From Bacillota bacterium (lineage in GTDB: Bacteria; Bacillota; Bacilli; Alicyclobacillales; SLC66): a DNA stretch of 41,058 nt. Position numbers and translations under genes: made by a program. The notes under the pieces are model-generated. The model ran no database searches, had not been told where the DNA came from, and saw nothing but the letters and a program-made list of their open reading frames with translations. This document shows, in pieces, positions 1 to 41,058 of this stretch (positions are counted from its first letter, which is position 1; each line of letters starts with the position of its first letter). The DNA lies in NCBI GenBank assembly GCA_026627345.1, contig JAPNUP010000058.1, positions 1-41,058 of the forward strand. Reading direction: 5' to 3'.

Positions 1-137
1 TGCTGCGCGATTTTTCCAAGCACTGGCAGCAAAAACTAAAATTAGCTCTGACGAGTCAGACACGTCTTGATCTGGATGGCCTTTTGGCCGAGGTATGGCA
101 GAAGGAAATCGCGAAGGTGACCTCTGTTATCTATTAA
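1..137 (+). CDS. 3' end of an unidentified gene (partial)
   Basis: An open frame enters from the left edge (frame 3) and runs 44 codons to a TAA at 135-137. The visible tail is polar and rich in Lys, Gln and Leu, ending in the residues KVTSVIY. No family can be recognised from so little. It lies just upstream of the recombinase, so it is probably cargo or a regulator of the same integrated element. That is inference from position only; chance openness cannot be excluded over this length. Confidence 0.4.
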   Translation, partial: LRDFSKHWQQKLKLALTSQTRLDLDGLLAEVWQKEIAKVTSVIY

Positions 138-164
138 TACCTGGTTTTGGTATTGTAGTAATAA

Positions 165-170
165 TATAAT
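165..170 (+). promoter_or_regulatory. candidate -10 box of the recombinase gene
   Basis: A perfect TATAAT lies 26 bp before the recombinase start in a short AT-rich stretch that contrasts with its surroundings. No good -35 is visible at the right distance (the hexamer 17 bp upstream is TGGTTT), so activity may be weak or activator-dependent. Confidence 0.4.
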
Positions 171-196
171 AGGTAAAACGACGTGAGAGGGCAGCG

Positions 197-1342
197 ATGG
201 CCAAAGCATGGATCTACAAGCAGGTGACTCGACAGGGCAAGCAGCTAGGCTATTATGTGGTCTATGATGTCGGTATCCGTCCAGATGGTCGACGCGATAG
301 AAGGAAAAAGATGGGATTCAAAACAAAAAAAGAAGCTGAACATTGGAAGGCTCAATATGAGGCCGAACTCCAAAGAGGCATTGTTCCGTCTCGTCGCACA
401 CGTATGACCGTCCGCGACTACCTGCAATACTGGTACGAGCATCACGTGATCCCGTCGACCTCTGCAAAGACGGAAGAGGGATACCGATCCGTAATCAGGG
501 GCCATATCATCCCTGCGATGGGCAGTGTCTATTTGCAGGATCTAACCACAGGTCACATCCAGCGATACGTGTATGATGCGATCGCCGACGGCAAGGCGCG
601 TAACACAATCCGCAATCACCTCGCAGTTTTGCGGCGTGCCTTAAATGATGCGGTAGCAGACGGCATGCTACCACGCAACGTCGTGGATATGAGGCGTTTG
701 AGCTTGCCAAAAGCACAATCGTCACCACATACGATCTGGACACGCGAGCAACGAGATGCCTTCTTGGCTGCGCTACAGGACACCCAATATTATGCACTTG
801 TCTATCTCGCCATGCACACAGGGATGCGGCGCGGTGAATTGCTCGGGTTGACATGGCGCAAAATAGATCTGAATCGAAGCGAAATACTGGTCAACACAGC
901 GAGGACAACCGTGGCAGCCGACATCCGACAACGCAAGCCAGGACAGGGGACAAAGACAGGTCGATATCGGATCATCCCGATCATCGACTCACTAGAGACC
1001 GTGTTACAACACCATCATGAACATCTTAAGCAATTAGGCATCTCAACGACCGAGGAAGACTACGTCTTTCTAAGTTATCACTCTGGACGCCCTCTTAGTC
1101 AATCTGAAGTTACACGAGTACTGAACCGTACGCAGCAAGCTCTCGGATTGCCTCATATCCGCTTTCACGATCTCAGACATTTATTCGCTACATTAGCGCT
1201 GCAGCACAACATCCCAATTGCTGATGTCTCGGCTATCCTCGGGCATTCACGTACAAGTGTGACGTTAGATGTGTACACACATGTCCTGCAAAATACACAC
1301 AGGGAAAAAATGGAACAGATCACAGCGGCGATATCAGGCTGA
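197..1342 (+). CDS. Phage-type tyrosine recombinase/integrase
   Basis: A 381-residue site-specific recombinase with the usual full length for the family. The N-terminal ~60 residues (Tyr/Lys/Arg-rich, repeated GR-R-K motifs) look like the arm-type DNA-binding domain. Residues ~70-165 form the SAM-like core-binding domain (starting TVRDYLQYWYE) and ~180-375 the catalytic domain. The catalytic set is complete: R211 in HTGMRRGEL, K253 in the beta-hairpin, H324-x-x-R327 in FHDLRH, H350 in ILGHS and the nucleophile Y360. The ATG at 197 is preceded by a GAGAGGG-type RBS. The gene ends 117 bp from the 3' end of selC, the usual layout for an element inserted in a tRNA gene. It should catalyse integration and excision at that tRNA. 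It appears intact, so the element may still be mobile. Confidence 0.93.
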   Translation: MAKAWIYKQVTRQGKQLGYYVVYDVGIRPDGRRDRRKKMGFKTKKEAEHWKAQYEAELQRGIVPSRRTRMTVRDYLQYWYEHHVIPSTSAKTEEGYRSVIRGHIIPAMGSVYLQDLTTGHIQRYVYDAIADGKARNTIRNHLAVLRRALNDAVADGMLPRNVVDMRRLSLPKAQSSPHTIWTREQRDAFLAALQDTQYYALVYLAMHTGMRRGELLGLTWRKIDLNRSEILVNTARTTVAADIRQRKPGQGTKTGRYRIIPIIDSLETVLQHHHEHLKQLGISTTEEDYVFLSYHSGRPLSQSEVTRVLNRTQQALGLPHIRFHDLRHLFATLALQHNIPIADVSAILGHSRTSVTLDVYTHVLQNTHREKMEQITAAISG

Positions 1343-1405
1343 AAGTGTTACCACGGTGTTACCACAGCGACAAAATTGCGAAAAATACTCAATTGCAAAA
1401 AACAT

Positions 1406-1436
1406 ATCCCCCGCATCCAAACGGGGGATTTTCCTT
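1406..1436 (+). terminator. Intrinsic terminator after the recombinase
   Basis: Inverted repeat ATCCCCCG / CGGGGGAT (1406-1413 and 1422-1429) with an 8-nt loop, followed by TTTTCCTT. It lies 64 bp past the recombinase stop. On the minus strand it lies downstream of selC and is followed by a T-rich run, so it may serve both convergent transcripts. Confidence 0.75.
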
Positions 1437-1458
1437 GATAAATCAAGGTTTTCTTCTG

Positions 1459-1555
1459 TGGCGGGGGCGTCTGCGAATCGAACACAGCCATCGGCATCCA
1501 GCCGACGCACACGGTTTTGAAGACCGGGAAGGACACCAGTACCCCATCCGCCCCC
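1459..1555 (-). tRNA. selC: tRNA-Sec (anticodon UCA), selenocysteine tRNA
   Basis: A 97-nt tRNA reading minus with encoded 3' CCA (1461-1459) and discriminator G. The anticodon loop CTTCAAA carries UCA, which reads UGA. The variable arm is long, with seven pairs between CGTCGGC and GCCGATG. The T arm is CTGTG-TTCGATT-CGCAG (5 bp). The acceptor pairs 7 bp of GGGGGCG plus an eighth G.A position, close to the 8+5 layout of bacterial tRNA-Sec. The D stem is extended with a GGT loop. A serine tRNA would need a UGA anticodon, so tRNA-Ser is excluded. selA at 28562-29989 supports a working selenocysteine pathway. The 3' end faces the recombinase, marking this tRNA as the probable attachment site. 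Confidence 0.93.
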
Positions 1556-1562
1556 AAGATAA

Positions 1563-1618
1563 GGTGGCACATCGGGCCACCGAGTGCTTAGTATACACGT
1601 CTCGCGTCGTGGATTCAA
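1563..1618 (-). promoter_or_regulatory. selC promoter with a leader hairpin
   Basis: On the minus strand TTGAAT (1618-1613) is separated by exactly 17 bp from TATACT (1595-1590), a near-consensus sigma-A promoter. Between it and the mature 5' end of selC lies a perfect hairpin, GGTGGC / GCCACC (1581-1576 and 1568-1563) with a 7-nt loop. The leader would be removed during 5' maturation, and the hairpin may mark the processing site. Confidence 0.75.
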
Positions 1619-1670
1619 ATGAGTAGACGTGGGCGCGGCCTTCATAGGAGCGGCAGTTCACCATCTATAG

Positions 1671-4142
1671 CTAGTGAATGAGTACAATTCCGAGGAGCGA
1701 AAGCGCTACGATCGACAAGCTCACCACATAGTCCCACCAGTGTACATTCACTTCGCGGTAGAAGGTCCGATGCTGCGCTGACATGGCAGGTGGGCCGACG
1801 AAGCCGCGAGCTTCCATCGCGATGGCTACGCGTTCGCTCATGCGGATGCCTTGGCTCAACAGCGGTAGTGCATAGGTGATCACTCTGAGCACGGGGGCGG
1901 CGGACTCGCGACTGCGAATCTGCCGGGCTTGCCGGAGTTTTGTCCACTCAGAAGAGAACAGCGGTACGACGCGCAGCCCGGCAAGAGCCCCGTATGCGAA
2001 GCGTGGCGGCACTTTGAAGCTGCGAGTCAGAGCGACCATGAACTCCGTGATATCTATTTGTGTGACAAACAGGATGCCAAAGAGGACGGATCCGAGCATT
2101 CGAATCGACAAGACGAGTCCGTTATGCACCCCTACCCAGCTGATGGTATAAAATAGCACGTGATAACTCGGCGCGCCCGGTGGGATGGCCGAATTGGCCA
2201 CGTAGGTCCAAAAATACAGGATGTACAGGATGACAAAAGGAGCAAGCAGTTTGAGGATGCGCCACGGACTCATCCAACCGAGTGCCATCATGACAAATAG
2301 CGGCAAGGCGAACTGCGCAAGTGCCTGCGGCAGTGTATGGGCGGATAGAGAGATCACGGCTGCTGCAAGCATGGATGCGAACATCCATGCAGGATTCAAC
2401 CGTTGCACAGGTGACTTGCGCCGCGCACGGTCGCGTTTGGACGCGCGTTCGTCCGCCTGGTCAATCGGTGAGCTCGATAGGTTTTGCGCGCTGCGTTGCC
2501 GGTCTCGATAGGCGGACTTGGGCAAACCTACATCCGACGAATCTAGGCGCAGTTGATCATCCCGGAGATGAGCCCTGACTTGAATGTCTTCGCGCGCAAA
2601 CAATGCCTCTGGCGTGCCGGAAAAGAGTACGCCGCCTTCTGCTACGACGAGTACCCGCTTGGCGTAGCGCCTCACGAGGTCCATATCGTGGGTGGTCAAG
2701 ATAATCGTTTTGCCTTGCTCATGGAGCTGGCGCATTTGTTCTAACAGTGCCAACTGAGTGCGGGCATCTTGACCAAAGGTGGGTTCATCAAAAAGGTACA
2801 TGTCGTGTTCGTCACGCAGCATGGAGGCGACTGACAATCGCCGCTTCTGCCCCTGACTCAGCGCAAATGGGGAGTGTTGCTCAAGGCCTTCTAAGCCGAA
2901 CTGGTTGAGCAGCGCTTGGACCCGTTCGGGAACCTGTTCGCCGACGATCCGGTTGGCGAGTTCATCACCGACGCGCTCGTAGATGAATTGAAACTCCGGG
3001 TTTTGAAAGGAGTAAGCGATGACGCCAAAGCGCGCTCGCGGCTTCCACTCGCGGATCGGTCGTCCGAGAAGGTGCACGGATCCCGTTCGCGCTTTCGTCA
3101 AGCCGGCAAAAAGCTGAAGCAGTGATGATTTGCCCGCTCCGTTCGGGCCTACGATGGCGACAAAGTCACCTTTTGCAATCGTCAGAGTCAAATCCGATAA
3201 AATGATACGATCGCCATAGGCGATCTGGGCCGCAGCAAGGGATAATGCTGGCACCGTGGGCGATAAAGGCCCACTGCTGTCCTGTGGGTCAAGTGGGATA
3301 GCCGAGTGCCCACTTTGCTTCAAGATGCGATCATCACCCGCGCATTCAGGCGGCTGTTTCCACTGAGCAACGACCCCTTCCTGAACGAGCCAATCCCACT
3401 CTTCACGCACCACGTCAAGTGTTGGCCCTTCCCGATAGATGCGCCCAGTATGGTCAAATAGCACGACCCGGTCCATAATCGGCAGCAAAGCGTCAAACTT
3501 ATGCTCGATGACGATCATCGTCTGTCCGGCGGCGCGCAACGCTGCGATCTGATCGAAAACTTGACGAGTCGACAAAGGATCAAGGTTTGCCGTCGGTTCG
3601 TCGAGAATGAGTAGCGTCGGCTTTTGTGCAAGCGCAGACGCAATGGCGAGCTTTTGTTTCATGCCGCCCGAAAATAAGGCGTGCTGCGCGGTCCAAGGCA
3701 CGAGACTCCCGGCTTGTTCGAGCGCAGACGCAATGCGATCAGGCATTTGAGCGCGCGGGACCTGTCTGTTTTCGAGGCCAAATGCGACTTCATCTGCCAC
3801 CTGCAACATGCAAAACTGCGCATCGGGGTCTTGAAATACATAACCGACGTCACCTGATGCCTGAAGGGCAGCGCTAAATTCGACTTGTCCTTCGACTACC
3901 GCTTCGACGGACTGCGGGATCAGCTTAGCGCACAGCATCGCCAGCGTACTTTTCCCACATCCGCTTGGTCCCATCAATAAGACGGTTTCCCCTTCGCAAA
4001 GGGAAAAGTCGATTTCCGACAAAATGGCTGGCGCGCCTTGTTCATATCTGACAGAAACGTCCCGTATGGATAGCAGCGGTTCAGCCAATTGTGAAGTGCC
4101 GGTTGGGCTACTCGCGGACCGCTGTGCCAATTGCATACTCAC
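1671..4142 (-). CDS. ECF transporter, fused A-A'-T subunits (YkoD-YkoC type)
   Basis: An 823-residue fusion of two ABC ATPases and an EcfT-like transmembrane subunit. ATPase 1 has Walker A GPSGCGKST at 58-66, signature FSGG at 157-160 and Walker B LILDEPT at ~178-184. ATPase 2 has Walker A GPNGAGKSS at 332-340 and a degenerate signature LSQGQ at 428-432. From about residue 600 onward come several hydrophobic helices and the EcfT coupling motif ARG (in AMEARGF). In most bacteria A, A' and T are separate or only partly fused. The start (GTG at 4142, or ATG at 4136) overlaps the stop of the upstream S-component gene (GTGA overlap), which implies translational coupling. With the S component and the TPP riboswitch upstream, the substrate is most likely a thiamine precursor such as hydroxymethylpyrimidine (inference from YkoEDC). 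Confidence 0.88.
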   Translation of the reverse strand: MSMQLAQRSASSPTGTSQLAEPLLSIRDVSVRYEQGAPAILSEIDFSLCEGETVLLMGPSGCGKSTLAMLCAKLIPQSVEAVVEGQVEFSAALQASGDVGYVFQDPDAQFCMLQVADEVAFGLENRQVPRAQMPDRIASALEQAGSLVPWTAQHALFSGGMKQKLAIASALAQKPTLLILDEPTANLDPLSTRQVFDQIAALRAAGQTMIVIEHKFDALLPIMDRVVLFDHTGRIYREGPTLDVVREEWDWLVQEGVVAQWKQPPECAGDDRILKQSGHSAIPLDPQDSSGPLSPTVPALSLAAAQIAYGDRIILSDLTLTIAKGDFVAIVGPNGAGKSSLLQLFAGLTKARTGSVHLLGRPIREWKPRARFGVIAYSFQNPEFQFIYERVGDELANRIVGEQVPERVQALLNQFGLEGLEQHSPFALSQGQKRRLSVASMLRDEHDMYLFDEPTFGQDARTQLALLEQMRQLHEQGKTIILTTHDMDLVRRYAKRVLVVAEGGVLFSGTPEALFAREDIQVRAHLRDDQLRLDSSDVGLPKSAYRDRQRSAQNLSSSPIDQADERASKRDRARRKSPVQRLNPAWMFASMLAAAVISLSAHTLPQALAQFALPLFVMMALGWMSPWRILKLLAPFVILYILYFWTYVANSAIPPGAPSYHVLFYTISWVGVHNGLVLSIRMLGSVLFGILFVTQIDITEFMVALTRSFKVPPRFAYGALAGLRVVPLFSSEWTKLRQARQIRSRESAAPVLRVITYALPLLSQGIRMSERVAIAMEARGFVGPPAMSAQHRTFYREVNVHWWDYVVSLSIVALSLLGIVLIH

Positions 4143-4702
4143 TTTTGCACCCTGGCGACGCGACCGAGAGCAAAGTTGCGTACGATTCCGGCACGATTTA
4201 GCGCATCACCGATGAGCTTCGGCAAAAGGCCGCCGAACAAGGCGCCGCTAATGAGGGTAAAGATAAAATAAAGGAGGATGTCCGTGTGTGTATAGACGCT
4301 GCCGCCTTGAAAGTACCAGGTGAGACTCGCGCCGAGACCTGACAGTGCGCCCGAAAGGAGCATCGTTCCCAGCGTAAATCGACGCCATGCAAACAGTGCA
4401 AAGGCCACTTCCGCCCCCACACCTTGTGTGAAGCCCCACACCAAATTCTGCAGTCCAAACTGACTGCCAAGCGCCTGTTCGATCATCGCTGCGACGAGTT
4501 CAGCGAGCAGCGCCGCACCTGGACGCTGAATCACATAAGCGACAAGACCAGAAGCGATAAACCACAGGCCGTTAAGCATCCCTTGCGAAGGGACCCACGT
4601 CGTGTTGATGAGCGGATACAAGACATCCCACAGGCGGTAAATGCCACCGCATACGACGGCCAAAATCACCATGACGACAATGTCTCGCAACTTCCACTTC
4701 AT
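4139..4702 (-). CDS. ykoE: YkoE-like substrate-binding (S) component of a thiamine-precursor ECF transporter
   Basis: A 187-residue integral membrane protein with about five or six hydrophobic helices, beginning MKWKLRDIVVMVILAVVCGG. It resembles the YkoE family of ECF S components, which bind hydroxymethylpyrimidine or related thiamine precursors. The ATG at 4702 is chosen because GGAGG lies 8 bp upstream; the longer frame to 4810 would run through the riboswitch expression platform and terminator. The gene is the first of a two-gene operon with the ATPase/T fusion and is controlled by the TPP aptamer and terminator upstream. Confidence 0.85.
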   Translation of the reverse strand: MKWKLRDIVVMVILAVVCGGIYRLWDVLYPLINTTWVPSQGMLNGLWFIASGLVAYVIQRPGAALLAELVAAMIEQALGSQFGLQNLVWGFTQGVGAEVAFALFAWRRFTLGTMLLSGALSGLGASLTWYFQGGSVYTHTDILLYFIFTLISGALFGGLLPKLIGDALNRAGIVRNFALGRVARVQK

Positions 4703-4745
4703 AAGTGATTGCCTCCATTTTTTGCGCGCACAGAGGTTTTGTAGC

Positions 4746-4791
4746 AAAATCAAAACACCTCGTTTGCGCATGATCTGCGTGCAAAGAGGTG
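4746..4791 (-). terminator. Terminator of the TPP riboswitch expression platform
   Basis: On the minus strand CACCTC (4791-4786) pairs with GAGGTG (4761-4756), extended by partial TTGC/GCAA pairing, and is followed by TTTTGATTTT. It sits between the aptamer and the ykoE RBS, where a ligand-controlled terminator is expected. Confidence 0.75.
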
Positions 4792-4804
4792 CATCGGAGT
4801 CCAC

Positions 4805-4893
4805 TGGCACTTCCTCCCGCTGGTATTATCCAGATCGAGTTTAAAAGGGTTAGCATCCATCTGCTTCTCAGCCATACGGCACCCCTAGCGCCT
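4805..4893 (-). promoter_or_regulatory. TPP (THI-box) riboswitch aptamer
   Basis: Read on the minus strand, the segment carries the conserved THI-box blocks in order: AGGGGTGCC, GGCTGAGA, ACCCTTT-AA, GATCTGGATAATACCAGC and a final GGGAGGAAGTG. These match the thiamine pyrophosphate aptamer consensus closely. Binding of TPP should favour the downstream terminator and shut off the ykoE transporter operon when thiamine is plentiful. Confidence 0.95.
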
Positions 4894-4916
4894 CTTCACG
4901 ATATGCAGTTAGTCAC

Positions 4917-4945
4917 TTTATAACACATTGTGCCGGAGGCGGCAA
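4917..4945 (-). promoter_or_regulatory. Promoter of the TPP riboswitch / ykoE operon
   Basis: Minus strand TTGCCG (4945-4940), 17-bp spacer, TATAAA (4922-4917). It lies just upstream of the aptamer. It is back to back with the extended -10 of the APH-like gene (4954-4962), so the two transcripts diverge from about 40 bp. Confidence 0.6.
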
Positions 4946-4953
4946 TAGGAGTG

Positions 4954-4998
4954 TGCTAGGATAGACCTTTATGGTGCTGTCGCACCACCGTCTACGAG
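4954..4998 (+). repeat. Dispersed hairpin element, partial copy C, behind an extended -10
   Basis: Positions 4971-4998 are identical over 28 bp to 28494-28521 upstream of selA. They contain the hairpin TGGTGC-TGTC-GCACCA and the linker CCGTCTACGAG. The second hairpin of the full element is absent. An extended -10, TGC-TAGGAT (4954-4962), lies 8 bp upstream, so transcription should begin at the edge of the element. The RBS of the APH-like gene follows directly. Confidence 0.75.
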
Positions 4999-5025
4999 GA
5001 GAATGAACCACAAGGAGTGTGGGGG

Positions 5026-6027
5026 ATGCAAGCAGACGACCAGACTTTACCGTCATTCGTCCTAGACTGGCTCGGGCAAAATGGGTACCAGGTGAATCGC
5101 GTAAAGCGCCTGATCGGTGGGTACGCGGCCACGCTCTATCGGCTGTCCGTTTCGGCGCGAGATGCCAAGACTTGCAGCTTGATCTATAAACACCTCACCG
5201 CGGATCGCCGGCAAGAGCTGACCCTGTATGACCAGGTGTTATATGGACGCAGTGATCTGATTCCACGCGTGCTTGCGTGTTTCAGGGAAGCCGACAGCGC
5301 AGGGATTCTGATGGTCGATGAAGGGCCAACGCTGAAGGCTTGGTGCCAGACACTCTCCCGCGCGCAACGCCAACGAAAACTCAAGGACGCGGTGAGATGG
5401 TTGGCGGATCTGCATATTCGCTGCGAAGCTTGGTTGCCAGAACTTGTGGGACGAGGTTTGCAGTCGACCTATCCGGTTTCGTCTGCTGTCACCTGGGCAG
5501 GATATGCCATCGTTGCGTTGCAGGGACTGTCCGCAGACGAGACTTGCGATTTCGTGAGCGAAGCGCAGGTGCAGGAGATTGTGCGCATGAGCGACTGGTT
5601 CTACGAGCGGTACCCTCATTGGTTGGCTGGGCGAACCACCTTGACGCACGGTGATGCGCACCATGGGAACATCGTGTGCACAGAGAATGCCTTTTTACTG
5701 ATAGACTGGGAGGCAACCTGTGTCGCGGTTCCCCAGCGGGATCTCGCGATTTTTTTACAAGATGTGTTGGACGCAACCGTTCATGAAGCTGTCAAACGCG
5801 CCTACTTCGAACATTTGCGAGCGGCTGGTTGGGAAACGACCTCCCATGCATTTGCCCAATCATTTGAGGCCGTTTTCTTTGACAATACGCTGATGATGCT
5901 CGGATGGGAGATTCAGCAGTATCACAAAGGCTATCTGACACGCGTGGAAATCGCTGAGATTACCCGTGTCAAGATGAGCTGGCTGGCGACGTCTTTCGCA
6001 CAGTTACAGGATGGGACACTTGAATGA
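5026..6027 (+). CDS. Aminoglycoside/choline-kinase-type phosphotransferase (APH fold)
   Basis: A 333-residue protein with the APH-family catalytic loop HGDAHHGN (H208-N215; catalytic D210) and the metal-binding IDWE (D227). The N-terminal lobe is less conserved, with a Gly-rich turn in RLIGGYAATLYRLSV. The family phosphorylates small hydroxylated metabolites such as choline, homoserine, fructosamine or aminoglycosides; the substrate cannot be told here, and resistance should not be assumed. ATG 5026 is preferred over GTG 5017 because AAGGAG directly abuts the GTG but is 9 bp from the ATG. The 3' end overlaps the convergent cyclophilin gene by 59 bp. The 5' UTR carries copy C of the dispersed element. 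Confidence 0.82.
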   Translation: MQADDQTLPSFVLDWLGQNGYQVNRVKRLIGGYAATLYRLSVSARDAKTCSLIYKHLTADRRQELTLYDQVLYGRSDLIPRVLACFREADSAGILMVDEGPTLKAWCQTLSRAQRQRKLKDAVRWLADLHIRCEAWLPELVGRGLQSTYPVSSAVTWAGYAIVALQGLSADETCDFVSEAQVQEIVRMSDWFYERYPHWLAGRTTLTHGDAHHGNIVCTENAFLLIDWEATCVAVPQRDLAIFLQDVLDATVHEAVKRAYFEHLRAAGWETTSHAFAQSFEAVFFDNTLMMLGWEIQQYHKGYLTRVEIAEITRVKMSWLATSFAQLQDGTLE

Positions 6028-6709
6028 CGATTCGTTCTATGTAGACATTTTTGGTTGGATCACTCTGCTCTTGTGACTGTGGATTCGTCGTCACGGGGAC
6101 GTGTGCGATGCGCTCCACCACATTCATACCAGAGGTCACGCGTGCAAACTGTGTGTAGTTCGGCTGCGAATCGAGAATCTGGGCGGCTTCAGGACCTGTG
6201 CAAATAAAAAATTGGCTGCCATTAGTGTTAGGTCCGGCGTTAGCCATAGCGACAATCCCAGGCGCGTAGGAATAAGGCGGTGGAAGCTCATCGGCAAATT
6301 CGTATCCGGGCCCACCGGTTCCGTTTTGGTCAGGATCACCCGTTTGCACCATGTATGGCGCAATAATGCGGAAAAACTTGTCTCCGTTATAAAAGTGATG
6401 CAGGGCTAAAAAGACAAAGTTATTGACCGTGTGTGGTGACTGTTTGGCAAATAACGATAAGGTGAACATCCCATAGGTGGTGTAGACTTTGGCCACATAG
6501 TGTTTATGGACATTGATGCTCATAGCCGGTGGATGCGACCAACGCTGGGCGCGGTCAGACGCTGTTGCCGACTCTTTAAAACCTCCCGATTGCACGTTCG
6601 TAGACGGGGCAGGGGCGGCAATGGGCTTTGTGCCACAACCGGACAGGGTCAAGATCGCTCCGAGCCCTATTCCTACACCATATAAAGCCTGTTTGTACAA
6701 ACGTCGCAT
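5969..6709 (-). CDS. Cyclophilin-type peptidyl-prolyl isomerase, lipoprotein
   Basis: A 246-residue protein. It has a lipoprotein signal (basic MRRLYKQ, hydrophobic stretch, lipobox LSGC) so it should be anchored on the outer face of the membrane, followed by a Pro/Ala/Ser linker. The cyclophilin domain covers about residues 75-230. It carries FFRI with the catalytic Arg, the TGDP...GTGGPG loop and MANAGPNTNGSQFFI. It probably assists folding of exported proteins. The start at 6709 is set by AAAGG about 10 bp upstream and by the signal peptide; the longer frame to 6769 has no such support. The last ~19 codons overlap the convergent APH-like gene. Confidence 0.9.
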   Translation of the reverse strand: MRRLYKQALYGVGIGLGAILTLSGCGTKPIAAPAPSTNVQSGGFKESATASDRAQRWSHPPAMSINVHKHYVAKVYTTYGMFTLSLFAKQSPHTVNNFVFLALHHFYNGDKFFRIIAPYMVQTGDPDQNGTGGPGYEFADELPPPYSYAPGIVAMANAGPNTNGSQFFICTGPEAAQILDSQPNYTQFARVTSGMNVVERIAHVPVTTNPQSQEQSDPTKNVYIERIVIQVSHPVTVRKTSPASSS

Positions 6710-6767
6710 CTTCGCACACCTTTCTCTATGTATGTCTCGAACCCACCCCGGGTTCTTATCTGGCACC

Positions 6768-6862
6768 AAAAAAACGCCAGTGCAGGGTGCCTTACCCTCA
6801 GAGTCACACAGGATGTTGTCCTATGGTAGCACAGAGGGTATAGCATAGTCACCTGACTGGCG
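6768..6862 (-). ncRNA. Candidate structured RNA / long terminator between niaP and the cyclophilin gene
   Basis: On the minus strand three nested helices form. The outer one pairs 6862-6856 and 6855-6852 with 6786-6783 and 6781-6775 (11 pairs, one bulged base). The middle one pairs ACCCTC (6839-6834) with GAGGGT (6799-6794). The inner one is AGGA-CAACA-TCCT (6822-6810). Seven U residues follow the outer helix (6774-6768). It begins 24 nt after the niaP stop and ends about 60 nt before the cyclophilin start. It could be the niaP terminator, a leader attenuator or a small RNA. It matches no riboswitch consensus I know. Confidence 0.45.
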
Positions 6863-6886
6863 CTTTCAGGAGTACCTTGTCATCTC

Positions 6887-8071
6887 CTAATCCGTTCGCA
6901 CGTCTTTGCCCATGGCGATCAACACGATAAGCCCGATGATCGTAATGACGAAAAAGAGGCTGAAGATGGTTGTGAAACTGGTGTGCGAGGCGATCAGAAC
7001 GCCGACTGTATAAGGTGCGAGAATGCCCCCGATTTTGCCGACTCCCATAGAGAATCCGACGCCCGTTCCGCGTGAAATCGAAGGATACTGTTCTGCGGAA
7101 AACAGATACGTCGCGCCCCAGGCTCCGAGGTTTGAAAAATTGAGGATTAACCCGAAGATGAGCAGTGGCGCTAGTGCCGTGGACATGCCAAACAGCAGAG
7201 CCGAAAAGGCGGATACGATCGTAAAGACGATCAGGGTATTCTTGCGGCCCCATTTCTCGACTAAAGTGGCGGCCGTCAAGTACCCGGGTATTTGGGCGAG
7301 TGCCATGATCAGCACATACCCGAAGCTGTGAATCAGCGAGAAGCCTTTGAGCACCATGACACTTGGTAACCAGAGAAACATGCCGTAGTACGCGAAATTG
7401 GCGGTAAAGTAGATCACCCACAAAACGATTGTGCGCCGTCTGAGCTCGCTGGACCAGAGACGAAGGAAATTCTCACGCGTCCCCAAGCGCTTCTGGATAC
7501 TCGTAAAACTCCGACTTTCCGGCAAAGCGCGCCGTAGATAGAGTGCGTACAAGGCAGGTAAAATGGTGATCGCAAACGCCGCACGCCATGTGAGCGCTGG
7601 GATGACCAGATAGCCGATGAGCGCTGCGACGATGCCGCCAACTGCCCAGAAGGTTTCTAGATATACGGTGCGTTTGCCGCGAATCTCAGGCGGTGACGAC
7701 TCGAGCACAAAGGCGGTGGCGACAGGCAGTTCGCCGCCGAGGCCGAGGCCAGTAAAAAAGCGAAGGGCAAGCAGTACACCGATGGAGCCGGCCAGCGCAC
7801 TGAACCCGCTGGCGATCGAAAAGATGATGATCGTGATCATAAAGGTGCGCTTGCGGCCGATACGGTCCGCCAGCATACCGGCGCAAGCAGAGCCGATGGC
7901 CATGCCGGCCAACGTGATACTGCTGAGCAGTCCGGCTTGCTGAGGCGTGATTTTCCAAGCGAGAAAGAGGGCGGCGATGACAAAACTGAGCAGCCCCACA
8001 TCCATCGAATCGAACAGCATACCGATACCGCTGGCAGTCAATAATTTTCTGCCCGATGGCAGGTCTTGCAT
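6887..8071 (-). CDS. niaP: MFS permease, NiaP-like niacin transporter
   Basis: A 394-residue major facilitator with about 12 transmembrane helices. The loop-2 motif GMLADRIGRKRT and GGELPVATAFVLES are well matched to B. subtilis NiaP (YceI), as are SFWAVG-like and YYGMFLWLPSVMVLKGFSLIHSFGYVLIMALAQIPGY further on. Similarity runs the full length. NiaP imports nicotinate or nicotinamide for NAD synthesis; a related aromatic acid is possible. The ATG at 8071 has GAGAGGAG upstream. The 266-bp gap to the divergent gene holds a GACA-N8-TGTC palindrome (8250-8265) and no other clear signal. Confidence 0.82.
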   Translation of the reverse strand: MQDLPSGRKLLTASGIGMLFDSMDVGLLSFVIAALFLAWKITPQQAGLLSSITLAGMAIGSACAGMLADRIGRKRTFMITIIIFSIASGFSALAGSIGVLLALRFFTGLGLGGELPVATAFVLESSPPEIRGKRTVYLETFWAVGGIVAALIGYLVIPALTWRAAFAITILPALYALYLRRALPESRSFTSIQKRLGTRENFLRLWSSELRRRTIVLWVIYFTANFAYYGMFLWLPSVMVLKGFSLIHSFGYVLIMALAQIPGYLTAATLVEKWGRKNTLIVFTIVSAFSALLFGMSTALAPLLIFGLILNFSNLGAWGATYLFSAEQYPSISRGTGVGFSMGVGKIGGILAPYTVGVLIASHTSFTTIFSLFFVITIIGLIVLIAMGKDVRTD

Positions 8072-8337
8072 AATTTCACGCTCCTCTCTTCAGGCTGCAT
8101 GAGGCATGAGTCCAGCCCAGCTTCCTTCTTCCTCAGATATGCGAGTATCCACCCCGTGGTGACAATCGCACACAGCGAAGAGCCGACGGATTCTTACAAG
8201 AACAACAGGCCTACGCCGTTACCACTTCTGTCAGCATGCATAGCGTGTAGACAAGAGGTGTTGTCACCGAATAGGCGATGTGCCTGCACTTGTATGGTCA
8301 CACAAGGTGGCATGGAACCGCCGGGGAGGGAAGTAGC

Positions 8338-9048
8338 GTGTTAAAGGCAGACGAAGTGCGAACGCAACTCGATGAATTGGCGCAAGCGATTGAAGAGGCG
8401 TTTGCCAGCGAGCAGACGGTGTCTGGAACCGCACTGATCGCACGACTGGAGTCGTTGCGAAAAGCGATGGAGACATCGGCTCCTGACGTGATCGGGGCGT
8501 ACTACGGGTACTTGCAGATCAAGGAGCAGTTCATGCAGATGAAACTGCGTAGTGACTGGGCCAAGCGTTATGCGATGCGCTTTTTTGGGTGGGAGCTCAC
8601 GCTGCTCGCGTTGCTGCTAGCGATTGGGGCAGCTGGTGTCGCGATGCTGCAATATGGGGGCGCCGATTGGCTGTGGCTGCACGATACGATCGTCTTGTGC
8701 GCATGGTGGGGGGCAGTCGGCGCGACCGCGGCCGCCTTGCATGCCTTATATATGCACCGGCAAAATGGCACACTCACGATCACTTTGGACGCTTGGTTGT
8801 GGTCCAAGCAACTGCTCGGCGGCGCGCTCGGTCTTCTAGCCGGATTGGCTTTGGACTTAACGACCACTTCGGCGAGTGGCCACCCTGTATCGACCACCGC
8901 GCTGCCAGCCTTGACCGCGTTTTTCGCAGGTTTTAGCGAGCGGCGGTTTCTGAACTTCCTACAAGAAAAAATAGGGCGCATGTTACAACCGAGTCAACCC
9001 GCGAGCGTCAGCCATCAGTCTGCGGACGGAGCCAAACCGACAGAGTGA
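8338..9048 (+). CDS. Membrane protein of unknown function
   Basis: A 236-residue protein. Residues 1-80 are a charged helical, possibly coiled-coil cytoplasmic part. They are followed by about four hydrophobic segments: around WELTLLALLLAIGAAGVAM, IVLCAWWGAVGATAAALHALYM, LLGGALGLLAGLALDL and ALPALTAFFAGFSERR. A short polar tail ends the protein. GTG at 8338 is chosen because GGGAGGG lies 7 bp upstream; the extra residues of the longer frame are not protein-like. I do not recognise the family. It stands divergent from niaP and convergent with the hydrolase gene. Confidence 0.75.
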   Translation: MLKADEVRTQLDELAQAIEEAFASEQTVSGTALIARLESLRKAMETSAPDVIGAYYGYLQIKEQFMQMKLRSDWAKRYAMRFFGWELTLLALLLAIGAAGVAMLQYGGADWLWLHDTIVLCAWWGAVGATAAALHALYMHRQNGTLTITLDAWLWSKQLLGGALGLLAGLALDLTTTSASGHPVSTTALPALTAFFAGFSERRFLNFLQEKIGRMLQPSQPASVSHQSADGAKPTE

Positions 9049-9056
9049 CGGGCAAG

Positions 9057-9860
9057 CTAATGTGCGCACATCCAGTCCAGCATGCTGTCGAGAACCTCGT
9101 CACGCTCCGGTTCGTTTAACAGCTCGTGGTATAGCCCAGGCCATTCGCGGTACGCTTTATCTGCGCTTTCGCAGCGGTCAAACCAGGCCTTAGTGGCAGA
9201 CACCGAGACGATTTTGTCGGCTCCGGCCTGCCACACGCCAACCGGCAGGGACACTGCGGCCGTACGCTCGTTGGCCGCTGCCATGGCTTCGGTGAAAGCG
9301 AAGAAAAAGCGAAGGGTGACTCTCTTCAATACATCAGGATCGTTTGCATAGGCGGCTACGATGGTGGGACTGCGTGTGACGTCCTCGGCGGGAATGCCGG
9401 TTGGCTGCTCGAGCCGCGGCAAGAAGCGCACCAATAGGCGGCCTAGGGTAAGGCGCCAACCGGGAATAGCCAGAGCCGTCCCAAAGGCTGGCGAAGAGAG
9501 CAACAATCCGTGAAGCGGATCATGCTGGTGAATCTTTGGTGCGGCGAGGGCAGCGATGAGCCCGCCCATCGAGTGCCCGAGCAGAAAATGGGGGAGAGTC
9601 GAGCCAAAGTGGGTGCGCGCGCTTTCGTGTAGCGCCTCCACGGCGCTTATATACTGATCGAAGTGTTCGATATGTCCGCGCGTTCCTGGCGATCGGCCGT
9701 GCCCCGGGAGATCGCCGATGACGGCGCTGCAGTGGTGCGCTTGTAACCATTCAAGCACATACTGGTAACGAGCGCTGTGCTCGCCAAGTCCGTGAACGAT
9801 GGTGAGGACCCGTTTGGGGTCAGGCGCTTCGCTATAAACGATATTTGGCGTGAGATCCAT
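9057..9860 (-). CDS. Alpha/beta hydrolase, monoacylglycerol-lipase-like
   Basis: A 267-residue serine hydrolase. It has the oxyanion HGLGEHS motif near residue 23, the nucleophile elbow GHSMGG (S97), acid D215 (QAGADKIVS) and H245 (GLYHELLNE), so the triad is complete. HGLGEHSARY, DLPGHGRS and YHELLNEPERDEV are characteristic of the lysophospholipase/monoglyceride lipase group. No signal peptide is seen, so it should be cytoplasmic. The start at 9860 is supported by AGGAG 8 bp upstream; the longer frame would run into the divergent DUF2515 gene. The true substrate is unknown. Confidence 0.87.
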   Translation of the reverse strand: MDLTPNIVYSEAPDPKRVLTIVHGLGEHSARYQYVLEWLQAHHCSAVIGDLPGHGRSPGTRGHIEHFDQYISAVEALHESARTHFGSTLPHFLLGHSMGGLIAALAAPKIHQHDPLHGLLLSSPAFGTALAIPGWRLTLGRLLVRFLPRLEQPTGIPAEDVTRSPTIVAAYANDPDVLKRVTLRFFFAFTEAMAAANERTAAVSLPVGVWQAGADKIVSVSATKAWFDRCESADKAYREWPGLYHELLNEPERDEVLDSMLDWMCAH

Positions 9861-9969
9861 GAGAGCCACTCCTATCTTTGTCAATATCACTCTCCTCGTA
9901 GTGTAGCAGAATCCTCGCTCAGCTGTTTGGAGAAAAGTGGGCATACTGTCTTCGGAAGGAAGGGGTTCT

Positions 9970-11202
9970 TTGAAGACAAGCCTAGGGCATCGCTTTTTGA
10001 TGCGACTGCGACAGACAGTCTCTGCCATGACGAGTACCTGGATGGCTATTCGCGAGGACGCGAACACACAGTCTCACCCGCACGCATGGCAACAGCAACG
10101 TACAGTATACGAGCGGCGGCTGTTTACCTACTGGCGGCAGCCTCCTGTCAGAGAAGACGAGCTTACGCCATCGCGTCGACGACTTATCGAAGAGATCCGC
10201 GCGCAAACAGCTGCAGCCAACGTCAATAATCTGACACGCACAGATGCTTATTTGCGCATCTATTTGGCGCATCCAGAACTACACTGGGCATTGCTGGCCC
10301 ATCTGGTGTCGCGAAATGGCGGGTGGAATATGACTGATCTGCGCGGGGATGCAGTGCGACCGGTGCTCAGTGCGGCTTCGCAAGAACGGTATTTTGCCTT
10401 TCTCGAGAGGTGTAATTTCCTCATCTTTTATGATGCGTATCCACAGCTGCTCTTGTACGCGTACAGCAAACGGAATCACGAACCTGTGTTTGATCTTCTG
10501 CCGTGCCTAGGGGTATCGTCGTTTATGCGGGCGGCGTGGGAAACTTACTGGGAAGATCATTGCACAGGCCCACTGGTCATCGCGCAGATTATCAACGAGC
10601 AGTCGTTCATCGAACAACGCGTGGTCCAAAATGAAGTGTATGCACCGATTTTTCAGGAACCGAGCTTTGCAGCCCAGTCTCTGTTCCATCTGGTCAGCGT
10701 GTTTTTCCCTGCGCAATCGGTCAGTGGACGTATCGTGGGTCTTTATGGGAATCGAGTACGCGACTTCACATCACTGACGGAGCGCATCGCGGTCGGCAAG
10801 TCCTTGTACGCGCTGTTGTTTCCAAAGGTATCGGCAAAACACAGGGCGAAACGGATTCGCTCGGCCTCTACGAAAAGTCGCGTACGGGGGCCAGTATCCG
10901 CATTGTTGCGCTTCGCGCGCACGGTTTCGCACAGTGGGTCGCGCACAGACTACATGCCTTCACTCTTCTCGCGAGAGAAACATTCGGATCGGTTGTACAG
11001 TCCTGCGTTGCGTGAGGCTTGGCCAGACAGCGTGCAAGCGCCGGTGGAGCCAGGCGACTGGTGTCACAATATGGAACCTATACAGTGGCTAAATCCACCG
11101 GAGCCGCCGCCAAACGCCAGTCTGATGCCTCGTTATCGGGAGCGTATACGCCTCTTAAAAAAAGGCGCGAACGCGATCGGCCCGACGGTCCGCGGGCGTT
11201 GA
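9970..11202 (+). CDS. DUF2515 (YppC-like) protein
   Basis: A ~410-residue protein resembling B. subtilis YppC. It has YLRIYLAHPELHWALLAHLVSRNGGWNMTDLRGD, then SQERYFAFLERCNFLIFYDAYPQLLLYAYSK, the blocks I associate with DUF2515. No catalytic motif is evident and the function of the family is unknown. The C-terminal ~100 residues are basic and Pro-rich, and appear less ordered. TTG at 9970 is favoured because GGAAGGAAGGGG sits 4-5 bp upstream; GTG 9937 or ATG 10000/10027 are alternatives. The gene is divergent from the hydrolase and convergent with leuD. Confidence 0.72.
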   Translation: MKTSLGHRFLMRLRQTVSAMTSTWMAIREDANTQSHPHAWQQQRTVYERRLFTYWRQPPVREDELTPSRRRLIEEIRAQTAAANVNNLTRTDAYLRIYLAHPELHWALLAHLVSRNGGWNMTDLRGDAVRPVLSAASQERYFAFLERCNFLIFYDAYPQLLLYAYSKRNHEPVFDLLPCLGVSSFMRAAWETYWEDHCTGPLVIAQIINEQSFIEQRVVQNEVYAPIFQEPSFAAQSLFHLVSVFFPAQSVSGRIVGLYGNRVRDFTSLTERIAVGKSLYALLFPKVSAKHRAKRIRSASTKSRVRGPVSALLRFARTVSHSGSRTDYMPSLFSREKHSDRLYSPALREAWPDSVQAPVEPGDWCHNMEPIQWLNPPEPPPNASLMPRYRERIRLLKKGANAIGPTVRGR

Positions 11203-11235
11203 TCAGGTCCGCGCCTTCTGGAAGGCGTACGGCAG

Positions 11236-11841
11236 CTATGCGTGAGCTACAGCAAAGGGCGCTGTCTTTTCATATTCATCGATCTGCGCTGCGTGGCGCA
11301 GTGTCAGGCCGATATCGTCCAGTCCTTCTAAAAGACACATCTTGCGGTACGGGTCAACGGCAAAGTGAACAGATTGCCCACTAGCGGTCGTCACGGTCTG
11401 CTCGCGCAAGTCGACGGTGGCTGTGAAACCAGGCTGCGCTTGTGCTTGCGCCAAAAGCGCTTCTACATCCGTTTCTGGCAGGGTGATCGGCAAGACGCCG
11501 TTTTTGAAACAGTTGTTATAGAAAATATCTGCAAAGGAGGAGGCGATGATGACGTGAAAACCATAGTCGAGCAGTGCCCACGGCGCATGTTCGCGCGATG
11601 ATCCGCAACCGAAATTCGGCCCTGCTACCAAAATAGAGGCACTGCTGTATGGCGCTTGATTGAGCACAAAATCCGGGATTGGAGTTCCGTCTGATTGAAA
11701 GCGCCAGTCGTAAAACAAGAAGCTGCCGAATCCGGAGCGCTCGATGCGTTTTAAAAATTGCTTGGGAATGATGGCGTCGGTGTCAATATTCGCGCGCGGA
11801 ATCGGCGCCAGAATGCCAGTGTGCGTGTGAAATGGTTCCAT
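11236..11841 (-). CDS. leuD: 3-isopropylmalate dehydratase, small subunit
   Basis: A 201-residue protein of normal length. It has [25 protein letters not shown] at the N-terminus and the [17 protein letters not shown] block of the swivelling aconitase domain. It pairs with LeuC to isomerise 2-isopropylmalate to 3-isopropylmalate in leucine synthesis. It follows leuC by 53 bp in the same direction, so they form an operon. leuA and leuB are not in the window, unlike the longer ilv-leu clusters of Bacillus. Confidence 0.96.
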
Positions 11842-11894
11842 GTCAGTCAGGCTCCCTTTCTTCAGTGAGTGAACGCTTATGGCACCAGGGGTGC

Positions 11895-13301
11895 TCAGGC
11901 CAACTGGCGTGTATCGACGAAGTGGCCGGCGATGGCGGCCGCCGCCGCCATCGCGGGACTCACCAAGTGCGTGCGTCCATCGCGACCTTGTCTGCCTTCA
12001 AAATTGCGATTGGACGTGGACGCGCACCGTTCGCCAGGGGCGAGCACATCCGGATTCATCGCGAGGCACATGCTACAGCCGGGTTCACGCCACTCAAAGC
12101 CTGCTTGCACAAAGATATCATGCAACCCTTCTCGCTCTGCTTGCTCTTTCACGAGATGAGAACCGGGGACCACCATCGCTTTGACGTGAGACGCGATCGT
12201 TTTGCCTTGTACAACTTTGGCGGCTGCGCGCAAGTCTTCGATGCGCCCGTTGGTGCAAGAACCGATGAATACGCGGTCGATGCGAATCTCCTGCATCGGC
12301 GTACCAGCTGTCAGACCCATATAGGCCAGTGCCAGTTCCGCAGAGCGGCGTGCCACCGGGTCTGCCATTTGTGCCGGATCCGGGACCCGACCGGTGACGT
12401 CGGCGCCCATGCCAGGACTCGTTCCCCAGGTCACTTGTGGTACTAGGGTTTGGGCGTCAAACTCGATGCGCGCGTCAAAAGCAGCATCGGCGTCCGTGCA
12501 AAGCTGCCGCCAGCGCTGCTTGGCAGCTTCAAAGTCGGCGCCTTGCGGGGCATGGCGACGCCCTTGCAGATACGCGAATGTCGTGTCGTCAGGAGCGATC
12601 AGCCCCGCCCGAGCCCCGGCTTCGATCGACATATTGCACACGGTCATGCGCTCTTCCATGGAAAGCGCGACGATAGCGGGACCACGGTACTCGATCACGT
12701 AGCCTGTGCCAAAGGCAGTGCCGTACTTGGCGATCAAACCGAGAATCAGGTCTTTGGCTGTCACACCGGACGGCAACTGTCCGAAGACAAACACTTCCAT
12801 CGTCTTCGGGCGCGTCTGCTGCAGGCACTCAGTGGCTAGCACGTGTTCGACCTCACTTGTGCCAATCCCAAAGGCCAGTGCGCCGAAGGCGCCGTGCGTC
12901 GAGGTGTGGCTGTCCCCGCACACGATGGTTTTCCCAGGCAGGGTGAGTCCCAGCTCTGGTCCGATCACATGAACCACGCCTTGGTCGCGACTGTGAATGT
13001 CTGCGAGTGGGATTCCGAACGCTTCGCAGTTGGCGCGCAAGGTATCGATCTGCTGTTTGCTGATCGGATCAGTGATGGGCAAAGCACGGTCAGTCGTGGG
13101 GACGTTGTGGTCGACCGTAGCGTAGGTGAGATCTGGGCGGCGTACCTTTCTCCCGGATGTGCGCAATCCTTCGAACGCTTGTGGAGATGTCACTTCGTGA
13201 ACGAGATGCAAATCGATATACAAAAGCGTAGGTTCGCCTGCTTGCTCCCGCACCACATGCGCATCCCAAATTTTGTCTATCAGTGTCTGTGGACGTGCCA
13301 T
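11895..13301 (-). CDS. leuC: 3-isopropylmalate dehydratase, large subunit
   Basis: A 468-residue aconitase-family protein. The [4Fe-4S] ligands are visible as Cys in [13 protein letters not shown] and in the GCSMCLAMN pair. [31 protein letters not shown] is the conserved active-site region. ATG 13301 is chosen because GAGGAGG lies about 8 bp upstream and [15 protein letters not shown] is the usual N-terminus; the frame extends 6 codons further without support. It is the first gene of leuCD and divergent from a LysR-type regulator, which probably controls it. Confidence 0.96.
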
Positions 13302-13363
13302 CAGAATCCTCCTCATCACCTGTATCTAGGAAAGTCTTGTCTGTTATCGTAGCCCATCGCTTT

Positions 13364-13400
13364 CTATAAGTCGATAATCTATAATCTATACAATCGATAG
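13364..13400. promoter_or_regulatory. Probable LysR-regulator operator between leuC and lysR
   Basis: The 116-bp divergent spacer holds an AT-rich interrupted dyad. CTAT-aag-TCGAT (13364-13375) mirrors ATCGATAG (13393-13400), with a direct repeat ATAATCT-ATAATCT between them. The arrangement suits a LysR-type regulator that binds one site to control itself and leuCD. The match is by symmetry and position only. Confidence 0.5.
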
Positions 13401-13435
13401 GTTGAGGCTATGTAAGTGGAAGAGGGATAATCGCT

Positions 13436-14392
13436 ATGGAGTTTCGCTGGATGGAATATGCGACAGAGGTGGCGCGCAGGCGCAGCTTTACGAAGGCAGC
13501 TGCGCAACTGCACGTCGCCCAACCGTCGCTCAGCCAACAGATTGCAAAACTGGAACAGGAACTGGGTGTGACGTTGTTTTATCGCCAGCGTGGGTCGGTG
13601 GAAGCGACGCCGGACGGGGTGCGGTTCGTGGAGCAGGCGGAACAGATCCTGCGCATGCGTGACGACTTACTGCGGGAGATGCGTGAGCGGGCGGAAGGTG
13701 TAGGTCGCGAGTTAGTGCTCGGGGCGCCCGCAATCACAGGGGGGCGGGTATTGCCGCCGCTCTTGCGACTCCTTGAAGAACGTTATCCGCAGATTCGGGT
13801 GCGCTTGGTGGAGGAGACGACCGAACGCTTGGAGCATATGACGGCGCGCGGCGGTACTGATCTCTCCGTGCTTGCCCTGCCACTAGAAGACGATCGACTG
13901 GCTATCCATCCCTTGCTCACGGAGCCGTTGTATCTTGCGGTAGGACGTGAGTGTAAACCGTGGATGTCGCCGCAGTTGGCCGACTTTGTCGCCCATGCCG
14001 CGGCCTCTTCGGATTCAGTGGTTCCGTGTGGAGAAGTGCGTCTCAGTGAATTTGCGCGCGCGCCGTTTATCATGTTAAAGCAAGGATATGGGTTTCGGCG
14101 TACCGTGCTTGGGCTTTGTGCAGAGAGTGGTTTTCAACCTTACCTAGCCTATGAGACCAGCAGTATTGAGACGGCACAGGCCATGGCAGCGCACGGACTC
14201 GGCGTCACGCTCGTACCGGCCATGGTCGCGGGCCAACTATCTCAGGCCGCGCCACTTTATGCGCTGCCGCAAGGCCATCCGACGCGGACACTCGTATTTG
14301 CCTATCGAGCTGATCGCTACTTGAGCCTCGCAGCGCGCGCACTATTGACGATCAGCGATGAATGGTCTCTGGTGGCAAATGGCCTACGCTGA
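13436..14392 (+). CDS. LysR-family transcriptional regulator
   Basis: A 318-residue protein. The winged helix-turn-helix occupies residues 1-60 (SFTKAAAQLHVAQPSLSQQIAKLEQELGVTLF), followed by the linker helix and the two-lobed periplasmic-binding-like effector domain from ~90 (LVLGAPAITGGRVLPPLLRLLEERYPQIRV). ATG 13436 has AGAGGG 9 bp upstream. It is divergent from leuCD, which suggests it senses a branched-chain pathway intermediate (inference). The gene's last 41 bp overlap the convergent small gene at 14352. Confidence 0.92.
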   Translation: MEFRWMEYATEVARRRSFTKAAAQLHVAQPSLSQQIAKLEQELGVTLFYRQRGSVEATPDGVRFVEQAEQILRMRDDLLREMRERAEGVGRELVLGAPAITGGRVLPPLLRLLEERYPQIRVRLVEETTERLEHMTARGGTDLSVLALPLEDDRLAIHPLLTEPLYLAVGRECKPWMSPQLADFVAHAAASSDSVVPCGEVRLSEFARAPFIMLKQGYGFRRTVLGLCAESGFQPYLAYETSSIETAQAMAAHGLGVTLVPAMVAGQLSQAAPLYALPQGHPTRTLVFAYRADRYLSLAARALLTISDEWSLVANGLR

Positions 14393-14834
14393 GAATGTGG
14401 CTGAATTGGAGCTCGCAGCGTTCTTCCTGACTTGTCGCTAGCACGATCGCATCGCGGTTGACCTCTGCGAGAGTGCCTGAGAAGCGACCGGAATGCGTGA
14501 GTACGCATACGGGTTTTGCGAGAAAGTGGTTGCGCAGGTAGCCCGCAATCGTCTCCCACTGAATGGGAATAGATGGGCCGCCAGCTTGTGTTTTGGCCAA
14601 GACACGAGCGCGTTGGATCGTGCGCGTTTGATGCCGTGCGGCAGGCAGCGGTGAGCGGTTCGTCTGATCACCGTCGCTGCTCGTCTTGTGCAGGGCTGTT
14701 TCGCCCTGCGCGGCCTCCTGTAAAGGTCGCCCGCTCTCCGTACCTGCACCTTCAGTCCGTAAACGGCCGTTTCGTTTCTTGTTCGCTACAATCGCTGAAG
14801 TAAACACGGTAGGTCTGTTAAAGAGGTCTGACAT
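14352..14834 (-). CDS. Hypothetical protein with a C-terminal Sm-like domain
   Basis: A 160-residue protein in two parts. Residues 1-85 are polar, Arg/Thr/Gln-rich and low in hydrophobics, apparently disordered. Residues ~88-155 resemble a small beta-barrel: YLRNHFLAKPVCVLTHSGRFSGTLAEVNRDAIVL. That pattern, in which a G-x-L-x-x-V-N-x-D-x-I strand pair follows an N-terminal helix, recalls Sm/LSm-like or spore-coat small-barrel proteins. The ATG at 14834 has GAGGGAG about 11 bp upstream. It convergently overlaps lysR by 41 bp. The function is unknown. Confidence 0.6.
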   Translation of the reverse strand: MSDLFNRPTVFTSAIVANKKRNGRLRTEGAGTESGRPLQEAAQGETALHKTSSDGDQTNRSPLPAARHQTRTIQRARVLAKTQAGGPSIPIQWETIAGYLRNHFLAKPVCVLTHSGRFSGTLAEVNRDAIVLATSQEERCELQFSHILSVGHLPPETIHR

Positions 14835-14876
14835 CTCATATCCGCTCCCTCAAATGTTGGCGCATACCTTTTGTCA

Positions 14877-16451
14877 TTAGCCTATGCATGCGCAAAGCTT
14901 TTGAGAGCTGTTACTCAGAGTCGACGGTGTGCGTTCGGGAAACGCGAATGTATAACGTCGGCGTAGGCCTTTAGGATAGTGGTTTTTGACCACACCTTTG
15001 ACCGCCTTGCCCCAACCTAGCGGATAGCCCGCGACAGAGACGTGAACGATGCCGTCTGGTGTGTCTGGGGCTGTGATCGACTCCCCTTGAAGGTAACCTA
15101 AAATTCGTTCGTCTCCATACGGCAGCGAGAGACTGCAGCGAACGTCGGAGGTCGTCAGTGTCATAGCGAGCGCGTGAGCGAGCGCGATGTGCTGGTGTGG
15201 GCGTGTGAGCAGTGCGACGCCGTTTCGCAGTACGCCGCGCACAGGCACGGGTGCTTGCCCTGTGGCGGTGGCAAAGAGTACTTGGCCACCGCCTTCGCGC
15301 ACGGATCGAGGAGCGCGATTGATTCTTTGCTCGGCAGTCGCCGTCAGCACTGCTTGCGCGTGTTGACGCCAAGCCTGCTCCCAGTCGGGGGGGACGTGCA
15401 TGCGGTTATCTTTGCGTGTATGCGTCTGTCGGTCTCTCTGGTAGCTACTCTTTGTCGTCGGTAAAGCAGACGGGCGGTAGACAAACGTGGCGATAAAGTG
15501 GCCTTCGCCAGTTCCTGAATGCGGGAGAATGCGGCGCGTCCGCGAAAGTGCGGTTGGCGCAAGCTCCTGCTTTTTTGCGCCAGCAACCATGTCAAGCGTC
15601 GTCAAGGCGGCATGCAGCAGAGGCCACTGACGCGCGATGCGCGTCAGCGCCTCGATCGACAATCCGGGTGTGGTGCCCGGCAGCGCGGTGTCGATGAGTT
15701 CGAGGTCAGGATAGTTCGCCAGGAGGCGCAAGCATGTGACCTCATTTTCCAGCGGGTTGATCGTACAGGTGGAGTATACAAGGCGTCCGCCGGGCTTTAG
15801 CGTACGTACGGCAGCGCGCAAAATCTCTAACTGCAGGTCCGCACACTGAGCGAGATACGCTTCGCTCCACTGAAGGATGGCGGCTTCCTCGCGTCGAAAC
15901 AACCCTTCGCCACTGCACGGCGCATCGACGAGAACGCCGTCGAAAAAATGAGGGTAGACTTCGGCAATCTCAGATGGCGGCAGTTGTGTGACAAGCGTTG
16001 TGAAAAGCCCCATGCGTTCCACATTTTGCGCCAGAGCAAGGCAGCGCTCACGATCAATTTCGTTGGCGACGAGCAAACCTTCGCCTTGCATATGCGCGGC
16101 GATCTGTGTCGTTTTGCCGCCTGGGGCGGCGCACAGGTCGAGGATCTGTTCACCCGGTTTTGCGGCCAGTGCTGAGGCGGGGGCCATGGCCGAAGGCTCT
16201 TGCAAATAATACGCGCCCGCCGCATGCAAAGGATCTTTGCCAAAGCCGTCCTGTGGATCGATGTAGTACCCTTCTTTTGCCCACAAAATAGGTCTTGCCA
16301 AGGCGCGCGCAGGCAAGGGTTGGCCACTGCGCAAGGTATTGACGCGCAATCCGCGCAACGCGGGTTCTGCATAATTCGTGAGATAGGCTTGACTGGCTGT
16401 TTGTCCAAAATAGAGTTCATAAAGGCGGACGAACGCCTCGGGTGGATTCAC
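14877..16451 (-). CDS. RsmF/NOP2-family RNA cytosine-5 methyltransferase
   Basis: A 524-residue SAM-dependent m5C methyltransferase. Motif I is LDLCAAPGGKTTQIAA (~104-119). Motif IV is DAPCSGEG with Cys179 and motif VI is STCTINPLENE with the nucleophile Cys229. After ~300 comes an RsmF-type C-terminal extension of two small domains (the last around ALAMTLTTSDVRCSLSLPYGDERILGYLQGE) that probably bind RNA. The family modifies 16S rRNA in bacteria. GTG 16451 is chosen because GAGAGGAG lies 8 bp upstream and VNPPEAFVRLYEL is the natural N-terminus. Confidence 0.9.
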   Translation of the reverse strand: MNPPEAFVRLYELYFGQTASQAYLTNYAEPALRGLRVNTLRSGQPLPARALARPILWAKEGYYIDPQDGFGKDPLHAAGAYYLQEPSAMAPASALAAKPGEQILDLCAAPGGKTTQIAAHMQGEGLLVANEIDRERCLALAQNVERMGLFTTLVTQLPPSEIAEVYPHFFDGVLVDAPCSGEGLFRREEAAILQWSEAYLAQCADLQLEILRAAVRTLKPGGRLVYSTCTINPLENEVTCLRLLANYPDLELIDTALPGTTPGLSIEALTRIARQWPLLHAALTTLDMVAGAKKQELAPTALSRTRRILPHSGTGEGHFIATFVYRPSALPTTKSSYQRDRQTHTRKDNRMHVPPDWEQAWRQHAQAVLTATAEQRINRAPRSVREGGGQVLFATATGQAPVPVRGVLRNGVALLTRPHQHIALAHALAMTLTTSDVRCSLSLPYGDERILGYLQGESITAPDTPDGIVHVSVAGYPLGWGKAVKGVVKNHYPKGLRRRYTFAFPERTPSTLSNSSQKLCACIG

Positions 16452-16499
16452 GTTCGCACTCCTCTCAGGGCCCGCGATAGGGGGCGCAAAACAGCTGTG

Positions 16500-16527
16500 A
16501 CCGTGTACATACCTGAAGCATAGTATA
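16500..16527 (+). promoter_or_regulatory. Sigma-K-type promoter for the GerP-like genes
   Basis: CATAGTATA at 16519-16527 matches the sigma-K -10 consensus CATANNNTA exactly, and AC at 16500-16501 stands 17 bp upstream as the -35. In Bacillus the gerP operon is made late in the mother cell under sigma-K, which fits the GerPC-like gene downstream. Confidence 0.55.
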
Positions 16528-16577
16528 GCGTAAGCCTGGGCGAAGGCCCACATAGAAAGGACACAAGGAGGTGCATT

Positions 16578-16784
16578 GTGGCTGATCGCACACCGATTTA
16601 TTCCGTCTCATTTCATATTCGCGAGCTTTGTATCGGAGATATGGAAGGAGGGCGCGTGAACCTTGGAATGGCGCTGTCTCCACCGCGTCGTCAACTGACT
16701 TCGACAACACAGGAGGAAGTTTATGACAAACGAGCGATCGCTATGGCCATGGGAACGGAGCGGCCGGGAGGAGATTTTCGATGA
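16578..16784 (+). CDS. Small GerP-like protein (possibly GerPB/GerPD/GerPE-type)
   Basis: A 68-residue protein starting at GTG 16578 behind a very strong AAGGAGGTG. Its N-terminus, IYSVSFHIRELCIGDMEGGRVNLG, resembles the short inner-coat GerP proteins, whose first third is a strand-rich segment with an x-I-G-D/S motif. The similarity is weak. It overlaps the next gene by 62 bp in another frame, longer than normal translational coupling. The last ~20 residues may therefore be unconserved tail. Position and the sigma-K-type promoter favour a sporulation role. Confidence 0.5.
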   Translation: MADRTPIYSVSFHIRELCIGDMEGGRVNLGMALSPPRRQLTSTTQEEVYDKRAIAMAMGTERPGGDFR

Positions 16785-17091
16785 TGCAAACCGCGATGAA
16801 CTATCGCTCGAGTGGCGCGAACGCCTACTCATCCTCGAGCGAGAACTCGCGACTTTAAAGGAGGAAGTTCGCCGTTTGCGCCATCAAAAGGTCGAGTATC
16901 GCATCGACCAGCTTCATATCGAGTCCCTCGAAGGGATCTTAAACATCGGTTTGTCAACAACTGCTGACGAAGAGCAACTTGAGGCCTTGCAGGCAGCCCA
17001 AGGCCAGTCGACGCTCAAAGGGGCTGGGGACACACCTGCAACACAAGACCAAAACGTCGACACAGGCCCCGATCGACCTGAGCCTGCCTGA
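16723..17091 (+). CDS. GerPC-like spore germination protein
   Basis: A 122-residue protein. Residues 1-25 are Trp/Arg-rich. Residues ~30-58 form a coiled coil (LILERELATLKEEVRRL). EYRIDQLHIESLEGILNIGLS at 58-78 is the block that recalls GerPC. A polar, Gln/Thr/Pro tail ends the protein. It is shorter than Bacillus GerPC (about 200 residues). GGAGGA lies 6 bp before the ATG. GerP proteins make the spore coat permeable to germinants. The remaining gerP genes (A, F and others) are not adjacent. Confidence 0.6.
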   Translation: MTNERSLWPWERSGREEIFDDANRDELSLEWRERLLILERELATLKEEVRRLRHQKVEYRIDQLHIESLEGILNIGLSTTADEEQLEALQAAQGQSTLKGAGDTPATQDQNVDTGPDRPEPA

Positions 17092-17212
17092 TGCCGGTGA
17101 CTTTCGTTTGACAACTATCCCACGTCCTTGTTACCTTTACTTAGTATGCAAAGTGGTCTCAGGTTTGCCGCTTGAGCGCGATGCGTGTAATGAGGATCGG
17201 AGGCAGTTGGTG

Positions 17213-18445
17213 GTGAAATGGGTTCGTGAGCACGTGTTATTTGTCGTGTTGTTGATCATTGCGGCTGGGATGAGGTTGTATCTTTGGAAGCATACACCGG
17301 TGTCGCTAGACGGAGATATGATCCGCTATAACGCAATGGCGCAAAATATCGTTCAGCACGGTTATCTGGGGGCCGGTGCCGTTCCTAGCGCGTTTATTAC
17401 GCCCGGCTATCCTTTATTTGTCGCATTTTTTTATCGCTTCGTCGGACTGCTTCATGCACGGGCCTTGACGCATCTCGAGACCGTTCACGAGGTCTTTTTC
17501 TTCCAACAACTTTTATCACTGGTTTCCCTTTGGCTGATCTATCGTATAGGCTGTCAACTGCGTGGTAAGTGGGTCGGGCTCATCGCGGCCTTGCTATCAG
17601 TACTCTATATTCAAATGAGTTTTGTGGGGTTGATGCTGCTCACCGAGGCGCTGTTTATCCCGCTGTTTCTCGCGACGATCAGTATGGCGCTGGCAGCGAT
17701 GAAGAGCCAGAAAGTCTCGAGTTACTTGTGGACAGGTCTCCTGCTCAGTTTGACGACTTTGGTGCGTCCTACGGTGCTGCCGTTTTGGCTTGTCATTCTG
17801 GCCCTGGACTTTTGGCAACGCTACAACAACCGCGATCGCGGCGCTGGAACAGACTGGCGTCGTCAGTTTTGGCCAGGCGCCATTTGGCTGACGGTGGGCG
17901 TCATCGTCCCGCTGATTCCTTGGTGGATTCGCAACCTCATAGACTTTCATCACTTTATCCTGCTGGACAACGATTCCGGGAACCCGCTTCTGGCAGGCGC
18001 CATTCCGTATTTTCGCGTCAACGTCAACACGTTGATCGCGGCGTCGCGCGCTTTGCACGAGTCGCAAGATACGTATGCCATCCATTATGCTTTGGCAGGC
18101 TTCAAGGCTCATTTCTGGCTCTATGCGGGATGGTATCTCTTTGGTAAATTGCAGTATCTGATCTGGTCGCCGTGGTTGTACCAATACATTCCTGCATTCG
18201 TGCTCTACCACAGGGTGGTTGTGATCATTGGCGCCATCTTGATGTTCGCATTTCTCGGTCGCTCGCAGATTCGCGTGATCGCTTGGATTTCTCTGATTTT
18301 GATTTTGCTGCAAATGGCGTTTCTACCGACCTTTCGCTACGGCTACCCGATCATCCTTCTCTGGCTGATCCTTATACCTGCAGCGCTTGATGTCATGTGG
18401 GAGGGCTATCGCAGACGAAAGACAGAGCCTACCTTCGTGTCGTGA
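17213..18445 (+). CDS. GT39/PMT-like membrane glycosyltransferase
   Basis: A ~410-residue integral membrane protein with about 10-12 hydrophobic helices. The N-terminal region after the first helix holds SLDGDMIRYNAMAQNIVQHGYLG and FITPGYPLFVAFFYRF. This is the exposed D-x-x-x-Y...G-x-P-x-Y-P loop of the ArnT/PMT/YfhO-type polyprenol-sugar transferases. Such enzymes use lipid-linked sugars on the outer membrane face; acceptor and sugar cannot be told. GTG 17213 (or 17210) is chosen because GGAGG lies about 9 bp upstream; the frame is open back to 16979, overlapping the GerPC-like gene, but without an RBS. Confidence 0.8.
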   Translation: MKWVREHVLFVVLLIIAAGMRLYLWKHTPVSLDGDMIRYNAMAQNIVQHGYLGAGAVPSAFITPGYPLFVAFFYRFVGLLHARALTHLETVHEVFFFQQLLSLVSLWLIYRIGCQLRGKWVGLIAALLSVLYIQMSFVGLMLLTEALFIPLFLATISMALAAMKSQKVSSYLWTGLLLSLTTLVRPTVLPFWLVILALDFWQRYNNRDRGAGTDWRRQFWPGAIWLTVGVIVPLIPWWIRNLIDFHHFILLDNDSGNPLLAGAIPYFRVNVNTLIAASRALHESQDTYAIHYALAGFKAHFWLYAGWYLFGKLQYLIWSPWLYQYIPAFVLYHRVVVIIGAILMFAFLGRSQIRVIAWISLILILLQMAFLPTFRYGYPIILLWLILIPAALDVMWEGYRRRKTEPTFVS

Positions 18446-18550
18446 TCGATGCTGGATCCGTGTTGCACTAAGAGGCACACTAAAGTAAGCTGACGGAGCG
18501 CTTGTCTGTCAACAAGTGAGATACACGAAACGAAAAGGAGCGATAGTTAG

Positions 18551-18901
18551 ATGACGACGAAGCCGCAAAAGACACTCGATCCTATCCCGAATCCATATCC
18601 GAATCGAGACTACGAGATTTTTATCGAAGCGCCTGAGTTTACAACGCTTTGTCCGAAGACCGGGCAACCGGATTTCGGTCTGATCACGTTTCGCTATACG
18701 CCAGGTCCGTATATCATCGAACTCAAGTCTTTAAAACTCTATCTCTGGAGTTTTCGCGACGAAGGTCACTTTCATGAAGAAGTCACCAATGTGATCGCCG
18801 ATGATTTCATTCGCTTTGCCAATCCAAAGGCGCTGGAGATTATCGGGAAATACAATGTCCGAGGCGGCATCACCACGACAGTGCGCGTCGCTTATCCATA
18901 A
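18551..18901 (+). CDS. queF: NADPH-dependent 7-cyano-7-deazaguanine (preQ0) reductase
   Basis: A 116-residue enzyme reducing preQ0 to preQ1 in queuosine synthesis. The catalytic block TLCPKTGQPDFG has the thioimide-forming Cys34 and Asp41, and KSLKLYLWSFRDEGHFHEE is the QueF substrate/NADPH motif. It is shorter than B. subtilis QueF (165 residues): it lacks the C-terminal ~40 residues but ends cleanly after GGITTTVRVAYP, as other compact unimodular QueF proteins do. AAGGAG lies 10 bp before the ATG. No queCDE and no recognisable preQ1 riboswitch are nearby, so it is an isolated gene. Confidence 0.95.
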   Translation: MTTKPQKTLDPIPNPYPNRDYEIFIEAPEFTTLCPKTGQPDFGLITFRYTPGPYIIELKSLKLYLWSFRDEGHFHEEVTNVIADDFIRFANPKALEIIGKYNVRGGITTTVRVAYP

Positions 18902-19015
18902 TCGCAGTGCCTGTGCGCGCCTCATCTAGACTTTCGCCCGCTCTTTAAGACCCCATGTGGCATAGCATGAAGGGATTGTTCCTTTGTCTATGTGCTTTTG
19001 TATGGAGGGGTTCTC

Positions 19016-20155
19016 ATGGCGCGACAATTATTGATCGGTGTAGCGACTACCGTCGTGCCCTGCGATGCCAGCGGCAAGACGGTGAGTCGTTTTTTTGAGC
19101 GTTTGGCACTACTGGCGCGTGAACACGGCGCTCGCCTCATCCTTTTTCACCCCGCCGGGATCGACTTTGCGCGCGGTCGTGTGAACGGCTATCAACTCCT
19201 CGACGACATGGCCGCGCGTTGGGTGCGTAAAACAGAGCGCCTACCAGACGCGATTTACGAAAATGTGTATGTCCATCTCGTTGTCAAAGGTCTCACGCGA
19301 CCTCTGCGACAAGGGGCAAAAACCCACGGGATTCCTCTTTTCAACCCTGTGATTTTCGGTAAATGGTCCATGCATCGCTTTGTGTTGCGCCATCCGGAGT
19401 GTGGGATTCTGGTGCCGGAGACGAGACGGCTCGAGAGTGCCGATACTGCGCGCGACGTGGCGGAGCGACATGGGGGCGCCGCCTATGTTAAGCCTATCGG
19501 CGGTTACGGTGGGCGTGGCGTCTTGCGGGTGCGCAAAGACGGACGGAGTTGGCGGATCGATTGTGATCGCTATGGCGAAGGCCATCGGGGGTTGCACCAG
19601 ATCTTGGACGACGGCGCCTTTGCCAAGTTTATGAAAGCGAGTGCTCGACGCGCTCCACATATCGTGCAACAGCAGATTCCGCTGATTCAATTGCCTGGTA
19701 AACGCAAGGTTGATTTTCGCGTAGTTGTGCAAAGAGACGGTGAAGGCGAGTGGAGGCTCGTCGGCATAGTGCCAAAAGTGACGGCGAGCGACGGCGTCGT
19801 CACGAACCTCGTGGCAGGTGGAAACAGGGGCAACTGGGACAACATCGTCGCTGAGCTTGGCGAGCGCGGGCAAAACCTGAAGCTGCAAGCGCTTGAACGC
19901 GCAGGCTTGGCACTGGCACGAAAACTGTCAGCCCTCTATCCGACGCTTGGCATCCTTGGTTACGATATGGGCCTCGACGAAAAGGGACGTGTCTGGCTGA
20001 TTGAAGTCAACCCTAAACCGGCACGGTCATTGCTCGATCTCGAGATGCGTCGTAGATCTGCGAAGTTCTCCGTCGCATTTTGTACGTATCTCGCCCGAAA
20101 AAAGGTGGAAGGCCAAAAAATAGGAGGATCGCCGCTCTTGCGTGAGCATATCTGA
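19016..20155 (+). CDS. YheC/YheD-family spore-coat-associated ATP-grasp protein
   Basis: A 379-residue protein with the two-part organisation of the family: an N-terminal domain (ARQLLIGVATTVV... ARLILFHPAGIDFARGRVNGY) and an ATP-grasp core. The ATP-grasp signatures are VKPIGGYGGRGVLRV (~160-175) and GYDMGLDEKGRVWLIEVNPKPA near the end, with the metal-binding D/E/N residues. B. subtilis YheC and YheD are spore-coat-associated; the ligated substrate is unknown. ATG 19016 has GGAGGGG 7 bp upstream, and so is preferred over the frame start at 18992. Confidence 0.87.
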   Translation: MARQLLIGVATTVVPCDASGKTVSRFFERLALLAREHGARLILFHPAGIDFARGRVNGYQLLDDMAARWVRKTERLPDAIYENVYVHLVVKGLTRPLRQGAKTHGIPLFNPVIFGKWSMHRFVLRHPECGILVPETRRLESADTARDVAERHGGAAYVKPIGGYGGRGVLRVRKDGRSWRIDCDRYGEGHRGLHQILDDGAFAKFMKASARRAPHIVQQQIPLIQLPGKRKVDFRVVVQRDGEGEWRLVGIVPKVTASDGVVTNLVAGGNRGNWDNIVAELGERGQNLKLQALERAGLALARKLSALYPTLGILGYDMGLDEKGRVWLIEVNPKPARSLLDLEMRRRSAKFSVAFCTYLARKKVEGQKIGGSPLLREHI

Positions 20156-20159
20156 CGTA

Positions 20160-20188
20160 TTGACAGGTATGACCCGACCTATTATACT
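20160..20188 (+). promoter_or_regulatory. amtB promoter
   Basis: TTGACA (20160-20165), 17-bp spacer, TATACT (20183-20188): near-perfect sigma-A promoter. It begins right after the stop of the YheC/D-type gene and is followed by the GlnR/TnrA-type operator at 20193. Confidence 0.85.
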
Positions 20189-20192
20189 CTCG

Positions 20193-20209
20193 TGTAAGGA
20201 TACCTTACA
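20193..20209 (+). promoter_or_regulatory. GlnR/TnrA-type operator at the amtB start site
   Basis: TGTAAGGATACCTTACA is an exact match to the TGTNA-N7-TNACA consensus and is a perfect palindrome apart from its centre. It starts 4 bp after the -10 box and so covers the expected transcription start. In that position a bound GlnR would repress, keeping amtB off when nitrogen is plentiful. TnrA-type activation normally uses an upstream site. Confidence 0.8.
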
Positions 20210-20238
20210 TTAGGTATAGAGAGAGGGAGGGGAAGACC

Positions 20239-21555
20239 TTGAATACAGGAGATGTGGCTTGGATTCTTGCCTCATCGGCACTCGTACTGCTCATGACACC
20301 GGGTCTCGCATTTTTTTACGGGGGCTTGGTGCGAAACAAAAACGTGATCACCACGATGTACCAGGTGTTTGCGGTCGTCCTGATCGTCTCCGTGCAGTGG
20401 GTGCTTTTCGGGTACAGCCTTGCTTTTGGACCGGATGTAGGGCATGTGATCGGCAACTTGCAATGGACCTTATTCAATCATGTCGGCGCGCAGCCTGATC
20501 CGGCGTACGCGCCAACGATTCCTAACGAATTATACGGTATCTTTCAAATGATGTTTGCGATTATCACGCCTGCTCTGATTGTGGGTGGGCTGGCTGAACG
20601 TGTGAAGTTTTCTTCCTTTCTGGTCTTCATTGTATTATGGGCGACACTCATCTACGATCCTTTAGCGCACTGGGTGTGGGGGATTGGCGGATGGCTCCAC
20701 AATCTCGGCATTCTGGATTTTGCAGGTGGCACTGTCGTGCATATCAGCTCTGGGGTTTCAGGCCTCGTCTGTGCCATTTACTTGGGCAAACGCGCGGAGC
20801 ATGGTTCACCAACAATCAAAGCGCATAACGTGCCGATGGTGCTTTTGGGTACGGCGTTACTTTGGTTTGGCTGGTTCGGTTTTAATGCAGGTAGCGCACT
20901 GGCAGCCGACTCACTGTCAGTGAGTGCATTTCTTGTAACCAACACGGCTACGGCGGCCTCAGCCTTGGCTTGGATGCTAGTTGAGCGTCTGCGTACCGGA
21001 CATGCGACACTAGTGGGCGCTTGCTCAGGGGCGGTCGCAGGACTCGTCGCGATCACACCGGCTTGCGGGTATGTGACTGTGGGCGGTGCACTGTTGATCG
21101 GAGTGCTCGGCGGCGTGATCTGCTTTTTCTCGTCTACATTGATGAAAGGTTTCTTCGGTTACGATGATGCGCTTGATGCGTTTGGCGGGCATGGCATCGG
21201 CGGCACCTGGGGGGCGCTTGCCACTGGGCTCTTTGCCACCTTGTCAGTCAATTCAGGGGGGAACAATGGACTTTTTTACGGCAACCCGCATCAGGTGATC
21301 GTGCAACTTGTAGGGATTGCCGCCACGTGGATCTTCTGTGGACTTGGCACCTTTATCTTATTAAAAGTAGTGGATTTGGTGATGGGCCTGCGCGTCACGC
21401 CGGAAGAGGAGAAGATGGGGTTGGATGTCGTTTTGCACAATGAGAACGCGTACCCTGAGACGCTGACGTGGGACGTGGCCAGCAGCGTTTTTGCCAGCTT
21501 GTCACGTCCGGCCAGGGTGCAATCGCCGGACGTTGCGCGCGATCAGATCGAATAG
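20239..21555 (+). CDS. amtB: Ammonium transporter AmtB
   Basis: A 438-residue Amt/Rh-family channel with about 11 transmembrane helices. Visible signatures are FYGGLVRNKN at the N-terminus, IYDPLAHWVWG with the recruiting Asp, and both pore histidines (GGTVVHISSG and DAFGGHGIGGTWG). It moves NH3/NH4+ across the cytoplasmic membrane. The start is TTG 20239 with GGGAGGGG 6 bp upstream. No glnK/PII gene follows; the C-terminal tail (~390-438) is the usual PII-binding region. Expression is probably nitrogen-controlled through the operator at 20193. Confidence 0.96.
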   Translation: MNTGDVAWILASSALVLLMTPGLAFFYGGLVRNKNVITTMYQVFAVVLIVSVQWVLFGYSLAFGPDVGHVIGNLQWTLFNHVGAQPDPAYAPTIPNELYGIFQMMFAIITPALIVGGLAERVKFSSFLVFIVLWATLIYDPLAHWVWGIGGWLHNLGILDFAGGTVVHISSGVSGLVCAIYLGKRAEHGSPTIKAHNVPMVLLGTALLWFGWFGFNAGSALAADSLSVSAFLVTNTATAASALAWMLVERLRTGHATLVGACSGAVAGLVAITPACGYVTVGGALLIGVLGGVICFFSSTLMKGFFGYDDALDAFGGHGIGGTWGALATGLFATLSVNSGGNNGLFYGNPHQVIVQLVGIAATWIFCGLGTFILLKVVDLVMGLRVTPEEEKMGLDVVLHNENAYPETLTWDVASSVFASLSRPARVQSPDVARDQIE

Positions 21556-21585
21556 GCGAGGCCAGACTTGCGTTGCAGGAACCAG

Positions 21586-21626
21586 GAGAGGCGAACCAGC
21601 GGCCAAAAGCCGCTGCTTCGCCTCTC
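21586..21626. repeat. Long perfect-stem hairpin downstream of amtB
   Basis: GAGAGGCGAA pairs with TTCGCCTCTC (10 bp). After a C.C mismatch CAGCGGC pairs with GCCGCTG (7 bp) around a short CAAAA loop, a 17-pair stem. There is no U-tract on either side, so it is not a standard intrinsic terminator. It lies 31 bp after the amtB stop and 25 bp before the extended -10 of the next operon. Confidence 0.7.
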
Positions 21627-21650
21627 GACTCGTCGCCAGGGCCCTAGACA

Positions 21651-21729
21651 TGGTACAATATAGTCAGAATAACGGCGTTAGCCGCTTATTCTTCCCGTAG
21701 ACGGTGGTGCGAGAGCACCAAGTCACCGT
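21651..21729 (-). repeat. Dispersed hairpin element, full copy B (inverted), behind an extended -10
   Basis: The reverse complement of 21668-21729 matches 28486-28547 at 58 of 62 positions without gaps, and all four differences fall in loops or linkers. It carries the hairpin AATAAGCGGC/GCCGTTATT and the hairpin TGGTGC/GCACCA. An extended -10, TGG-TACAAT (21651-21659), on the plus strand starts transcription at the element's edge, so in this copy the RNA presents the reverse strand. The gene that follows starts at about 21768. Confidence 0.8.
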
Positions 21730-21761
21730 CTAGCCTCGGCACAAATTTCTATAGAGGCTGT

Positions 21762-23720
21762 GTGTCCATGACAAGCAGGCGATGGAGTCGCCTACGATGC
21801 GCAAGCATGGCGCTTTTGGCCGCATGCACAGCGCTTATTGTAACCTGTACGATACCGGCCGTCGCGGCGACCCGTCCAGCTATGAATCTGCGGGTTGCGA
21901 TCGGCTTTCAGAACTACTACAATCCACGTGTTTGGGCGCCAGTGCGGGTGACGGTCACAGATCTTCGCCAGCGTGCCATACACGGTCAGTTGATTTTCTC
22001 TATTCGCTCAGGAGGCGTCTACCCGTACGAGGGTTCGTTGCACTGGCCTGTTACAGTGCGTCCAGGGGCGCCTTCCGTTTTAACGGTGGGGATTCCAGGG
22101 CGACTCCTACAAGCTGGTGGGCAATTGACGTTTGTCTCGGGCCACACGGTTCTTGCCTCCTCGCGCTTGTTAGGTGTTCCGATCGAGACCGACATGACCG
22201 GGGTGGTCAGTCAAAGCCCACAGAGCGTACAATTTTTAGCCGGTGTCTCTTCTGCCAGTGGAACATCCGAAATGGCTTCGCCTTTTATACCTCCTACAGC
22301 GCTACCTACCAATGCTACACTGCTTCAGAGTTTGACGTATCTGTACATAGATGGGGCTGCTGCCCAAGCGTTGACTGAAGGACAAGTGGGGGCGATCAGG
22401 CAATGGACGCGCGCCGGAGGCATTCTCGTGCTTGGAGGCATGGAACCGAACGCGGGACAGACAGCCGCCTTTTCGCGTCTTAGTCCAGTACAACCGGCTG
22501 TAGTGCTCGATCAGGCAGGCGTGCAGATGGGCACGTACGCGGGTACACCTCCTCCGCGCGGTGTTGTGGCACAACTCGTGGGTGCGGCCAAAGATCAAGC
22601 ACGAGTGTTAGTCGGGTCGCGTCAGCAGGCATTGGTCGCGTATCAACCGTATGGTCGTGGGGAAATCGGATATGTGGGACTCAGTGTAACGTCGCCGAAT
22701 CTGATCTCCTGGCCAGGCAATGCGATATTTTGGGAGAACTTTTTACATAGTTTGAAGCGGATGACCTTGTCTACGACGCCTGATTTGTTTGGCGCAAGTG
22801 GGGCCGCGACGTTAATGGGCGCGGCGGAGCTATTCCCGCAACTGCATACACCACCGCTTTGGATATGGGAACTCGTTTTTACGATTTACCTGCTGCTGTG
22901 CGGGCCGCTGCTTTATCTCTTCTTACGGCGACGCCGTAAGAGCGAGTGGGCTTGGCTCGTGCTGCCGGGGGTCTCTATTGTGCTAGCAGGAGCCATTTAT
23001 GAGCTAGGGGTCGTGCAGCGTCCGAACGGCATTTTGACGCAAAGTGTAGGGCTCGTCGACATCATTGATGGGCAAAATGCGCAGGCGGTGGGTATGGAAG
23101 CCATGATGTCTCCCCAAGCGCGTACGTATTCGGTGGTGATGCCTGCGCAGACCCTTGCCATTCCAATGGCGGATCGGCTGACAGGGGATGCACACGATGA
23201 TGAAGTGAACTTCACGGGCGGCGCCAGTTCGCTTCAATTCAATCGGGTACAAGCCTGGGGTGGTCGCTTTGTCTTTGCGATACGAACAACACACAAGGTT
23301 GGACAGCTACATGGGGATCTGTTTATATCCGGTAAGACAGTCGGTGGCTTTATTACAAATGGGACAAGCTTGAACTTTGCAAGTCTGGCCATCGTGGTGA
23401 GCGGTCAAGCTTTTGGCTTAGGCCCCTTGCGTGAAGGGCAGACGGCCAAGGTCGAACTTTTACTGCGTAAGCAGTCGGCGCACACGCCGTTTGCCAGTCA
23501 ACTGGGCGTCGCACTGCCGAGTGCAGCGAGCGGCGTTGGACGCGCTTTGTTTGACTATGCTAAGGCGCTGGCCAGTGGGCCCGCGCCAGTTGGCACGGCA
23601 ATTGTGATCGGTTGGACACATCAGGCGCCGCGGCTGTTTGGGACAGACGGGGCCGTGTTGCCCGCACCGCCGCAGTGGATTGTGCGCGATGTGCTGCCAA
23701 TGACGACAGTGACAGAGTGA
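21762..23720 (+). CDS. Secreted/membrane partner protein of an ABC export cassette
   Basis: A 652-residue protein (GTG 21762, or 650 from ATG 21768). A signal peptide covers ~1-36 (CASMALLAACTALIVTCTIPAVAA). An extracytoplasmic beta-rich domain follows (VWAPVRVTVTDLRQRAIHGQL). Residues ~185-330 resemble a glutamine-amidotransferase-like fold (YLYIDGAAAQALTEGQVGAIRQWTRAGGILVLGG). Two transmembrane helices lie near 370-420 with RRRRKSEW between them, followed by a C-terminal extracytoplasmic region. It is followed at once by an ABC ATPase and a permease and so probably works with them. The family is not known to me by name. The 5' UTR holds copy B of the dispersed element. Confidence 0.8.
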   Translation: MSMTSRRWSRLRCASMALLAACTALIVTCTIPAVAATRPAMNLRVAIGFQNYYNPRVWAPVRVTVTDLRQRAIHGQLIFSIRSGGVYPYEGSLHWPVTVRPGAPSVLTVGIPGRLLQAGGQLTFVSGHTVLASSRLLGVPIETDMTGVVSQSPQSVQFLAGVSSASGTSEMASPFIPPTALPTNATLLQSLTYLYIDGAAAQALTEGQVGAIRQWTRAGGILVLGGMEPNAGQTAAFSRLSPVQPAVVLDQAGVQMGTYAGTPPPRGVVAQLVGAAKDQARVLVGSRQQALVAYQPYGRGEIGYVGLSVTSPNLISWPGNAIFWENFLHSLKRMTLSTTPDLFGASGAATLMGAAELFPQLHTPPLWIWELVFTIYLLLCGPLLYLFLRRRRKSEWAWLVLPGVSIVLAGAIYELGVVQRPNGILTQSVGLVDIIDGQNAQAVGMEAMMSPQARTYSVVMPAQTLAIPMADRLTGDAHDDEVNFTGGASSLQFNRVQAWGGRFVFAIRTTHKVGQLHGDLFISGKTVGGFITNGTSLNFASLAIVVSGQAFGLGPLREGQTAKVELLLRKQSAHTPFASQLGVALPSAASGVGRALFDYAKALASGPAPVGTAIVIGWTHQAPRLFGTDGAVLPAPPQWIVRDVLPMTTVTE

Positions 23721-23729
23721 GGGTTGCCT

Positions 23730-24671
23730 ATGATTCGCACAGAGAATTTATGCAAGCGTTACAGCCGTGTGGAGGCCGTTTCTGATTTGAATCTCGACGT
23801 GCGCGCTGGAACCGTCTTTGGGTTTGTTGGTGAAAACGGTGCTGGTAAAACGACGACGATGTCCATCTTGGCGACGCTTACGCAACCTACCTCGGGTCGC
23901 GCCTATGTCGGAGGGGCCGAAGTGACCGCCGATGCGGCAGCTGTACGACGGCAGATTGGCTATATGCCAGACGTCTTTGGCGTATACGACGACTTGACCG
24001 TGGCGGAGTATCTGGAGTTTTACGGAACCGCTTACGGAGTGACTACACCTGTGATCGAAGCGCGACGAGCTGAGTTGTTGGACATGGTTCGCTTGACCGA
24101 CAAAGCCGATGCGTACGTGAATACGTTGTCACGCGGCATGCAACAGCGCCTTGGCGTGGCTCGCTGTCTGATGCACGATCCGCAGGTCCTCATTCTTGAC
24201 GAACCAGCTTCCGGCCTCGATCCGCGGTCACGTATAGACATGCGTGAGATTGTCAAAGGACTGCGCGAACGTGGCAAAACAGTGCTGATATCGTCGCATA
24301 TTTTACCTGAGCTCGCCGACATGTGCGATGAGATTGGCATCATCGCGCACGGCAAACTCGTGGCTTGCGCGGCTGTCGAAGTGGTGGCTGCGCGAGCCAA
24401 TGGCCAGCGACAATTGGCGTTTGATCTGCTATCTGGTGGGCAAGCGCTGGCTCATGCCTTCAGGCACGAGCGTGGCGTGACCGATGTGCTTACTTGTAAT
24501 GAGACTAGTGTCGAGATTTTGTATAGCGGCTCAGAGGAAGATCAAGTCGCTTTAGTCAGAGGCGTGACATTGGCTGGGTACCCGCTCAAGGCGGTGCGCG
24601 AGGTGGGCGCGAGTCTGGAAGATCTATTCTTGCGGCTTACTGAAGAACCGGTCTTGCCGAGTGGCGCGTAG
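23730..24671 (+). CDS. ABC transporter ATP-binding protein
   Basis: A 313-residue ATPase. It has Walker A GENGAGKTTT (~37-46), signature LSRGMQQRLG (~136) and Walker B LILDEPASGLDP. A C-terminal ~90-residue extension (from LLSGGQALAHAFRHERG) is typical of ABC-2 exporters of the CcmA/YxlF kind. ATG 23730 has GAGGG 6 bp upstream and starts 10 bp after the previous stop. It powers the permease encoded next, with a 29-bp gap. Confidence 0.93.
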   Translation: MIRTENLCKRYSRVEAVSDLNLDVRAGTVFGFVGENGAGKTTTMSILATLTQPTSGRAYVGGAEVTADAAAVRRQIGYMPDVFGVYDDLTVAEYLEFYGTAYGVTTPVIEARRAELLDMVRLTDKADAYVNTLSRGMQQRLGVARCLMHDPQVLILDEPASGLDPRSRIDMREIVKGLRERGKTVLISSHILPELADMCDEIGIIAHGKLVACAAVEVVAARANGQRQLAFDLLSGGQALAHAFRHERGVTDVLTCNETSVEILYSGSEEDQVALVRGVTLAGYPLKAVREVGASLEDLFLRLTEEPVLPSGA

Positions 24672-24699
24672 GGGAAACAGAAGGGGCAGGGGTGAGACA

Positions 24700-25626
24700 A
24701 TGCACAACGTACTGCGCGGATGGGTGCTGCATAACCCGCTGTTACATAAAGAACTGCGTCAACGCATGCGCTCTGGGAGAACGGTCCTCGGACTGTCTAT
24801 GTATTTGCTTATCATAGGGGCTGTTGCGTTTGTCTTCATGTATCTGAATGTGCAAGGACAAACGTTGCTTTTGCAACCGGCCCGTACTGCAGAGCTCTTT
24901 ACGTTCTTGTCGTACCTCCAATTGGCGCTGATTTCGTTCGTGACGCCAGGAGTTGCCGCCGGTGTCATCAGCGGCGAGCGGGAGCGACAGACACTATCTG
25001 TGTTGCTGACCACTCCGTTGTTGCCTGCATCGGTGATCTTCACCAAATGGGTGACTTCTATCTCTTTCCTCTCGTTGCTCATGATTATGACGCTCCCGCT
25101 GTATAGTATTGTGTTTCTATTTGGTGGGGTAGCGCCGTCTCAGGTCTTAGCCGTATTCATCCTGCAACTGATTACGCTCGGTGCGATTGCAGGGGCAAGT
25201 ATTTTCTGGTCGACTTTCATTCAGCGAACCGGTTGGAGCACTGTCTTGTCGTATGCGACTGTAGGCGGCATTTTTCTCGGGGCGGGCGTTGCCGGATATC
25301 TGTTTGACAGTTTGAGTACACATATGCCTGACCAAGGGTTATGGTCTATGCTCAGCGGTATTTGTTACACGATCAACCCGATCTATATGCAGGCCGCACT
25401 CGAATCCAGTCGTGGATTTTTTACACCGACTTTCCACAACTCACTGGTGGAATCTGTGTTTCAAACGGTCAAGACGCACAATTTGACGAGCTCTGGCAGT
25501 TGGATGTTTTTCATGTCTGTGTACGTGGGTGGTTGTTTAGTACTGCTGGGGCTTTGCAGTTGGCACTTGCGTCCAGGCACCTTTGCTGCAGCGGTGCGCC
25601 GATTTGGTCGTTGGTTAGTGCGGTAA
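24700..25626 (+). CDS. ABC-2 type transporter permease
   Basis: A 308-residue membrane protein. The amphipathic N-terminal HNPLLHKELRQRMRSGRTVLGL is the typical beginning of ABC-2 permeases. About six hydrophobic helices follow, with the GVISGERERQTLSVLLTTPL loop that contacts the ATPase. ATG 24700 has GGGGTGAG upstream; the frame extends to 24661 overlapping the ATPase gene but lacks support. With the two upstream genes it forms an export cassette of unknown substrate. Confidence 0.9.
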   Translation: MHNVLRGWVLHNPLLHKELRQRMRSGRTVLGLSMYLLIIGAVAFVFMYLNVQGQTLLLQPARTAELFTFLSYLQLALISFVTPGVAAGVISGERERQTLSVLLTTPLLPASVIFTKWVTSISFLSLLMIMTLPLYSIVFLFGGVAPSQVLAVFILQLITLGAIAGASIFWSTFIQRTGWSTVLSYATVGGIFLGAGVAGYLFDSLSTHMPDQGLWSMLSGICYTINPIYMQAALESSRGFFTPTFHNSLVESVFQTVKTHNLTSSGSWMFFMSVYVGGCLVLLGLCSWHLRPGTFAAAVRRFGRWLVR

Positions 25627-25629
25627 GGA

Positions 25630-25658
25630 TTGTACCAAAGACGCGCTTGTGCTATGTT
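25630..25658 (+). promoter_or_regulatory. Promoter before the single-pass membrane protein gene
   Basis: TTGTAC (25630-25635), 17-bp spacer, TATGTT (25653-25658). It lies just past the permease stop and 31 bp before the next gene, so that gene need not depend on the ABC operon. Confidence 0.5.
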
Positions 25659-25688
25659 GAAAAGATATCGGTGGGTGGTGGATAAATC

Positions 25689-26741
25689 ATGCAAGGAAAT
25701 GAACTGTACTTGTTGATTGCTGGCCTGGTGGTCTTGATTGTCGTGGTTTTTCTTGTCACTTGGACGACGAGACAGCTTTATAGAGTGGACGCCAAGCAGG
25801 GAAAAGCCAGTTCCCGCGATGCGCTAAAGAAGTCGGAGCAGATGCAGAATCTCGTCTCTGACACGCCTGCTACCGAAGCGCCGACAGATGCGGAGATGGC
25901 TGTTTCTTTTCGTCCAGCGGAGGCTTCACAAGGCGTGACGAGTGCGACGGTTCTCGTCGATGGCGGACCGCCGAAAGTCGTCACGACGGAGCGGGTGGAC
26001 ACGGTGGATACCCCTGTTACGGCTGCGCCTGTGTCTGACGTCGCGGAGACAAAAGAGTCGCCGGATGAAGCGGCGGCCGCTTTACGACGGCAAGAGCGGA
26101 TCGATGCTATGCTGCGCGAACTCGACAGTGTGGTCACGGAGCCTTCTCACCCTAGCGCAAGTGGGCTAGTGGAGCAGACGCCACCTTTGGTGCTCGATCA
26201 GATCGAGGCAGAAGACGCCATGATGTCGCTAGGTGAAGACGAGATCGTTCATTTGTCTGCGTACGAAGCGCGCGCACAACGGAGTGCATCGAATTCTGAT
26301 GTCAGCGACTCAGATAGTCTCGCGCTAGCGACTGAGGACGTCGAAACAGTTACGCTACCGGGACAGCCAGCACCAGTCGACAGTCGCGGGCTGGTACTCC
26401 CCCCTTGGCTCAGGCAACGACTCGCGACATCAGGTGTTCTCGGATGGCTAGTGGTGTGGCCTGACGGGACTTGTTCGTCAAGCGACCAAGTATACGATGA
26501 ACTGGTAATCGAGCACTTTGCACGGCTGGTCAATCAGGCGCTCGAAACCGCTTCGACGGTGGGCCTCGAAAGGGCAGGCGAGATTACGATGCGTGGTGAT
26601 GAAGGGGCGATTGTCGTCGCGCCGCTCGCCTCGTATGGTGTTTCGACAGAAGCTTTTGTCGTCGTATTCGTCGAAGCAGCAGACGTTGCGACTGGGTGGT
26701 TGTCGCAGCAAGCGATTGGCGATCTACAGACAGGTTCCTGA
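25689..26741 (+). CDS. Single-pass membrane protein with a C-terminal roadblock-like region
   Basis: A 350-residue protein. One N-terminal helix (LYLLIAGLVVLIVVVFLVTW) anchors it. Residues ~40-235 are acidic, Ala/Thr/Glu/Asp-rich and probably disordered, with short helical patches. Residues ~235-345 are compact: LPPWLRQRLATSGVLGWLVVWPDGTCSSSDQVYDELVIEHFARLVNQALETAS, then strands ending in VEAADVATGWLSQQ. The helix-strand pattern recalls roadblock/LC7 or GAF-like dimer domains, but this is only a visual guess. No catalytic motif is seen. The ATG has no strong RBS (AAATC precedes it, GGTGGTGG further up). Confidence 0.7.
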   Translation: MQGNELYLLIAGLVVLIVVVFLVTWTTRQLYRVDAKQGKASSRDALKKSEQMQNLVSDTPATEAPTDAEMAVSFRPAEASQGVTSATVLVDGGPPKVVTTERVDTVDTPVTAAPVSDVAETKESPDEAAAALRRQERIDAMLRELDSVVTEPSHPSASGLVEQTPPLVLDQIEAEDAMMSLGEDEIVHLSAYEARAQRSASNSDVSDSDSLALATEDVETVTLPGQPAPVDSRGLVLPPWLRQRLATSGVLGWLVVWPDGTCSSSDQVYDELVIEHFARLVNQALETASTVGLERAGEITMRGDEGAIVVAPLASYGVSTEAFVVVFVEAADVATGWLSQQAIGDLQTGS

Positions 26742-26743
26742 TG

Positions 26744-26752
26744 TGCTATAAT
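26744..26752 (+). promoter_or_regulatory. Extended -10 promoter of the NifU-like gene
   Basis: TGC-TATAAT (26744-26752) is an extended -10 with a poor -35 (CTACAG, 17 bp upstream). It lies directly after the stop of the previous gene and 29 bp before the NifU-like start. Confidence 0.6.
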
Positions 26753-26781
26753 CGGCATAAGGTACAAGGGGGGGATGCTCT

Positions 26782-27003
26782 GTGCTGGAATGGCGCGTAC
26801 AAGAAGTGATTGAAGAGTTACGCCCCGCTTTGCAATCCGATGGCGGCGATGTGGAACTCGTCAGTGTGGAAGATGGGGTTGTGACCTTGCAACTCACGGG
26901 CGCTTGTAGTGGATGCCCAATGTCTACGATGACGCTGAAGATGGGAATCGAGCGCGCGATTATGAAATCTATTCCTGAGATTACTGAAGTGATCGCGGTC
27001 TGA
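26782..27003 (+). CDS. NifU C-terminal-domain Fe-S scaffold protein (YutI/Nfu-like)
   Basis: A 73-residue single-domain protein with ALQSDGGDVELVSVEDGVVTLQLTGACSGCPMSTMTLKMGIE. The two Cys of C42-x-x-C45 bind a bridging [4Fe-4S] cluster in a dimer. The family delivers clusters to client enzymes such as aconitase-type dehydratases (LeuC is in this window) and radical SAM proteins. GTG 26782 follows a GGGGGG-rich RBS. A strong terminator follows. Confidence 0.94.
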   Translation: MLEWRVQEVIEELRPALQSDGGDVELVSVEDGVVTLQLTGACSGCPMSTMTLKMGIERAIMKSIPEITEVIAV

Positions 27004-27008
27004 GTCGC

Positions 27009-27043
27009 AAAAAAGCCGAGCCTTGATAAGGGCTCGGCTTTTT
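27009..27043. terminator. Bidirectional intrinsic terminator
   Basis: GCCGAGCC / GGCTCGGC stem with a TTGATAAG loop, A6 on the left and T5 on the right. It serves the NifU-like gene on the plus strand and hemL on the minus strand. Confidence 0.93.
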
Positions 27044-27075
27044 ATTTGCCTAAGTTGTGGATGATGGCCACTGTG

Positions 27076-28371
27076 TCAGGCATGTCGGGCGACTTCAGCC
27101 AGGCTATCGTCGACCGCACTAAGCGTCTGCGTAATATCTTCGTCGGTGTGCGCCATGGTGACAAACCACGCTTCGTACTTGCTTGCCGCGAGCATCACAT
27201 TGCGGTTTAGCAAGGCGTGGAAAAACAGGCTGAAGAGCCTGCTGTCAGCCTGCTTGGCCGCTTCGTAGTCACGTACTGGTTGGTCGGTGAAATATACGGC
27301 AAATGCACCGCCGTAGCGGTTTATCGTTACAGGCAGAGAAGCGCGCTCGGCGGCGGCGGCGATCCCTGTAGTCAGACGCGTCGCATGCGCGGCCAAGCGT
27401 TCGTACACGCCGGGCTCTGACAGCAACTCGAGGCACGCCATACCTGCGCGCAAAGATGCGGGGTTACCGGCCATTGTGCCTGCCTGGTACGCCGGCCCAA
27501 GCGGCGCCACTTGCTCCATAATCGCCTGCTTGCCACCATAAGCGCCGATCGGGAGTCCACCGCCGATGATTTTGCCGAGCGCCATGAGGTCCGGCTTGGT
27601 GTCATCGTGACAGACCGCGCCGAAGCGAAAGCGAAAAGCTGTGATCACCTCGTCGTACACTAAGAGGGCACCGCAGTGATCGGCGGCGTCACGCAGCGCG
27701 CGCAGATAGCCTGGCTGCGGCTCTACGATGCCGAAATTGCCTACTACGGGTTCGGTCAGGATGCAGGCGAGCTCATCGCCATAGCGCGCAATCGCAGCGG
27801 ACAGCGCTTCTGTGTCGTTGTACGGAATGGTGACGACGTCATCAGCGATTGCCTGCGGCACCCCGGCGCTGTCTGGAATGCCGAGTGAAGATGGCCCGGA
27901 ACCGGCTGCGACGAGGACGAGATCGGAATGTCCGTGGTAGCAACCAGCGCATTTGAGGACTTTGGTACGCCCTGTGTATGCGCGCGCCACTCGAATAATG
28001 GTCATCATCGCTTCTGTGCCAGAATTGACAAAGCGGATACGCTCCAGCTCAGGAATGGCGGCTTGCAGGCGTTCCGCATATTCGGTTTCATAAGGCGTCG
28101 GAGCACCGATCAAACTCCCGGCGGACATCGCTTCAGTGACCGCCGCTGTAATGCGAGGGTGCGCGTGTCCTGTGATGATCGGGCCGAAGGCGGCCAGGTA
28201 ATCGATATAACGGTTACCGTCTACGTCGTACAGATAAGCCCCTTGCCCCCGCACAATCGTCACTGGCGCGCCTTTTCCGACGGCGTGAAACGATCGCGAC
28301 GGACTATTCACGCCGCCGATAATGACCTTTTTGGCCCGTTCGTGCCATTGCTCTGATTGTTCTCTTAGCAT
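27076..28371 (-). CDS. hemL: Glutamate-1-semialdehyde 2,1-aminomutase
   Basis: A 431-residue PLP enzyme making 5-aminolevulinate from glutamate-1-semialdehyde. It has [10 protein letters not shown] at the N-terminus, [20 protein letters not shown] and the PLP lysine in [22 protein letters not shown] 28371 is chosen because AAGGGAG lies about 9 bp upstream; the frame runs 7 codons further. It stands alone here, without hemAXCDB, and is divergent from selA. hemZ is three genes away on the other strand. Confidence 0.96.
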
Positions 28372-28466
28372 GGTGGATGCTCCCTTACACACTTGGTCTA
28401 TACTAATAAAATCTGTTCTCCTTTATCCTAGCCGATGTGCATCTGTTATGCGAGTCAGAGACAGAC

Positions 28467-28547
28467 TGCTATAATGACGCTAGAAACGGTGACATGGTGC
28501 TGTCGCACCACCGTCTACGAGAAAAATAAGCGGCTAACGCCGTTATT
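28467..28547 (+). repeat. Dispersed hairpin element, full copy A, in the selA leader behind an extended -10
   Basis: The element spans 28486-28547. It has outer ACGG/CCGT pairing, inner hairpin TGGTGC-TGTC-GCACCA (28495-28510), linker CCGTCTACGAG and hairpin AATAAGCGGC-TAAC-GCCGTTATT (28525-28547). TGC-TATAAT (28467-28475) lies 10 bp upstream. The RNA would begin with the element and then read into selA 14 bp later. Confidence 0.8.
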
Positions 28548-28561
28548 TAGACAAGAAAGTA

Positions 28562-29989
28562 GTGAAAGCTGTGACGAGTGAAGTGGGGGTATTGCTACGG
28601 GACTTGCCACCTGTGCATCGGTTGCTGCACTCAAAAGAGGCACAGTCCTGGTTGCAGGAGCACAGTCGCACGGATGTGTTATTGTCCCTTCAGTCTGCGG
28701 TCGATACACTGCGCGCGAGTATTCTTGCGGGCGAGCGTCCCGAGGTGACGGATGAAGCGACGCTGGCGATGGCACGCACGTATCTGCACAGGCGCACTGG
28801 TCAAAACCTTCGACCTGTGATCAACGCGACAGGCACCGTACTTCACACCAATCTCGGTCGGGCGCCACTGGCGAAGCAGGCGATCGCAGCGTTAGTTGAA
28901 GTGGCGCAGGGATACTCGAATCTCGAATACCGCTTAGAGGAAGGCGTTCGTGGACACCGCTATGAACATGTCGAGGCGCTTATTTGTGAGCTGACAGGCG
29001 CGGAGGCGGCGCTTGTGGTGAACAATAATGCAGCGGCCGTCTTTCTAGTGCTCACCGAGCTTGCCAAAGAACAGAAAGTGGTCATATCGCGCGGTGAGCT
29101 GGTGGAGATAGGCGGTTCATTTCGGGTGTCTGAAGTGATGCGAGCTAGTGGCGCGGAGTTAGTAGAAGTCGGGACAACCAATAAGACACACGTCCGCGAT
29201 TATGCCGATGCCCTAGAGGCAGGCGCCAAGCTTGTGCTACGTGTACATACATCCAATTTTCGCATCATCGGCTTCACATCTCGTCCGGAGTTGTCCGACT
29301 TGACGACGCTAGCGCATGAGCACGGTGCGGCTTTGATCGAGGACCTTGGCAGCGGCTCGTTGATCGATCTGCGTGAGCGCGGGATTGGCGATGAGCCGAC
29401 CGTACGTGAAAGCATCTTGGCCGGCGTCGATGTGGTGACCTTTTCCGGTGATAAGTTACTAGGCGGCGCTCAGGCGGGTATTATTTGCGGAAAAGCGCAG
29501 TGGATCACGCGTATTCGTCAGAACCAGTTGGCGCGCGCGGTGCGTGTAGACAAGCTGACACTGGCGGCGCTAGAGGCGACGCTGCGGCTATATATCGACA
29601 AGGGCTACGCCATGGCTCATGTGCCAGTGCTACGCATGTTGACGAGAGCGCCTGAAGAACTGCAAGAGGAAGCGGACCGTGTGGCGCATGATCTCGCAGC
29701 TATCGTAGCGGGGCAAGCGCAGGTGCGCGTCGTCCCGACCATGTCGCAAGTCGGCGGCGGAGCGCTGCCATCTGAACAGCTACCGTCTTACGCGGTTGCG
29801 GTGTCGCCACACGTTTGTAGCGTCAGCGCGCTCATGGAACAGTTGCGCCTCCGTGAGCGGCCGATTGTGGCACGGGTCGTTAAAGAAGAGGTATTGTTGG
29901 ATGTGCGAACGATTTTTCCAGAGGAATTTGTGATGCTTGTGCAAGGGATAACCGAAGCGCTCGCACAAGCCGCTCAAACGAACGGATAG
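28562..29989 (+). CDS. selA: L-seryl-tRNA(Sec) selenium transferase
   Basis: A 475-residue PLP enzyme that converts seryl-tRNA(Sec) to selenocysteinyl-tRNA(Sec) using selenophosphate. Matching blocks are RPVINATGTVLHTNLGRAPL, EGVRGHRYEHVE, VNNNAAAVFLVL, VEVGTTNKTHVRDY, IEDLGSGSLIDL and the PLP lysine K298 in TFSGDKLLGGAQAGII. These match SelA end to end at normal length. Start GTG 28562 (or GTG 28571) is uncertain because only AAGAAAG precedes it. selC is at the other end of the window; selB and selD are not seen. hemZ follows 41 bp downstream and may be co-transcribed. Confidence 0.95.
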   Translation: MKAVTSEVGVLLRDLPPVHRLLHSKEAQSWLQEHSRTDVLLSLQSAVDTLRASILAGERPEVTDEATLAMARTYLHRRTGQNLRPVINATGTVLHTNLGRAPLAKQAIAALVEVAQGYSNLEYRLEEGVRGHRYEHVEALICELTGAEAALVVNNNAAAVFLVLTELAKEQKVVISRGELVEIGGSFRVSEVMRASGAELVEVGTTNKTHVRDYADALEAGAKLVLRVHTSNFRIIGFTSRPELSDLTTLAHEHGAALIEDLGSGSLIDLRERGIGDEPTVRESILAGVDVVTFSGDKLLGGAQAGIICGKAQWITRIRQNQLARAVRVDKLTLAALEATLRLYIDKGYAMAHVPVLRMLTRAPEELQEEADRVAHDLAAIVAGQAQVRVVPTMSQVGGGALPSEQLPSYAVAVSPHVCSVSALMEQLRLRERPIVARVVKEEVLLDVRTIFPEEFVMLVQGITEALAQAAQTNG

Positions 29990-30030
29990 TCGCTTTGGAA
30001 ATCAGTTCAGGTGTAGAGGCGGAGCCGGAT

Positions 30031-31635
30031 ATGGGCACAGTAGATGAGTACGTCAAGAGGGCTTTGGTAGACGGAGACTTTACGGGCTGTGAGCAGGACA
30101 TTACACGCGTACTGCAACTGTATTATCCGTGGATTCAGGTACAGTTTGGAGGCCCGTGGGAAGCGAACGAGAACCCGGGAAATTCTGAGGCGTCCGCGCC
30201 TGCACAGCTGTCCGCTTTGCACGTTCAGATTGACGGGCGTGAGCAAGCCGGGGCACATGTGTATGAAGTAGTCCTGCAGATAGGTGGTGCCGTGGCAAAA
30301 GCGGCGCGGGCGGTACCGATGGTGGTTGCGCCCGTCAGCTTGCGTGAGCGCAGACGGCCTGTCAAGCACGCTTTGCGTCGGGCGCTGTATGAGGCGCTCG
30401 TCGTGCTAACCGGCCACAAGCAACCATGGGGGGCGCTGACAGGCGTGCGCCCAGGCAAGCTCGTCCACTCGGCTTTTCGCTCAGGTACACGCGAAGCGGG
30501 CGCACTGCGACGATATCTTCAGGATGAGTACGGAGTAGAAGACTCGCGGGCGGCGCTTCTCGTCGAGATTGCCGAGCGGGAGCGTAGCGCACTGCCGGAC
30601 CTATATGATCTCGGACGCGCAGTCAGCGTCTATGTGGGGATCCCTTTTTGTCCGACGCACTGTGCATACTGCACCTTTCCGGCATACTCCATGGTGGAAA
30701 AAGCGCGTTATGCAGAAGGCTTTCTCACTGTGTTGCTCAAAGAAATCAAGCGTGCAGGTGATTTGTTGCGTGCCTATGGAATCACCGTGACCACTGTATA
30801 CGTCGGCGGTGGGACGCCAACCAGCCTGAAGGCCGGCGAGCTACAGGTGCTGTTGGCGGCGCTTCGCGAACACCTGCCAGGCGCCTCTTCTTGGCGAGAG
30901 TTGAATGTAGAAGCAGGCCGGGCGGATACGATCACGCCTGATCGCGTGAAGGTCATGCGCGAAGCTGGCGTCACACGTGTCAGCGTGAACCCGCAATCTT
31001 TTCGCGCCGCCACTTTGAAAGCCATCGGGCGTGGGCATTCTCCGGAAATTGTCGACAAGCGTTTTGCACTGTTTCGCGATGCAGGGTTTACCAATATCAA
31101 TATGGATGTGATCCTCGGTCTGCCCGGTGAAACGTTGGACGACGTTCGCTACACGCTAGAGCGTACACTGCGTTTGGCGCCCGATGCGGTGACGGTGCAC
31201 ACCTTGTCGCTCAAACGCAGTTCCGCTGTCACTCGGGAGCGCGATGCCTATGCAGTGGCGCCAGATACAGAGGTGCGGGCGATGATGGATTTGGCAGATC
31301 GTGAGGTTAGGGCAGCGGGGCAACGACCGTATTATCTGTATCGGCAGAAAGATATTTTGGCCAATCTGGAGAATATCGGTTATGCTTTGCCTGGAAAAGA
31401 AGGACTCTACAATATCAGTATCATCGAAGAGGCCCAAACGATCCTCGCGCTCGGCGGCGGTGCAGCTAGTAAGTGGGTGTCACCTGCGAAAGGCGTCATC
31501 GGACGTCACCAAAATCCGCGTGAACCGAGTGTATACGTAGGCACGCAAGACGCGGTATGGGAGCAAAAAGAGCGTGTGTTACGCCCACTGTTCGAGGAAA
31601 TGGCGGCATCCGCGCACACTGCACCAGTGATTTGA
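30031..31635 (+). CDS. hemZ: HemZ-like coproporphyrinogen dehydrogenase (radical SAM)
   Basis: A ~534-residue radical SAM protein. An N-terminal ~150-residue domain with ALTGVRPGKLVHSAFR is specific to the HemZ branch. The cluster motif is C207-PTH-C211-AY-C214 in GIPFCPTHCAYCTFPAYSM, followed by VYVGGGTPTSLKAGEL. HemN-like enzymes decarboxylate coproporphyrinogen III without oxygen, but HemZ activity is less certain than HemN. ATG 30031 has GGAG 7 bp upstream; TTG 29995 gives 12 more residues but no RBS. Confidence 0.85.
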   Translation: MGTVDEYVKRALVDGDFTGCEQDITRVLQLYYPWIQVQFGGPWEANENPGNSEASAPAQLSALHVQIDGREQAGAHVYEVVLQIGGAVAKAARAVPMVVAPVSLRERRRPVKHALRRALYEALVVLTGHKQPWGALTGVRPGKLVHSAFRSGTREAGALRRYLQDEYGVEDSRAALLVEIAERERSALPDLYDLGRAVSVYVGIPFCPTHCAYCTFPAYSMVEKARYAEGFLTVLLKEIKRAGDLLRAYGITVTTVYVGGGTPTSLKAGELQVLLAALREHLPGASSWRELNVEAGRADTITPDRVKVMREAGVTRVSVNPQSFRAATLKAIGRGHSPEIVDKRFALFRDAGFTNINMDVILGLPGETLDDVRYTLERTLRLAPDAVTVHTLSLKRSSAVTRERDAYAVAPDTEVRAMMDLADREVRAAGQRPYYLYRQKDILANLENIGYALPGKEGLYNISIIEEAQTILALGGGAASKWVSPAKGVIGRHQNPREPSVYVGTQDAVWEQKERVLRPLFEEMAASAHTAPVI

Positions 31636-31661
31636 CAGCAGGCTTTTTGACCTGCTATAAT
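31632..31661 (+). promoter_or_regulatory. Promoter of the hisS-aspS operon
   Basis: TTGACA (31632-31637), 18-bp spacer, TATAAT (31656-31661). The -35 overlaps the hemZ stop codon. The spacer itself contains GCAGG/CCTGC around TTTTTGA, which might act as a weak hemZ terminator. Confidence 0.85.
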
Positions 31662-31689
31662 ACGCCAAATTCCATATGGTCTATGAACA

Positions 31690-31955
31690 AGAAAGTACGA
31701 CGAAACACCCGCTTCAGAGAGAGGATCTATCGCTGCGAGGATCCTTGCGTGCGTGCTCATCGGAAAGACACTTGGGAGACGCCTGTAACCGCCACTTTCA
31801 GATCAGTGGCTAAAGCAGGACCGGGGTGCGATCTCCGTTATCGAATAGCAAAGAGGCGCAGATGCGTCCGCTAGAGCGGACAAGCGCAATCAGGGTGGCA
31901 CCACGGGCGATCGTAGACATCGCTCGTCCCTCGGGACGAGCGATGTCTATTTGCA
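31690..31955 (+). promoter_or_regulatory. T-box riboswitch upstream of hisS-aspS
   Basis: This fills the 346-bp gap before hisS. The T-box bulge core AGGGTGGCACCACGG is at 31892-31906. Stem I shows the AGTA motif (~31694), CAGAGAG and a GGATC/GATCC apical stem. The return strand reads GGAAAGACACTTGGG, where the specifier lies. That region has GACAC (31767-31771), so Asp GAC and His CAC overlap. The terminator hairpin 31915-31948 (AGACATCGCTCGTCC and its mirror, then ATTTG) follows. Uncharged tRNA should stabilise the antiterminator and turn on hisS-aspS. Confidence 0.93.
31915..31954 (+). terminator. T-box terminator
   Basis: Near-perfect hairpin of about 15 bp (AGACATCGCTCGTCC / GGACGAGCGATGTCT) with a CTCG-type loop, followed by ATTTG. 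It is the alternative structure to the T-box antiterminator. The U-tract is short, but the stem is unusually strong. Confidence 0.85.
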
Positions 31956-31981
31956 TGTCAAGGACGATGGAGGAATGAACG

Positions 31982-33271
31982 ATGGCTGAGTACGCCAAAC
32001 CGCGGGGCACGGCTGATATCTTGCCAGATGAAGCCGCCGAGTGGCGGTATGTGGAGGAACAGGCTCGCGAGGTGTTTGAGTTGTATCACTTTCGCGAGAT
32101 TCGCACGCCGATATTCGAACATACAGAGGTGTTTGAACGCGGGGTGGGTGACACGACCGATATTGTACAAAAGGAAATGTACACGTTCAAAGACCGCGGC
32201 GACCGCGCGATCACGCTGCGCCCCGAAGGGACGGCGGGGGTCGTGCGCGCGTTTGTCGAACAAAAACTCTACGGCGGACCGCTGCCCGTCAAGTGGTTCT
32301 ACTACGGGCCGATGTTTCGCTATGAGAAGCCGCAGGCTGGGCGCTTTCGACAGTTCCATCAGTATGGGGTCGAAGTGATCGGTGCGGATGACCCTCGCGT
32401 CGATGCGGAAGTGATTGAACTTGCCTATCGCTTTTTGCGACGCGTAGGTGTACAGTCGTTGCGCCTCGAAGTCAATTCCGTAGGATGCGCCGTATGCCGC
32501 GCAAGGCACAAAGAGGCGCTGCTTGCACATCTAAAGCCTGCGCTTCCAGAGCTTTGTGCAGATTGTCAGTCGCGCTATGAGAAAAATCCGTTGCGCATTC
32601 AGGACTGCAAAATTGATCACGACCATCCGCTGGTGCGCACGAGCCCTACGATTACAGAATACCTGTGTGCCGATTGTTCGGCTCACTTTGAAGAGGTCAA
32701 AAGTTATTTGGACGAGCTAGCTGTACCTTATATCGTGAATCCGACGATGGTGCGTGGACTCGATTACTATACACGTACGGCGTTTGAATTTATGGAAGAC
32801 AGCATAGGCGCCATGAGTACGGTGCTGGCAGGCGGCCGGTACAATCGTTTGGTGGCCGACTTTGGTGGTCCGGATCTGCCCGGAATTGGGTTTGCCGGTG
32901 GCATTGAGCGCCTGCTTTTGGCGCGCGCGGCCAATCAGGCGCAGTTCGTACAAGTCGATCGCGTGGATGTGTACGTCATCGCCATGGGTGCGGCTGCGTT
33001 GCGACCTTCTGTCCGTCTGATACAGGCTTTGCGCGAGCAAGGCGTGCGAGTCGATTTGGATTATCTGTCTCATGGGATGAAAAGTCAGATGAAAACGGCG
33101 GATCGCCTTCATGCCAAGCTTGCGCTCATTATCGGTGAGGATGAAGTGGCGCAAGGGGTGGTCGGTGTGCGCGATCTCGCTGCCAAGACGCAAGAAGCAG
33201 TCGCCGTACACGACGTTGTCCAGCTCGTTTTACAAATTCTCAGTGAATCTACACAAGGAGTGAACCGCTAA
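31982..33271 (+). CDS. hisS: Histidyl-tRNA synthetase
   Basis: A 429-residue class II synthetase. It begins [16 protein letters not shown], then has motif 2 [20 protein letters not shown], the histidine-binding block [13 protein letters not shown] and motif 3 [11 protein letters not shown]. The C-terminal ~95 residues are the anticodon-binding domain. GGAGG lies 9 bp before the ATG. It is followed by aspS after 1 bp, so both are controlled by the T-box. Confidence 0.97.
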
Positions 33272-33272
33272 T

Positions 33273-35078
33273 ATGGAACGAACCCATCACGCAGGAGAAT
33301 TGCGCGTTATGCACAGTGGCCAAGAGGTCACGTTATTTGGCTGGGTACAAAGACGAAGGGATCTCGGAGGCGTTATCTTCATTGACTTGCGCGATCGTTC
33401 TGGCATGGTTCAGTTGGTCTTTCGCGCCGATATCCACGAATTGTCTCGGCTTACCGCAGAACGTCTGCGCAGCGAGTATGTGATTCGCGTAGGCGGCAAA
33501 GTGGTCACTCGCGATGCAGAAGCGATCAACCCAAAGATCGAAACGGGTGAAATCGAAATCGAGGTGACCAGCCTCACGATTCTCAGTGCCGCCAAGACTC
33601 CGCCTTTTGCCATTGAAGACGGTCTGGACGCGGAAGAGTCGGTTCGCCTTCGCTACCGCTATTTGGATTTGCGCCGACCAGAGATGCAACAGACGTTCGC
33701 TTTGCGTCACCGCGTGAATCAGGCCATTCGTCGCTTCCTTGACGATCATGGGTTCTGGGAAGTCGAGACCCCGATGCTGACCAAGAGTACGCCCGAAGGG
33801 GCGCGCGACTATCTTGTGCCGTCGCGCCTGCACCCGCATGAGTTCTACGCGTTGCCGCAGTCGCCACAGTTGTTTAAGCAACTGCTGATGGTGTCTGGTT
33901 TCGAACGGTATTTTCAAATCGTTCGCTGTTTTCGCGATGAGGATCTGCGTGCCGATCGACAACCGGAATTTACGCAGGTTGACTTGGAAACCTCCTTTTT
34001 GTCGGTCCAGGATCTTCAAGATATGATGGAGGAACTGGTCGCTTATGTATTTCACGCCGCCTTGGGCGTCGAGATCGTGCGCCCGATGCAGCGCCTGACC
34101 TATCAGGATGCGATGGAGCGCTTTGGTTCTGATAAGCCGGACCTGCGTTTTGGCTTAGAACTCTGTGATTTGTCGAACGTGGTGGCGAATACGACCTTTA
34201 AAGTATTTGCCGATGCGCTAGCAAACGGTGGACAAGTCAAGGCGCTGGTGGCGCCAGGATGCGGGCATTACAGTCGTAAAGAGATTGACGACCTTGGTAA
34301 AATTGCAGCACGGTATCGGGCCAAAGGGCTTGCGTGGGTGATCGTGGAGGAGACGGGCGTTCGTTCATCGATCGCCAAGTTTTTCTCGGCGCAAGAGACG
34401 CAGTCGATCGTCTCGGCGACTGGTGCCAAGGCAGGCGATCTGATTCTCTTTGTCGCTGATCAGAAAAAAGTCGTGGCCGATGCGCTCGGCGCACTACGAA
34501 CGCACTTCGGGCGAACACTGGGGCTCATCGACGAACAGGCTTTGGCGTTCACCTGGATCACGGAGTTTCCGCTGTTGGCTTATGATGCCGAAGAAAATCG
34601 TTACGTTGCGGAGCATCACCCGTTTACGCGACCGATGGCAGAAGATATCGACTTGTTGGAGACGGACCCCGCGCGCACGCGTGCGCAGGCCTATGACATG
34701 GTGCTCAATGGTTTTGAGATCGGCGGCGGTTCTATGCGGATTTTCGAGCGCGCGCTGCAGGAAAAAATGTTTCGGGCGCTTGGGCTGCAAGATGAGGAGG
34801 TCAAAGAGAAATTCGGCTTCTTGCTCGATGCATTTGACTACGGAACCCCACCGCATGGCGGCATGGCCTTTGGGCTCGACCGCATCGTGATGCTGATGGC
34901 GCGCCAAACCTCGTTACGCGATGTCATCGCGTTTCCAAAGACGGCGAGCGGATCAGATTTGATGACAGGGGCACCGGGACCTGTAGCGCCAGGACAGTGG
35001 GATGTGTTGCATCTGCAACCCCGTGAAAAAGCGGTGCCGCAACCAGCGGGCCATTCAGAAGGAGGCGCACGTCCGTGA
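33273..35078 (+). CDS. aspS: Aspartyl-tRNA synthetase
   Basis: A 601-residue bacterial-type enzyme. It has an N-terminal OB-fold anticodon domain ([26 protein letters not shown]), class II motif 2 around [23 protein letters not shown], a GAD insertion domain of about 100 residues, and motif 3 [11 protein letters not shown]. Normal full length. I cannot tell from sequence whether it also charges tRNA-Asn. AAGGAG precedes the ATG. The stop overlaps the next gene (GTGA). Confidence 0.97.
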
Positions 35079-36115
35079 TCGATCTGCGCAGCGATACGGT
35101 AACACAACCGACCGTAGCCATGCGTCATGCGATGGCGACTGCAGTCGTTGGAGATGATGTCTATCAGGAGGATCCGACTGTCGCCAAATTAGAAGAGACG
35201 GCGGCGCGGATGCTGGGTAAAGAGGCCGCTTTGCTCGTCACGAGCGGTACACAAGGCAATCAGGTGGCTGTGCTCACACATGTGCGCCCCGGCGAAGAGG
35301 TGATCGTCGAAGCGGATGCGCACATCTTCTACTATGAGGCTGGTGCGATGGCTTCACTTGCCGGAGCACAGACGCGCCCGCTGCCGGGTTTGCGCGGACA
35401 GATTCCGCTGACTGACATCGAAGCGGCTATTCGCGGACAAAACATTCACTTTCCTCGCACCGCGCTGATTTGCTTGGAGAATACGCACAATCGCGCTGGC
35501 GGAGCGGTTTTGCCTCTACCGTACATGCAAGAGGTGGCCGAGCTCGCGAAAAAACATCAGATTCCCGTCCATCTTGACGGCGCTAGACTCTTTCATGCCG
35601 CGGTCGCTGCACAGGTGCCTGTCAGCGCCTATGCAGCCACGGCTGACTCTGTGCAAATTTGCCTGTCCAAGGGACTCGGTGCGCCGATTGGCTCGTTACT
35701 TCTCGGGACATCGGACTTCATCGACCGTGCCCGACAGTGGCGAAAGGCACTCGGCGGCGGCATGCGCCAAGCGGGCGTGATTGCAGCTCCTGGACTCATT
35801 GCCCTCACGGAAATGGTCGATCGCTTGGCGCAAGACCACGACAAGGCGCAACGCCTGGCGCGCGGACTGGCGCAGATCCCTGAGTTATCTGTCGACGTGG
35901 CGAAAGTCGAAACCAATATCGTGTTGTGCGATGTCGGAGGTCTTGCCATGTCAATCGATGCATTTGTCGATGAACTAGAGCGCCGAGGGGTGCGCACGGC
36001 GGAGTTTGGCGCTGCCAATGTGCGTTTCGTCACCCACTTCGATGTCAGCGAACAGCAGATCGACGAGACGCTGGAAATCGTGGCTGACGTGGTCAAAGCG
36101 TCTGCCCGGTCGTGA
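35075..36115 (+). CDS. ltaE: Low-specificity L-threonine aldolase
   Basis: A 346-residue fold-type I PLP enzyme. It starts [20 protein letters not shown], has [12 protein letters not shown], the [11 protein letters not shown] block and the PLP lysine in [13 protein letters not shown]. It splits threonine or allo-threonine to glycine and acetaldehyde. GTG 35075 has AGGAGGC 8 bp upstream and shares four bases with the aspS stop. Its stop overlaps the rarA frame in the same way, so aspS-ltaE-rarA read as coupled genes. Confidence 0.95.
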
Positions 36116-37386
36116 ACGGTATGTCCGACGCGCTGACGGCTCCTCTACCGGAGCGAATGCGACCGCAGACACTGGATGAGTATGTCGGACAGGAGCATTT
36201 GATTGGGCCAGGTCGCCTGTTATCCAAAGTCTTCACAGAGCAAAAGTTACTTTCGGTAGTGCTATGGGGACCGCCTGGTACCGGGAAGACGACTCTGGCC
36301 AAACTCCTTGCGCAGCAGGCAGGAGCTCGTTTCGTTGAGCTTTCAGCGGTGGCCACCGGAGCCAAAGAGTTGCGTGAACAGTTTCAGGCCGCCGATGAGG
36401 AAAGACGCTTTTATGGCACGCAGACCGTGTTGTTTGTGGACGAGATTCATCGCTATTCAAAGGCACAACAAGATGTGCTGTTGCCCGCCGTCGAGCATGG
36501 TACGGTTTATCTCATTGGCAGTACGACGCAAAATCCGCGCATTTGCCTGACCTCTGCCTTGCTAAGTCGGATGCAGGTGTGTCAGTTGTATGCACTGAAA
36601 CCACAACACGTCGAGACTGTGTTGACGCGCGCGCTGAAAGATCCTGAGCGAGGCTACGGGGATTATGCGATTGACGTGGCAGACGATGCTTGGCGCGCCT
36701 TGATAACCGATGCTGGAGGAGACCTGCGCAAAGGTTTACATGCGCTTGAATGGGCAATTCAGTGCGCGTGGCAGCCTGGACAAAGAGACATACGTGTGAC
36801 GATGGAGCATGTGCGAGAAGCTTCGCAAGGCGTGGCCGGGCAGTTCGATGAAACGGTGCTGTACGATATGCTGAGCGCCTTTGGCAAGTCGTTGCGCGGC
36901 AGTGATAGTGACGCCGCGCTGTATTGGTTCATGCGCATGACGGCAGCGGGTTTGGATCCCCGGATTCCGGTGCGCCGCCTCATTGTGCACGCTAGTGAAG
37001 ATGTCGGATTGGCGAGTCCGCAGGCGATGCCACAGGCCGTGGCAGCCCTGCAAGCCCTGGAAAGCGTGGGGATGCCGGAAGCGCGCATCCCAGTCGCCCA
37101 GGCGATCATCTTCGTATGTGAAGCACCGAAGTCCAACAGCGTGGTCACCGCGCTCGATCGGGTACAGGAAGCGATCATGCGCGCCCCTCACGCTGAGGTC
37201 CCGAAACACCTGCGAGACAAGAGCTACCCCCGGGCAGATGACGGTACCGTTACCTACCGATATCCGCACGACTACCCGGAACACTACATCGCGCAACAGT
37301 ACCTACCGGATGCGTGTAAAAACGACATCTTTTATCGACCAGGCGCGCTCGGCACCGAGAGTCGGATCTCACCTCGTAAGTGTTAG
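36112..37386 (+). CDS. rarA: Replication-associated recombination AAA+ ATPase RarA (MgsA)
   Basis: A ~424-residue clamp-loader-like ATPase. Walker A is WGPPGTGKTTLAKLL and Walker B is VLFVDEIHRYSKAQQD. A trailing MgsA C-terminal domain (GQFDETVLYDMLSAFGKSLRGSDSDAALYW... RKIP-like) binds SSB and replication forks. The start is GTG 36112 (overlapping the ltaE stop) or ATG 36121; neither has a strong RBS, consistent with coupling. Its place next to cymR matches Bacillus yrvN-yrzC. Confidence 0.95.
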   Translation: MNGMSDALTAPLPERMRPQTLDEYVGQEHLIGPGRLLSKVFTEQKLLSVVLWGPPGTGKTTLAKLLAQQAGARFVELSAVATGAKELREQFQAADEERRFYGTQTVLFVDEIHRYSKAQQDVLLPAVEHGTVYLIGSTTQNPRICLTSALLSRMQVCQLYALKPQHVETVLTRALKDPERGYGDYAIDVADDAWRALITDAGGDLRKGLHALEWAIQCAWQPGQRDIRVTMEHVREASQGVAGQFDETVLYDMLSAFGKSLRGSDSDAALYWFMRMTAAGLDPRIPVRRLIVHASEDVGLASPQAMPQAVAALQALESVGMPEARIPVAQAIIFVCEAPKSNSVVTALDRVQEAIMRAPHAEVPKHLRDKSYPRADDGTVTYRYPHDYPEHYIAQQYLPDACKNDIFYRPGALGTESRISPRKC

Positions 37387-37473
37387 GGTGCAAAGTGTTA
37401 TAGAAACGCTCACATTTGGACCCGATTTCTTATGGTATAGTGGGAATCACAGGGATGACATGGTGGTGGTAAC

Positions 37474-37884
37474 TTGAAGATTTCAACGAAGGGCCGATAT
37501 GGACTTCTTCTGATGGTGGACCTTGGCGTCTCGGGTCAAGAAGGTCCGGTCTCCCTGAAGTCCGTTGCGCAGCGCAAAGGTCTGTCTGATCATTATCTCG
37601 AACAGTTGATAGCGCCGCTTCGCAACGCCGGGTTGGTGAAAAGTGTCCGTGGGGCCTATGGCGGCTATGTACTGGCGCGGCCAGCGGATCAGATTTCTAC
37701 GGGCGAAGTCCTACGCATTCTCGAAGGCCCGATTACCATCGTGGATGATGCGGGTGATGGGCTAGACGCATTTTGGAGCCGGCTACGCGCGAGTGTTGAG
37801 CAAGTGCTCGATACCACGTCTGTGGCGGATCTGATAGATCTATGGGGTAAGCAAGGTCATGAATCGATCATGTTTTACATTTAA
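37474..37884 (+). CDS. cymR: Rrf2-family regulator, CymR-like
   Basis: A 136-residue protein. The winged helix is MKISTKGRYGLLLMVDLG...LSDHYLEQLIAPLRNAGLVKSVRGAYGGYVLARP. It has no cysteine at all, so it cannot bind an Fe-S cluster as IscR does. This fits CymR, the cysteine-metabolism repressor that acts with CysK. Start TTG 37474 with GGTGGTGG upstream. A TATAGT -10 stands at 37436 with a 15-bp spaced TTGGAC, so its own promoter is uncertain. A cysteine desulfurase gene follows by 28 bp. Confidence 0.92.
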   Translation: MKISTKGRYGLLLMVDLGVSGQEGPVSLKSVAQRKGLSDHYLEQLIAPLRNAGLVKSVRGAYGGYVLARPADQISTGEVLRILEGPITIVDDAGDGLDAFWSRLRASVEQVLDTTSVADLIDLWGKQGHESIMFYI

Positions 37885-37912
37885 ACGGGTCATGCGTTGA
37901 AGGAGGGGAGAT

Positions 37913-39049
37913 ATGGCTGCGATTTATCTGGACAACGCTGCGACGACACCGCTCGATCCTAGAGTGGCACAGGCGATGCATGCGTTTATGGAAGCAGAGA
38001 CATTCGGCAACCCCTCCAGTATTCATGGATTTGGCCGCGAAGCGCGCATGCATTTGGAACAAGCGCGTGCGACTGTGGCCAAGGCGATCGGTGCAGAACC
38101 TTCCGAGATTGTATTTACAAGTGGCGGGACAGAAGCGGACTTTCTAGCTCTGACCGGCCTGATGGCCGGAAGTGGACGCAGTGCTTTGGTAGCGTCGGCG
38201 ATCGAGCATCACGCGGTGCTGCACACGGCAGAATGGATGGCCGAGAACGCAACAGTAGTTTCTTATGTAAGACCGGGTGCGCAGGGCGTTGTGTCTGTGG
38301 TGGATGTGCTCGCACAGGTGAGTGAACGCACTGGTCTCGTGAGCTTGATGTGGGTGAACAACGAGACAGGCGCGATCCAGCCGATCGAAGCGCTGGCTGC
38401 GGCTTTGGCCGAGCGCGGGGTAGCCCTTCATACTGACGCCATCCAAGCCTTGCCGACACTGCCTATTGACGTTAGCGGGCTGCCTGTGTCATCATTATCG
38501 ATGAGTGGGCATAAGATAGCGGGCCCAAAGGGTGTCGGTGCTTTATATCTTCGCAAGGGAACCCCGTATCGGTCGCCGCTTCGCGGAGGTTCTCAAGAAC
38601 GAGGTCGTCGCGCAGGGACTGAGAACCTGGCGGGGATTATCGGTTTTGCCCGTGCGATGGAGCTATTGATGCAAGAGCGAACGCAACGCGTCACACAGAT
38701 ACAGAGGCTACGCGAGCGTTTGATTACGGGATTGAAAGCTTCCGTAGAAGGCGTTTTGTTTCATGGCGCGCAGGTGCAGGCGCCACAGATCGTGCACTTT
38801 GCGATTCCTGGTTTACTGGCGCAGACAGTCTTGATGAATCTCGATCTTGCTGGCATTGCAGCGTCGTCTGGCTCGGCATGCACGGCAGGTTCGATAGAGC
38901 CATCGCATGTGCTGCTCGCAGAAGGTTGTGCGGATGCGCTCTTGAAATCTTCGCTGCGTTTTAGTTTATCGGCGTCGAACACAGTAGAAGAGATCGATCA
39001 AGTGGTTACTCAGCTTGCGGCCATTGTGTTGCGTTTGCGAAAGCACTGA
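37913..39049 (+). CDS. Cysteine desulfurase (IscS/NifS type, YrvO-like)
   Basis: A 378-residue PLP enzyme. It has YLDNAATTPLDPRV at the start, FTSGGTEADFLAL, HH in SAIEHHAV, the PLP lysine K201 in SMSGHKIAGPKG and the persulfide Cys323 in SGSACTAG. It removes sulfur from cysteine. In Bacillus the homologue YrvO hands sulfur to MnmA for tRNA 2-thiolation. Here no mnmA follows. GAAGGAGGGGAG precedes the ATG. Confidence 0.95.
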   Translation: MAAIYLDNAATTPLDPRVAQAMHAFMEAETFGNPSSIHGFGREARMHLEQARATVAKAIGAEPSEIVFTSGGTEADFLALTGLMAGSGRSALVASAIEHHAVLHTAEWMAENATVVSYVRPGAQGVVSVVDVLAQVSERTGLVSLMWVNNETGAIQPIEALAAALAERGVALHTDAIQALPTLPIDVSGLPVSSLSMSGHKIAGPKGVGALYLRKGTPYRSPLRGGSQERGRRAGTENLAGIIGFARAMELLMQERTQRVTQIQRLRERLITGLKASVEGVLFHGAQVQAPQIVHFAIPGLLAQTVLMNLDLAGIAASSGSACTAGSIEPSHVLLAEGCADALLKSSLRFSLSASNTVEEIDQVVTQLAAIVLRLRKH

Positions 39050-39130
39050 TGATTATGGACGGTGTTTTTTGGAGATGCTTCACTGGTAGAACGACTTTTA
39101 TATGCCATTTCACCAAGGGAGAGGTCGGTT

Positions 39131-39322
39131 GTGGAACGTTGCCCGCATTGTAATTGCCGCGATATTGGAAAAATCGGCAATAATCAATTCTACTGCTGGA
39201 ACTGTTTTATGGAGTTTGCAGTCGTCGGCGAAGAAGTCAAGATTTATTGCGTCGATGAAGATGGAAGCCTAGTGGCGTGGAACCCTGAAGTGCTCGCTGA
39301 TGATGCAGCAGCAGCTGTATAA
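39131..39322 (+). CDS. Small zinc-ribbon protein
   Basis: A 63-residue protein with two Cys pairs, CPHCNC and YCWNC, separated by about 17 residues, a zinc ribbon, followed by a short beta-rich stretch (EFAVVGEEVKIYCVDEDGSLVAW) and an Ala tail. GTG 39131 has GGGAGAGG 6 bp upstream; the longer frame from 39062 is not supported. It follows the desulfurase by 81 bp. The function is unknown. Confidence 0.72.
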   Translation: MERCPHCNCRDIGKIGNNQFYCWNCFMEFAVVGEEVKIYCVDEDGSLVAWNPEVLADDAAAAV

Positions 39323-39361
39323 TTGATGGGATATGCTTAGGTTTTTCCTGAACAGATCGGC

Positions 39362-39391
39362 TTGCAAACGAGTGAGTGTTCGTGCTATAGT
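39362..39391 (+). promoter_or_regulatory. Promoter of the tRNA-Ile/tRNA-Ala pair
   Basis: TTGCAA (39362-39367), 18-bp spacer, TATAGT (39386-39391), 20 bp before tRNA-Ile. Confidence 0.65.
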
Positions 39392-39411
39392 ATGCCTTGT
39401 GTTTGAGACTT

Positions 39412-39488
39412 GGGCCTATAGCTCAGCTGGCTAGAGCGCACGACTGATAATCGTGAGGTCAGTGGTTCAAGTCCACTTAGGCCCACCA
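39412..39488 (+). tRNA. tRNA-Ile (anticodon GAU)
   Basis: A 77-nt tRNA with GGGCCTA/TAGGCCC acceptor, D-loop AGCTGGCTAGAG, anticodon loop CTGATAA (GAU), TTCAAGT T-loop and encoded CCA. All arms pair well. Confidence 0.97.
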
Positions 39489-39501
39489 GTAGGTTGTTCA
39501 C

Positions 39502-39577
39502 GGGGGTATAGCTCAGCTGGTAGAGCACCTGCCTTGCAAGCAGGGGGTCAGCGGTTCGAATCCGCTTACCTCCACCA
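39502..39577 (+). tRNA. tRNA-Ala (anticodon UGC)
   Basis: A 76-nt tRNA with GGGGGTA acceptor, anticodon loop CTTGCAA (UGC), TTCGAAT T-loop and encoded CCA. It follows tRNA-Ile by 13 bp, the order of the 16S-23S spacer pair, but there is no rRNA here. Confidence 0.97.
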
Positions 39578-39589
39578 AAGGAACAGAGA

Positions 39590-39624
39590 GGAAACAGCCA
39601 TCCCTTGGGGATGGCTGTTTCTCT
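39590..39624 (+). terminator. Terminator after the tRNA pair
   Basis: GGAAACAGCCATCC pairs with GGATGGCTGTTTC around a CTTG-type loop; the 3' side continues TCTCT with few U residues. It lies 12 bp after tRNA-Ala. Confidence 0.7.
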
Positions 39625-39641
39625 AAGAGAGGGTGAACGAC

Positions 39642-39860
39642 ATGGTACTTACAGGCGAGCGAATCGTGCTGGCAGTAGCGGCTTTCGGATTATTTATGTA
39701 TATGCAAAGGCGCCAGCGTAAAATGTCGGACCGGTTCATGCAAAATATCCAACAACGACAGAATGGTCGTCCTGAAGAGCCGACGTATATCGACATGCAA
39801 GGCGAGGACCAGGACGAAGATGCTGAGCCTGACGCTGATACCCCGCATAAGACCGACTGA
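39642..39860 (+). CDS. Small membrane-anchored hypothetical protein
   Basis: A 72-residue protein with one N-terminal helix (ERIVLAVAAFGLFMYM), a basic patch (QRRQRKMSDRF) and an acidic tail (EDQDEDAEPDADTP). ATG 39642 has AGAGAGGG 8 bp upstream. The basic then acidic arrangement fits an Nin/Cout single-span protein only if the basic patch stays inside. I do not recognise it. It lies between the tRNAs and the permease. Confidence 0.6.
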   Translation: MVLTGERIVLAVAAFGLFMYMQRRQRKMSDRFMQNIQQRQNGRPEEPTYIDMQGEDQDEDAEPDADTPHKTD

Positions 39861-39965
39861 ACCGGCTGTTTCATCACAAAAGGGCGTAGGCTTCTCCTGT
39901 CCGACATATACTAACCAAGGCTCGTCTTACGCGTGCCTTTGATCGTATAGTCAGGGGGATGCGCC

Positions 39966-41030
39966 ATGCGGTTGCAAGATCACAAGGATAAAACGGTTTA
40001 CGTCCTTGGTGTCGTACTGGTTGTACTGACTTGCCTCTTTCTCGTGGGGCAGTTGCGCGGGTTGTTCTTTGACATGTGGGGCATTCTCAGCGCTGTCATA
40101 GGACCGCTTGTGATCTCGATCATCGCTACGTATGTGATGCGGCCGCTCGTGGATGCGCTGGTGGCTCGTAAAGTCCCGCGCACAGTCGCCATTTTAATCT
40201 TATATGTCGTCGCATTTGCCGTGATTGCAGTCTTTTTGGTCAATACACTTCCCCTCCTGATCGCGCAAGCCTCGACGTTTATCAAACAGTTACCGGTGTA
40301 TGTCACCATGTTTGACTCATTTTTGGATCACATGACATTTGCGGCGAGAGTTTTGCCAAAAGGGGTGCGCACTGCCGTTGAACGCGCACTGTCAGGCGCA
40401 GAGTCTGGTCTGGTCGCCTGGTTTTCCGGGGCGCTCATTGGTGTTCGCGATCTGATCAGTGGGTTTGTGTCGGCTTTCGTCATTCCCTTTCTCGTGTTTT
40501 ATCTGCTAAAGGACTACTCCCTTTTCACCCAATTGGTGATTCGCCTCTTTCCGCGGCGTTCGCACGCTACTGTGTCGCGTATCCTCGAAGGCATCGATGC
40601 GTCTCTCGGGCGTTACGTCCGCGGTCAGCTCCTGGTGATGCTGTTGGTCGGGATCGCCACTTTCGTCGGCTTATTGATCGTACATATGCCAAATGCGCTG
40701 TTGCTCGCCTCGATTGTTGGGTTGACCAACATCATTCCTTACGTAGGCCCGTTTCTTGGCGCCGCGCCAGGTTTATTTATGGCGTTTGGCGTCTCCAATG
40801 CGTTGCTCATCAAAGTGCTCATCGTCAACTTGATCGTGCAGCAATTGGAAGGCAATATCTTCTCGCCTTGGATTATGGGCAAGACGATGCGCTTACATCC
40901 ACTGATGATCTTACTGGCCGTCATGCTTGCCGGTGAAGTGGCGGGGATTACCGGACTGATTTTCGCTGTTCCTCTGTTAGCGGTCGGTAAAGTGATCTGG
41001 GAGCAGGTGCGAGCAGCTCGCGAAATTTGA
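39966..41030 (+). CDS. AI-2E family (YrrI-like) membrane permease
   Basis: A 354-residue protein of the PerM/TqsA family. Helices lie near the N-terminus (YVLGVVLVVLTCLFLVGQL). A cytoplasmic-facing linker spans ~90-140, followed by the conserved FVIPFLVFYLLKDYSLF and the C-terminal repeat VGLTNIIPYVGPFLGAAPG...QQLEGNIFSPWIMGKTMRLHPLMILL. In Bacillus, yrrI stands before alaS, and a promoter at the end of this gene fits. Transported solute unknown. AGGGGG precedes the ATG. Confidence 0.9.
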   Translation: MRLQDHKDKTVYVLGVVLVVLTCLFLVGQLRGLFFDMWGILSAVIGPLVISIIATYVMRPLVDALVARKVPRTVAILILYVVAFAVIAVFLVNTLPLLIAQASTFIKQLPVYVTMFDSFLDHMTFAARVLPKGVRTAVERALSGAESGLVAWFSGALIGVRDLISGFVSAFVIPFLVFYLLKDYSLFTQLVIRLFPRRSHATVSRILEGIDASLGRYVRGQLLVMLLVGIATFVGLLIVHMPNALLLASIVGLTNIIPYVGPFLGAAPGLFMAFGVSNALLIKVLIVNLIVQQLEGNIFSPWIMGKTMRLHPLMILLAVMLAGEVAGITGLIFAVPLLAVGKVIWEQVRAAREI

Positions 41031-41055
41031 CAAGCTGTCGTTGTTGTGCTATATT
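41027..41055 (+). promoter_or_regulatory. Promoter reading out of the window
   Basis: TTGACA (41027-41032), exact 17-bp spacer, TATATT (41050-41055). It overlaps the stop codon of the AI-2E-type gene and drives the next gene off the right edge, possibly alaS by analogy to Bacillus order. Confidence 0.8.
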
Positions 41056-41058
41056 ATC

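Follow-up and report, generated by a model that had tools for sequence, protein, structure and literature searches.

We describe a family of short palindromic repeats that is dispersed through the source genome and through related acid-mine and hot-spring bacteria, folds as a conserved double hairpin, and lies preferentially upstream of genes in the sense orientation. Very probably the repeat is a non-autonomous mobile element that has spread by what we infer to be transposition, with copies that persist as transcribed leaders. The window, a stretch of 41,058 nucleotides that is the whole of contig C98 in a 2.76-Mb draft assembly of 186 contigs (G000), contains two full copies and one partial copy (Table 1).

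Table 1. The element and its surroundings in the window
Feature	Position	Strand	Evidence
Full copy, selA leader, sense	28483..28550	+	Covariance model, 86.7 bits, E 1.9e-17
Full copy, inverted relative to downstream operon	21665..21732	-	Covariance model, 94.2 bits, E 2.9e-19
Partial copy in APH-like kinase gene leader: left end GGATAGAC, hairpin A and linker, without hairpin B	4959..5004	+	blastn, 94% over 34 nt; sequence
Hairpin A: outer stem ACGGT/ACCGT, 5'-side bulge, inner stem GGTGC/GCACC, loop TGTC	28486..28514	+	Covariation; fold
Purine-rich linker CGAGAA (consensus CGGGAA)	28518..28523	+	Alignment; GGGAA retained in genera g5, g6 and g7
Hairpin B: AAATAA-(G)-CGGC-loop-GCCG-TTATTT	28524..28548	+	Covariation; fold
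Extended -10 TGC-TATAAT of selA	28467..28475	+	Sequence; conserved upstream of selA in element-free relatives
Extended -10 TGG-TACAAT of ABC-type operon	21651..21659	+	Conserved in G001, G004, G006, G007, G009, G011, G013 and G016, where the element is absent
selA, downstream of copy	28562..29989	+	Pfam SelA, E 2e-153

A sequence-only reading of the window had reported a 62-bp two-hairpin element at the transcription start of three unrelated genes. Recounting gives the same agreement between the two full copies: positions 28486-28547 match the reverse complement of 21668-21729 at 58 of 62 positions without gaps, compared to 30 of 62 for the best ungapped 62-mer match in the shuffled window. 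The natural unit is a few bases longer, approximately 69 bp from TAGAC... to ...GGA, usually with TAG next, and consists of two unlike imperfect hairpins joined by a purine-rich linker (CGGGAAG), with ...GGATAG at the right end. Across the source genome, the consensus of hairpin A is GACGGT-(GACAT)-GGTGC-loop-GCACC-ACCGTC and that of hairpin B is GAATAA-(G)-CGGC-loop-GCCG-TTATTC. The four differences between the full copies had all been placed in loops or linkers; one of them, at 28524, is the paired first base of hairpin B, but the change is compensated at 28548 (A-T versus G-C), and the stems are preserved as had been claimed. The third copy is partial, as had been proposed, and has positions 4971-5004 in common with the full copies. 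The copy at 21668 is antisense to its downstream gene, an exception in this genome, and its complement also folds, in keeping with the expectation that both orientations would do so.

A covariance-model search of this genome and its relatives, proposed in that reading as a check, greatly extends the family. Whereas blastn (E<2e-8) finds more than 40 copies in the source genome, a covariance model built on 31 copies and 23 pairs finds 70 (E<0.01). The metagenome bin CF.Solf.bin.4 (G001), of the same genus, has 48 copies by covariance model, and three further genera of the family carry diverged forms, 6 and 18 (g5), 17 (g6), and 20, 28 and 46 (g7) per genome, with one weak match in g9. No copies were found with the first model in other genera of the family or in approximately 40 sister-family genomes. 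A second model was run on 399 class-level genomes, of which some 40 had also been in the first search; it matched family members and otherwise only three copies in the sister-family genome G031.

Compensating changes, also proposed as a check, are found within and between genomes. Two-sided changes affect 8 pairs in the source genome compared to 3.9 in shuffles, and across other genera 14 of the 23 pairs covary, with a score of 0.229 versus 0.105 when shuffled and 0.015-0.041 with slid partners, in an alignment that was fitted to the covariance model and leans towards it. Entire stems have been replaced between genera (GAATAA/TTATTC, GAAAAT/ATTTTC, GATTAT/ATAATC). As base pairs covary in this manner across genera, the fold is conserved.

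Most copies lie in sense in a 5' leader, or in an operon gap near the ribosome-binding site (RBS); a median of 37 nt separates the element from the start codon, often with the RBS immediately after the element. Relative to the gene on the right, 37 of 41 copies in the source genome are sense and 4 antisense, the bias is weaker in G001 (20/29), and the total over all genera sampled is 83 of 105 (p 1.6e-9), all counted with a simple gene caller of our own making. Of 20 copies in divergent gaps, 17 are sense to the closer of the two starts (source genome and G001, p 0.003), and 2 of 41 copies lie between convergent genes. Many copies occupy operon gaps, right behind the upstream stop codon, and in several cases the element's own TAG doubles as that stop. 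If approximately 75% of genes lie on the leading strand, replication-strand bias alone would make about 75% of copies sense; this fits G001, g5 and g7 but is exceeded in the source genome (90% sense, p 0.013), and we rejected it as the sole cause. An informal comparison of high- and low-scoring G001 copies gave no trend of sense bias rising with copy age.

The relation to promoters is a real tendency rather than a rule. In the 35 nt upstream of the element, 9 of 48 copies in the source genome and 5 of 31 in G001 have a strong extended -10, compared to 5 of 96 and 2 of 62 control windows taken further upstream, a 3- to 5-fold enrichment (Mann-Whitney p ~0.001 in each genome) obtained with a -10 matrix and 7-bit cut-off of our own choice; a stricter consensus count gives 8/48 and 5/31 against a 6.6% background. 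Placement at the transcription start, as first claimed, is borne out by this enrichment but describes fewer than 20% of copies. Of the three extended -10 boxes originally proposed in the window, those of selA and the ABC-type operon, 5-7 nt from the respective copies, are to judge from their conservation real promoters, whereas the third, TGC-TAGGAT at 4954-4962, is doubtful because it overlaps the element's apparent own left end GGATAGAC (4959-4966). Sigma-70 scans requiring a -35 returned no promoter at the three window copies, so the assignment of these boxes rests on conservation instead.

One alternative is that insertion depends on transcription initiation or on an RNA intermediate, with the element entering DNA opened just past the -10 box. 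The enrichment behind -10 boxes would fit, as would the position of two window copies within 5-7 nt of conserved boxes and a sense bias that holds even in divergent gaps. However, one of these two window copies is antisense, copies also occur in operon gaps and within genes, reverse transcriptase (PF00078) has no match in G000, G001 or G013, and selection could produce the identical pattern. We therefore consider this route improbable, and we give similarly little weight to its fuller form, in which an enzyme outside the known transposases would insert the element at initiation, mostly in sense, and so give genes a ready-made structured 5' leader.

The genes downstream are largely housekeeping and unrelated, including murI, gyrB, cysS, thrS, pyruvate carboxylase, gcvPA, nth, larE, msrA, thiolase, a chemotaxis receptor and selA. 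The leader of gyrB holds two tandem copies (L020/L021, contig C17), that of thrS a single one (L034), and a further copy lies upstream of cysS (L040). In the window, the downstream genes had been named as selA, an ABC cassette and an APH-like kinase; selA is clear from its Pfam match, but at the second site the first gene encodes a 650-aa protein with no Pfam match, and the ABC ATPase and permease genes come next. The same contig as selA carries a selenocysteine tRNA (1463-1555, minus strand), and a TPP riboswitch (65.9 bits) lies at 4795-4896, also on the minus strand.

Because the downstream genes are unrelated housekeeping functions, a regulon is unlikely. The suggestion that the element is an operator, a common regulatory site of one regulon at +1, draws on the similar position of the selA and ABC-operon copies, 5-7 nt past a conserved -10, but the sites differ between species, the downstream genes have no common theme, orthologs in relatives keep the promoter without the element, and the two window promoters carry it in opposite orientations. 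We consider this option close to untenable. A dedicated cis-acting 5'-leader RNA, an mRNA stabilizer or translation modulator selected gene by gene and merely distributed by mobility, would account for the sense bias in the source genome, the short distance to the start codon, the RNA-like conserved fold, and the presence in leaders of essential genes such as gyrB and thrS. Against it, sites differ from species to species, the bias is weaker in G001, where one copy disrupts a gene, and g7 copies also occur elsewhere; on balance such an origin seems unlikely, if worth bearing in mind. Stable hairpins close to the 5' end of other leaders in Bacillota can impede decay from that end, and the element may likewise slow the decay of its own transcripts. 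A role as 5'-UTR stabilizer would be compatible with the preferred reading of a mobile repeat.

As judged from genome comparison, the dynamics of the element would be those of such a repeat. Sites are species specific, with just a handful of flanks common to different species. Most relatives have selA and the first gene of the ABC-type operon, many with a TATAAT- or TACAAT-like box in the same place, and none of the relatives with these genes has the element at either site. Likewise, the gap upstream of the thiolase gene (L025) is element free in Ferroacidibacillus organovorans SLC66 (G005), a member of the same family, and in G007, G011 and G012. G001 contains ten identical copies and units of 69 bp placed head to tail, two or three at once, with several contigs terminating within arrays. 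Its gene for an MBL-fold protein is split by a copy in the motif THQDIDH, with a net gain of 69 nt relative to intact homologs; as two bases beside the insertion also differ from the homologs, the cut is not demonstrably clean.

A near-identical locus in G007 and G013 (L145 versus L149) differs by precisely one 69-nt unit located 3' of GGGATAG; at other sites only TAG or less is present on the left. The sequence carried by G007 and G013 at two further sites is missing from G016, where one copy of the flanking tail sequence remains. These presence/absence pairs could be losses instead of gains. Taken together, some 70 copies in both orientations, species-specific sites, arrays, an interrupted gene and an exact 69-nt pair speak for the mobile palindromic repeat that the sequence-only reading had listed among its options.

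The asymmetric ends, conserved hairpins and placement 3' of GATAG resemble the logic of IS200/IS605 elements and REPs, and terminal inverted repeats are absent (left end TAGACGGTGACATGG versus CTATCCAGAATAACGG, the reverse complement of the right end). None of the transposase families tested tracks the repeat. The Y1 transposase was rejected as driver on this ground: PF01797 has no match in the carriers G001 (88% complete), G006 (81%) and G012 (100%), and no element copy lies near any of 12 IS605-type loci examined. No viral contigs were found, and integron attC sites were rejected because units end at GATAG instead of a GTT cut. The mobilizing enzyme may have been lost, fall in an assembly gap or be of another type.

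Mobilization of a classical GTAG REP by a RAYT would sit well with a hairpin repeat that is asymmetric, dispersed and of high copy number, and the minus strand of many source-genome copies does have GTAG before hairpin A. We nevertheless think it has little chance of being correct, as the GTAG is not conserved (many copies have CTGC, CCAC or CCGC), and the three carriers without PF01797 and the copy-free IS605-type loci argue against it. Of the unpaired GTAG at the hairpin foot that marks REPs, the element has a sense-strand CTAC in part of the source genome only, and none in g7.

Variation in the element is modular. In g7 the unit has a constant 5' end, GGATAGACTTTCATG, a middle, CACCAACAACCGGGAAGAAAA, and a 3' end, TTTTCCGGGATAG, and the apex of either hairpin can be exchanged; the replacement in some copies is a ~90-nt palindrome, abundant in its own right. 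At 30 inspected GGATAGACTTTCATG loci, no transposase-bearing or long version was present within the stretch read. A second palindromic repeat of ~80-100 nt, GTCAGGATTCATATGCTG...CAGCATATGAATCC, occurs at L144, L145, L148 and L149 (G007, G013, G016) and in dozens of copies per genome, often directly 5' of the 69-bp element; it has a CCGGGATAG tail in common with the element and resembles a version of it in which the apex of hairpin B is enlarged. An apparent second repeat of 60 bp in the source genome was rejected, being unmasked neighboring copies of the 69-bp element.

Several loci bear on the surroundings of the repeat. At L143 (G016) and L150 (G013) an open reading frame runs in frame through a copy, which both species have kept. 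A variant copy and the next gene are nearly identical between L321 (G013) and L294 (G031), in two families of the order, pointing to transfer of the segment as a whole. In the source genome, a 794-bp stretch next to the element is 98% identical between contigs C51 and C39 (L004/L008), a segmental duplication.

PATE elements have two end hairpins and asymmetric ends, and insert 3' of a short target whose sequence recurs at the right end. Our element is similar in its two hairpins, asymmetric ends and GATAG-type right end, but differs in that the genomes searched yielded no parent insertion sequence whose ends match. PATE and MITE-like derivatives of IS200/IS605 have been mentioned previously (PMC3119063). 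Like REPs and REPINs (PMC3733652, PMC3116915), the element is a short, gene-free, imperfect hairpin repeat, dispersed in high copy number as singles and in groups, but its unit combines two unlike hairpins in direct head-to-tail arrays, without a conserved GTAG or a RAYT that tracks it. REPs lie mostly downstream of coding regions (PMC3733652), whereas the element is upstream of genes and in sense. CGTC-tagged REPs, including Rickettsia RPE (PMC3733652), are also palindromic, without a dedicated transposase and in part intragenic, as at L143 and L150; however, the CGTC of our element is base-paired, as part of the 3' arm of hairpin A, and g7 does not have it. BOX and RUP of streptococci, of Bacillota lineage too, are likewise small modular repeats whose modules can be swapped or repeated and whose transcript folds, but are overrepresented between convergent genes (PMC3049150), where our element is depleted (2/41); lineage and placement set the two apart.

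No description of the family was found in the literature searched, and Rfam has no element match, neither across the whole window at gathering score nor for 28440-28590 against 4227 models at E up to 10, which agrees with the earlier statement that no described element matches. The family thus appears undescribed. It belongs to a broad class that is already known, the small mobile palindromic repeats, in which its preference for sense 5' leaders is unusual.

We propose that the element would spread as folded single-stranded DNA, cut and joined at its GATAG end on the model of IS200/IS605 ends and REPs, by an enzyme acting in trans or since lost. Head-to-tail arrays would arise when a unit inserts 3' of a GGATAG end already in place. 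Copies would persist chiefly between an existing promoter and the RBS, mostly in sense, and there would be transcribed as a 5' double hairpin that probably alters mRNA stability or translation.

Small palindromic repeats in the literature compared tend to lie on the 3' side of genes or in convergent gaps, and this family, in a lineage that includes Ferroacidibacillus, does the opposite, with copies sometimes 5-10 nt past a conserved -10, including in leaders of essential genes. It varies by exchange of hairpin apices over a constant base, with no evident enzyme. The family offers a natural setting in which to test how a mobile hairpin turns into an mRNA leader, and what mobilizes such repeats without a RAYT.
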